Below, one piece after another: positions 1-39,074 of a stretch of DNA of 39,074 nt. How positions within the stretch are numbered: the stretch's first letter is position 1; the number at the start of each line of letters is the position of its first letter. This DNA is from a virus, in the IMG/VR virus record IMGVR_UViG_3300038682_000138, positions 1 to 39,074 of that record, one strand, 5' to 3'. Made by a program: the position numbers and the translations under genes. The notes under the pieces are model-generated. The model was given only the letters and a program-made list of their open reading frames with translations. It did no database searches and was not told the origin of the DNA.

Positions 1-17
1 GTTTCCCAGTCACGATC
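1..17 (+). other. Synthetic amplification tag (left end)
   Basis: The first 17 bases, GTTTCCCAGTCACGATC, are the fixed part of a widely used random-priming tag (tag followed by random bases). The exact reverse complement closes the contig. Bases 18-20 fit the genome poorly, as expected where a random primer tail annealed with mismatches. This is not phage sequence. Confidence 0.95.
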
Positions 18-20
18 GCA

Positions 21-198
21 CGGAGGAGTTGCCTATGGCTATCTGACCTACGCCTTCTATCTCAGATATCCTGACCTTTACCCTGTACGTACCAGTAGTA
101 GAGCCTTTGATTGAGTAGTCTTGGTATATCCTCGCGTACCCAGTCCCCTCCCTAACTATAGTAACGGCGCCGTATACTGAGGATACGTATCCAGACCC
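21..198. repeat. Terminal overlap, copy 1
   Basis: Identical over 178 bp to 38872-39049. Because the gene crossing it continues in frame on the other copy, it is best read as assembly overlap of a circular or circularly permuted map. It is not evidence of a biological terminal repeat. Confidence 0.93.
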
Positions 199-552
199 TG
201 TCGTATGCGCTACCCATTCCTTCGTCCCAAAACGAAAATACGCGTCTAACATTATATTGCCCTGCTCTACTAACCCTGCGGCATCGTACACTCTGGCGTA
301 CCCAGGGGTAGCTACTACCAGAAAAGAAGTATACGGTGTTATGCGTAGGGGGAACGCCCTTGCGTTAGCGCTGCCCCCCTCAGCTATAAATTCTCCTCCG
401 TGAGAAGTTTCGGCAGACCCTTGCAGGTGGACGTCCCAGTTATCCATAAGCTCTACGCCCATAGCATGGCCGTCCTGATCGTCCTGCAATTCTAACCGAG
501 GGCTTATCTCCCCCGCTCTAAGACTACGTTGTATTACCTTTGTCTCAGGCAT
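21..552 (-). CDS. Tail tubular protein B, N-terminal part (gene split by contig ends)
   Basis: This is the 5' part of a tail tubular protein B (T7 gp12-like) gene, the nozzle protein at the distal end of a short tail. It starts with ATG at 552 behind an AGGAGG-type ribosome site. The N-terminus (MPETKVIQRSLRAGEISPRL) is typical of this family, whose members begin with a short stretch followed by a G-E-[IL]-SP motif. The reading frame runs into the artificial tag. Joining base 21 to base 38871 gives one 2,142-nt frame of 713 residues ending at 37262, close to the roughly 800 residues of T7 gp12. The preceding gene (tail tubular protein A) lies 12 bases upstream in the same direction. The few residues encoded by the tag should be discarded. 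Confidence 0.85.
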
Positions 553-564
553 GATGCCCTCCTG

Positions 565-1170
565 TTATAATGTACTTCCTAAACCGTAGTTTCCGCCTAT
601 CCTGAATCGAGCATTAACGAGTCGAGAAGCGTAAGCCCGCTTTGGCGAACCCTGCATACCGTTAATTGCCCCGCCTGTTTCCATTGCCTCTTCTGCCTCT
701 GCGTTAAGAGTTCTCTTAAGAGACTTGTCCCCTGTTACCTGAGATGCTATAAGCTCGGCAAGTTTGTGGGCCGTGGCGATAGTGAACGAGGGGGAGAACT
801 TACTCGTGTCCTCGACGTTCTCGGTGTATTTTAAATAAACAGTTCCTGAGTCTGTTACTATAGACCTACCGCTTAGCTGATAGATTTCCTTAGACTTCAA
901 ATCCGCGCTTGAAGCTACCTCTCTGACCACCAAACATTTGGCGGGGAGGGTGTAGCTGTTAGCGAACTCGGTGCTGACAGCGGTGCTGTCCTGCGCCAGT
1001 AATTTGGTTACGGAGGCAAACGTCCAGTCTCTGTTCTCCAAGCAGAACGTACGAGCGAGATCGTAGTATAGCTTGCACTCGACTGCTTCTACTGACTCAT
1101 CGTCAAGACTGGCGATCTTGTTCCCGCCGACTAATCCTATTGCTAAGTTACTTATCTCTACTGCGCTCAT
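565..1170 (-). CDS. Tail tubular protein A (T7 gp11-like)
   Basis: A 201-residue protein that would form the adaptor ring between portal and tail nozzle. The N-terminus reads SNLAIGLVGGNKIASLDDES followed by an A-E-C-K-L-Y-Y-D-L-A-R stretch, then W-T-F-A and L-A. This is the usual pattern of T7 gp11-type proteins: an N-terminal helix pair, then LYYD.AR and a FA...LA segment. Length matches the family (about 190-200 residues). It starts at ATG 1170 after AGGAGG and sits directly upstream of tail tubular protein B, the conserved order in T7-like phages. Family assignment rests on motif pattern and position. Confidence 0.85.
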   Translation of the reverse strand: MSAVEISNLAIGLVGGNKIASLDDESVEAVECKLYYDLARTFCLENRDWTFASVTKLLAQDSTAVSTEFANSYTLPAKCLVVREVASSADLKSKEIYQLSGRSIVTDSGTVYLKYTENVEDTSKFSPSFTIATAHKLAELIASQVTGDKSLKRTLNAEAEEAMETGGAINGMQGSPKRAYASRLVNARFRIGGNYGLGSTL

Positions 1171-1190
1171 ACTGCCTCCTATTTAAAGGG

Positions 1191-1204
1191 GTTCCACGTG
1201 GAAC
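1191..1204. repeat. parS-like palindrome, perfect core
   Basis: GTTCCACGTGGAAC with AAAGGG/CCCTTT flanks, between the tail tubular protein A gene and the next upstream late gene. Confidence 0.95.
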
Positions 1205-1207
1205 CCT

Positions 1208-1771
1208 TTATTTTACGTATTCTGATCGACTACCTACCATGTCGCGTTTTACGTGGGCGTCTACAAAGACCGCCTCTATATCTCCTGTAGTAGAGTCCGT
1301 CCTCGCAACCCTGAACTGAACCGTAGCAGATATACCGGCGCCTGTCAGATCGACCGTAGCGAGTTTAGTTATCTGGTTTATCGTCCCGCTTACGTAAGGG
1401 AACACGCTGTTGCTAACCGACGATGATATTACTGTAGTCCAAGCGGTCTCCTTAGCGGAACCGTTACTTTGTATTCGATATTGGGTGGTGAACTCTATGT
1501 CGTTACTGCTTACCTGCTCCCAATGAACGTGGAGATTCATCACCCCGTCCGCTACTGCGGCGTGAGGGTACTGCAGATTAAGTATTAAACGGTCGTTAGC
1601 GGTGTCAATGTCACCGTTGTTCTGCATTGTTATGGAGTTGTTGTCGTAGTTGTAGTCTATTCTTCCGGCGACCGAGGATAGCCTACGACCTATAAGGGAG
1701 TTAACTAAATCGTCCCATACCTGCTGTATTCCTATAGCTTCATTAGCATCTTCAAGTTCTATATTTGACAC
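1208..1771 (-). CDS. Putative virion-associated fibre or head protein
   Basis: A 187-residue protein with a GTG start at 1771, three bases after an AGGAGGG site. A central QYPH...G...HVHW segment resembles a family of phage head/neck-associated proteins with a Q-[ML]-PH...G-[ST]-[DN]...H-[VI]-HW signature. The C-terminal half is Ser/Thr-rich and looks like beta structure (alternating hydrophobic residues). It lies in the late operon between the capsid gene cluster and the tail tubular genes, which fits a structural role. The exact role is not clear. A parS-like palindrome lies between it and tail tubular protein A. Confidence 0.6.
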   Translation of the reverse strand: MSNIELEDANEAIGIQQVWDDLVNSLIGRRLSSVAGRIDYNYDNNSITMQNNGDIDTANDRLILNLQYPHAAVADGVMNLHVHWEQVSSNDIEFTTQYRIQSNGSAKETAWTTVISSSVSNSVFPYVSGTINQITKLATVDLTGAGISATVQFRVARTDSTTGDIEAVFVDAHVKRDMVGSRSEYVK

Positions 1772-1779
1772 GTTCCCTC

Positions 1780-2109
1780 CTAAGGATTGTGAATGGCGAA
1801 GTCGCCATTGTAAGTTACAAACACTCCATTATATACTACGTATCGGCCAAGGACTCTTGGGTCAGGAGAACACCAATACTCTTGTAGCATACCTGATAAG
1901 GTGCCGGAATAGCCGAGTACGGTCAGTAGCTCGTACCACATATCAGGTGTAGCGGCGGTGGAGACGCCTTGGGCCACCAAAAATTCCCGCTCGGCGTCCT
2001 GAATGTCGTCACTCGTGGCTCCGTTCTCCTGATAGAAAGCGATGAGTTTTTCGTTGTAGTCGTCGCTATCTCCTGGGAGATACGCGGATACGCAATCATT
2101 GCGGTGCAT
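1780..2109 (-). CDS. Small late protein, possibly tail/fibre associated
   Basis: A 109-residue acidic protein starting at ATG 2109 behind AGGAGG. The segment FYQENGATSDDIQDAEREFL, followed by W-Y-E-L-L-T-V-L-G-Y-S-G-T-L and M-L-Q-E-Y-W, matches a pattern I associate with small proteins encoded next to phage tail genes (GA.S.DI.DA...FL, then GY.G...DML...W). Function is unknown. It is 8 bases from the next gene and shares its orientation. Confidence 0.5.
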   Translation of the reverse strand: MHRNDCVSAYLPGDSDDYNEKLIAFYQENGATSDDIQDAEREFLVAQGVSTAATPDMWYELLTVLGYSGTLSGMLQEYWCSPDPRVLGRYVVYNGVFVTYNGDFAIHNP

Positions 2110-2132
2110 AACGCCTCCTAAGAGTTAAAGGG

Positions 2133-2146
2133 GTTCCACGTGGAAC
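2133..2146. repeat. parS-like palindrome, perfect core
   Basis: GTTCCACGTGGAAC with AAAGGG upstream and CCCCC downstream, between two minus-strand late genes. Confidence 0.95.
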
Positions 2147-2155
2147 CCCCTTATA

Positions 2156-2569
2156 TTATACAAAAGCTTCCCGAAGGAAGTCCCCGAGCTGTTCACAGCA
2201 CGTGTCGATAATCAACGACCCCTTGTTCCCTGTAAGGACGCTCGCGGAAAATCCTATCGCTACATCCCCCGCCACAACAGCGGTAGACGTCGTGGTAACT
2301 TCGATGTCTGCTTTGCTCCCGCCAATAGGAACCCGGAAGTAAACGGTAGTGGAATCCGGGCGGGTGTAGTTAACCTCCCTCGCGCGGTCACGTAACATCT
2401 GCAAGTTATTGGTTATTTCCACTCTGCGGTAGTCCTGATCAGTCCCCGTAGCGTCTACATAGACGGATACGTGACCCGCCGCCGGAGCCACGGGAGCGCC
2501 TGACGTATACGACGATACAGTTACGCTCGTCTTAAGCCCTTCTAATTCTTTCGTTGCTTTGATAGTCAT
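2156..2569 (-). CDS. Unknown late protein
   Basis: A 137-residue protein starting at ATG 2569 after AAGGAG. No family is recognised. The sequence is rich in Thr/Val/Ser with short beta-like stretches (SVTVSSYTSG, HVSVYVDATG, IEVTTTSTAVV), suggesting a beta-rich virion component. It lies directly downstream of a small helical protein gene and the capsid gene. An ACCACCATAA repeat (2584-2593) lies immediately upstream of its ribosome site. Confidence 0.55.
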   Translation of the reverse strand: MTIKATKELEGLKTSVTVSSYTSGAPVAPAAGHVSVYVDATGTDQDYRRVEITNNLQMLRDRAREVNYTRPDSTTVYFRVPIGGSKADIEVTTTSTAVVAGDVAIGFSASVLTGNKGSLIIDTCCEQLGDFLREAFV

Positions 2570-2594
2570 TGACTTCTCCTTCTACCACCATAAA

Positions 2595-2864
2595 TTATAC
2601 GAAGTCGGGGCCATCCACGTTACTGGCTAACGCCTGGGTAAGCACCGCGGCTTTTGCCTTCTGCTCCGCCTCATATTTTTTCTGCTGTTCGAGACGAACT
2701 TTCTGCTTTTCCTTAACGGTATCAAGCTTTTCCTGCGTGAACCTTAAAACAACTTCTTCTGTGGTCTTAAACTTCTTAGCTATGCTTTCAGGATTTACCC
2801 CTTCCTTAAGCCACTTCGCGCATAATATCTGCTGTTTCTTGTTTAACCCCAATCTAAATGTCAT
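2595..2864 (-). CDS. Small helical protein with helix-turn-helix-like segment
   Basis: An 89-residue, lysine- and glutamine-rich protein with ATG at 2864 behind GGAGG. Residues about 16-45 (WLKEGVNPESIAKKFKTTEE) read like a helix-turn-helix. The next 40 residues are a charged predicted coiled coil (EKLDTVKEKQKVRLEQQKKY). It sits just downstream of the capsid gene. It could be a head-associated DNA-binding or assembly protein, or a regulator carried in the late operon. No specific family is recognised. Confidence 0.55.
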   Translation of the reverse strand: MTFRLGLNKKQQILCAKWLKEGVNPESIAKKFKTTEEVVLRFTQEKLDTVKEKQKVRLEQQKKYEAEQKAKAAVLTQALASNVDGPDFV

Positions 2865-2886
2865 AATCTTACCTCCGAATTAAGGG

Positions 2887-2900
2887 GTTCCACGTGGAAC
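2887..2900. repeat. parS-like palindrome, perfect core
   Basis: GTTCCACGTGGAAC with AAGGG/CCCTT flanks, in the gap between the capsid gene and the small helical protein gene. Confidence 0.95.
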
Positions 2901-2919
2901 CCCTTTAAAAAATTATTGA

Positions 2920-3798
2920 TTAAATGCTATCGAGGAAGTGTCCTTCAACGATATGCTCGTCCTCAACACGAACTGCGCCCGCTGTGTACTGAGCGAACAC
3001 CTGAATCATGTATGCCTTATCAGGGTTTTCCCCTATACGGGTCATAACGTCCTGATTGATCGTAAGTCCAAGCGCCTTGCCCGTGTAGAACAGGCAAGAG
3101 ATTTCACCGGCTGAAGGAGCAAGAAGTCTGGTGGACATAATCCACGTGAAGCCCATCCAGTTTGGCACGATGCCGTAGGTGTTAAGCTTCATCAGCGCTT
3201 CCTTATGAACGTAATCTGCAGAAGTCTGTTCGGTCAACTGCATAAGCTTACGAACCTGAGTAGGCCCAACGATAGCAACCTTAGGAACCGTCAAGTCAAT
3301 GTCGTGGCCCATGAAAACTTCCTGAATCTCTGTGATCGCGTCAAACGTGATCGCAGTAGTTCCGTCCCCTACGGTCTGGGAGGCAGGGAAAGTAACCGCC
3401 GCCCCGTCTCCATCAAGAGCGTCACCCGTAGCGGCCGCGATAATGATATCATCCCACGATCTGTTCATAGCCATAGCCTGGTTATCCGCGTAAGCGGACT
3501 CAGGGTCGACAAGCATCTGAACTTTATCTTCGTGCTCAACCGTCATGAGGTGGACAAAAGTCTGCGGCGTAGCCACACGTCTTGACCACGTGTCATCGAC
3601 GTAGAAACTGGACGACTCCTGCCTACGGCCCGTTTTTTCCAGGGCGTCTGTAGCCTGTAGCCTCTCCCAATTGTACGCGTCCCCGCCAACCCCCTCTTCC
3701 ATTACGGTGCCACGAAGTTTTGTTTCACCCTGCTGAGCGAGATGGATAACCAAGTCTTTGTACTCTTCAACAAAAGCATTGTCGATAGTAATTGCCAT
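2920..3798 (-). CDS. Major capsid protein
   Basis: A 292-residue protein, reading MAITIDNAFVEEYKDLVIHL from ATG 3798 behind AAGGAG. The open frame extends 20 codons further upstream, but those residues lack a ribosome site and are rejected. The order fits an HK97-fold major capsid protein of the kind seen in many podoviruses: a helical N-terminus with HLAQQGETKLRG, YNWERL, a central domain with VPKVAIVGPTQVRKL and YVHKEALMKLNTYGIVPNWMG, and a C-terminal segment with QYTAGAVRVEDEHIVEGHFLDSI. Neighbours support it: scaffold gene upstream, portal and terminase further upstream. The C-terminus DSI and the VRVEDEHIVE segment are strongly reminiscent of phage capsid families annotated only as phage capsid protein. 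Confidence 0.85.
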   Translation of the reverse strand: MAITIDNAFVEEYKDLVIHLAQQGETKLRGTVMEEGVGGDAYNWERLQATDALEKTGRRQESSSFYVDDTWSRRVATPQTFVHLMTVEHEDKVQMLVDPESAYADNQAMAMNRSWDDIIIAAATGDALDGDGAAVTFPASQTVGDGTTAITFDAITEIQEVFMGHDIDLTVPKVAIVGPTQVRKLMQLTEQTSADYVHKEALMKLNTYGIVPNWMGFTWIMSTRLLAPSAGEISCLFYTGKALGLTINQDVMTRIGENPDKAYMIQVFAQYTAGAVRVEDEHIVEGHFLDSI

Positions 3799-3900
3799 TT
3801 TGTTCTCCTTGTAAAATAGTAATAATGATAATAGATTAAAAAATCGACAGCTACCCACAATGGACTATCGTAAATAGGGACTTTAAGCTACCCCCGTATG

Positions 3901-4935
3901 CTACCCGCCTATCGAGAAGTTAGAACCCGGAGCGGAGGTGTTACCTGACTGAGGGTTTTTTAGTAAATAAAGCTCCCTCATATACTTCTTCGCGGCCGCG
4001 TGCCCAGGGTCGCGCTTGTTATTGTACGGATGTTTCTTGTTGTTACGAATCTCAGAAGCCTTAATGGTAGCTTCCGCCGGAGTCATAACACCGCGATGGC
4101 CATCGTCGGATTGGAAATCGCTGTTACTATTCATCGACTGAGATGCAAGCTTATGAAACCACAACATGGAATTCTTGTCCGCTGACCCGTTAGCTACCGC
4201 TTTTAACACCGCCTCAGGGGCATCGGTATGCTTTAAGTAGTTCTCGACCATCTTAGAATTTCTCTCCGTAGCCGCGCCCCACTCAGAAGAGAGAGCTTCC
4301 TTATCGGCTGTTCGGGCCATGCCCGTCTTTTCCATCTGGTCTATCCCCGGTTTAACAAAAGATACTACCGCATTGTTAAACTGCTTCTGAGTCATCCCGG
4401 CTTTAAATGCCTGATCTTTAAAAGCGTTAAGGGTATCCATGTTAATATTCTTTACCGCTTCCCCTTTGGAGTTTTTAAGCTCGGGTATGGTATAGTCCTT
4501 AGCTTCCGCGGGACGCCCAAGTTTTTGATACAACTCCCCGAGGGTATCCTCATTATCAAAGTCAGGAATCTTCATAAGACCGGGAACTTTCTCCTGCACT
4601 TTGGTATAAAACGCGTTGCGGTCTTCATCCCCCGCGTCCTTACCGGGGAGTCGAATAGATGACCCCATACGAGATCGCATGTTAACCATCTGATCCCAAA
4701 ATTTTTCGGGGCTGTCAGAGTTTTTTACTTCATCCCACCCCCTGACATCCTGCGGGAGGGCTTTCGTCCATTCCGGGGACTGATCGTCTCCTCCTCCCCC
4801 TCCCTCTTCTCCTTCTCCTTCCCCGTCACATAACGCGAGGGGGCCGTCATAGTCGAAGGAATCCTCCTCTAAAACGCTCCAATCGCTCATTCGGTAAACT
4901 ACTTTTGTGTGTATTTTTCTCCGGTGACTCGCCAT
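3901..4935 (-). CDS. Capsid scaffolding protein
   Basis: A 344-residue protein starting at ATG 4935, which overlaps the preceding gene's stop in TAATG behind an AGGAG site. Residues 24-55 are very acidic with a glycine run. The middle is helical (EKFWDQMVNMRSRMGSSIRLP, TLGELYQKLGRPAEAKDYTIPE) and carries the PGKDA...R..FY..V...PGL pattern common to podovirus scaffold proteins. The C-terminus is Gly/Ser-rich. Position between portal and capsid genes is the standard scaffold position. A later in-frame Met (residue 16) lacks a good ribosome site. Confidence 0.82.
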   Translation of the reverse strand: MASHRRKIHTKVVYRMSDWSVLEEDSFDYDGPLALCDGEGEGEEGGGGGDDQSPEWTKALPQDVRGWDEVKNSDSPEKFWDQMVNMRSRMGSSIRLPGKDAGDEDRNAFYTKVQEKVPGLMKIPDFDNEDTLGELYQKLGRPAEAKDYTIPELKNSKGEAVKNINMDTLNAFKDQAFKAGMTQKQFNNAVVSFVKPGIDQMEKTGMARTADKEALSSEWGAATERNSKMVENYLKHTDAPEAVLKAVANGSADKNSMLWFHKLASQSMNSNSDFQSDDGHRGVMTPAEATIKASEIRNNKKHPYNNKRDPGHAAAKKYMRELYLLKNPQSGNTSAPGSNFSIGG

Positions 4936-5156
4936 TAACCCTTCTCCTGTGTAATACGTTTAGTAGCCTGACGAAATATATGCACTATATCTCGCTGGCC
5001 CTCTGCAAAATCAGTAACTCGTTGGTTCGATGGGTCAAAACTTATGGTGTCATAAAAGCTTCTATTTAGCGTCCCCAACACCTCTCCCCCCAACTTAGTA
5101 CTGAACAACTTACCTATATTAATAAGTTCATCGTCACTTATTTCTCTAATTAGCAT
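4935..5156 (-). CDS. Bbp19-like small phage protein
   Basis: A 73-residue protein with ATG at 5156 behind GGAGG. It overlaps the end of the portal gene by 11 bases and the scaffold start by one (TAATG). The LNRSFYD...F...R.TDFAEGQRDIVHIF pattern resembles the Bbp19-like phage domain (F..VL..L...F... then EGQR.....I). Such proteins are commonly encoded beside portal genes. Their function is not established. The tight overlaps imply translational coupling portal-this gene-scaffold. Confidence 0.6.
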   Translation of the reverse strand: MLIREISDDELINIGKLFSTKLGGEVLGTLNRSFYDTISFDPSNQRVTDFAEGQRDIVHIFRQATKRITQEKG

Positions 5157-6801
5157 CTGGCCCTCCTTTCATTTCCTGCTGACCCTTTCCAACAGCCTGA
5201 GCCGCGTCCCCTTGCTGTTGCTTTAACATCGCCTCCTGCACTGCGGCTTGATGTTTCTTTCTCTGCATCCGAGTCTTAGCTACCTGCCCTTCATTATTAA
5301 GTAGCGTAGCGGGTACTCCCTCATTATCCGCCTGCTCTCTTACGATAGCGTCTATGTTAGGTATGTCTGCCGCGTCAGGGTAACGCTCTGTTAGCGCAAG
5401 CGTAGTTCCCATCCAACGTTCTACCGAGGATGACGCCTCCATCTTCTGAGACTTAGCGAGAGTACCAAGATAATCTATCTTTAAATTGGTATTGGACGCC
5501 GTGCCTATTGACGCGGGAGGCTCGGGGAACTTCTTATATCTATAGTTTATCATGAACTGCCGAGTTACCGCGGGGTCCATGAAGTGTGTCTTCAACCTGC
5601 CAAACGTGGGGCCGATCAACCGTTGCATCAACTGCACTCTTGCGTGAACTTCCGCCGCCGTCATAGCCGGGGACTCTTTCAATTTCAACTCGTTCACGTA
5701 GTAAGCTTCGTTAATGGCGTCGATAAGTTCTCGACGCTGTAGAGAGGATACGTCAAACCGAGCTCTTGACTCGAAGGCTTTCATAGACTTCTCTATGTCC
5801 TGAACCACCACAGTACCGCCTGCGGATAAGTCGATATCCCCGTATACGCCCTTCTTAGTGGTCATTAGAGTAGGGTCTAATACCTTTTCTCCTGCCACCA
5901 ATATCATTTCTTCAAGCTGATTCAGCGTAAGTACGTCCCATATAGCTATCATAGAGGGGGAAAATCCGTGCTTAGAGCCGGATACCCTTCGCCATTGTGG
6001 AGCGAATACGGGCATTTCGTGGTGCCCATTCTCCTCTCCTATCTCAGAACTGTCGTCCCAAAATATATATTTACTACCATATGGCCGGCTATCAACGGGC
6101 AACAGCGTAAATGTATTAGCGCCTTGTATGTCCATCCTCTTATATATCGAGAAAATTACTTTGAACCTTTCCGTTACCCGGTCAGGGTTCTCGTACGCCT
6201 GTAGTATAACCTCGGGTAAACCCTCTTTCCCGAACTTATCCACTATCTTTAAGGCCGTCCACTGTATGACCCTAAAGAAGTTTATGATGTTACCGTTAAC
6301 GTCGGTCTCGTAGTAACATTCGTCGACGGGGAGAGTGCGGTACCTCGTCTTGTCCAACGCGCCTACGTCGTCCAACTCCGGCATACTCGTCATGATTCCA
6401 CCACCAAATGCCGTAAGATCAATGTAAAGTTCGTTAGACTCCAGATCGAAATTTGACTGCTTGATGGACTGATACGTTATCATATCTGCCTCTTCCAACC
6501 ATTCCTTGGAATCCGATCGCTCTCTCAGCTTTCTGTCCTGAAAGCCAAAGCCAAACCACTTAAGTTCGGAGTTGGTCATGGCCCCGTGTATGTGGGCCGC
6601 GAGGTTGGTGTTAGCCTGAATAGCAGTGGAGTCGAATATCTCTCGTCTCCTCCAGTCGACGCTCCCTTCGCTGTTCTTGGACTGAAACATCATGGCACGA
6701 TAAGGGACGATGAACCTCTCTATGATATCCCACATGCCTTCTACATTCCTGCGATCGGAGATGAGGGCTTCTGTTCGCCGCTTAATACTTTTACCGTCCA
6801 T
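5146..6801 (-). CDS. Portal (head-to-tail connector) protein
   Basis: A 551-residue protein beginning MDGKSIKRRTEALISDRRNV at ATG 6801 behind GGAGC. Length and pattern match the T7 gp8-type connector family. The evidence is the N-terminal R....W......I.PYR segment, RREIFDSTA..A...LA..IHGAMT, then a long wing/stem region with SPSMIAIWDVLTLNQLEEMIL, and the late helical segment L.ESPAMTAAEVHARVQLMQRLIGPTFGRL, which is diagnostic for podovirus portals. The C-terminus is Gln-rich. It lies between the membrane protein that follows terminase and the Bbp19-like gene. It would form the dodecameric ring for packaging and tail attachment. Confidence 0.93.
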   Translation of the reverse strand: MDGKSIKRRTEALISDRRNVEGMWDIIERFIVPYRAMMFQSKNSEGSVDWRRREIFDSTAIQANTNLAAHIHGAMTNSELKWFGFGFQDRKLRERSDSKEWLEEADMITYQSIKQSNFDLESNELYIDLTAFGGGIMTSMPELDDVGALDKTRYRTLPVDECYYETDVNGNIINFFRVIQWTALKIVDKFGKEGLPEVILQAYENPDRVTERFKVIFSIYKRMDIQGANTFTLLPVDSRPYGSKYIFWDDSSEIGEENGHHEMPVFAPQWRRVSGSKHGFSPSMIAIWDVLTLNQLEEMILVAGEKVLDPTLMTTKKGVYGDIDLSAGGTVVVQDIEKSMKAFESRARFDVSSLQRRELIDAINEAYYVNELKLKESPAMTAAEVHARVQLMQRLIGPTFGRLKTHFMDPAVTRQFMINYRYKKFPEPPASIGTASNTNLKIDYLGTLAKSQKMEASSSVERWMGTTLALTERYPDAADIPNIDAIVREQADNEGVPATLLNNEGQVAKTRMQRKKHQAAVQEAMLKQQQGDAAQAVGKGQQEMKGGPDAN

Positions 6802-6802
6802 C

Positions 6803-7171
6803 TTAGCTCCTCGGTTTAAGGGGTTCCATGTGGAACCCCTTGTTACGTTTTTTAGGTGGCGCCGCTACGGGCTCCAGGTTCATATGAAGCATGATCTTAA
6901 TCATGTTCTGATTCATAACTTGCATCTGGTCTATGGCATCACTCGTTACCTCCGACTCGCGTCGAATCATTTGATACACGCTATCCTGATGCTCCTTACA
7001 CTTATTGTTGTCCACAAGATTCAAGCCGCCTTTTTCTAAGAATAAAATATTCTTGACGGATTCTATACTCTCTTGCAGTTTATTCAGCCTACTTTTAAAC
7101 CCCGCAAATAGAGCCGCAACCGTCGCCACGTATACTGCTATATAAATAACATCTCTTAGACCAAATTCCAC
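6803..7171 (-). CDS. Small membrane protein with coiled coil (holin- or spanin-like candidate)
   Basis: A 122-residue protein. The start is a GTG at 7171 that overlaps the terminase stop (TAGTG), with a GGAG site ahead. Residues 8-24 (VIYIAVYVATVAALFAG) form one transmembrane segment. Residues 26-45 (SRLNKLQESIESVKNILF) and later stretches look like coiled coil. This N-anchored topology resembles haemolysin-XhlA-like and other small phage membrane proteins of lysis cassettes, but position between terminase and portal is unusual and function is uncertain. The last 13 residues, including KGFHMEPLKP, are encoded by a parS-like palindrome, so the C-terminus appears to have been extended by that element. 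Confidence 0.6.
   Translation of the reverse strand: MEFGLRDVIYIAVYVATVAALFAGFKSRLNKLQESIESVKNILFLEKGGLNLVDNNKCKEHQDSVYQMIRRESEVTSDAIDQMQVMNQNMIKIMLHMNLEPVAAPPKKRNKGFHMEPLKPRS
6823..6836. repeat. parS-like palindrome, one substitution (CATGTG)
   Basis: GTTCCATGTGGAAC with AAGGG/CCCCTT flanks. It lies inside the 3' end of the membrane-protein gene and just ahead of the portal ribosome site. Confidence 0.92.
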
Positions 7172-8598
7172 TATCCAGTTCTCCTCATTCGTTTGTTTGG
7201 CTTATTGAAGGTTCCGCTGTTTCCGCTCATCATCTGCGCCGGGGTGAATGTATGTTGAACTGAACCTCTCCTTCGATGGCCTATGGATTTAATAACCCTT
7301 GGCCTGTTCGTTCCCCATTCTCGGGTCTCGATTATAGAGTCTACCACCATAGCAAAGTATCTGAAGGCATCTGCTCCGTGGTTCGCCCAGCTCTTTGCCG
7401 GAGTCTCTGCAAACGCCTCACTTACTTTGTCATATTTTTTATGGTAGTGCTCTAACGCTTTTCTACCGAGAACCGTCTTCTCCTCGTCGAACCAACATCG
7501 AGGAAGTACTTCTCTCGTAGCCTCGATACCCTCCATTATTGGAGCCTTCTCGACTATTTCAAACTCGATACCGTTCTCCGCCGCGGTCTGCCATCGGGAC
7601 TTAGGTACGTCCGTAGACATGGACTCCACGTTAATATCATGTGGCGCGTAGTGGGATTCATACCAGTAAGGCTTTTCTTTAACCTCTTTAATGTGCTGAG
7701 GTAAGGACATCTCGACCGCTTCGTAGTAGTCGATTACCCTTATCTCATGGTTATGGACCTGAATGAACCATATGGCGCAAGCGTCACGTTTACCCAAGTC
7801 CCAAAAGGTGTACACCGGGAGACGTGGGTCGTAGGGTACACGGGTGAAGCGTCCAGAAGTTCGGAGCATTTCCATCTCCGTCGAGTAATATGTCCCGACG
7901 TTCCCGGTGAGAAAGTTCGTATAGTATTCCTGGTTGATTAACGCCTCAGGCATACCTGACTGACGATCTTCCTCGATAGCCTCCAATGATGGATAGCCCG
8001 TGTCGTCTCGCGTTAAATGCTGTAAGAACCAATCTGATTCAGGCCGTATGGCTCTTGTGTAAAGCTCGTAGAACTCATTTGACATCCCACGAGGGGTTCC
8101 GTTGAACAGCGCCCACCCGCCATTCTCCGCTAATATGGGCCGGAGATAGTCCCATACGCCCCTTTTATGGATACTGAACTCAGTAAACACAATGCCGACA
8201 GGGTTAGTACCGACAATCGCGTCGATGTTATCAGAGCCTACGAGCTTTATTTGACTACCATTAGGCAGTTTCTGCCTCATGTCAAGCTTGGTTCTCCCCT
8301 CTCTGTACAGGCCTTTAATCATATCGTGCGGCACATAATCGAGGAAACGTTTGCCCTGACCATCAACACCCTCCCATATAATCTGCCTTGCCTGATTGTA
8401 ATATGGGGCGATGTAGTAGTACGTTCCTACCCTCTGCATCGCCTTAGCGATTACGAGGTTCCAACAGAATAAATCCTTCCCGTTTCTACGGGGCCATATG
8501 AGTATTCCCCTCTTGAACGCCTCCTGGATACATACGTTCCAAGGGAGCTCCTGATAGGGGCGATGGGTGAAGTCATATGGGAGTTCAATGTTTAGCAT
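7171..8598 (-). CDS. Terminase large subunit
   Basis: A 475-residue packaging motor and nuclease starting at ATG 8598 behind GGAGAT. Residues about 33-42 (LIWPRRNGKD) form the Walker A-like loop in the RRNGKD variant. Residues 134-140 (VGIVFTE) form Walker B with catalytic E140. NGTPRG near residue 166 is the coupling motif. TFWDLGKRDACAIWFIQ near residue 250 is the first acidic motif of the RNase H-like nuclease, and a late D in NHGADAFRYF fits the last. Length is normal. It is preceded by the small subunit gene and followed by the membrane protein and portal genes. Confidence 0.93.
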   Translation of the reverse strand: MLNIELPYDFTHRPYQELPWNVCIQEAFKRGILIWPRRNGKDLFCWNLVIAKAMQRVGTYYYIAPYYNQARQIIWEGVDGQGKRFLDYVPHDMIKGLYREGRTKLDMRQKLPNGSQIKLVGSDNIDAIVGTNPVGIVFTEFSIHKRGVWDYLRPILAENGGWALFNGTPRGMSNEFYELYTRAIRPESDWFLQHLTRDDTGYPSLEAIEEDRQSGMPEALINQEYYTNFLTGNVGTYYSTEMEMLRTSGRFTRVPYDPRLPVYTFWDLGKRDACAIWFIQVHNHEIRVIDYYEAVEMSLPQHIKEVKEKPYWYESHYAPHDINVESMSTDVPKSRWQTAAENGIEFEIVEKAPIMEGIEATREVLPRCWFDEEKTVLGRKALEHYHKKYDKVSEAFAETPAKSWANHGADAFRYFAMVVDSIIETREWGTNRPRVIKSIGHRRRGSVQHTFTPAQMMSGNSGTFNKPNKRMRRTG

Positions 8599-8656
8599 GT
8601 TATCTCCGTTCTACCACCATAATATGAGGGGTTGGCGGCGCCTTCCGTTAGAAATC

Positions 8657-9178
8657 TTAATGGGTTGTATCGTTTGAAGGGGTTCCACGTGGAACCCCTC
8701 CTAAACCATTTGTTCCTGCCGCCGTAGCAGTTATCTCGACCGCGTTTATAGCAACGTCCGGACCGTCGCCGACTTTGTTCATTATCTTAATTGTCATTCC
8801 CTTATCCTCTACTTCCTTGCCCTTCTGTCCGAGGATATTGGGTCTGTGCTTCTCTATAACTTCCGACACTATCTTCAGACTGCCCGCATCTTCAAGGTCG
8901 CTAACCCCATCTAGCAGAGCGTTACACTTCGTCAGCATTTTCTCCTGCAACGCAATAAAGCGCGGTACTAATGAAGCCTGATGTTTGAGTTCCATAGCTG
9001 AGAGACGAGCAGACATGTCCTCCGTGCCTGTATCTTCGATGTCGAATTTCTTCCACCCGCCCTCTTCGATAGCAGTCTTGAGCATAACCTCAGAAACGTG
9101 GTGGCTTGTAGATAGCTCCTTGACGCTTGTACCGAGGGTCTCATACTCATTCTTTATTAATGTCCAATTAGTAGCCAT
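8657..9178 (-). CDS. Putative terminase small subunit
   Basis: A 173-residue protein starting at ATG 9178, first gene of the late operon and immediately upstream of the large terminase. The N-terminal 50 residues (NEYETLGTSVKELSTSHHVSEVMLKTAIEEGGW) look like a helix-turn-helix used for DNA recognition, followed by a helical middle part (QEKMLTKCNALLDGVSDLED), as in many small terminases. The last 12 residues contain GVPRGTP, encoded by a parS-like palindrome. No good Shine-Dalgarno sequence precedes the start. Another parS-like palindrome lies 11-24 bases upstream instead. Assignment rests mostly on position and HTH pattern. Confidence 0.7.
   Translation of the reverse strand: MATNWTLIKNEYETLGTSVKELSTSHHVSEVMLKTAIEEGGWKKFDIEDTGTEDMSARLSAMELKHQASLVPRFIALQEKMLTKCNALLDGVSDLEDAGSLKIVSEVIEKHRPNILGQKGKEVEDKGMTIKIMNKVGDGPDVAINAVEITATAAGTNGLGGVPRGTPSNDTTH
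8682..8695. repeat. parS-like palindrome, perfect core, inside CDS
   Basis: GTTCCACGTGGAAC flanked by AAGGG/CCCCT. It encodes the GVPRGTP tail of the small terminase. An ACCACCATAA repeat lies at 8613-8622. Confidence 0.95.
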
Positions 9179-9188
9179 AATACAATGT

Positions 9189-9202
9189 GTTCCATGTGGA
9201 AC
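9189..9202. repeat. parS-like palindrome, one substitution (CATGTG)
   Basis: GTTCCATGTGGAAC lies 11 bases ahead of the small terminase start codon. A decayed relative with a longer centre occupies 9243-9276. Confidence 0.9.
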
Positions 9203-9331
9203 CCCTTAGGTTGACGGGGTTGGTTTTAATTTTAATAGCAATAAGGGGCCCCACACTGCACTATGTGGAACCCCTTCACCGAGGGAGGTACAACCGATAT
9301 AAAAGGTACAAATCAACTTTTTTTATACCTA

Positions 9332-9360
9332 ATCGTACCATACTTTTCACGGTTTGTCAA
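9332..9360 (-). promoter_or_regulatory. Sigma70-type promoter for the late (minus) arm
   Basis: On the minus strand, TTGACA (9360-9355) and TACGAT (9337-9332) are separated by exactly 17 bp, about 155 bp ahead of the small terminase start. The CTTGACAAACC context is also found at the plus-strand promoter near 10548. This supports late-arm transcription by host RNA polymerase. Confidence 0.65.
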
Positions 9361-9419
9361 GGATTTTCTTGGGTTAACCACCATAAATATGACGGTCAGG
9401 TTGCTCGTCCGTGCTTAGG

Positions 9420-9433
9420 GTTCCACGTGGAAC
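9420..9433. repeat. parS-like palindrome, perfect core
   Basis: GTTCCACGTGGAAC with AGG/CACC flanks. It lies 33 bp from an ACCACCATAA repeat (9377-9386), upstream of the late promoter. Confidence 0.95.
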
Positions 9434-9480
9434 ACCTTGATTCTTCGCCTAAGTACGGTTCGGTTTCTCGTCCCTACCGT

Positions 9481-9552
9481 TTCTCTATTTTTCCTTGAGA
9501 GTATGTGCGATGCCTCTCGCGGTTCTCTATTTTTCCTTGAGAGTATGTGCGA
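9481..9552. repeat. Tandem 30-bp direct repeat
   Basis: 9481-9510 and 9523-9552 are identical over 30 bp, with a 42-bp pitch (about four helical turns). Each copy holds TCTC...GAGA flanking a T-rich core, a small inverted repeat. A TATAAT (9558-9563) follows the second copy but with poor -35 spacing. It could be a regulator or initiator binding site. Confidence 0.85.
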
Positions 9553-9674
9553 GATCCTATAATGAACAGCGAACTTCCCGATTCCGGGGGTAGCCCCCAA
9601 TATATTGACCGAGAGTCAGGAAACCGACCTAAGTACGGATGACACGCTAATAAGAAGGAACGCGCGCGCACCTT

Positions 9675-9721
9675 TTATCCAACGACCTTTACGTAAAATC
9701 TACGTAAAGGTCGTTGGATAA
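9675..9721. repeat. Perfect 21-bp inverted repeat with 5-bp spacer
   Basis: Left arm 9675-9695 and right arm 9701-9721 are perfect reverse complements, separated by AAATC. The arms meet at a TACGTA-N5-TACGTA pair (9690-9706), and an ACCACCATAA repeat abuts the right arm. In RNA or single-stranded DNA it would form a strong hairpin. No T-tract marks it as a terminator. Confidence 0.9.
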
Positions 9722-9752
9722 CCACCATAATTATTACGGGGAGGAGCAAAGG

Positions 9753-9766
9753 GTTCCCTGTGGAAC
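9753..9766. repeat. parS-like palindrome, decayed (two differences)
   Basis: GTTCCCTGTGGAAC with AAAGG/CCCCTT flanks retained. It lies 22 bp from the ACCACCATAA repeat at 9721-9730. Confidence 0.8.
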
Positions 9767-10321
9767 CCCTTGGGTTCAAAACAGCAATAGAGACCGTAAA
9801 ACGTATACCCTCATTAAATCGCAGTAATTGACCTGTTCTTGTCCGACTTGTTGTTAATAAGCCATCATTCCCTAATGATGCAAAGTTTGCATAAGTTGCT
9901 GTTTTCATTATGTATATCTCTACTTTTATAGCCTTATAGCTTTTAAACTACTTAAGTAACAAAAGTACTTTTTGAAAAAAAACGCTCTAGCTCTATAGTT
10001 ACTAAAATTTCTATCATTCCATAAAAACATATAATTAGAGCCATAACCCATTGTAATCATTAGCTTTAATTTTTCGGAAAATTTTGATGGAATGATGGAA
10101 ATTCCTAACGTGACAATCCCGCACACCTTCAAAACCGGCCAAGGTGTTCGGGGGGTTAAATATGCGTTCTGTAGGAGTCACACAGAGCAAAGTGAAGAGT
10201 TACACAATTGTAATAAAGGGCAAGTGCTCTAAAACAAGAGCTATGGAAGTTTGACGGGTTGTCAAGGATTTTTTGGCTGAAAACAGCAATTCTTTCAAGG
10301 AAAAGACCATAATAACAAGGG

Positions 10322-10335
10322 GTTACACATGGAAC
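10322..10335. repeat. parS-like palindrome, decayed (two differences)
   Basis: GTTACACATGGAAC preceded by AAGGG. It lies in the divergent control region. Confidence 0.75.
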
Positions 10336-10483
10336 ATGTTAGTTTATAGGGGAAAGGACCGAAAAGGCGCGCCCTTATAATATATGGTGGCTGAACCGTG
10401 GATTAAGGATTAATAGGTATATCGGGCCTGTCATGGTGTTTTGCCACCTGGTACGTCTAACATCTGGTATATTTGGGCTATTT

Positions 10484-10500
10484 TACGTACATTATACGTA
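10484..10500. promoter_or_regulatory. TACGTA-N5-TACGTA operator-like pair
   Basis: Two TACGTA hexamers with 11-bp pitch, centred about 55 bp upstream of the -35 box of the first early promoter. It is one of seven such pairs. Confidence 0.7.
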
Positions 10501-10547
10501 AAATTAGCATTATTTTACACATTTTAATCATTTATCGGTTTTTGGGC

Positions 10548-10576
10548 TTGACAAACCTGTAAAATACTGTAAACTG
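10548..10576 (+). promoter_or_regulatory. Sigma70-type early promoter
   Basis: TTGACA (10548-10553) is followed at 16 bp by TAAACT (10570-10575). The -10 is imperfect. The context CTTGACAAACC matches the late promoter. It would drive the early gene starting at 10688 through a structured leader. Confidence 0.5.
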
Positions 10577-10580
10577 TATC

Positions 10581-10618
10581 TACAAGAACGGTTCGCAAAT
10601 AGCGCAACTCTTCTTGTA
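10581..10618 (+). other. Leader hairpin of first early transcript
   Basis: TACAAGAA (10581-10588) pairs with TTCTTGTA (10611-10618). Inside, GTTCGC and GCGCAAC give further pairing. GCGCAACT recurs at 10621, so alternative pairings are possible. The position just after the predicted transcription start suggests a 5' leader structure or stabiliser. Confidence 0.55.
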
Positions 10619-10650
10619 CGGCGCAACTGGTGCGTCCACAAAAACAACCT

Positions 10651-10664
10651 GTTCCACGTGGAAC
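10651..10664. repeat. parS-like palindrome, perfect core
   Basis: GTTCCACGTGGAAC directly ahead of the first early gene, 23 bases before its ATG. Flanks are CT/CC rather than GGG/CCC on the left side. Confidence 0.93.
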
Positions 10665-10687
10665 CCTATTAAATGGAGATTATAAAA

Positions 10688-11341
10688 ATGACTAAATCAA
10701 ATGACGCAACAACCACCACAACGATCGAGGCAAAGGAAATTGGAATGACAGACGACGCGGTAAAATCACTCCATCATTTTATGGTGGTAGAACGGGCGAA
10801 CGTTAGTAGCACGTTCCTAAAACGTTGGATTGAAATAGGCGACGTATGTAACAGAATTAAAGCATTGAAAGCAAAGGGTAAATTCAGTGACAACGTCAAC
10901 GCTTTTTTCGGCACCGTCTTAAGTAATGATGAGCGCCAATACTCCATGAAGCTACATGATAACGCAGACGCGATTAATAAATGGTACAATGATAAAGGTT
11001 GTATGAAATATAACCCACGTACGATTTGGACGGCATATCAGAACGACGTAAACCCAAAACCTAAAAAGGAAAAAGGGGGAAAAACAGATGAAGAGACGGA
11101 CGGTCAAGAATTGCGCAAAGAGCGATTTGCAAGTGATGTTTTGGAGGCCTACACAAACTTTAGTAAGGTATTTGATAACGCCGTAGAAAACGGTAACATG
11201 GAAAGCAAAGACTATGAGGCGCTACTCGGTAACTTGAAAGCAACGTTGGCCGATGTTCAGAAAATGGCGGCTTTCGAAAAGTCCGCAACAACTAAGACTG
11301 CTAAGACCGCTAAGAAGGCAAAAACTAAAAAAGTAGCATAG
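10688..11341 (+). CDS. First early protein, unknown, with basic tail
   Basis: A 217-residue protein. ATG 10688 is chosen because GGAGATT lies ahead. An in-frame ATG at 10673 lacks a site. The body is helical (FLKRWIEIGDVCNRIKALKAKGKFSDNVNAFFGTVL), vaguely like phage/plasmid proteins with a W..IG......K....F pattern, but no family is claimed. The C-terminus repeats TAKTAKKAKTKK, a lysine/alanine tail of histone-like character that may bind nucleic acid. It contains a TTATGGTGGT repeat (10779-10788) in frame. As the first gene of the early arm it could act in host takeover or as a DNA-binding factor. This is inference only. Confidence 0.7.
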   Translation: MTKSNDATTTTTIEAKEIGMTDDAVKSLHHFMVVERANVSSTFLKRWIEIGDVCNRIKALKAKGKFSDNVNAFFGTVLSNDERQYSMKLHDNADAINKWYNDKGCMKYNPRTIWTAYQNDVNPKPKKEKGGKTDEETDGQELRKERFASDVLEAYTNFSKVFDNAVENGNMESKDYEALLGNLKATLADVQKMAAFEKSATTKTAKTAKKAKTKKVA

Positions 11342-11351
11342 ATAAGCGTCA

Positions 11352-11375
11352 CAAGTCCGCCTACGGGCGGACTTG
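11352..11375 (+). terminator. GC-rich hairpin after the first early gene
   Basis: A perfect 10-bp stem (11352-11361 with 11366-11375) and a TACG loop, 10 bases after the stop codon. No T-run follows, so it is an atypical terminator. It may be a transcript-end stabiliser. The right arm overlaps the -35 box of the next promoter. Confidence 0.5.
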
Positions 11376-11401
11376 ACAAACTACGTAAACCACCATATAT
11401 T
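11373..11401 (+). promoter_or_regulatory. Strong sigma70-type promoter with embedded repeats
   Basis: TTGACA (11373-11378), a 17-bp spacer, and TATATT (11396-11401). The spacer holds a single TACGTA and an ACCACCATA repeat, so any protein bound to those motifs would occlude RNA polymerase. It drives the small gene at 11463. Confidence 0.7.
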
Positions 11402-11427
11402 AAATGATATGGTGGTTTTCGTAGTTT
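11378..11427. repeat. Near-perfect 20-bp inverted repeat
   Basis: Arms 11378-11397 and 11408-11427 differ at one position and enclose 10 bp. Each arm contains ACCACCATA and part of TACGTA. It spans the -10 region of the promoter and the likely start of transcription, giving a candidate operator or leader hairpin. Confidence 0.85.
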
Positions 11428-11462
11428 TTAAATGATGTTAATTTAATATAAGGAGGTTTACA

Positions 11463-11822
11463 ATGGCAAGGTTTTGCAAGATAACCGTTGTTTACGGTAA
11501 CTATCGTCGCGCGTCATTAATGGCGTATACAACACCCGAACCCGATAAACGGAATAGCGTTATCGAACGCGGTGTAATGGAAAAATTAATAATGAATATG
11601 AAAGCTATTGTAGGGCGTAAGAAGGTCTTAAAGGTCTTTGTACGCCATCAAATACATTCCGGTGGTGTAGCAGTCGAACGGGCTATACAGCAGTATAATA
11701 GCTTAGATGATATCTATGCGTTTAAACTATGGAGGGTTAACCGGGTTTTATATGTCGTTACCGACCATAACTGCCCGGTCAAGTCAATAGTAAAATACGT
11801 ACCGTCGGAAATAGGATTATAA
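11463..11822 (+). CDS. Small early protein, unknown
   Basis: A 119-residue basic protein with an excellent AAGGAGG site before ATG 11463. It begins MARFCKITVVYGNYRRASLM and has a predicted mixed alpha/beta composition. No family is recognised. It has its own strong promoter with operator-like repeats, so it is likely expressed early and regulated. The next gene begins 31 bases later behind a TACGTA pair. Confidence 0.65.
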   Translation: MARFCKITVVYGNYRRASLMAYTTPEPDKRNSVIERGVMEKLIMNMKAIVGRKKVLKVFVRHQIHSGGVAVERAIQQYNSLDDIYAFKLWRVNRVLYVVTDHNCPVKSIVKYVPSEIGL

Positions 11823-11824
11823 AA

Positions 11825-11841
11825 TACGTAAATAATACGTA
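11825..11841. promoter_or_regulatory. TACGTA-N5-TACGTA operator-like pair
   Basis: The 11-bp-pitch pair abuts the AAGGAG ribosome site of the gene at 11854, so it could act at the DNA or RNA level on that gene. Confidence 0.7.
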
Positions 11842-11853
11842 AAGGAGATTATC

Positions 11854-11985
11854 ATGGAAGTTATAATAATAGAGTTCAGAACACATTTAGGCCACCGTTG
11901 CAACCTTCACACGGAGCGTTTTAAATTAGAGTTCCGTATGCAAGAGCTGAAAGATCGCGGATGCTACAACTTTGTAATACTATAG
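11854..11985 (+). CDS. 43-residue early protein
   Basis: A short frame from ATG 11854 behind AAGGAGATT, reading MEVIIIEFRTHLGHRCNLHT and ending in CYNFVIL. The ribosome site and position between two similar small genes support reality. No function is recognised. It stops just before a parS-like palindrome. Confidence 0.6.
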   Translation: MEVIIIEFRTHLGHRCNLHTERFKLEFRMQELKDRGCYNFVIL

Positions 11986-11986
11986 T

Positions 11987-12000
11987 GTTCCACGTGGAAC
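11987..12000. repeat. parS-like palindrome, perfect core
   Basis: TGTTCCACGTGGAACA context, two bases after a stop codon. It is followed 19 bp later by an inverted ACCACCATA pair. Confidence 0.95.
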
Positions 12001-12018
12001 ATGTTGAAAATGAAACGA

Positions 12019-12045
12019 GATAACCGCCATATTATGGTGGTTATC
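12019..12045. repeat. Inverted pair of ACCACCATA-type repeats
   Basis: GATAACCGCCATA (12019-12031) and TATGGTGGTTATC (12033-12045) pair with one mismatch around a single central base. This is a compact dyad upstream of the gene at 12115. Confidence 0.8.
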
Positions 12046-12114
12046 TCTATTAAACGAACGTGTCGACGTACGCGCGTTCCTTATTATAAAGAGATAGGAA
12101 AAGGAGAAATTATC

Positions 12115-12360
12115 ATGCCAAGAAAATTAGATAACGCCAGTTCACAAGCTACCCTCACGCCCGCGTATGGTCGGGATTACAAATCCAAGAAGGAGGTACT
12201 GACAGATTTCCGAGACGGAAAAGATTTCGTCTATAACCATTTCCGGAGGGTTACGTATTGCAGTATTCGTGATTATGGAGTCGGCCAGATGGTCAAGTTC
12301 CGATACAATAGTAGCAGGGATGCGTGTTTCTACACCGTAGCCGATATAGATAAGCGATAA
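12115..12360 (+). CDS. Small early protein, unknown
   Basis: An 81-residue protein. ATG 12115 is preferred because AAGGAG precedes it. The open frame extends to 12001, through the repeat dyad, without a ribosome site. It starts MPRKLDNASSQATLTPAYGR and is basic with several aromatic residues (VYNHFRRVTYCSIRDYG). Function is not recognised. The stop codon abuts the GGAGG of the next small gene. Confidence 0.6.
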   Translation: MPRKLDNASSQATLTPAYGRDYKSKKEVLTDFRDGKDFVYNHFRRVTYCSIRDYGVGQMVKFRYNSSRDACFYTVADIDKR

Positions 12361-12372
12361 GGAGGTGATGTT

Positions 12373-12504
12373 ATGGTTGAGATATTAGACGCAATATTTA
12401 TGGTGGCTGTCCTATGCGCTGTTATAGGTGGGTTGGCCGGAATCGGAATGATATTAATTGTCGTATGGGGTTACATATGGAACGGGTTTATTATGCGCCG
12501 ATAA
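12373..12504 (+). CDS. 43-residue membrane protein
   Basis: ATG 12373 follows AAGGAGGTGATG, a near-ideal ribosome site. Residues 8-33 are almost entirely hydrophobic (IFMVAVLCAVIGGLAGIGMI onward), giving one or two close membrane spans with a GxxxG-like GGLAGIG. The end is WGYIWNGFIMRR, a positively charged tail. The WGYIWNG segment is encoded by a decayed parS-like palindrome. It could be an early membrane effector (for example an exclusion or host-takeover peptide) or holin-like. No family is claimed. Confidence 0.7.
   Translation: MVEILDAIFMVAVLCAVIGGLAGIGMILIVVWGYIWNGFIMRR
12470..12483. repeat. parS-like palindrome, decayed (three differences)
   Basis: GTTACATATGGAAC with GGG on the left and GGG rather than CCC on the right. 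It lies inside the 43-residue membrane protein gene, 30 bp from TTTATGGTGGT (12513-12523). Confidence 0.55.
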
Positions 12505-12539
12505 CCGTGAGATTTATGGTGGTTTCCGTGAGGATTGAC

Positions 12540-12568
12540 TTGACAAGCCCTCAAAAATATGGTATAAT
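12540..12568 (+). promoter_or_regulatory. Consensus sigma70 promoter
   Basis: TTGACA (12540-12545), exactly 17 bp, then TATAAT (12563-12568), both perfect consensus. It points into the operon beginning at 12894. The operator-like GTGTCTCA cluster lies about 85-130 bp downstream, in the leader. Confidence 0.85.
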
Positions 12569-12651
12569 GGTCTTAGTTTGAGCGGTTGAGGGTTGAGCGG
12601 TTTTTAATATTAAAACCATTACAATCCCGCACACCACCGAACAATAAAAAT

Positions 12652-12699
12652 GTGTCTCACGTACCGCAGGAAGTGTCTCACATGAGACACATGAGACAC
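12652..12699. promoter_or_regulatory. Cluster of four GTGTCTCA/TGAGACAC motifs
   Basis: GTGTCTCA occurs at 12652-12659 and 12673-12680, and TGAGACAC at 12683-12690 and 12692-12699. The middle two form a GTGTCTC-N4-GAGACAC dyad. Located between a consensus promoter and its operon, it looks like a repressor or activator site, or an RNA hairpin in the leader. Confidence 0.6.
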
Positions 12700-12715
12700 T
12701 TTATAATTTCAACAT

Positions 12716-12729
12716 GTTCCACGTGGAAC
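12716..12729. repeat. parS-like palindrome, perfect core
   Basis: The context TGTTCCACGTGGAACA matches the classical 16-bp parS arrangement particularly well. Confidence 0.95.
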
Positions 12730-12748
12730 ACTATAGGAGTAAGACAAT

Positions 12749-12829
12749 GTAAAACTTAAATTGACTCTGTTTAACTTGTAGAAGAAGGCGTTGCCAACGA
12801 GCATTAAACAGAGTCCGTGTGAGTTTTAC
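12749..12829 (+). ncRNA. Candidate structured leader/ncRNA hairpin
   Basis: An outer stem, GTAAAACT (12749-12756) with AGTTTTAC (12822-12829), encloses a perfect 12-bp stem, GACTCTGTTTAA (12763-12774) with TTAAACAGAGTC (12804-12815). The enclosed loop can pair further (CTTGT with ACGAG, GGC with GCC). It is immediately preceded by GGAG and an ATG followed directly by TAA (12747-12752), a start-stop minigene. It could be a leader regulatory RNA or DNA cruciform. No known family is recognised. Confidence 0.5.
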
Positions 12830-12843
12830 GTAAAATTTACGTA
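12827..12843. promoter_or_regulatory. TACGTA-N5-TACGTA operator-like pair
   Basis: The 11-bp-pitch pair overlaps the end of the hairpin element, 50 bp ahead of the start codon at 12894. Confidence 0.7.
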
Positions 12844-12893
12844 AACGTTACAACCGAGGAAACACTAACCAACAATAAGCAGGAGGTACAGAA

Positions 12894-13247
12894 ATGAACG
12901 GAAAATTATGTTTGAAAGTAGTTCAGGAAGACGGAAACGGTATGATTTACCCGGATAAGGAAAATGGTCGCCCCGCTGAAGAGTTCATCGCGGAGTTTAT
13001 GGGGTTTATCAAAACGCACCCTCATACAATGAAAGGCGTGGATACGCTCGAACTAATTCAGGTAACGGAATCTGAGGTTATTACCGCCGTTGACATCAGC
13101 GGGTTAGAACTCGAAAAGGAAGATAATCCATTAGAGGATTTTGTTAAGGCATTGATCGGTTCCCTTAACGTGACTAACGAGCTCGAGAAACTGGAAAGCG
13201 CGTTAGGCTCGCTTCTCACAAAAGGCGATGACGACACGGCCCATTAA
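12894..13247 (+). CDS. Acidic early protein, unknown
   Basis: A 117-residue, acidic protein from ATG 12894 behind AGGAGGT. It begins MNGKLCLKVVQEDGNGMIYP and has an N-terminal beta-like half and a helical C-terminus (NELEKLESALGSLLTKGDDD). No family is recognised. It is the first gene after the consensus promoter and leader structures, so it is probably well expressed. The stop lies next to a TACGTA pair. Confidence 0.65.
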   Translation: MNGKLCLKVVQEDGNGMIYPDKENGRPAEEFIAEFMGFIKTHPHTMKGVDTLELIQVTESEVITAVDISGLELEKEDNPLEDFVKALIGSLNVTNELEKLESALGSLLTKGDDDTAH

Positions 13248-13250
13248 GTT

Positions 13251-13267
13251 TACGTATTATTTACGTA
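13251..13267. promoter_or_regulatory. TACGTA-N5-TACGTA operator-like pair
   Basis: The pair lies between the stop at 13247 and the ribosome site of the gene at 13282, 11-bp pitch. Confidence 0.7.
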
Positions 13268-13281
13268 AAAGAGAGGCGGAG

Positions 13282-13917
13282 ATGGAAATATGCTATAACA
13301 CGAAGTGCGTATACTATGACAGAGGCCGTGATGGTAGGTGTAATATGTACGCTTCTAACCTAAAGAGGTGTGATAGTTATATCGGCACTTCAGATAACAT
13401 AGGGGACGCGATGTCCTACAATTCATTACTCGGTAAAACGGGGGAGGAGATTTTTAACATGACAGCATTTGAAAGAGAGCATAATGGCGCGGGAGCGAAC
13501 GTAAAATTAAGCCTGACTGAATCGGCCAAGGCATCCCTTAATCGGATAAAGAATACCGCAATGAGGGATAAGGCAGGGAAGCTCGTTTTAACCACCATAA
13601 AATCAGCGGTGAAGAACGCGCCCGGTTTTCCGGAGCAGGCCAAGCCCTATGTGGATTCCAAATGGGCTGATCTGGCTCTTGGGGTGATCGTATCCGTTGG
13701 CGTTCCGGCGTTAACCAAGTCCCCTAAGGCATTGCGCCTTGCAGAAGATGTAAGCATAGCATCGGGCGTTAAAGTTTCAGAAGGCACCGCTTTCATTGAA
13801 ACGTTCGTGGGTAGTGTTATCGACGCTATCGCTAAGGTTGCAAAAGAGGGCGGTCTTGGTGATCTGTTCGAGGGCATCAAGGAAGAGGTAGAGGCGGAGC
13901 TTAAAGAAAAACTATAG
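13282..13917 (+). CDS. Cys-cluster early protein with hydrophobic C-terminal half
   Basis: A 211-residue protein. ATG 13282 follows AGGCGGAG. An upstream in-frame ATG (13228) would overlap the previous gene and the TACGTA pair and is not preferred. Residues 1-30 carry Cys at 4, 8, 18 and 28 (CYNTKC...GRCNMY...RCDSY), a likely small zinc-binding or redox motif seen at the N-terminus of assorted phage proteins. The rest is Lys/Ala/Val-rich and helical with an amphipathic or partly hydrophobic segment (WADLALGVIVSVGVPAL) and an acidic tail. It contains an ACCACCATAA repeat (13591-13600) in frame. Function unknown. Confidence 0.65.
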   Translation: MEICYNTKCVYYDRGRDGRCNMYASNLKRCDSYIGTSDNIGDAMSYNSLLGKTGEEIFNMTAFEREHNGAGANVKLSLTESAKASLNRIKNTAMRDKAGKLVLTTIKSAVKNAPGFPEQAKPYVDSKWADLALGVIVSVGVPALTKSPKALRLAEDVSIASGVKVSEGTAFIETFVGSVIDAIAKVAKEGGLGDLFEGIKEEVEAELKEKL

Positions 13918-13918
13918 G

Positions 13919-13932
13919 GTTCCATGTGGAAC
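13919..13932. repeat. parS-like palindrome, one substitution (CATGTG)
   Basis: GTTCCATGTGGAAC starts two bases after a stop codon and ends 21 bases before the next ATG. Confidence 0.92.
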
Positions 13933-13953
13933 CCCCTAATATGGAGGCCAAAG

Positions 13954-14184
13954 ATGAAAGATGAAATACTATTAGGCACTATAGAGATACAGATGGCTAT
14001 GCAACAGGCCGTAATAGACCTCATAGATGAGGAGTATAAGGGGCCGGAATATCATGTAATCCGGGACGTAGCTGTTGCTCAGATTCAGGCATTGCGCGCC
14101 CTTAAAAATAGTCTGACCGAAGCGGAGCCGGAGCCGAAGCCCTCGTGGGTCGACCGTTTCGTTAAACGGAAGAAACGATTTTAG
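13954..14184 (+). CDS. Small early protein, unknown
   Basis: A 76-residue protein from ATG 13954 behind ATGGAGG. The longer frame beginning at 13924 runs through the palindrome and is rejected. It is mainly helical (IEIQMAMQQAVIDLIDEEYK) with an acidic then strongly basic C-terminus (PSWVDRFVKRKKRF). No function is recognised. It lies between two parS-like palindromes and immediately upstream of the ParB-like gene. Confidence 0.6.
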   Translation: MKDEILLGTIEIQMAMQQAVIDLIDEEYKGPEYHVIRDVAVAQIQALRALKNSLTEAEPEPKPSWVDRFVKRKKRF

Positions 14185-14199
14185 TTAATCATTAATGGG

Positions 14200-14213
14200 G
14201 TTCCATGTGGAAC
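14200..14213. repeat. parS-like palindrome, one substitution (CATGTG)
   Basis: GTTCCATGTGGAAC with GGG/CCCC flanks, 100 bp ahead of the ParB-like gene. TTATGGTGGT (14241-14250), with an imperfect inverted partner at 14233, follows at 27 bp. Confidence 0.92.
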
Positions 14214-14262
14214 CCCTTGTATACCAAGTCGGCCACCAATTTATGGTGGTCGAACCCTAAAA

Positions 14263-14279
14263 TACGTAAATTTTACGTA
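14263..14279. promoter_or_regulatory. TACGTA-N5-TACGTA operator-like pair
   Basis: The 11-bp-pitch pair lies 20 bases before the ParB-like start codon and immediately upstream of its AAGGAG site. Confidence 0.7.
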
Positions 14280-14299
14280 AAACTTAAGGAGATTTTATC

Positions 14300-15817
14300 A
14301 TGACAGAAGCAACGGAAATGAAATTGGAAAACCCAACAGCGGTAATCGTAAACGCAAAGCTTGGAAGCGTTAAGCCAAACCCTTTCAGAGACATGGTTAT
14401 GTTCCCGATTGATACTGTAACTAAAGTTCCGGCTCTTGTTGAGTCTATGCAACAGACTGGCGTTTGGCCCTCGATTGTTGCTCGTCCTAAAGACAATATG
14501 ATTAACGGCAAAATCGTTAATCAGGAAGAGCTTATCGCGTTTATTGAGTCTGGCGCGGACATGTCAGAGGTAGTGTGGGAAAAAGCGTTTGGTCATCATC
14601 GTCAGGCCGCAGTTGAGGCTATGGGTTATGAGTCCATGCCGATTATTCCGACCGTTAATACCGATGAAGCAATGCTCCAGATGATGGCGAATGAGAATAA
14701 GGAAGGGTTTGGTAGTAATATCAACTCCAGTCTTGAAACTGTTCGACAGGTGCATAAACAGCTTATGGCTTCCATTGCCGATTACGATGACTACGATGCG
14801 TATGTTGAGGGCAATGGCGGTGTTGTCGCGAATTGTTTTTTCACCTCGTCAAAAGCATTTTTGGCGGCTCAGAAGGCCGTAGGTTTCCGTACCGTTAAGC
14901 GTTTCCTTGGTGAAACATGGAACGAAAGAGACGTACGTGCTCCTTTTGCGGTACTTAAAGCTGTAGACGATGGGCTATTTCATCAGGAAGATATCGTTCA
15001 CATTCCTTCAATGGGTCTTCTCGAAGAACTGTCTTCAATCGCCCGTGTAATTTTTATGGGGTTCACTCCTCAGGCGAAAGATTCAGAGCCAGTACCTGCC
15101 CCAAACTGGCCTCACTTGTTCAAAGTTGAAGCTGTTGAGGAAGTTATTAAGCGATGTTCTGCGAATCCTGCTGAAGGTAAAGCCAACGTTACTGTTACTG
15201 TAGCCCAGCTTTCTAAAGCCAGACAGTCCCTTCAGAAAGACGGTGTTAACCCTGCGTCATTCCTACGTTCCGGTAAAGGTAAGACTGCCTTTGACGTATA
15301 CGAAGCCGCGAAAAAACGGTTCCTTATTGAAGATGCCGACCTCGAGAAAAACATGTCTATTATTGACGGGCTTGTTGAGGTCGATGGTATGGGTGATTGG
15401 GACGGTCTCGAAGAACTCCAGATCAAGCTACGTAAAGCCGCGGAAAGATTCGCTGAAGGTGGCGGAGCTGAAGAACCTGGTGATGGTGAACTGTCCCCAA
15501 CAACTGAAGCGGATATCAATGCTGACCTTGGCGGAAGTGAAGGCGGTGATATGGTAGTAGGCGCTGACTTTGCTGACGTTACCGAAGACGGTACTAAAAT
15601 GCCTATCAATCAGCTTGCTCAGGCTGTAGTCGGGGACTGTGAGATTGTAGGATTCCGTGCTGACGCGCTTATCACTCGTCTTGACGAGCTTGAAGCAGAT
15701 GAAACTTTTGCTCTTGCAATCAACGGTCTGCTTAATAAGATCGCGATCATCGCCATGAAAGCTACTGGTAAGTCTGCTCTTACTGACGCGTTCAACGCGG
15801 CTACTAAAGCAGAGTAA
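14300..15817 (+). CDS. ParB-like protein (ParB/Sulfiredoxin-fold N-terminal domain)
   Basis: A 505-residue protein from ATG 14300 behind AAGGAG. The N-terminal ~140 residues match the ParB N-domain layout. V24-K25-P26-N27-P28-F29-R30 begins it, then a helix with LVESMQQTGVWPSIVARP (residues 46-63). GHHRQAA (98-104) aligns with the ParB GERRxxA box that contacts CTP, and NENKEGFG (131-138) aligns with the third ParB box (EN.QR). Residues about 140-260 hold helices including FLAAQKAVGFRTVKRFLGE, where ParB proteins carry their HTH. The C-terminal half is acidic and Gly-rich near residues 395-420. No ParA partner gene was found. Since the genome holds over twenty parS-like palindromes, this protein is the obvious candidate to bind them or work alongside host ParB. 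Binding is inferred. Some phage ParB-domain proteins act as nucleases instead. Confidence 0.8.
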   Translation: MTEATEMKLENPTAVIVNAKLGSVKPNPFRDMVMFPIDTVTKVPALVESMQQTGVWPSIVARPKDNMINGKIVNQEELIAFIESGADMSEVVWEKAFGHHRQAAVEAMGYESMPIIPTVNTDEAMLQMMANENKEGFGSNINSSLETVRQVHKQLMASIADYDDYDAYVEGNGGVVANCFFTSSKAFLAAQKAVGFRTVKRFLGETWNERDVRAPFAVLKAVDDGLFHQEDIVHIPSMGLLEELSSIARVIFMGFTPQAKDSEPVPAPNWPHLFKVEAVEEVIKRCSANPAEGKANVTVTVAQLSKARQSLQKDGVNPASFLRSGKGKTAFDVYEAAKKRFLIEDADLEKNMSIIDGLVEVDGMGDWDGLEELQIKLRKAAERFAEGGGAEEPGDGELSPTTEADINADLGGSEGGDMVVGADFADVTEDGTKMPINQLAQAVVGDCEIVGFRADALITRLDELEADETFALAINGLLNKIAIIAMKATGKSALTDAFNAATKAE

Positions 15818-15829
15818 GTTAAACAAGGG

Positions 15830-15843
15830 GTTCCATGTGGAAC
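15830..15843. repeat. parS-like palindrome, one substitution (CATGTG)
   Basis: GTTCCATGTGGAAC with AAGGG/CCCCTT flanks, between the ParB-like and DUF2800 genes. Confidence 0.93.
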
Positions 15844-15874
15844 CCCTTATCATGTTTTTTCACCGGGAGGGTTT

Positions 15875-17134
15875 ATGTCTTTAGACGATAAACAAATAAA
15901 AATAATTCAGGAATCAACGGGGCACTCGGTCTTTGGTAGTTCAAGTTTACCGAGAATCGTTCAGTGTCCCGGTTCCGTTGGCCGGGAGCTACAGGCGGGG
16001 TTGCAACCTACCTCTATCTATGCGGCCAAGGGAACAGAGCTACACGAGCTAACGGAGAAGGCGCTACGAGCGACCGACCCGGCTCAATACATCCACAGTC
16101 TTGATATACCTATAGACGATGCGGCCTACGTGTTAGACGCGGTGGATTATGTTATGGGGGTTGTCGCGGAGCATGAGAAGGAGCATTCAATAATCCCGTT
16201 GCCTGAAGAAAACGGTAAGTATGACATGGCTCAGGTTCGGGCGTGGGTGGCGGAAGGTAAAGCCGTCATGTTATTGGAGGTTCCAGGAAGCCTTGAAAGC
16301 TACGGGCTACCGGAGAGCTACGGTACGGGTGATGTTGTTATAATGTCATCACTACGGACTGACGTTATTGACCATAAGTTCGGGCATGGGGTTGCCGTTT
16401 ATGCTACAGGGAACTACCAATTGGTGGCCTACCTTGGCATGGCTGTTCCGTTCGTATCGTCTCCCGACCACGATCACAAGCTGTTTGTTCACATCAATCA
16501 GCCGACCAAACAAATATTCGATAAGTGGCAGGTTGAGTGGGACGTATTGTACCGTATGCTTCTTGGTGACGTGACAGACGCTATTGCTCTGGCACGGGGG
16601 GATAATCCACCATATAATCCTTCGGTATCTGCGTGTCGTTTCTGCGCCGGTAACAAGACTTGTAAGGAGAGGCACAGCACCCTTATGGGTCAGGCTAAGC
16701 TGATTAAGCGTATGGCTAACCATCCTAAGGAGGTATCTAACGAGCAGTGGGCTAAGTTTCTTGAGGCAAGCGAAGCGTTGAAAGCCGCGATAGGCCAGAT
16801 CGAGAAGTATGCGGTCACCCAGATTCAGAGCGGGGAAACGTTCGGCGACTTTAAACTGGTATCAGGGAGATCGACTCGCAAGTTTAACGATGTGGATAAG
16901 GCTAAAGAGCTAATGAAAAAGCGTTTAGGGGACAAAGCGTACAAGCCGAGGGATTTTATCACCTTAGCTCAGGCGGAGAAGGTCGACTCGAGTTTGAAGG
17001 ACGACCCGGATTGGTTAGACCTCATACATAAGCCGAGCGGTAAGCCTAAACTTGTGCGTGGTTCGCATAAAGGTAAGGCGCTAACGTACGGAGTCAAGGG
17101 GCTCATGAACGAAATGGCGTCAGGTAACTTATAA
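15875..17134 (+). CDS. DUF2800 family protein (PD-(D/E)XK nuclease-like, RecB-type)
   Basis: A 419-residue protein from ATG 15875 behind GGGAGG. It shows the DUF2800 layout. SSSLPRIVQCPGSVGREL near residue 20 corresponds to the SA..WL.CP.S motif. KGTELHELTEKAL follows. GTGDVVIMSS...DVIDHKFGHGVAVYA near residues 155-175 is the acidic nuclease core (GT.D....D.K.G.G). NYQLVAYLGMA is the QL..Y motif. A late CRFCAGNKTCKER cluster may bind metal or an iron-sulphur centre. Such proteins are encoded beside DUF2815 ssDNA-binding proteins in phage replication modules, exactly as here, and are thought to act in recombination or DNA-end processing. Confidence 0.87.
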   Translation: MSLDDKQIKIIQESTGHSVFGSSSLPRIVQCPGSVGRELQAGLQPTSIYAAKGTELHELTEKALRATDPAQYIHSLDIPIDDAAYVLDAVDYVMGVVAEHEKEHSIIPLPEENGKYDMAQVRAWVAEGKAVMLLEVPGSLESYGLPESYGTGDVVIMSSLRTDVIDHKFGHGVAVYATGNYQLVAYLGMAVPFVSSPDHDHKLFVHINQPTKQIFDKWQVEWDVLYRMLLGDVTDAIALARGDNPPYNPSVSACRFCAGNKTCKERHSTLMGQAKLIKRMANHPKEVSNEQWAKFLEASEALKAAIGQIEKYAVTQIQSGETFGDFKLVSGRSTRKFNDVDKAKELMKKRLGDKAYKPRDFITLAQAEKVDSSLKDDPDWLDLIHKPSGKPKLVRGSHKGKALTYGVKGLMNEMASGNL

Positions 17135-17141
17135 TCAAAGG

Positions 17142-17155
17142 GTTCCACGTGGAAC
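17142..17155. repeat. parS-like palindrome, perfect core
   Basis: GTTCCACGTGGAAC with AAAGG/CCCCTT flanks, between the DUF2800 and DUF2815 genes. Confidence 0.95.
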
Positions 17156-17176
17156 CCCTTAAAGAGGAGAAACATT

Positions 17177-17809
17177 ATGGAAGTTAACCCAAACAATCTT
17201 ATCACGGAAGAAGTAACCTTCAGCTACGTAAACCTTTTCACCCCGCGACCTAACGACAGTGGGCTCCTTAAGTATTCAGCTTGTCTCCTTCTTAATAAAG
17301 ACAACAAGAAGGAGAAGGCCAGATGGGACGCGGCTGTTGAAGCGGCTATTCAGAAGGGCATCAAAGCCGGGAAGTTCACTGCGGCTCAGCGTCCTATTCT
17401 CAAGCTACCTATTCGTGACGGGGACAAAGAGCTTGAGATGGAAGTTAAGAAGGGCGACGAGTATAAGAACCGATGGTTCATAAATACCGGAGCACACCAC
17501 ACCAACAGAGAGGGCGCTGTACTTCCTCCTCCTGAAGTAACGAAACCACAGGGCGGAATCGCAGTTCCTATCCTTGATCAGACTGAGTTCTTCAGCGGTT
17601 GTACTGGCCGGGCTATCATTTCCTTTTACGCGTTCAACGAAGGCGGGTCAAAAGGTATTGCGGTAGGCATTAACGGCGCGTATAAAATGAGTGAAGGTGA
17701 AAGGCTTGACGGCAGGGTTAAAGCGACATCAGCGTTCGCTTCATTTGCGGAAGCCGACTCTGAGGCTGACCCATCACTTGACCGCGGGACCGATAGCGAT
17801 TTTGAATAG
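17177..17809 (+). CDS. DUF2815 ssDNA-binding protein (Enc34-type)
   Basis: A 210-residue protein from ATG 17177 behind AGAGGAG. The order of motifs matches the DUF2815 / phage Enc34 ssDNA-binding family: VTFSYVNLFTPRP at the N-terminus, YSACLLLNKDNKK, W..AVEAAI..G, LPIRDGDKE, KNRWFINTGA, F.SGCTGRAIISFYAFNEGGSKGIAVGINGAYK, and an acidic C-terminal tail ending in DSDFE. That family has an OB fold and an acidic tail used for partner contacts. The position between DUF2800 and DNA polymerase is the usual one. Confidence 0.87.
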   Translation: MEVNPNNLITEEVTFSYVNLFTPRPNDSGLLKYSACLLLNKDNKKEKARWDAAVEAAIQKGIKAGKFTAAQRPILKLPIRDGDKELEMEVKKGDEYKNRWFINTGAHHTNREGAVLPPPEVTKPQGGIAVPILDQTEFFSGCTGRAIISFYAFNEGGSKGIAVGINGAYKMSEGERLDGRVKATSAFASFAEADSEADPSLDRGTDSDFE

Positions 17810-17817
17810 TAACATTA

Positions 17818-17834
17818 TACGTAAATAATACGTA
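17818..17834. promoter_or_regulatory. TACGTA-N5-TACGTA operator-like pair
   Basis: The 11-bp-pitch pair is directly followed by a perfect ACCACCATA palindrome and precedes the small gene at 17888. Confidence 0.7.
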
Positions 17835-17862
17835 AACCACCATAAAATATTTTATGGTGGTT
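17835..17862. repeat. Perfect 28-bp palindrome of ACCACCATA units
   Basis: AACCACCATAAAAT and its exact reverse complement abut without spacer. This is the most symmetrical member of the second dispersed repeat family. A weak intergenic terminator or operator role is possible. Confidence 0.9.
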
Positions 17863-17887
17863 AACCTTAACAAACCGGAGGTACGAC

Positions 17888-18067
17888 ATGCAGGTAAAAG
17901 AAATAGAAGTTAAGTACGGAGTCACTAAGAATCTTGGGAACTACGAGTCCCTACGCATGGACTATGGCGCGAGAGTTCAGTTGGAAGACGGCGAGAAACC
18001 CGCGGATGTCATTGATAAGACCCGTGAGTACCTCAAAGAAAAAATGAAAGCCGATATAGGTATGTAG
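17888..18067 (+). CDS. Conserved-type 59-residue phage protein
   Basis: ATG 17888 follows CGGAGG. It encodes MQVKEIEVKYGVTKNLGNYE and a helical tail. The YG.T.NLGNYES pattern is one I recognise from small unnamed phage proteins near replication genes. A Y-G-x-T-x-N-L-G-x-Y core followed by a beta strand and a helix suggests a compact alpha/beta fold. Function is unknown. It lies between the ssDNA-binding protein and DNA polymerase. Confidence 0.7.
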   Translation: MQVKEIEVKYGVTKNLGNYESLRMDYGARVQLEDGEKPADVIDKTREYLKEKMKADIGM

Positions 18068-18074
18068 TACATAT

Positions 18075-18232
18075 AGATAGCGGGCTCGGCTCTTCTGATT
18101 ATGCAATAGTGCAGAGCTCAGGGTAATACGGTTTATTTTAACTTTATATTTTTAGCCTTTTTGAAAAGGTTAGATTACTATAGAAGTTAGATTCAGCTGA
18201 TCATTTTCCGCCGGGTGTTTAGCCCGCTATCT
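18075..18232 (+). ncRNA. Tandem structured element, copy A
   Basis: A 12-bp closing stem (AGATAGCGGGCT 18075-18086, AGCCCGCTATCT 18221-18232) encloses a block at 18101-18132 that is 29/32 identical to copy B. A local stem, CTGA (18095-18098) with TCAG (18118-18121), becomes ACGA/TCGT in copy B, a compensatory change. A CCTTTTTGAAAAGG hairpin lies inside. It may be a structured RNA, or a single-strand initiation or origin element. No known class is recognised. Confidence 0.65.
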
Positions 18233-18252
18233 CTAAGTAGTACATAAGATTT

Positions 18253-18350
18253 ACAGCTCCCCTACGATAATGCAATAGTGCAGAACTCGTGGTAATACGG
18301 TAGCACATCGAATTTAATCGTTGATTGTTGGGAAGGACCGGGGGAGCTGT
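18253..18350 (+). ncRNA. Tandem structured element, copy B
   Basis: The closing stem ACAGCTCCCC (18253-18262) with GGGGAGCTGT (18341-18350) is unrelated in sequence to copy A but at the equivalent position. The shared block is 18270-18301, containing ATGCAATAGTGCAGA and GGTAATACGGT at identical spacing. The inner stem is ACGA (18264-18267) with TCGT (18287-18290). It ends 23 bases before the DNA polymerase start. Confidence 0.65.
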
Positions 18351-18373
18351 CATTATAAATAGGAGGTAGCACA

Positions 18374-20344
18374 ATGGCAAGGCCAATAGTACATTTCGAT
18401 AAGGAGGTCGCATCAGGGGCCCCTATAGAGTGGGGCAGGCACCAATTTCTGACAGATAAACAAGCTCACTTCCAATGCATGGCGTGGTCTATTAACGCGA
18501 TGCCCACCAAATTGTGGTTGCCGGGGATGCCTATCCCTGCGCCTTTCTTAAGTCCTAAAGATTATACATTCTCTGCGTTTAATATCCAGTTCGACCAGTT
18601 AGCTATCAACATTCTCGGCCCTCGCTATGGGTTCAAGGAGATCCCATTAGAGAATTGCCAAGATGTCATGGCGCTTGCCGGTAGGTATGGGCTACCCCAG
18701 TCTCTTGAAAAATTAGGTAAGGCGTTAGGTGTTAACCTCGGTAAGTTGAAAGACGGCAAGAGATTAGTAAAGCTGTTCTGTTCTCCCCCGTTTCATAATC
18801 CTAAGAAGGATAAGATATGGAACAATCAGGAGTTTCATAAGCTGTGCGCGTACTGTAAGCGTGACGTTGATTCTATGAAAGAGATCATATCTAAGCTACC
18901 CGCGTCGCAGTTGTCCGCCTCAGAGCAGAACGTTTGGCAAGTGACAGCCACCATAAATAAGCGAGGCGTTCCGGTAGATCATGCGGCAGTCGTGCGCATT
19001 AATCAGGTTATCGACCATTATCGGGCAACAGAAACGAAGAAGGTTCCGCTAATAACCGACGGCGAGATTAACACCATCGGCCAAAGGGCTAAGATTATAG
19101 ATTGGTGTAGCGACAGAGGCGTAGAGTTAGAGAACCTGCAAGCGGCTACGGTGGACGAGGTTTTAAAGGGGTTCCACGTGGAACCCTTTGATAATAAAGT
19201 GTATGAGCTATTAAAACTACGTCAGGTGTTGGGTGGTGCCGCAGTCAAGAAGTATGTCCGGCTACAGAATATGACCCTTAACGGTAGGATTCATGACAAC
19301 CTCCGCTATTATGGGGCGAGCACCGGCCGTCCTACTGGAGGCGGGTTTCAAATGCTCAACCTACCCAGGGCTACTATCAAACCGATAGGTGAAGAGACGC
19401 CGGACGACGCAGTTCAACGTGTAATAGGTACGTTCTATGATACTACGGTTCTCAAAGACCCGGCCATTCTCGAGCACGCTAAAGCTCTTGTTCGCCCTAT
19501 GTTGAAAGCGCCAGAAGGTAAACGTATTATGGCGGCTGACTGGTCGTCGATAGAATACATATTACTGATGTGGTTCGCCGGAGAGACTGAAAAGGTGGAG
19601 AGATTCCGTAATGGCTTTGACCCGTATATAGATTTCGCTACAAAAATATTTCAGGTGGAGTACGAGTACGTTAATAAAGATCAACGACAACAGGCTAAGC
19701 CTCCGGTACTCGGCGCAGGGTATATGTTGGGCGCTCGGGCGTTGGTTGAGTATGCTTCAGGATACGGGGTTATCCTAACTCTCGAAGAGGCTCAGGTTCT
19801 CGTTAACTTATACCGATCAGAAAATCCTAAGGTTAAGAAGTCTTGGTACGCGCTTAAGAACATGGCTCAATATGCGGTTAGGAATCATGGGGTTCCATAT
19901 AGAACCCATAGGTGTGAGTTCAAAGTTATATACGACAGATCGGGGAGGCACTGGCTGAGGTTTACTATTCCATCTGGTCGCAGTTTGTATTACTGTGAAC
20001 CGAAGATGGCTTCTGGCCCCTATGGCCCCGCCATTAAGCATAAGGGCGTCGACCCCAATAAGAAGATATGGACGTGGATTTATCTAAAGCCGCAGAGGAT
20101 AATTGAGAACTGTATTCAGGCTCTCGGAAGAGACGTAATGAACGGTGGCCTCGATAGGCTAATCAAGCATGGGTATAACCCGATCGTTCAGGTATACGAT
20201 GAGGCCGTTATGGAAGAGCCGAAAGAAGGGATACAGCTACGATATGAGCAGGCTACAAAGTTGATGTGTATACCACCGACGTGGGCCCCGGACTTACCGC
20301 TATTTGCTGAAGGGTATATAGCTAAACGATATAGAAAAGGATAA
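18374..20344 (+). CDS. Family A DNA polymerase with 3'-5' exonuclease
   Basis: A 656-residue replicative polymerase from ATG 18374 behind AGGAGGT. Exonuclease: D9-x-E11 (HFDKE), NIQFDQLAI near residue 75 and YCKRDVD near residue 165 give the DEDDy set. Polymerase: motif A AADWSSIEYILLM (about 387-400), motif B RQQAKPPVLGAGYMLG (about 437-452, with the R...K...G..Y core), and motif C VQVYDEAVM (about 603-611), where Y replaces the more usual H of HDE. Residues 265-272 (KGFHVEPF) are encoded by a perfect parS-like palindrome in the linker between exonuclease and polymerase domains. Context: between structured elements and VRR-NUC. Confidence 0.93.
   Translation: MARPIVHFDKEVASGAPIEWGRHQFLTDKQAHFQCMAWSINAMPTKLWLPGMPIPAPFLSPKDYTFSAFNIQFDQLAINILGPRYGFKEIPLENCQDVMALAGRYGLPQSLEKLGKALGVNLGKLKDGKRLVKLFCSPPFHNPKKDKIWNNQEFHKLCAYCKRDVDSMKEIISKLPASQLSASEQNVWQVTATINKRGVPVDHAAVVRINQVIDHYRATETKKVPLITDGEINTIGQRAKIIDWCSDRGVELENLQAATVDEVLKGFHVEPFDNKVYELLKLRQVLGGAAVKKYVRLQNMTLNGRIHDNLRYYGASTGRPTGGGFQMLNLPRATIKPIGEETPDDAVQRVIGTFYDTTVLKDPAILEHAKALVRPMLKAPEGKRIMAADWSSIEYILLMWFAGETEKVERFRNGFDPYIDFATKIFQVEYEYVNKDQRQQAKPPVLGAGYMLGARALVEYASGYGVILTLEEAQVLVNLYRSENPKVKKSWYALKNMAQYAVRNHGVPYRTHRCEFKVIYDRSGRHWLRFTIPSGRSLYYCEPKMASGPYGPAIKHKGVDPNKKIWTWIYLKPQRIIENCIQALGRDVMNGGLDRLIKHGYNPIVQVYDEAVMEEPKEGIQLRYEQATKLMCIPPTWAPDLPLFAEGYIAKRYRKG
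19171..19184. repeat. parS-like palindrome, perfect core, inside DNA polymerase gene
   Basis: GTTCCACGTGGAAC with AAAGGG/CCCTTT flanks, in frame as KGFHVEPF. A much weaker look-alike (GTTCCATATAGAAC, 19892-19905) lies later in the same gene and may be chance. Confidence 0.95.
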
Positions 20345-20355
20345 GGAGTAGAGTG

Positions 20356-20565
20356 ATGAAAGCATTTACGTGTACTAAATTCAAAGGTCATTGGCCGGTA
20401 GGAGTAAGCGCCATAATTATAGCGCCAACCGCTTTTATGGCGGTTGAATTATTGGAAGAGGAATTGACGTTGGCGGGGATACCTCAAGAGGTAAAGATCA
20501 GTAAGTTAGAAGAGATATCTCTCGAGGAGTCAAAGGCTATAATACTACGAGATGGGGACTACTAA
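20356..20565 (+). CDS. 69-residue phage protein, unknown
   Basis: ATG 20356 is preferred over the adjacent GTG because of AAGGAG spacing. It encodes MKAFTCTKFKGHWPVGVSAI and a helical acidic part (FMAVELLEEELTLAGIP). I associate short proteins of this kind (F.C..F.GH.PVG..A...A......A..LL..EL) with positions next to phage DNA polymerase genes. Function is unknown. Its stop overlaps the next start in TAATG. Confidence 0.65.
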   Translation: MKAFTCTKFKGHWPVGVSAIIIAPTAFMAVELLEEELTLAGIPQEVKISKLEEISLEESKAIILRDGDY

Positions 20566-20954
20566 TGGGCAGACGGTATAATAAACACACGGTGGTTAAG
20601 GAGTCGGTTATAGAAAACTACCTTGTTAAAGAGGTAGAGAAGCTCGGGGGTATAGCTATTAAGTTTAACCCCCATAATAATAGGGGGTTGCCGGATAGGA
20701 TATGTTTCTTTCCCGGTGGGTTTCTTCTGTTGGTCGAGGTCAAACGCCCCGGCGAACGGCCACGGAAAAACCAAGAACGACAGCTACGGTTCTTCCGCAA
20801 GCTTGGGTTTCAAGCGACCTTCGCGGATACGAAGGGTCGTGTTGATCAGGTGTTAAAGTGGGTGCTTGAGTACATGAGCAAGCATCGCATGGGGTTCCAT
20901 GTGGAACATGTTTGTTATAGAAAGGATTGTATAATTCGGAGGGATACGAAATGA
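20565..20954 (+). CDS. VRR-NUC domain nuclease
   Basis: A 129-residue protein translationally coupled to the previous gene (TAATG at 20563-20567). It has the VRR-NUC layout: E-S-x-I-E-x-Y-L at residues 14-21, a conserved GG.A.KF.P..NRGLPDRI segment (G..D of the nuclease core), LLLVEVKRPGERPRKNQER (the E-x-K motif followed by Q), and VDQVLKWV at the end. It is a PD-(D/E)XK-type structure-specific endonuclease, probably for branched DNA. The final ~20 residues start GFHVEH, encoded by a parS-like palindrome, so the C-terminus is an extension and may not be functional. Confidence 0.88.
   Translation: MGRRYNKHTVVKESVIENYLVKEVEKLGGIAIKFNPHNNRGLPDRICFFPGGFLLLVEVKRPGERPRKNQERQLRFFRKLGFQATFADTKGRVDQVLKWVLEYMSKHRMGFHVEHVCYRKDCIIRRDTK
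20894..20907. repeat. parS-like palindrome, one substitution (CATGTG)
   Basis: GTTCCATGTGGAAC inside the 3' end of the VRR-NUC gene and 43 bp ahead of the ligase start. Confidence 0.92.
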
Positions 20955-22144
20955 ATCTAAGTGATGTAATACTAAAGGAGATAGATACGCTACGATCAAC
21001 CTCCGGTAAGAAGGCTAAGGAGAGATTGCTGAAGAAGTGCGTTGAGCGGTCTACGTTTAAGAAGATACTATACTATACGTATAGTCCGTATCGTAGATTC
21101 CACATACGCAAGATACCAACGGACGTCGTAGGCAGAGGGTTTGGTGAGCTCAGTCACGAGACGTGGGTACTTTTAAACAAGTTATCTTTCCGTAAGATGA
21201 CCGGAGTCGCGGCTCGGGAGTCGCTGTTTGAGCACATCGAATACCTAAACCCTTCCGCCGGTGAGATTCTAAAGATGATAATCCGCAAGGATTTAAAAGC
21301 AGGGGTAGCCACCAAAACAATTAACAAGATTGCTCCTGGCCTGATACCTACGTTTGAATGTCAGTTAGTGGAAGAGTGGGTAGACAACAAAGTTAAGTGG
21401 CCGATTCTTATAGCCCCTAAGATTGATGGTACTCGTGGGGAGAAGAGGGGGGCCACCATATACACGCGTAGCGGGCACCCCATCGTCGGGCTTGACCACA
21501 TCATTCAATACCTCGACACGGTACATCCCACGATAATGACATCCGGGGAGTTGTGGGTTCCGGGTATGCCCTTTCGTAGGTCGGACGGGCTGATGCGGTC
21601 TAACAAGCCCGAGAAGCCCAACGCAAGGTACGCTCTGTTTGATATACCTTCTATGGTTGACGCTCCGTTGAAGGATAGAATAACCGCGCTGTCTAAATCT
21701 TTTTATCCTTTAGAGTCTAACCCGCTTCCGCCGGTATGCTTTATACCTCATGCGTGGGCGCACAACATGGATGAAGTAGACGCCATGTATAATTTATGGC
21801 GGTCTAAAGGGTATGAAGGTCTTGTAGGTAAAGACCCTAACAGCTTACCCTACATGGGGCGTAACCACGATTGGATGAGAAGGGTTCCAACCATTAGCGC
21901 CGAGTACCTTATCACAGGGGTTTACGAAAGTGAAGAGCGTCCCGGATTCATGGGTGGCGTAATCATACAAGGCGGTATAAAAGTAGGCTCCGGCTTCTCT
22001 GATGCAGAGAGGTTAGAGTATCTCCATAACCCCCATAATATCATTGGGCGCTATGGGACTATTGAGGCAAAGGAAAAAACGGTAGCGGGCTCTTTGAGAC
22101 AGCCTATATTTAAAGCTGTCCGATGGGACATCCCGCGGACGTAG
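20951..22144 (+). CDS. ATP-dependent DNA ligase
   Basis: A 397-residue ligase from ATG 20951 behind CGGAGG. It overlaps the VRR-NUC stop by four bases (ATGA). The nucleotidyl lysine is K157 in APKIDGTRG (motif I, KxDGxR). GELWVPG is motif III, ALFDIP follows, YEGLVGKDP is motif IV, and the C-terminal GVIIQ...KVGSGF segment matches the OB-fold motifs. The N-terminal ~130 residues (LLKKC...LK..IRKDLKAGV..KTINK..PGLIP) correspond to the helical DNA-binding region of bacteriophage and type I DNA ligases. It would seal nicks during replication and recombination. Confidence 0.93.
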   Translation: MNLSDVILKEIDTLRSTSGKKAKERLLKKCVERSTFKKILYYTYSPYRRFHIRKIPTDVVGRGFGELSHETWVLLNKLSFRKMTGVAARESLFEHIEYLNPSAGEILKMIIRKDLKAGVATKTINKIAPGLIPTFECQLVEEWVDNKVKWPILIAPKIDGTRGEKRGATIYTRSGHPIVGLDHIIQYLDTVHPTIMTSGELWVPGMPFRRSDGLMRSNKPEKPNARYALFDIPSMVDAPLKDRITALSKSFYPLESNPLPPVCFIPHAWAHNMDEVDAMYNLWRSKGYEGLVGKDPNSLPYMGRNHDWMRRVPTISAEYLITGVYESEERPGFMGGVIIQGGIKVGSGFSDAERLEYLHNPHNIIGRYGTIEAKEKTVAGSLRQPIFKAVRWDIPRT

Positions 22145-22152
22145 GAGGAACT

Positions 22153-24555
22153 ATGATTCCACAGCAGTTAAAAGATATAAAACAGTGGTCGTACTCTTTC
22201 TCCGCGGACGAGATTAAACGCCCGAAGCACAGCCATTATACGCCTAACGGTAGCTTGACTTATACACAGGCAGTTACTGCGGCTCGTATGAGTGACTTGT
22301 CTTTCGGGTTTTATACTACGGAGAGAGACCCTTACGTTATAGGGGACATAGATCATATAGCGAATCCGGAAGACCCCACTACCTTGCCCCCGGCAATGAC
22401 TGACTTGTTACTAAACAAGGGGCTGTACTGCGAAGTATCCCCGTCGGGGGAGGGCATAAGGTTCGTAGGTAAACTACCAAATATCCGGGATAAAGCGGAG
22501 CTACGTGGTAAAATCTTTTACACTCGGGAGCCTATGGTCGACAAAAGAGAGGCGCAGATTAACGTGGCGCCCCCTTGGCTACGGTTCACAGGTAACCAAA
22601 CTTCGTACAGTAGCGATGATATACCTACCCTTACCCTCAATGAATGGGGTGAGGTATTTGCGTTGAAGAAGGTGTCGGAGCCCGAAGTAGTTTCACTTAA
22701 AGGGGTTCCACATGGAACCCCTTCTGACGATGCAGGTAATGTGCCGACGTTTCAGGAGATGTCAAAGGTACTACGCTCGTTGCCTCTTGACCAGAACCCA
22801 CGTATACAGCGGGCCTATGAGAGAGTATTTGAAGAGTCCTATTCTCACTATAATTTCTGGCTTCGTGTGATTATGGGGGTTCACGACTTCACCGTTCGGG
22901 CAGGTCATTCTATGGAATGCTTGCAGGAGATAGTGGAATGGTCGAGTAGGGACGTCGACTCCTACACAGGGGAAGAGGATGTCATAAATAAATGGAAGTC
23001 CCTATCCACTAAGACCGAGAAGGTTAGCTACCATACAGTGTTCGCCGTAGCTTACCACAATCAAATTAACTGGCCTCAACCTAAGCCGTTATCTAAAAAA
23101 CAGAAGTCCGCGGGCATGTCCGATAAGCAACCTATGAACACGGAGTATTCTAATTTCAAAGAGATGGTTCGGTTTTATAATCTTAAGTTGTATCGTGACT
23201 CGCATACGTCAGCGAAAATGTACATCGCGGGTGATCAGGATATACTCGATACGTATTTTAAATCGTTCGATACTCAGTTCTATTATGAGGAGTACCTCGG
23301 TATCTATGTAGAGAAGTCGCTGACCTCAGCCTTTCATATTATGGCGCAGGAAGTGGGCTTTGTTGGCCTAACCCATTCTCAGATTAATCAGCACATACGA
23401 GATTGGATGTTCCAGATACGGTATCAGGTTGACCTCGTTAAGAAATACTTTGACACTCCGTTCGAGGATTTACCTGAGTCGTATCAGGACAACAAAGAGT
23501 TCTATTCTATTAGTACCGTTGAGCGGATGTATAAGTGCTTGACGGTTGACTACATGACGAGCGACCACGCTAAGGAAGATAGGCTATACTATAAATATTA
23601 TAAGTCCTGGCTCATGGGGTTCGTTCGTGCGCTGTACTGGCCGGATGACCCGCATATGAACAACTGTGTGTTGCTACTTACGGGTAGGGAGCAGGTTCGA
23701 AAGACGTCTCACTTTAGATATATGCTACCAAAATTTATGCGTAGCGAGCGTATAGCGTTTACTACTCACGGGTTCTCTACTGAGGGGGCTATGAGGGATA
23801 TCGCTAAACTATCGGCAGGTAACAGCCTTCTGGTGTGGGATGAAATAGAACAGTTCCTAACCTCGGAGACGGAGAGTAACTTTAAAAAGATCATCGACAA
23901 TACGACTCAGAAGTTTATTGATAAGTATGAGACGGTGGAAACGGTATGTTCTCCTATCTCTATATATGGGGCAACCTCCAATAAGCGTGAGTTTAAGCTG
24001 AGTGACACGGGGAGTAGACGTCTGTTTCACATACCCGTTAAGTGGGTAGAGACAGATAAACTCGATAGGATATGTTGGCATAGAATCGTCAGCGATCTAA
24101 GGGAGGAGATCGCTAATCACACGGGGGCCGACCCACCGTGGCTCTTAACGAGAGACGAGCTTATCTATCAGGACACCCTTCACGGACGTATAACCTCTAA
24201 GTCTGGCTTAGAACTACTTGTCAGGGAAGTGTTTGACTTTCAGATTAAGTGCTTCTTACCGAGAAGTGGGGAGGAGATTTCCGGTGTTATTAATGTTCTG
24301 AAAGACCCGCGGTTCCTATCAACCAAGAGCGTGATTGATCAGCTTAGTATATACTCTAACGGAAAGATCAACATTAACCGAGCCCACTTGACTAAGATAC
24401 TACATAATGTATGTGGTCAATGGACAGGGACAAAGCACGACACGAAGGTATTCATAAAGCCTAAGATGCAAGTAACAAAAGGCTTGGCGTATTATGGTGG
24501 TGGGTCTCACAAATTGTGGGTCTTACCTAAAGCAGTTAACCCTTACGAAAGTTAG
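22153..24555 (+). CDS. Primase-helicase (PrimPol-like N-terminus, VirE-type helicase)
   Basis: An 800-residue protein from ATG 22153 behind AGGAGG. An upstream in-frame ATG overlaps the ligase gene and is rejected. The N-terminal ~170 residues carry GDIDHI and SPSGEGIRFVG, typical of archaeo-eukaryotic primase-like domains. A helical PriCT-type part follows (W...I.....F, VINKWKSL). The C-terminal helicase region resembles virulence-associated E proteins: LLLTGREQVRKT replaces a normal P-loop (two glycines missing, K and T kept), SLLVWDEIEQF is Walker B, and GATSNKREF...GSRRLFHIPV is sensor/arginine finger. Residues 184-190 (GVPHGTP) are encoded by a parS-like palindrome, in a poorly conserved linker. 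It probably primes and unwinds DNA for the family A polymerase. Confidence 0.85.
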   Translation: MIPQQLKDIKQWSYSFSADEIKRPKHSHYTPNGSLTYTQAVTAARMSDLSFGFYTTERDPYVIGDIDHIANPEDPTTLPPAMTDLLLNKGLYCEVSPSGEGIRFVGKLPNIRDKAELRGKIFYTREPMVDKREAQINVAPPWLRFTGNQTSYSSDDIPTLTLNEWGEVFALKKVSEPEVVSLKGVPHGTPSDDAGNVPTFQEMSKVLRSLPLDQNPRIQRAYERVFEESYSHYNFWLRVIMGVHDFTVRAGHSMECLQEIVEWSSRDVDSYTGEEDVINKWKSLSTKTEKVSYHTVFAVAYHNQINWPQPKPLSKKQKSAGMSDKQPMNTEYSNFKEMVRFYNLKLYRDSHTSAKMYIAGDQDILDTYFKSFDTQFYYEEYLGIYVEKSLTSAFHIMAQEVGFVGLTHSQINQHIRDWMFQIRYQVDLVKKYFDTPFEDLPESYQDNKEFYSISTVERMYKCLTVDYMTSDHAKEDRLYYKYYKSWLMGFVRALYWPDDPHMNNCVLLLTGREQVRKTSHFRYMLPKFMRSERIAFTTHGFSTEGAMRDIAKLSAGNSLLVWDEIEQFLTSETESNFKKIIDNTTQKFIDKYETVETVCSPISIYGATSNKREFKLSDTGSRRLFHIPVKWVETDKLDRICWHRIVSDLREEIANHTGADPPWLLTRDELIYQDTLHGRITSKSGLELLVREVFDFQIKCFLPRSGEEISGVINVLKDPRFLSTKSVIDQLSIYSNGKININRAHLTKILHNVCGQWTGTKHDTKVFIKPKMQVTKGLAYYGGGSHKLWVLPKAVNPYES
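22705..22718. repeat. parS-like palindrome, one substitution (CACATG), inside CDS
   Basis: GTTCCACATGGAAC with AAAGGG/CCCCTT flanks, in frame in the primase-helicase linker. It is the only good site with the G-to-A form on the plus strand. Confidence 0.93.
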
Positions 24556-24564
24556 AATAAAGGG

Positions 24565-24578
24565 GTTCCATGTGGAAC
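24565..24578. repeat. parS-like palindrome, one substitution (CATGTG)
   Basis: GTTCCATGTGGAAC with AAAGGG/CCCCTT flanks, directly before the ribosome site of the zinc-ribbon gene. TTATGGTGGT lies 63 bp upstream (24492-24501). Confidence 0.93.
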
Positions 24579-24596
24579 CCCTTAAGGAGAAGAGAA

Positions 24597-24938
24597 ATGA
24601 TTCAAGCAATGCACAACATAGATAATACAAGAGCGCATCGGAAACGGTGTAGCTGTGGACGCTTCTACGTTCGGCGCATCATCGAACGCGACGAGCCAGG
24701 AGAGCGGGTAGAAGTAGATAAGAGTCAAGCTATCGCGGGGATGGAGGGGTTTAACCGTTTCTTTAAATCCCATCCTGCGAGAGACGGGCTGTGCGAACGG
24801 TGCTATAAGTACGGTTCGCCGGAATACTCAGAGCTGAATACTATTGGTGGTGCTATTCGCAATACGATGCGGGGTACTAAGTTTAAAAAGCAAAGGGCCT
24901 TAGCGAAAGCAGAGGACGGGAGATGGCAATGGAAGTAA
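24597..24938 (+). CDS. Small zinc-ribbon-like protein
   Basis: A 113-residue protein from ATG 24597 behind AAGGAG. The longer frame from 24570 runs through the palindrome and is rejected. CSCG near residue 18 and CERC near residue 72 give two Cys pairs that could hold a zinc ion. Basic stretches (RKRCSCGRFYVRRII, GTKFKKQRALAKA) suggest nucleic-acid binding. No specific function is recognised. The end overlaps the next gene slightly. Confidence 0.65.
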   Translation: MIQAMHNIDNTRAHRKRCSCGRFYVRRIIERDEPGERVEVDKSQAIAGMEGFNRFFKSHPARDGLCERCYKYGSPEYSELNTIGGAIRNTMRGTKFKKQRALAKAEDGRWQWK

Positions 24939-25192
24939 GCAACAGAGGTAGGCAGTGGTTAGAGTTCTCGGAGATCGTTCTTAAACACATCGAGGAATAT
25001 ACTGTTCCTCAATACGGCGACGAACCGGACGATCAGATCGAGGACTGGACGGCTAAGGAGTGCGTGAGGGCGATAAACAAAAGATGCTCACGCTACGGTA
25101 GTAACTCGCGGGATAATCAAGAGCTACTCGATCTTAAGAAGATTGCTCACGAAGCGTGTCTCGCATACTTTAAGGAGGCGAAACTTGAGTAA
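24929..25192 (+). CDS. Conserved-type phage protein, unknown
   Basis: An 87-residue protein. ATG 24929 is chosen for its spacing from GGGAG. An ATG six bases earlier overlaps that site. The pattern FSEIVLKHIEEYTVPQYGD, then W....C...I......RYG.N.R...E..LDL.KIAHEACLAYFK, is one I recognise from unnamed proteins in many phage genomes. Function is unknown. It overlaps the previous gene and the following helicase start, implying coupled translation. Confidence 0.7.
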   Translation: MEVSNRGRQWLEFSEIVLKHIEEYTVPQYGDEPDDQIEDWTAKECVRAINKRCSRYGSNSRDNQELLDLKKIAHEACLAYFKEAKLE

Positions 25193-26618
25193 CATAATAA
25201 CGTTCCCTGAGCAGAACAATATTATCAAATCCGCCTACGACTTCCAACACCGTGGTGCGGATAGGATAGTTAAGAACGGCGCTACCTATCTCATGTGGGA
25301 CATGGGTAAAGGCAAAACTCTTACGTGCATCCTCGCCATGAAGAAACTGGGCATACCGGTTCTTGTGCTCGCTCCCCTCAATGCGGCCACCATAACATGG
25401 CCCGATGAATTAGATAAGTGGGCGCCTGAGCTATCCTACTCGGTGCTTCACGGCCCGAACAAGGAGCACTTAGCTTACCGCGCCCACACCCATGATGTTA
25501 CGATTATAAACTTCGAGGGTCTTGCGTGGTTCTACAAGATGGTTCAGAAGAAGACGTTTAAGCTACGTAAGTTCTTTGTTATATGGGACGAGTCGTCAAT
25601 GTTGAAAGACCACACGACGAAACGGTGGGAGATCATGGCAGACGCTATGCCTATATACTCCCCTTACCGTGTAGCTCTTAGCGGCACGCCAATGCCTAAT
25701 ACCTTACAGGACTTGTGGGCGCAGTACTATTTACTGGACGAGGGTAAGGCGTTATCGCCCTCATTCCATCAGTTCCGTAACAGGTTCTTTGACTACACAG
25801 GGCCACCTCGGTACTTAACAACCCTCAAACCGGGGTCAGAGGAACGGGTATATGACCTCATAGCGCCTATAACGGACCGCCTTGGCCCGGAAGACAACGA
25901 TGAATTGCCGGATGTAGTACATAACGATATCTTTCTTGAACTACCAAAAGGTATGCGTAAGCTGTACGATCAGTACGAGGAGGAGTTCATGCTTGAGTTT
26001 CCGGAAGGAGCGACAGTCGCTAACTCGTCGGCGGTTCTCAATAGTAAGCTACGTCAGTTTAATCAGGGGGCGGTCTACTTGGAGCACGATGTAGGGGTTC
26101 CACGTGGAACCCCTAAGCGTTGGAGATTGATGCACGATATTAAGGCGCTCGCCATTAAGAGTTTGGTAGAGACCGCTAATGGTAGACCGATGTTGGTGCC
26201 TACTCAGTTCCGGTTCGAGAAGGAAATACTGGAGAAGGCGATGAAACGAAAGCTTCCGTACATCGACGGTAGAACTTCGGCTCTTGATACTAAACGATAT
26301 ATCAGAGATTGGAACGCAGGTAAACTACCAATATTACTGGTTCATCCGCGATCGGTGGCTTTCTCTTTGAACCTACAATTTGGTGGTAACACTATTGTGT
26401 GGGCGGCGCTACCGTGGGAGATGGACTTATACAAGCAGTTAATACGGCGTCTTAGGAGGAGAGGCCAAGAGAGTGATCACGTTGTAGTCAACCGATTGAT
26501 ATTTAAGAACACCGTCGATGAGTTAGTGGCGTCGGCGTTAGCACGTAAGGACTTTAATCAGGAAAAATTATTCGTGGGCATTAAAGCTCGACGAGGAGGT
26601 AAGTATGGATGCAGATAA
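25185..26618 (+). CDS. SNF2-type DEAD/DEAH-box helicase
   Basis: A 477-residue helicase. The best start is a TTG at 25185, six bases after AAGGAGG and overlapping the previous stop. The ATG at 25143 lacks a ribosome site. Motif I is DMGKGKTLT (near residue 40), motif II is WDESSML (DESS), motif III is LSGTPMPN, and motif VI is LIRRLRRRGQ near the end, with VHPRSVAFSLNLQFGGNTIVWAALPWE ahead of it. This is the short phage SNF2 form often found in such replication modules, likely a DNA translocase for remodelling or branch migration. Residues 304-310 (GVPRGTP) come from a perfect parS-like palindrome between the two RecA-like domains. Confidence 0.9.
   Translation: MSNIITFPEQNNIIKSAYDFQHRGADRIVKNGATYLMWDMGKGKTLTCILAMKKLGIPVLVLAPLNAATITWPDELDKWAPELSYSVLHGPNKEHLAYRAHTHDVTIINFEGLAWFYKMVQKKTFKLRKFFVIWDESSMLKDHTTKRWEIMADAMPIYSPYRVALSGTPMPNTLQDLWAQYYLLDEGKALSPSFHQFRNRFFDYTGPPRYLTTLKPGSEERVYDLIAPITDRLGPEDNDELPDVVHNDIFLELPKGMRKLYDQYEEEFMLEFPEGATVANSSAVLNSKLRQFNQGAVYLEHDVGVPRGTPKRWRLMHDIKALAIKSLVETANGRPMLVPTQFRFEKEILEKAMKRKLPYIDGRTSALDTKRYIRDWNAGKLPILLVHPRSVAFSLNLQFGGNTIVWAALPWEMDLYKQLIRRLRRRGQESDHVVVNRLIFKNTVDELVASALARKDFNQEKLFVGIKARRGGKYGCR
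26097..26110. repeat. parS-like palindrome, perfect core, inside helicase gene
   Basis: GTTCCACGTGGAAC with AGGG/CCCCT flanks, in frame as GVPRGTP. Confidence 0.95.
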
Positions 26619-26931
26619 AGAGAAAAAGAAGCTCGAAGATGAGTGGGTTGCTCAGGCTATAGATATGATGATCGGCCCTCACCTGGCTATTTTGTTTGCA
26701 CGTGACGAAAAGGCGGGCGACGCTTTGATGAAGATTATCTTTTCCGCGGTCAAAGACCTATACGAAAAGAACGAGTATATGACCACCAATGATTGGGTCG
26801 TGGCCTCGTGTAACCGGATATGGGAAATGTATAATACCTTCATGACCGCACAGCTGATACACCGTTTTGATAACGGGGTTCCTGAGAAGCTGGTCATTAA
26901 GGTGGTCAAGGGTAACGGCTCGTTGAATTAA
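26605..26931 (+). CDS. Small protein at end of early arm, unknown
   Basis: A 108-residue helical protein from ATG 26605 behind AGGAGG, overlapping the helicase end by 14 bases. It begins MDADKEKKKLEDEWVAQAID and has acidic and hydrophobic helices. No family is recognised. It is the last early-arm gene before the convergent junction. Confidence 0.65.
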   Translation: MDADKEKKKLEDEWVAQAIDMMIGPHLAILFARDEKAGDALMKIIFSAVKDLYEKNEYMTTNDWVVASCNRIWEMYNTFMTAQLIHRFDNGVPEKLVIKVVKGNGSLN

Positions 26932-26942
26932 TAAATAAAGGG

Positions 26943-26956
26943 GTTCCACGTGGAAC
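26943..26956. repeat. parS-like palindrome at the convergent junction
   Basis: GTTCCACGTGGAAC with AAAGG/CCCCTTT flanks is the main feature of the 39-bp gap between the ends of the early and late arms. Here the long GC-rich stem could also act as a bidirectional terminator, although the T-run is short. Confidence 0.93.
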
Positions 26957-26970
26957 CCCTTTAATTTTAC

Positions 26971-29112
26971 TTAATTGACGCTTCTTGATACTTCCGCCCA
27001 TTTAGAGCCCGTGTTAACTAACGTGAGCGTAGTATCCGCCGCCGCAACCAAAGCCCCCGCAAGTGCTATATTCACACTGTCACTAACGGACGCCGCATCA
27101 GTAAAGTATAGCACCAGTCGGTGCCCTCTCCACGTATCTGATATGTCTGATATTGTGTTCGTCCCAGTTATTTGGCAATAACCAGTGTCGGGCTGCACAT
27201 CCAGCGCCGTGTCTGATGCAAGCGTTTCCCATTTATCGGCTACGTATGCAATAGAACTGTTACTGCTGACTATACGATCTGCAACATCATCAGAGTACAG
27301 GTTGTCACCTACTTTCATTCGGGAGTTGGTGCCAGCAAAACTCACATCCCAACACACGCCTCCGGCGGCATCCGTTTGTCCGAAACGATTTCCGTCTAAA
27401 TCTAACAACGCTGCTTCCCTAAGGGAGCCTATTGAGATAGCTGTCATGTTAGTTGTGTTAAAGTCGTTGTCCTTTATTGTGACTAACCCGTCTATTCTAT
27501 CAACATCTATAGCCGTCGATAACGGACCAGAGAAGGTGCAGTCTTTTACGGAGAGCCCAGAACAATTTTCGGTTGTTGAGTTAGCATCTATTTTTATAAG
27601 TGTCTGTGACGTTGCTTGCTCAGAAGCCCCATTTTTTATTCGTACATTTATAAGCGGTAATAGATCAGTTCTGGCATAGAACACTTTCCCATTTGTGAAG
27701 TTAGCACTGAACCCATCTATTAGTATATCCGCACCGCCACTTGTAAAATCATAGCACACAATATCATATAGTGATGAGTTGCTGAATATCCAATTTCTTA
27801 GCCAGGAATCCTGTCCCACAAAAGCATCGGTTAAATTATATTCTGGATAATAAAACCCCTTTAAACAGTTCCTTGAGTACAGGTTGTTAACTCTAAACGA
27901 ATCAAGAAACGCCGCTTCAATACAGTGTTTTATCCCCCTAAACCGTACATCATTAATAGTGATAGCTCTCGAATTATTCCATTTTAGTGCTGTACCTGTG
28001 GACGTTCCGCCCTCGCCGTGATCGAAAAAGCCACCGAACCAGTAGCCACTTCTGACAATCTCCGCGCTATCATCAGGGGACGCGTCACTATTCATGTCGA
28101 ACATAGTTATATCAGACATTGGATAGAAGCCTGCGCCATGTGCCCGTACTGTTATATTGTCCTTGTTTGAGCTGATGGTTGAATCAATATAGCAAATTAA
28201 CCCGTAACCTGGAAACACAACCTCAACAGGAAGTTCATTGTCTAATGTATTGACGTAATCAAAACATGCCTGTATTGTTGTAGAGTCTCCGGATGTATTA
28301 CCGAGCGGCCCAAAATCGTTTACTTTTATAGAGGTTATATTTAACTTTTTAAAACGCCCGGTAGCTATAGATGATACTTTTATACAGCTCCAGCTTTCCG
28401 ATTCTGTAGACGTAGCATCCCAGTAGAACGTACCCCCTCCTTTATCATCGGTAGTTGTGTTGCCTAATACTTGAACCACCTGTGCGAGTTTAGGTAGGTA
28501 AGTTATCGCTCTTAGATCCGCAATAGTGGCTACTGCAGTTGTGGAGTAGTTTTTAAGCTGTAGCGGGTTAACAAAGGCGTCTGACGAGTCAGACCCCGCG
28601 CTTACCTCACTATCTGTAGCCTGCCTAACGAGTCCGGCGCCATACAGCTCGGAGGTAACTATCTTCTCTTCCACTGTGTCCCATAGCCAGAACTCTCCGG
28701 CCGCATAATTTGGGAGGGTGTAATCCGTGGAAGGGTCCGCGTCCACAGGGGCCAGGCCCGTTCTATTAAACTGCTCCTGTAACTGTTGGGCTATAAACGT
28801 TAGCTTATCAAAGCCCTGTTCCGTTGCTTCCGAAGGAAACGCCCCGAAAGTAGGGTACGAGGTTCCCTGAGTTAGAGGTACCTCCCGTATAAGCGTTAGC
28901 GTTTCTACGGAGGCTAAAGGCGCGGTGTCGAAAGTAACGGCTCCGCCGCTTTCGTCTCCTATCCCGCTGACGGTGTACCCACTCGTTACTACTACACCAT
29001 CTTCGTAAACCACCAAATAATCGGCGTCGTCTACCCTAAACTCGTAGGAGAATTCGGTTATTATACCGTCCGGCGCGTAATCATTTCTGTTATCACTGCT
29101 TTCTACCGTCAT
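26971..29112 (-). CDS. Tail fibre / tailspike protein
   Basis: A 713-residue receptor-binding protein from ATG 29112 behind AAGGAG. The N-terminal ~150 residues have the T7 tail-fibre N-domain pattern: F.Y.F.VDDADYLVVYEDGV, GGAVTFDTAPL...TLTLIREVPLTQGTSYP, PSEATEQGFDKLTFIAQQLQEQ. The middle and C-terminus contain GGGTFYWDATST and long runs of N-, D-, and G-containing beta turns (SGLSVKDCTFSGPLSTAIDV, LVTIKDNDFN), consistent with a right-handed beta-helix that may bind or cut polysaccharide. It is last in the late operon, the typical position. Confidence 0.88.
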   Translation of the reverse strand: MTVESSDNRNDYAPDGIITEFSYEFRVDDADYLVVYEDGVVVTSGYTVSGIGDESGGAVTFDTAPLASVETLTLIREVPLTQGTSYPTFGAFPSEATEQGFDKLTFIAQQLQEQFNRTGLAPVDADPSTDYTLPNYAAGEFWLWDTVEEKIVTSELYGAGLVRQATDSEVSAGSDSSDAFVNPLQLKNYSTTAVATIADLRAITYLPKLAQVVQVLGNTTTDDKGGGTFYWDATSTESESWSCIKVSSIATGRFKKLNITSIKVNDFGPLGNTSGDSTTIQACFDYVNTLDNELPVEVVFPGYGLICYIDSTISSNKDNITVRAHGAGFYPMSDITMFDMNSDASPDDSAEIVRSGYWFGGFFDHGEGGTSTGTALKWNNSRAITINDVRFRGIKHCIEAAFLDSFRVNNLYSRNCLKGFYYPEYNLTDAFVGQDSWLRNWIFSNSSLYDIVCYDFTSGGADILIDGFSANFTNGKVFYARTDLLPLINVRIKNGASEQATSQTLIKIDANSTTENCSGLSVKDCTFSGPLSTAIDVDRIDGLVTIKDNDFNTTNMTAISIGSLREAALLDLDGNRFGQTDAAGGVCWDVSFAGTNSRMKVGDNLYSDDVADRIVSSNSSIAYVADKWETLASDTALDVQPDTGYCQITGTNTISDISDTWRGHRLVLYFTDAASVSDSVNIALAGALVAAADTTLTLVNTGSKWAEVSRSVN

Positions 29113-29137
29113 GATGACTCCTTTAGTTAATTGAGGG

Positions 29138-29151
29138 GTTCCACGTGGAAC
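29138..29151. repeat. parS-like palindrome, perfect core
   Basis: GTTCCACGTGGAAC with GAGGG/CCCCTT flanks, between the tail fibre gene and the small membrane-type gene. Confidence 0.95.
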
Positions 29152-29166
29152 CCCTTGTATTAAATG

Positions 29167-29307
29167 TTACTTACCGAATATCTTACCGAAGACACTCATC
29201 ACCACCTGGACTACCGAGTTGGATTCCCATTCGTCCTTTAACCCGATGATCTCACTCGCCAATGCATAAACTGCTCCGCCGATTGCTAAAATTTCTGCTA
29301 CGCCCAT
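29167..29307 (-). CDS. 46-residue membrane-type protein, holin candidate
   Basis: ATG 29307 follows AAGGAG. The sequence MGVAEILAIGGAVYALASEI is followed by a polar linker and an amphipathic end (VVQVVMSVFGKIFGK). One hydrophobic helix plus a basic amphipathic tail, and position directly downstream of the endolysin gene, fit a pinholin or small lysis protein. No family match is certain. Confidence 0.6.
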   Translation of the reverse strand: MGVAEILAIGGAVYALASEIIGLKDEWESNSVVQVVMSVFGKIFGK

Positions 29308-29319
29308 TACGTAATCTCC

Positions 29320-29631
29320 TTATTCTTTATACGAGAAGTGATTCCCATCACCGTCCGGTACGTTAGTAAACCTCCCTCCCCAAGTGCCGCCTATCGACTC
29401 CCAGAAAATACCCAGAGGTTCATACTCTTTCGTTGTTGTTAGCAGTTTCCCCGTCTTAGCCTCGAATAAGTTGAAGTCAACCGCTAAACGCTTACCGTGG
29501 AAGCTGTTCTTCTTATGACCCGATGTTGCGTAGGCATCACCATAGGTCATATAATACCCATTCGCGTAAGCAAACTGTATTAACTGACCAGTCATGTAAG
29601 TAAACTGGCCTTGTACTCTACTAAACTGCAT
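29320..29631 (-). CDS. M15-type peptidase endolysin
   Basis: A 103-residue enzyme beginning MQFSRVQGQFTYMTGQLIQF at ATG 29631. The open frame continues 89 codons upstream in a Gly/Arg-rich stretch that is a shadow of the internal virion gene and is rejected. The zinc-binding motif is S-x-H-x-x-x-R-x-A-x-D: SFHGKRLAVDF (H45, D52), with H98 in DGDGNHFSY as third ligand. W..IGGTWGGRF matches the W..GG.WG segment of L-alanyl-D-glutamate peptidases (phage T5 type). It would cut peptidoglycan cross-peptides at lysis, and is adjacent to the holin candidate. Confidence 0.88.
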   Translation of the reverse strand: MQFSRVQGQFTYMTGQLIQFAYANGYYMTYGDAYATSGHKKNSFHGKRLAVDFNLFEAKTGKLLTTTKEYEPLGIFWESIGGTWGGRFTNVPDGDGNHFSYKE

Positions 29632-29648
29632 CTTAAATCCACCCTTTA

Positions 29649-31955
29649 TTATTTGGGGGTTGACCAAAAGCCTTGTCCCCGTTCTTCCCGTAACCACTTT
29701 TCGGTTCGTTGTAACTTGGTGTAATGATCTGGGTCTGTCAGCCGTCGGGCCTGATCGAGCATTAGCCTCTCCGCCGCAACCCGCGTAGGCCACAACCTCA
29801 ATGGGAACGCCGCCTCCTCCGCCGCTCTCTCCATTGCGGGGAATAGTTCTCCCATCCAGTCCCCCTCCTCTTTCATTGCCTCCTCGGCGGTCCCCCACAT
29901 AACCTTTAAAACTCTGCTCGCGTCACCGACTGTAGGTCCGACCATCTTTCCTGCGACCCCACCAAATAATCGAGGGTCGTCAAATAGCATGTCCGAGGCT
30001 ATACCACCGAACCCGCCCTGTATAGCACCTTCCGTCGCAAGCTTCATCGAGAACTCTCTCGGCTCCCGACCTTTAGCTATATCTTTAAGTTGCAATATCA
30101 GCGTCCCCATTACTGTCGTACTGGTAAGAAGACTTGCCGCATACGCGAACTTAGTGGGGGTGGGTAAGCCTTTGTCTAACATCATCCCCATATTAGACAC
30201 AAGAACGGACACACCGAAAGTCTTAAACTGAGTCCCCGTTCGTATTATTTCATTTGCCAACGTATTGGTCTGCGTTCCCATCCCTGCTATGGCTCGTGCT
30301 TTAGCGTTGGGCTCTGGAACCGCGAAATTGGTTTCCTCTTTTATCATTCCGATAATCCTGGCCTTCAGAGTATCGTCTAAAAGGTCGGATGTCGGGTCTA
30401 AAAAATCGACGTTATTTATGGTGGTCTTAGCGCGTTTAAGCTGATGCCACTCCGCTTTGGTTATACCATATCTTTCGAAAGCGCTCTTCATCCCAGGAGC
30501 TAAGTCGTCAAAGCTACGTCCACCCTGCTCCGCTAAGTTGGATAAGAGCTCCATACCGAAAACTGACCGAGCCGAGTTAGTCCAATGGTTAAGGCCGTTA
30601 GCTCTCATAGCAAAATCAGCCACCCTATCGAGGGCGGAAAAGCCTACGGAGTCCGTATACCTATTCGCAGATACCGCCAAATGATTAGCGTAGTCCGCCA
30701 ATAATCCAAGCTTAGCCGCGGTTTTGTAATCACCCATTGTCGCCAAGTTTTTCATATGTCGGGAGAACACTTTCACAGGATTCATCCCGAGGTACAGCGC
30801 CCGTGTCGAGGTAAAGGCTACATCGGACATAGCCGATACCCCGGCTAAAGGTAGCTTTGTAATCGTCTGTACTGACCGGAGCCCCCTAAATGTATTAGTG
30901 ATGGCGTCTTCTGCTCTCGGTGTACGTGACCTTATATGGTCGAGGGAGGACTTAGCTAACTCCCCCGCTCTAACATTGCCCGTCACGTTCTTCACTTCAT
31001 CTGCCAGATCGTCGAGCATCTTGGTAGGGTTAGTACCAAGTATCTCCATTAGACCGATCTCTGTTGCCATGCTGTCAATGTATTCTTTCATCGAGTCTAC
31101 TGGGTTAGTGTGCATACCGTACTTCTGGTTGTACTTTAACCAAGCGTCTCCGTCCTTCGGTTGTAGGATTCGAAATTCTTGGTGAGAATTACCGAGCTTA
31201 CGCGCTCCAGTTACGTCTCCCCACTCCCCGCCTTCCGTAGTGATGTTATCGTATATCTTCCCCAATAGTTCTTTATCGCTTATCGGTTTACTGTTAGCCT
31301 TCCTCCGAAGATTGAACATCGACATAGCGTCAGCCACCCACTCCTCTTTGCCTACTTTAAGCATCGAAGGAGAATAGTGGTTCACGGGGATATTAAACCC
31401 CTTTAGCTCCGTTATGTGCCCCCCGGCCTTATTAAAGCGGTCTAAGATGCTCTTCGTTGTCTGATGCCACGCGTCGATTAACGCCTGGCCACCTTTAGGT
31501 ATGGACGCATCCGCGTCTCCGAAGATACCCTTAACTATATTGCGCACGTACTCTGGGTTCCCCGCTCGTCTAAGTCCTAATAGCTCCGGTCTACTACCAT
31601 CAATAAGGTCGATGTTCTTGGCTATGAACGTACCACGTACCCCTTCGATATATTTATCAAGGGATACTACGCCGGACTTCTGTCGAATCCCACTGCCTGA
31701 AATGACGTCGAGTAACGCCTGAGCGGGTTCGATTCCTTTGGCCTTCTGCGCCTTAAGGTATTCTATGAGCCCGGCTTTCTTGTTCGCGTCGATGATGGCG
31801 TCACGCCGTAGCATCCTCATGTCAGAGTGAGAATCGTTCATCGTTATATCCCAGAGCTTCTGGTCGCCCTGATCTACTGCGTCTTTAAGACGAGAGTAAA
31901 CTACGTCACTTACTATGGGTTGTAGCTTTACTAAGCAATCATTCGTCATGGCCAT
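29649..31955 (-). CDS. Large internal virion / DNA ejection protein
   Basis: A 768-residue protein. The start is ATG 31955, overlapping the preceding stop in TAATG, with GGAGG at suitable spacing. The ATG nine bases earlier is too close to that site. It is mostly helical with several moderately hydrophobic stretches (VSAMSDVAFTSTRALYLGMN, FGVSVLVSNMGMMLDKG, KFAYAASLLTSTTVMGTLIL) and no clear enzyme motif. Size, order and position after two other long helical genes match the third ejection protein (T7 gp16-like role). Sequence-level homology cannot be claimed. Confidence 0.7.
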   Translation of the reverse strand: MAMTNDCLVKLQPIVSDVVYSRLKDAVDQGDQKLWDITMNDSHSDMRMLRRDAIIDANKKAGLIEYLKAQKAKGIEPAQALLDVISGSGIRQKSGVVSLDKYIEGVRGTFIAKNIDLIDGSRPELLGLRRAGNPEYVRNIVKGIFGDADASIPKGGQALIDAWHQTTKSILDRFNKAGGHITELKGFNIPVNHYSPSMLKVGKEEWVADAMSMFNLRRKANSKPISDKELLGKIYDNITTEGGEWGDVTGARKLGNSHQEFRILQPKDGDAWLKYNQKYGMHTNPVDSMKEYIDSMATEIGLMEILGTNPTKMLDDLADEVKNVTGNVRAGELAKSSLDHIRSRTPRAEDAITNTFRGLRSVQTITKLPLAGVSAMSDVAFTSTRALYLGMNPVKVFSRHMKNLATMGDYKTAAKLGLLADYANHLAVSANRYTDSVGFSALDRVADFAMRANGLNHWTNSARSVFGMELLSNLAEQGGRSFDDLAPGMKSAFERYGITKAEWHQLKRAKTTINNVDFLDPTSDLLDDTLKARIIGMIKEETNFAVPEPNAKARAIAGMGTQTNTLANEIIRTGTQFKTFGVSVLVSNMGMMLDKGLPTPTKFAYAASLLTSTTVMGTLILQLKDIAKGREPREFSMKLATEGAIQGGFGGIASDMLFDDPRLFGGVAGKMVGPTVGDASRVLKVMWGTAEEAMKEEGDWMGELFPAMERAAEEAAFPLRLWPTRVAAERLMLDQARRLTDPDHYTKLQRTEKWLREERGQGFWSTPK

Positions 31956-33769
31956 TAGAAACATTCCTCCATTATTTTTATCGTAGCGTCGACTTTAGCT
32001 ACGGCGTTATCCGCTTCTACCACCATATAGTGTCGCGTCTCTGGCTCAAATTGAGGGGTTCCATGTGGAACACCTTCCGTCTCCCGCTTCATAGTCAACG
32101 ATACCGTGTCGTTTCCCCAGTCTTTCAGTGCGCTCTGCATACGGTCGGACTCGGCATTAAGACTCTTGACCGCCCCCTTCATATTATATTTCTTAGCCAT
32201 CTTTCGTATTTCACGGGCGGGTAAAGTTCCGTCGGGAGCGAGCCTATCGTATGCAACGGCAGAGTCGATGATCATTTTTATAAAATGCTTCTGGTCTTCC
32301 GCGGGCATAAGTTGGATGGCCTTTATAGGCTCATTAAAGAACTTGCCAGGGTTAGAGGGGCCCCCGACGTCGTCTATAAACTTACCCATGTTCCGAGCTA
32401 CTACATTTTCGTCTACCTTAAAACTGGAGGGGACTTCGACCGTGTCCGAATTTCCTGCCAGTGTATTCTTAGGTTTGGCCTCAGGGGTTCCATGTGTAAC
32501 CCCTTTATCTGATGTCGACTTCACTTCATCAACTAAGTCCTTAGCCGCGATGTCTGCGTCGCGTACTTTAGATAACGTCTCCTCTGCTTCCGTCAAAGCT
32601 TCCTGCGCTCTACGAGCCGCTCGAACCGCCTTCTGTCCTGCTACGGAATTGTCTGCGCCCTCGGCTACATTAGCCATCTTTACCGCATGAGCCTTAGCCT
32701 TGTTATATTTGGTGGTAGCCTTCTTTACTTTCTTTCCTGTGGCCTTAGCTTCACTCTCGAACTTCTTTACTTCCTTATCCGCAGTCTTCTGTAGTACATT
32801 AGCCTCGTCGCCTACATCTATAGGCTTAGGCTGACGCTGAGTGTACGTAGCCTCTTCAGCGCTGTCGATGTCCGCTACCTTCACAGTAGGTTCGGACTTA
32901 GGGTCGTGTGCAGTACGAGGGCGCTCGCGTAGCCGTGATACGTCGATAGCTTCGTCAGCCTTAAGAACCGCCTCAAGGTTATCCTCAGGGTCGGCGTGTT
33001 TCAAGGTGTTGATGATAGGCTCAAGCTCCGGATACTGCTTAACCATCTTCTCAAACACTTCACGTCCGTGCTTTACCTTCAGTGCCTTAGCAGTTACGTA
33101 GTTACTGATGCCTTTACCTATACCGGCTATAGCCCCTGCGCCTAATCCTGCAAAGGCTATCTCAGCAAGCATACCCGGTCCACGATAATTAGCTCCTATC
33201 TCTTCTCTGAAAGACAGCTTAGGCACCTGGGCTACCGCCTCGATACCTGCTTCCATAGCCGCGACTCGTAAGAACGCCTGCCCTGCTGTAGCGGCGGAGC
33301 CGTAGCCAGTCAAGAACGACGTGGCATATAGTGGGTCGACCGCCATAGCATGGGCGTACCCTGCCATCTGCCCTACCTTACCCATTCCCGTGGCGCGGGC
33401 GAAGATATCATCGGAATATTCTCGGAAGCCTGCGTGCTCTTCCTCTCTACGCCTCTGGTATTCTTCATCAGTTATGAAGCCCTCAAGACCTAATACATCT
33501 CTGGAATACGCCGCTAACTCGTCAATGCTATCTGCGGCGTAGTAGCTCGAAACCTGCTGAGGTATATCCCCCGATTCCATAGCCGATAGGACTCTCTGCT
33601 TCCTTTGCGATTCCACGGTAGTAGATATCATCGATGATATAACGGGAAGGTCTTCCGCGAAGGCCAAACCAAGCGCGGCTTCCCAGTTCTCAGCGAAGCC
33701 GGTCCCCTGCATATCCTGTGCTACCGCAGTAGGTCGCTCGTCGTATTCTTGTTCAGGGTATAGTCTCAT
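31955..33769 (-). CDS. Internal virion protein candidate
   Basis: A 604-residue protein whose ATG (33769) overlaps the upstream stop by 4 bases (ATGA), with a long helical/coiled-coil middle rich in Lys, Ala and Glu (KKVKKATTKYNKAKAHAVKM, AVRAARRAQEALTEAEETLS). A glycine-rich hydrophobic patch (IAFAGLGAGAIAGIGKGI) could contact membranes. Order and context match ejection proteins of podoviruses. Two parS-like palindromes lie in frame (GVTHGTP, EGVPHGTP) in low-complexity regions. Confidence 0.68.
   Translation of the reverse strand: MRLYPEQEYDERPTAVAQDMQGTGFAENWEAALGLAFAEDLPVISSMISTTVESQRKQRVLSAMESGDIPQQVSSYYAADSIDELAAYSRDVLGLEGFITDEEYQRRREEEHAGFREYSDDIFARATGMGKVGQMAGYAHAMAVDPLYATSFLTGYGSAATAGQAFLRVAAMEAGIEAVAQVPKLSFREEIGANYRGPGMLAEIAFAGLGAGAIAGIGKGISNYVTAKALKVKHGREVFEKMVKQYPELEPIINTLKHADPEDNLEAVLKADEAIDVSRLRERPRTAHDPKSEPTVKVADIDSAEEATYTQRQPKPIDVGDEANVLQKTADKEVKKFESEAKATGKKVKKATTKYNKAKAHAVKMANVAEGADNSVAGQKAVRAARRAQEALTEAEETLSKVRDADIAAKDLVDEVKSTSDKGVTHGTPEAKPKNTLAGNSDTVEVPSSFKVDENVVARNMGKFIDDVGGPSNPGKFFNEPIKAIQLMPAEDQKHFIKMIIDSAVAYDRLAPDGTLPAREIRKMAKKYNMKGAVKSLNAESDRMQSALKDWGNDTVSLTMKRETEGVPHGTPQFEPETRHYMVVEADNAVAKVDATIKIMEECF
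32058..32071. repeat. parS-like palindrome, one substitution (CATGTG), inside CDS
   Basis: GTTCCATGTGGAAC in frame in the internal virion protein gene. ACCACCATA lies at 32019-32027, about 30 bp away. Confidence 0.92.
32487..32500. repeat. parS-like palindrome, decayed (two differences), inside CDS
   Basis: GTTCCATGTGTAAC with AGGG/CCCCTTT flanks, in frame as GVTHGTP. Confidence 0.8.
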
Positions 33770-35877
33770 ATCCCTACGCCCTCCTCATTATGCCGGAGGT
33801 CAGCCTTACTACCATATTTATCCATTGCCGCTTTCACTTTCGCCTGCTTCTTTCTTCGCCTCCACGCGTCCATGTTATCTGCGTCTTTATCGTACTTGAA
33901 TAAGAAGATAGTCTTACCGTCAGCTCGTCTAAGTATTTTGTCGTTGGCGGTGACCAGTTGAGTCACTCCTTTGCCTATACCTTCCTGACGTATCGTTCCT
34001 TCTATGAGTCCCTGCCGTAAGTCTGCCGGTTCCGTCCCGTAGATTTTCATATCCGGTCTGCTCCAGTAATCGGGAGACAGGTTATAGAGCCAGCTCTTAT
34101 ACTGTCGTCCGCTCATCCCCGGCTCCGGTGCTTGTATCTTATAGCTGTTAAATTCTATCGACCCGCCAGTCAGTTGCTGAAACGCTTCTTCTTTGTTACC
34201 CGTAACTGCGTATACGCTTTTAAGTCCGTCTACCATAAGGGAGCGTGTTTCAGGGCTCCCTACAAACATTCCTCCAAACGCCTTAACTGCGTAGGACTCA
34301 AGCTCGGAATTTACTTCTTCCATTTGTAGCTTGACCAACTCGTCGTCTTTTCTTAGCTTAGCCCCTTTAAGGAGACTGGTGGCTACCGGCTCGTAGTCGG
34401 GTCCCCATGATGCTATCTGTCCCGCTAAAGCCGCCGTGTCGCCTATACCATACTTCTTTAACTGCTCATAGAAAGACTCCGCGTTTCTTCCGAGAGCGGA
34501 GTTTATATTCTGTAAGAAGGCCAACTGGTTAGGGGCGTTCTCTAATCGAGTACCAAACTCTTCAAGCTCCCCTACTTCAAGAAAGCCGGTGAACGTCCCG
34601 TAGGTATTCTGTAACCCAAGCACCGGCTTTACACGAGCCTGCAAAGACGCTATGAAGTTTTCGTTAGACGAGTAGTCGAGGGGCTTGTACTTTACGAAGC
34701 CTATGTCTTTACCGTACTTAAGAGTGTCCTTAGCTCGCGCGGTGTACCCCTTAGCTATTCCTTCCCTAAGTTTATCCGCGTAAAATTGCTTATCGAGATC
34801 ACCCTTCGCGCCCATATCAAGTTTGTCCAACTGCGCAGTTTGTACAGCCGGGGGAAGGGTGAGTATCTTTCTGACTTTATGCGCGTAGTCTATAGACCGT
34901 TGCGCGGTATGCACTAAGTTAGGATTACTAATCTTAAGCGCGGCCATGCTCGCTTTCATGTCTATACCGTTTACCTGATTACCCGCCCATAAATCGTCTA
35001 TCTGCTCTTTCAGGGAGAAGGTCATCTCCTTCAATTGTGCAGTAGCGACTGAGCTAACCCCGGCTTTTGCTGAAGTGATACCCGCCCTCAACTGATTAGC
35101 AAACGACTTCTGAGTCTGAGCGTCAAGGTTGGAGTTAAATCTTTTATTCTCCGCTCCGGGGCCGAGTCTCTTTAGGGCGATAGCCATTGACTTCAAGTCC
35201 AGATTCTCTATAGCGTCGTTAAAATAGTCCGACTGCTGTTGAGTGTCTATCCGAAGGATAGCCTTCTCCTTAGCCTCACGAGGCATATCAGATAGGGCGA
35301 TACCAAGACGGGCACCACCATAATCCCTCTCGCGTAACGAACCCTCCATAGCATTGATACCTGTACTCGTAGCATACGCTCTCTGCTGTTTAGCGGATTC
35401 GAGAGTGTCTTTAGTATAGTTTGTCTGTCTCCTTTCTTCGAACATAGCCGTGAAGCCCGCACGAGCGTCTTCGTCGCGTATGGACATAGATGCTTTCTGC
35501 ATAGCGTCAGTATAGTTCTTATCCCTCCACTCCGCGTATACGGTGTGTGCGGGTACTGGCATTTCTGGATCGCTACCGGATGTCATTTCCAAGAAGTTCG
35601 CGTCTTCGATTTCCATCGCGTTGTACTCAGCTCTACCACCATATGATCGTTGGAACTGCTGATCAGCCGTATGTAGCGCCAAGGCCGCATCTCGAAACTC
35701 CCGCTTCTTCTCCGCGTCCGCGTACCGCTTCATCAAGTTAGCCGTCGCCCCGGCTACTTCACCGACCGCACCGGCCGCCGCGATACGTACGTTGGCTTCC
35801 TTCAACGGTAAGTTGACGTCGGGTGACGCTGGCTTCTGTAGTGCTCTTCTCTGTCTCTTAGGTAATGCGAATGTCAT
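33766..35877 (-). CDS. Internal virion protein candidate
   Basis: A 703-residue protein from ATG 35877 behind GAGGAG. It begins MTFALPKRQRRALQKPASPD. It is predominantly helical, basic at the N-terminus, and low in enzymatic motifs. Sections such as FQRSYGGRAEYNAMEIEDAN and W.....DQ...R...Y resemble the long helical ejection proteins of T7-like phages. It sits between the small internal protein and the next ejection candidate, which fits T7-like gene order (gp14, gp15, gp16). ACCACCATA repeats occur at 35314 and 35635. Confidence 0.68.
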   Translation of the reverse strand: MTFALPKRQRRALQKPASPDVNLPLKEANVRIAAAGAVGEVAGATANLMKRYADAEKKREFRDAALALHTADQQFQRSYGGRAEYNAMEIEDANFLEMTSGSDPEMPVPAHTVYAEWRDKNYTDAMQKASMSIRDEDARAGFTAMFEERRQTNYTKDTLESAKQQRAYATSTGINAMEGSLRERDYGGARLGIALSDMPREAKEKAILRIDTQQQSDYFNDAIENLDLKSMAIALKRLGPGAENKRFNSNLDAQTQKSFANQLRAGITSAKAGVSSVATAQLKEMTFSLKEQIDDLWAGNQVNGIDMKASMAALKISNPNLVHTAQRSIDYAHKVRKILTLPPAVQTAQLDKLDMGAKGDLDKQFYADKLREGIAKGYTARAKDTLKYGKDIGFVKYKPLDYSSNENFIASLQARVKPVLGLQNTYGTFTGFLEVGELEEFGTRLENAPNQLAFLQNINSALGRNAESFYEQLKKYGIGDTAALAGQIASWGPDYEPVATSLLKGAKLRKDDELVKLQMEEVNSELESYAVKAFGGMFVGSPETRSLMVDGLKSVYAVTGNKEEAFQQLTGGSIEFNSYKIQAPEPGMSGRQYKSWLYNLSPDYWSRPDMKIYGTEPADLRQGLIEGTIRQEGIGKGVTQLVTANDKILRRADGKTIFLFKYDKDADNMDAWRRRKKQAKVKAAMDKYGSKADLRHNEEGVGI

Positions 35878-35893
35878 TATATCTCCTCAAGGG

Positions 35894-35907
35894 GTTCCAC
35901 GTGGAAC
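35894..35907. repeat. parS-like palindrome, perfect core
   Basis: GTTCCACGTGGAAC with AAGGG/CCCCTT flanks, in the gap between two internal virion protein genes. Confidence 0.95.
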
Positions 35908-35916
35908 CCCTTCATA

Positions 35917-36939
35917 TTAGCTAAAAAATTCCAGGACTCCGCCAAGTCCCTGTCCTACGTAGCCCCACATCTGAGCCTCCGCCTGAGCTACCGCGGACTC
36001 ACCTTCCTGAATAGCCAGGTTGTAGTTTGATATACCTACGTCTTTCAACCACTGTACATCCTCCTCTCCTGCTTCCTTGAGGGCATTGATGTATATCTCC
36101 GAGGACGCTCCGCTGACTCCGGATGCGGCGGCTCGTGCGCGAGCAGTAGATAGAGTCTGTATGTTCTCTTGCTCAAGAGTCTCTACCTGCTCTGCCGTAT
36201 ACAGCGCTTCGAGTTCAGCCGCAGTTTTCGCGGCGGCTTCTGCATCACCGGCCGCTTCATATGCCGTCTGTGCTTGATACAATGCGGCGGCCACCGTGAT
36301 ACCCGTAGCCAAGTCGCCTAACTCGGCACCGGCTATAAGGTTCACGCCCGTCTCAGTTAGGCCGGTTAACACGCCCTCCCCTAAAGTCACCTCCGACCCG
36401 GTAGCTACTAAGCCCGTACCCGCTTCAACCGACCCTGCCTCAAACCCTGCTTCAGCCGCGCTCGCGCCAGAAACAACGCCAGACGCCACCCCCGCGGCAA
36501 CAATGGCGGATATGACATCTCGCGACTCTGGCTCTGCATCCGCCCACGCCTCAACACTCTCCATGTCAAAGAAGTTTCCAGGGTCCGCTATCTGCCCGGC
36601 CGGGTTCCAGAAGGTAGAGCCTGGGTTAGTTAAGTCCTCCTTAGAAACTTCCCCGTTAATTAGTTTAGCGGCTTGGACTCCGGGAAAGATCGACCCCACC
36701 CAATCAATTTCTCTATCCGTCCACGGCTTTTCGAAGAAGTCGTTCTCACTCCCAAACCCGGCAAACGCGTTAACGTTAACCCCTGTGATAGCTTCGATGA
36801 TCGCACTACCAGGGTCCATGAAGTCGTCGTCTGTTATGTCTCCGAGGTCTTTCTCTCCGGTGAATATATCTACATAAGTAGATACGGATTCTACTACGGA
36901 ATCAGTTACCTTGTCTCTAAAATCTGACCAACTGCTCAT
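35917..36939 (-). CDS. Internal virion protein A-like (gp14-like role)
   Basis: A 340-residue protein from ATG 36939 that overlaps the previous stop (TAATG), behind GGAGG. The C-terminal ~130 residues (ALYQAQTAYEAAGDAEAAAK, then LEQENIQTLSTARARAAASGVSG) form an Ala-rich coiled coil with the A...R.RA..SG.SGAS....I..A...G...V..... pattern typical of gp14-like internal virion proteins. The N-terminal half contains WTDREIDWVGSIFPGVQAAK and a GS-rich helix. Good positional support: first of the ejection-protein series after tail tubular protein B. Confidence 0.7.
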   Translation of the reverse strand: MSSWSDFRDKVTDSVVESVSTYVDIFTGEKDLGDITDDDFMDPGSAIIEAITGVNVNAFAGFGSENDFFEKPWTDREIDWVGSIFPGVQAAKLINGEVSKEDLTNPGSTFWNPAGQIADPGNFFDMESVEAWADAEPESRDVISAIVAAGVASGVVSGASAAEAGFEAGSVEAGTGLVATGSEVTLGEGVLTGLTETGVNLIAGAELGDLATGITVAAALYQAQTAYEAAGDAEAAAKTAAELEALYTAEQVETLEQENIQTLSTARARAAASGVSGASSEIYINALKEAGEEDVQWLKDVGISNYNLAIQEGESAVAQAEAQMWGYVGQGLGGVLEFFS

Positions 36940-37262
36940 TATGAATCCTCCTCAGGGTCATCAATTAATAAGTCCTCGATAGAGGCCGCGGCTTCTGCCG
37001 CTTTATCCGTCTTTCCTGCTATCTCATATTCGCGATAAGCTTTATATAGCGAGGACGCAAGGTCGGAGTTCTTAACAGCCGCGCCTTCCGCAAGCATCGC
37101 CGCAGTACCTTCAACCATCAACGCCTGCTCTACCGCTGATAGATCTCCATCCACCTTCTCGGCTTCTCCGGCCGACCCTACTACTTCCCCTGAAGTTTCG
37201 CCGGGGACGGGGTCGGTAAAGAATCCAGTAACGTCGCTAACGACATCAAGCCACCCTTCCAT
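36939..37262 (-). CDS. Acidic late protein, unknown
   Basis: A 107-residue acidic protein (MEGWLDVVSDVTGFFTDPVP, then EVVGSAGEAEKVDGD) with ATG 37262 overlapping the tail tubular protein B stop (TAATG) behind AGGAGG. Its C-terminal half is helical and Ala-rich (SSLYKAYREYEIAGKTDKAA) and resembles part of the following gp14-like protein, so it could be a partner or a partial duplication of that gene. Function is unknown. Confidence 0.6.
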   Translation of the reverse strand: MEGWLDVVSDVTGFFTDPVPGETSGEVVGSAGEAEKVDGDLSAVEQALMVEGTAAMLAEGAAVKNSDLASSLYKAYREYEIAGKTDKAAEAAASIEDLLIDDPEEDS

Positions 37263-39049
37263 TATACTTCCTCCTGTGTTAGACGGCTAAACCACCCACC
37301 GATTTCAGTAGGTAGAGGCAAGTCCTGCTCTATTAAAACCTTGGCCTCCATATCATAGCCAAGGTTAGTTATCTTCAAGTTCTCTGTTTTTGACGCTTCC
37401 GCCGTGTCCATAAGCGTGGATACGAACTGGTCGGGGGCGCGGTATCCGTTGATCTTCGGACGCCATGAGTCTATGAGCTTAGCCCATATAGAAGTCATTC
37501 TCTTCATCATCGTTCTGGTAGTACCACTACCGTACTGCTCGTCCGCTACGGGCAAGGTAAGTATTGTCGACGTTAGCTGTAGCCCGATTATAATCTCCTG
37601 GCTCTCTACCTCTACGGTAAAGTTACCGCTTGAGTCAAGCGTGACGTCAGGATGAACCGCGCCGTCTACGAGAACCTGACAGGTTCTGTCTGCAAGATGC
37701 TCCGCCGTGCCCCCTGATATTTTGGTAGGAGTACCCGACGAGTCGACCTCTGCATTGAATATTACGTGGGAGTCCATCTTCGTGTTTCGAGACTGCCTCA
37801 TTCTCTCTATGCAAAATAGCGGGGCGTCGACTCCCCTATCTACAACCATCCATATTTCGTCCGACCCATCAAAAGGTAGAGATATTGCGTCGACTATTCG
37901 TCCGTTGGTGGAGCGGGTTGAAAAGCCTATAGCTTCAGTGTATATGTCGTAAGTGGCCTGAATTAGCCTACCGTCGCGAGTCACCCCGATTATCCTGCTG
38001 TTTGGATTCGCGGCATAAGACATTCTCTTTATCCTCCCCCCACCCTTAGTTATGTGATCACTTGGGTACGTAAGGTCTCGGGACTTCCATACGTCGGTGT
38101 CATAGTCGTATTCTGTTGCTCGTATCTTACGGTTGTCAGTTGTTATGAACGAAAGCTTATCCCCGAGTTCTAATGCCGGAGCTGTAGTAGCCCCGTAAGA
38201 ACTCTGCAGAGCCGTTGCGGTATCGCCGGGTATTAGAACCCCTCCGCTTGCGTATATAGAGTGCTCCGCTTTATCCGTACCCATAACTAACCCACGACCC
38301 TGAGCGCCTTTAATCCACTCAATCAAGCCTCCGCCGTCGATATCGGCTGATATAGCTTCATCGTCTAATCCTGTGCCGAGGTTAAAATCGTAGGTGTCGG
38401 TTGTCGTCGATGCCCAAAAAGTATTAGGGGCTGACACGCAACCTCCGAGCCACAGTCTACCACCATAAAATTCAATAGCGTTTGGCCTATCATCCGCGCC
38501 CCATACTGACGGTTGGTTAGTGAGGATCTGTATCCCCGCCTCGCACCCGAATAATCTCTCTGAATATTTTATATATATCAGCTCTGTATTTCTGCAGGCT
38601 ATTAGTATCTGGCTTGCAAACGCATCGTCCGCCCCTATCAACGGGTCAGCGACATATTGCATAGTATCGAAAGATGCCGCGTCCCACGGAGTCACAAATT
38701 CCGCATTCCCTAATCCCGAGTCTACGTCGAACATCTGAACAGATGTCACTGTTAGCGAGGATTCCCCTATAGCCTGTACCGTAAGACTAAGAGTAGACTC
38801 GTCGACAATGTCTAAGTCGAACTCTATCGTTCCTACATGGGAGAAGAACTCCGTATGAAGATTAATCGCACCGGAGGAGTTGCCTATGGCTATCTGACCT
38901 ACGCCTTCTATCTCAGATATCCTGACCTTTACCCTGTACGTACCAGTAGTAGAGCCTTTGATTGAGTAGTCTTGGTATATCCTCGCGTACCCAGTCCCCT
39001 CCCTAACTATAGTAACGGCGCCGTATACTGAGGATACGTATCCAGACCC
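37262..39049 (-). CDS. Tail tubular protein B, C-terminal part (gene split by contig ends)
   Basis: This is the larger portion of the T7 gp12-like nozzle protein. From the overlap at 38872-39049 the frame runs without stops to 37262. An internal ATG at 38749 is not the true start. Segments such as IQILTNQPSVWGADDRPNAIEFYGGRLWLGG and FWASTTTDTYDFN...DDEAISADI match the beta-propeller-like pattern of this family (GRLW..G....P..V..S....Y.F). Joined to 21-552 it makes 713 residues. The next gene begins in an overlapping TAATG. Confidence 0.88.
   Translation of the reverse strand, partial: GSGYVSSVYGAVTIVREGTGYARIYQDYSIKGSTTGTYRVKVRISEIEGVGQIAIGNSSGAINLHTEFFSHVGTIEFDLDIVDESTLSLTVQAIGESSLTVTSVQMFDVDSGLGNAEFVTPWDAASFDTMQYVADPLIGADDAFASQILIACRNTELIYIKYSERLFGCEAGIQILTNQPSVWGADDRPNAIEFYGGRLWLGGCVSAPNTFWASTTTDTYDFNLGTGLDDEAISADIDGGGLIEWIKGAQGRGLVMGTDKAEHSIYASGGVLIPGDTATALQSSYGATTAPALELGDKLSFITTDNRKIRATEYDYDTDVWKSRDLTYPSDHITKGGGRIKRMSYAANPNSRIIGVTRDGRLIQATYDIYTEAIGFSTRSTNGRIVDAISLPFDGSDEIWMVVDRGVDAPLFCIERMRQSRNTKMDSHVIFNAEVDSSGTPTKISGGTAEHLADRTCQVLVDGAVHPDVTLDSSGNFTVEVESQEIIIGLQLTSTILTLPVADEQYGSGTTRTMMKRMTSIWAKLIDSWRPKINGYRAPDQFVSTLMDTAEASKTENLKITNLGYDMEAKVLIEQDLPLPTEIGGWFSRLTQEEV
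38872..39049. repeat. Terminal overlap, copy 2
   Basis: Exact 178-bp duplicate of 21-198. After it, bases 39050-39057 diverge from the genome, as expected for a mismatched random-primer tail, before the synthetic tag. Confidence 0.93.
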
Positions 39050-39057
39050 CTGCTTAT

Positions 39058-39074
39058 GATCGTGACTGGGAAAC
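39058..39074 (-). other. Synthetic amplification tag (right end)
   Basis: GATCGTGACTGGGAAAC is the exact reverse complement of the first 17 bases of the window. It should be trimmed. Confidence 0.95.

Follow-up and report, generated by a model that had tools for sequence, protein, structure and literature searches.

The region upstream of the family A DNA polymerase gene (polA) of an uncultivated tailed phage of bacteria contains a tandem structured element. The element is genuine and well above chance, and the evidence for it consists of two copies within one genome, so that claims must remain limited. The two units are plausibly, though still tentatively, explained as a tandem aptamer-like mRNA leader, in which the binding of a factor tunes polA expression or processing of the message.

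Genomic context of the element

The window, i.e. the whole stretch of DNA analysed, comprises the 39,074 bases of an uncultivated virus record. Genes for the terminase, head, connector and tail are located on the minus strand, and the early replication region occupies the plus strand at ~10.7-26.9 kb. In the latter region, genes for a DUF2800 protein, an Enc34-type ssDNA-binding protein (ssb) and a 59-aa PHROG-5189 protein are followed by the element and polA, and then, in this order, by genes for an endonuclease, a ligase, a VapE-like primase-helicase and an SNF2-type helicase (Table 1). The small ORF and polA are separated by 306 nt, in which both units (copy 1, 18075-18232; copy 2, 18253-18350) are contained, and the stop codon of the small ORF falls within the outermost portion of the copy 1 closing arm. 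The flanking genes are co-directional and the element sits directly ahead of the polA ribosome-binding site. A coding origin of the element was rejected, since stops break every frame across it. No terminator-like site was found at the element, and ARAGORN predicted neither tRNA nor tmRNA genes.

Table 1. Coordinates of the two units and of the neighbouring genes in the window.
Feature	Position	Strand	Evidence or remark
Enc34-type ssDNA-binding protein (ssb)	17177-17809		
Small ORF, 59 aa, PHROG 5189, function unknown	17888..18067	+	phrog_5189 E 1.7e-10
GTAGTACATA, copy 1 5' flank	18064..18073	+	exact repeat of 18237-18246
Copy 1 closing stem P1, 5' arm AGATAGCGGGCT	18075..18086	+	
Copy 1 inner stem P2, 5' arm CTGA	18095..18098	+	
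Copy 1 invariant hairpin TGCA-ATAG-TGCA	18102..18113	+	
Copy 1 inner stem P2, 3' arm TCAG	18118..18121	+	
Copy 1 invariant segment GGTAATACGGT	18122..18132	+	
Copy 1 variable domain, 88 nt	18133..18220	+	A+U-rich hairpin, unalignable to copy 2
Copy 1 closing stem P1, 3' arm AGCCCGCTATCT	18221..18232	+	
GTAGTACATA, copy 2 5' flank	18237..18246	+	
Copy 2 closing stem P1, 5' arm ACAGCTCCCC	18253..18262	+	
Copy 2 inner stem P2, 5' arm ACGA	18264..18267	+	
Copy 2 invariant hairpin TGCA-ATAG-TGCA	18271..18282	+	
Copy 2 inner stem P2, 3' arm TCGT	18287..18290	+	
Copy 2 invariant segment GGTAATACGGT	18291..18301	+	
Copy 2 variable domain, 39 nt	18302..18340	+	
Copy 2 closing stem P1, 3' arm GGGGAGCTGT	18341..18350	+	
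AGGAGG, polA ribosome-binding site	18361..18366	+	sequence; 10 nt past last stem, outside stem
DNA polymerase, family A (polA)	18374..20344	+	PF00476 E 7e-16; phrog_17 E 1e-77

Other repeats also occur in the window. Inverted hairpins ACCACCATA...TATGGTGGT are repeated between early genes (11389-11416, 17836-17861 and others), and a paired motif, ACGTAAA-(4 nt)-ACGTAAA, has five intergenic copies in the early region, at 9691, 11826, 12828, 14264 and 17819. The sign of the GC skew changes near 10 kb and 27 kb, with no switch at 18 kb. A direct repeat, TCTCTATTTTTCCTTGAGAGTATGTGCGA, is present in two copies at 9480-9554, in noncoding DNA between divergent gene blocks near a GC-skew switch, and this region is a candidate origin or control region.

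Conserved core, covariation and probable duplication

The two units share 36-nt cores (18097-18132 and 18266-18301) which are 89% identical. A sequence-only reading of the same DNA had pointed to a 32-nt block common to both (18101-18132 and 18270-18301), and upon recomputation this block is indeed identical at 29/32 positions. By contrast, the outer stems and the inserts of 39-88 nt cannot be aligned between the copies. The P1 stems that close the units are unrelated in sequence yet perfectly paired, as that reading had also stated: P1 comprises 12 perfect base pairs in copy 1, where it belongs to a 26-nt arm with 88% complementarity, and 10 in copy 2. In 1000 dinucleotide shuffles of the flanks beside the core, an equally long perfect closing stem was never obtained for copy 1 (0/1000) and was obtained twice for copy 2 (2/1000). 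The covariation proposed for the inner stem, CTGA/TCAG versus ACGA/TCGT, holds as well. The 4-bp P2 stem has two fully compensated pairs between the copies, C-G to A-U and U-A to C-G. When 7 random substitutions were introduced into 41 nt in 20,000 trials, a stem of 4 bp or more with two compensated pairs resulted in 0.055% of the trials (p about 0.0006).

GTAGTACATA is directly repeated ahead of each unit (Table 1), so that the pair resembles the product of an ancient tandem duplication spanning some 173 nt. Although the stems and third arms can no longer be aligned, the core and the pairing have been preserved, which implies selection on a specific core displayed on a stem. Identity of 89% in the core amid unalignable stems and loops points to sequence-specific recognition, suggesting that something recognises the core.

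Predicted fold and strand

As RNA, the coding strand folds far better than shuffled sequences: the z-score is -6.2 for copy 1 and, for copy 2 trimmed to its stem, -3.25. The closing stem, P2 and the TGCA-ATAG-TGCA hairpin are predicted in both copies. The invariant UGCA/UGCA hairpin, with 4 bp and the loop AUAG, has a predicted probability of 0.6-0.9 in both. The earlier description of ATGCAATAGTGCAGA and GGTAATACGGT as unpaired and unchanged has to be amended accordingly: both are unchanged between the copies, but the TGCA/TGCA arms of ATGCAATAGTGCAGA form the 4-bp hairpin, and GGTAATACGGT is predicted to be only partly single-stranded. A further stem, P3 (CGGU/RCCG), is possible in both copies; it is thermodynamically disfavoured (0 and 0.12) and we do not claim it.

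Read as RNA, copy 1 has a less favourable fold on the opposite strand (z -4.45) than on the coding strand. On that opposite strand, copy 2 no longer adopts the shared P2/hairpin fold and has a different stable fold of its own (z -4.18). Thus, the shared P2/hairpin architecture is found in both copies on the coding strand only. Together with the better coding-strand folding of copy 1 and the co-directionality with the replication operon, this leads us to favour an RNA on the coding strand over a single-strand origin. The sequence-only reading had left both options open, and it is the structured RNA that is favoured. As single-stranded DNA, copy 1 folds better than shuffled sequences on both strands, which makes a DNA function possible, and the element does reside among replication genes. 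Nevertheless, a DNA-level element, i.e. a single-strand initiation or protein-binding site for replication that would act through extruded or lagging-strand hairpins, is highly improbable: no skew switch coincides with the site, it is missing from relatives whose replication genes are the same (see below), and the RNA fold of the coding strand is stronger and consistent.

Relatives without the element

The nearest phage that has this region (L003) encodes a polymerase, an ssDNA-binding protein and a small-ORF homologue that are 64%, 69% and 35% identical, respectively, to those of the window. The gene order is the same, only 53 nt separate the small ORF from polA, and there is no match to the covariance model described below in the whole 39.8-kb record. 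In six described phages whose polymerases are more distant, the corresponding gap measures 2-99 nt, again with no model match. Scans with the flanking proteins retrieved one syntenic relative (L003/L185), and terminase scans retrieved two close relatives, represented by short fragments with no model match. Since seven other phages lack the element upstream of polA, it does not generally accompany the polymerase gene. Its absence from the relatives points to an addition of about 250 nt in the lineage of the window rather than to an ancestral part of the operon.

This distribution might also be expected of a recently acquired tandem-duplicated insertion that is passively carried, with the pairing reflecting past function elsewhere. 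Every relative examined is without the element, and GTAGTACATA is present on both sides of copy 1. However, a core identical at 89% with the rest unalignable and both stems compensated implies that selection has lasted longer than would be expected of a recent arrival, although such selection may have acted elsewhere. We consider passive carriage quite unlikely.

A near-perfect palindrome, AAGGGGTTCCAYGTGGAACCCCTT, is also present in the window, in L003 and in two fragments. It has 23 copies across the whole 39 kb of the window (1192, 2134, 2888, 6824, 8683, 9190, 9421, 10652, 11988, 12717, 13920, 14201, 15831, 17143, 19172, 20895, 22706, 24566, 26098, 26944, 29139, 32059 and 35895), compared to 0 in 20 base shuffles. 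The copies are chiefly intergenic, with some within polA, the primase gene and others. There are 24 copies in the L003 record, five in fragment L015 and two in L016. The centre of the palindrome, GTTCCACGTGGAAC, resembles bacterial parS sites, which raises the possibility that phages of this group have an array of ParB-like sites or of repeated hairpins.

Searches for homologues and known RNA families

A search with a covariance model had been suggested in the sequence-only reading. The 41-nt model built from the copies scores 64 bits on each of them; elsewhere in the window its score does not exceed 10.4 bits. No credible homologue was found in viral contigs, GTDB genomes, phage records or plasmid records, where close siblings may still exist, since the collections may omit records very near the window genome. 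The exact core pattern has no match in viral contigs, and matches to looser patterns in these contigs were dismissed, being without conserved pairing and, for the most part, apparently within genes. Of two pattern scans over 84,980 prokaryote species, one gave nothing and the other four unrelated matches. At the DNA level, there is no match in phage records, and those in plasmid records are weak and insignificant. The best of the matches to looser patterns lies in a tail-type protein gene of one viral lineage (L004-L009) and is identical to copy 1 at 34/41 positions. This gene was considered as a source gene, and the match was judged to be due to chance: it scores 38 bits, with an estimated E-value of tens over the viral collection (the collection size being assumed), the frame is not kept, the P2 pairing is absent, and no homologue of the tail-type protein is encoded in the window.

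Consistent with the earlier statement that no known RNA class is recognisable, Rfam 15 gave no match at the gathering threshold in the whole window, and within 17811-18373 everything up to E = 10 was at chance level. This null result takes in the AbiF motif RF03085 and other catalogued phage-associated RNAs. Two local resemblances were also rejected. The BoxA/nut-like sequence GCTCTT is found only in copy 1 and is therefore not conserved. The run GGTAATACGG is also present in the 530 loop of 16S rRNA; the likeness covers 10 nt only, with the remainder unmatched, and is taken as chance.

It is conceivable, if somewhat doubtful, that the units represent a new class of phage structured RNA (a decoy, a ribozyme or a tandem aptamer) with the core GAU-N-AUGCAAUAGUGCAGA-N-CUC-NN-GGUAAUACGGU, which this phage lineage would have gained as a unit in order to control its replication operon or to protect it. 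As for ribozymes in particular, the size, the junction-like layout and the combination of a fixed core with variable stems resemble small ribozymes. Each core would be a small junction closed by P1, and tandem self-cleaving copies would release the polA message. However, no Rfam ribozyme model matches, permissive thresholds included, and the sequence offers no arguable cleavage site, so that a pair of ribozymes of an unknown type appears very unlikely.

Comparison with known phage and bacterial RNAs

Parallels in position are the autogenous operators of T4 gene 43 (DNA polymerase) and gene 32 (SSB), in which structured RNA likewise leads a phage polymerase or SSB gene (PMC3014915). The gene 43 operator is a single small hairpin plus sequence over the ribosome-binding site, whereas the two large domains described here end upstream and do not overlap this site. 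Moreover, the gene 43 operator is bound by a different type of polymerase, and the sequence of the element is unrelated to it.

The AbiF antitoxin RNA (RF03085) is also a phage-borne RNA with two successive conserved structured motifs of 33-36 nt (PMC12373285). However, its motifs are 19 nt apart and differ in sequence, whereas the cores described here are 133 nt apart; the RF03085 model does not match, and the next gene is polA rather than AbiF/Abi_2. Similarly, type III toxin-antitoxin RNAs (ToxI, AntiQ) consist of a repeated unit of ~36 nt with internal structure. Their repeats are contiguous and followed by a toxin gene, whereas the copies of the element are separated, with starts 169 nt apart, and followed by polA.

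AbiF and type III RNA antitoxins, with their repeated motifs of 33-50 nt (PMC12373285), provide a model for trans-acting small RNAs. Under such a scenario, excised or stable RNAs would occupy a host protein, for example as a decoy or an antitoxin mimic against a host defence RNase, with the location in the operon being incidental. A 36-nt core repeated within strong closing stems, a lineage-specific gain beside a conserved operon and independence of the polA start are all consistent with this. Set against it are the lack of a match to RF03085 or any other Rfam family, the non-contiguous arrangement of the units (169 nt apart), the lack of a toxin-like gene among the adjoining genes, and the lack of an evident promoter or terminator of the element's own. 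On balance, trans-acting RNAs are unlikely.

Tandem riboswitches, such as those for glycine, have two similar aptamer domains in one leader. The element is alike in having two aptamer-like domains, but it matches no such family and has no visible switching platform.

A putative tandem leader of the polymerase message

The tandem leader explanation, which we prefer, draws on the unrelated yet perfectly paired P1 stems, the two compensated pairs of P2 and the lack of an open frame across the element. In T4-type phages, translation of DNA polymerase and SSB is controlled via structured leader RNAs (PMC3014915), a precedent for both the place and the purpose of the element. Conversely, the seven other phages with the ssb-polA order have nothing similar. 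Furthermore, the ribosome-binding site of polA lies outside the last stem and no obvious alternative fold hides it, so that no switch is visible.

According to this explanation, the mRNA of the replication operon (ssb, small ORF, two copies of the element, polA) would contain a tandem structured RNA encoded by this region. Each unit would be a closed domain in which a long P1, free to vary in sequence, displays a fixed recognition core made of P2 with the UGCA hairpin and of GGUAAUACGGU, the third arm being variable. The units would have been duplicated in tandem and then diverged, with the pairing and the core retained. A protein or another factor would most likely bind both cores on the mRNA and, once bound, could tune translation, processing or stability of the polA portion of the message. 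The analysis establishes the two copies, their pairing with its compensatory changes, the conserved core, the position and the absence from relatives; that the element is transcribed with the operon, that a factor binds it and that polA is affected are inferences.

At present, the element stands as an orphan motif of one uncultivated genome. Because comparison of its two diverged copies already separates fixed from free bases, it is directly testable by mutating the 36-nt core. If the element is a functional RNA, it would constitute a new structured RNA class at a place where phages are known to control the dose of their polymerase.
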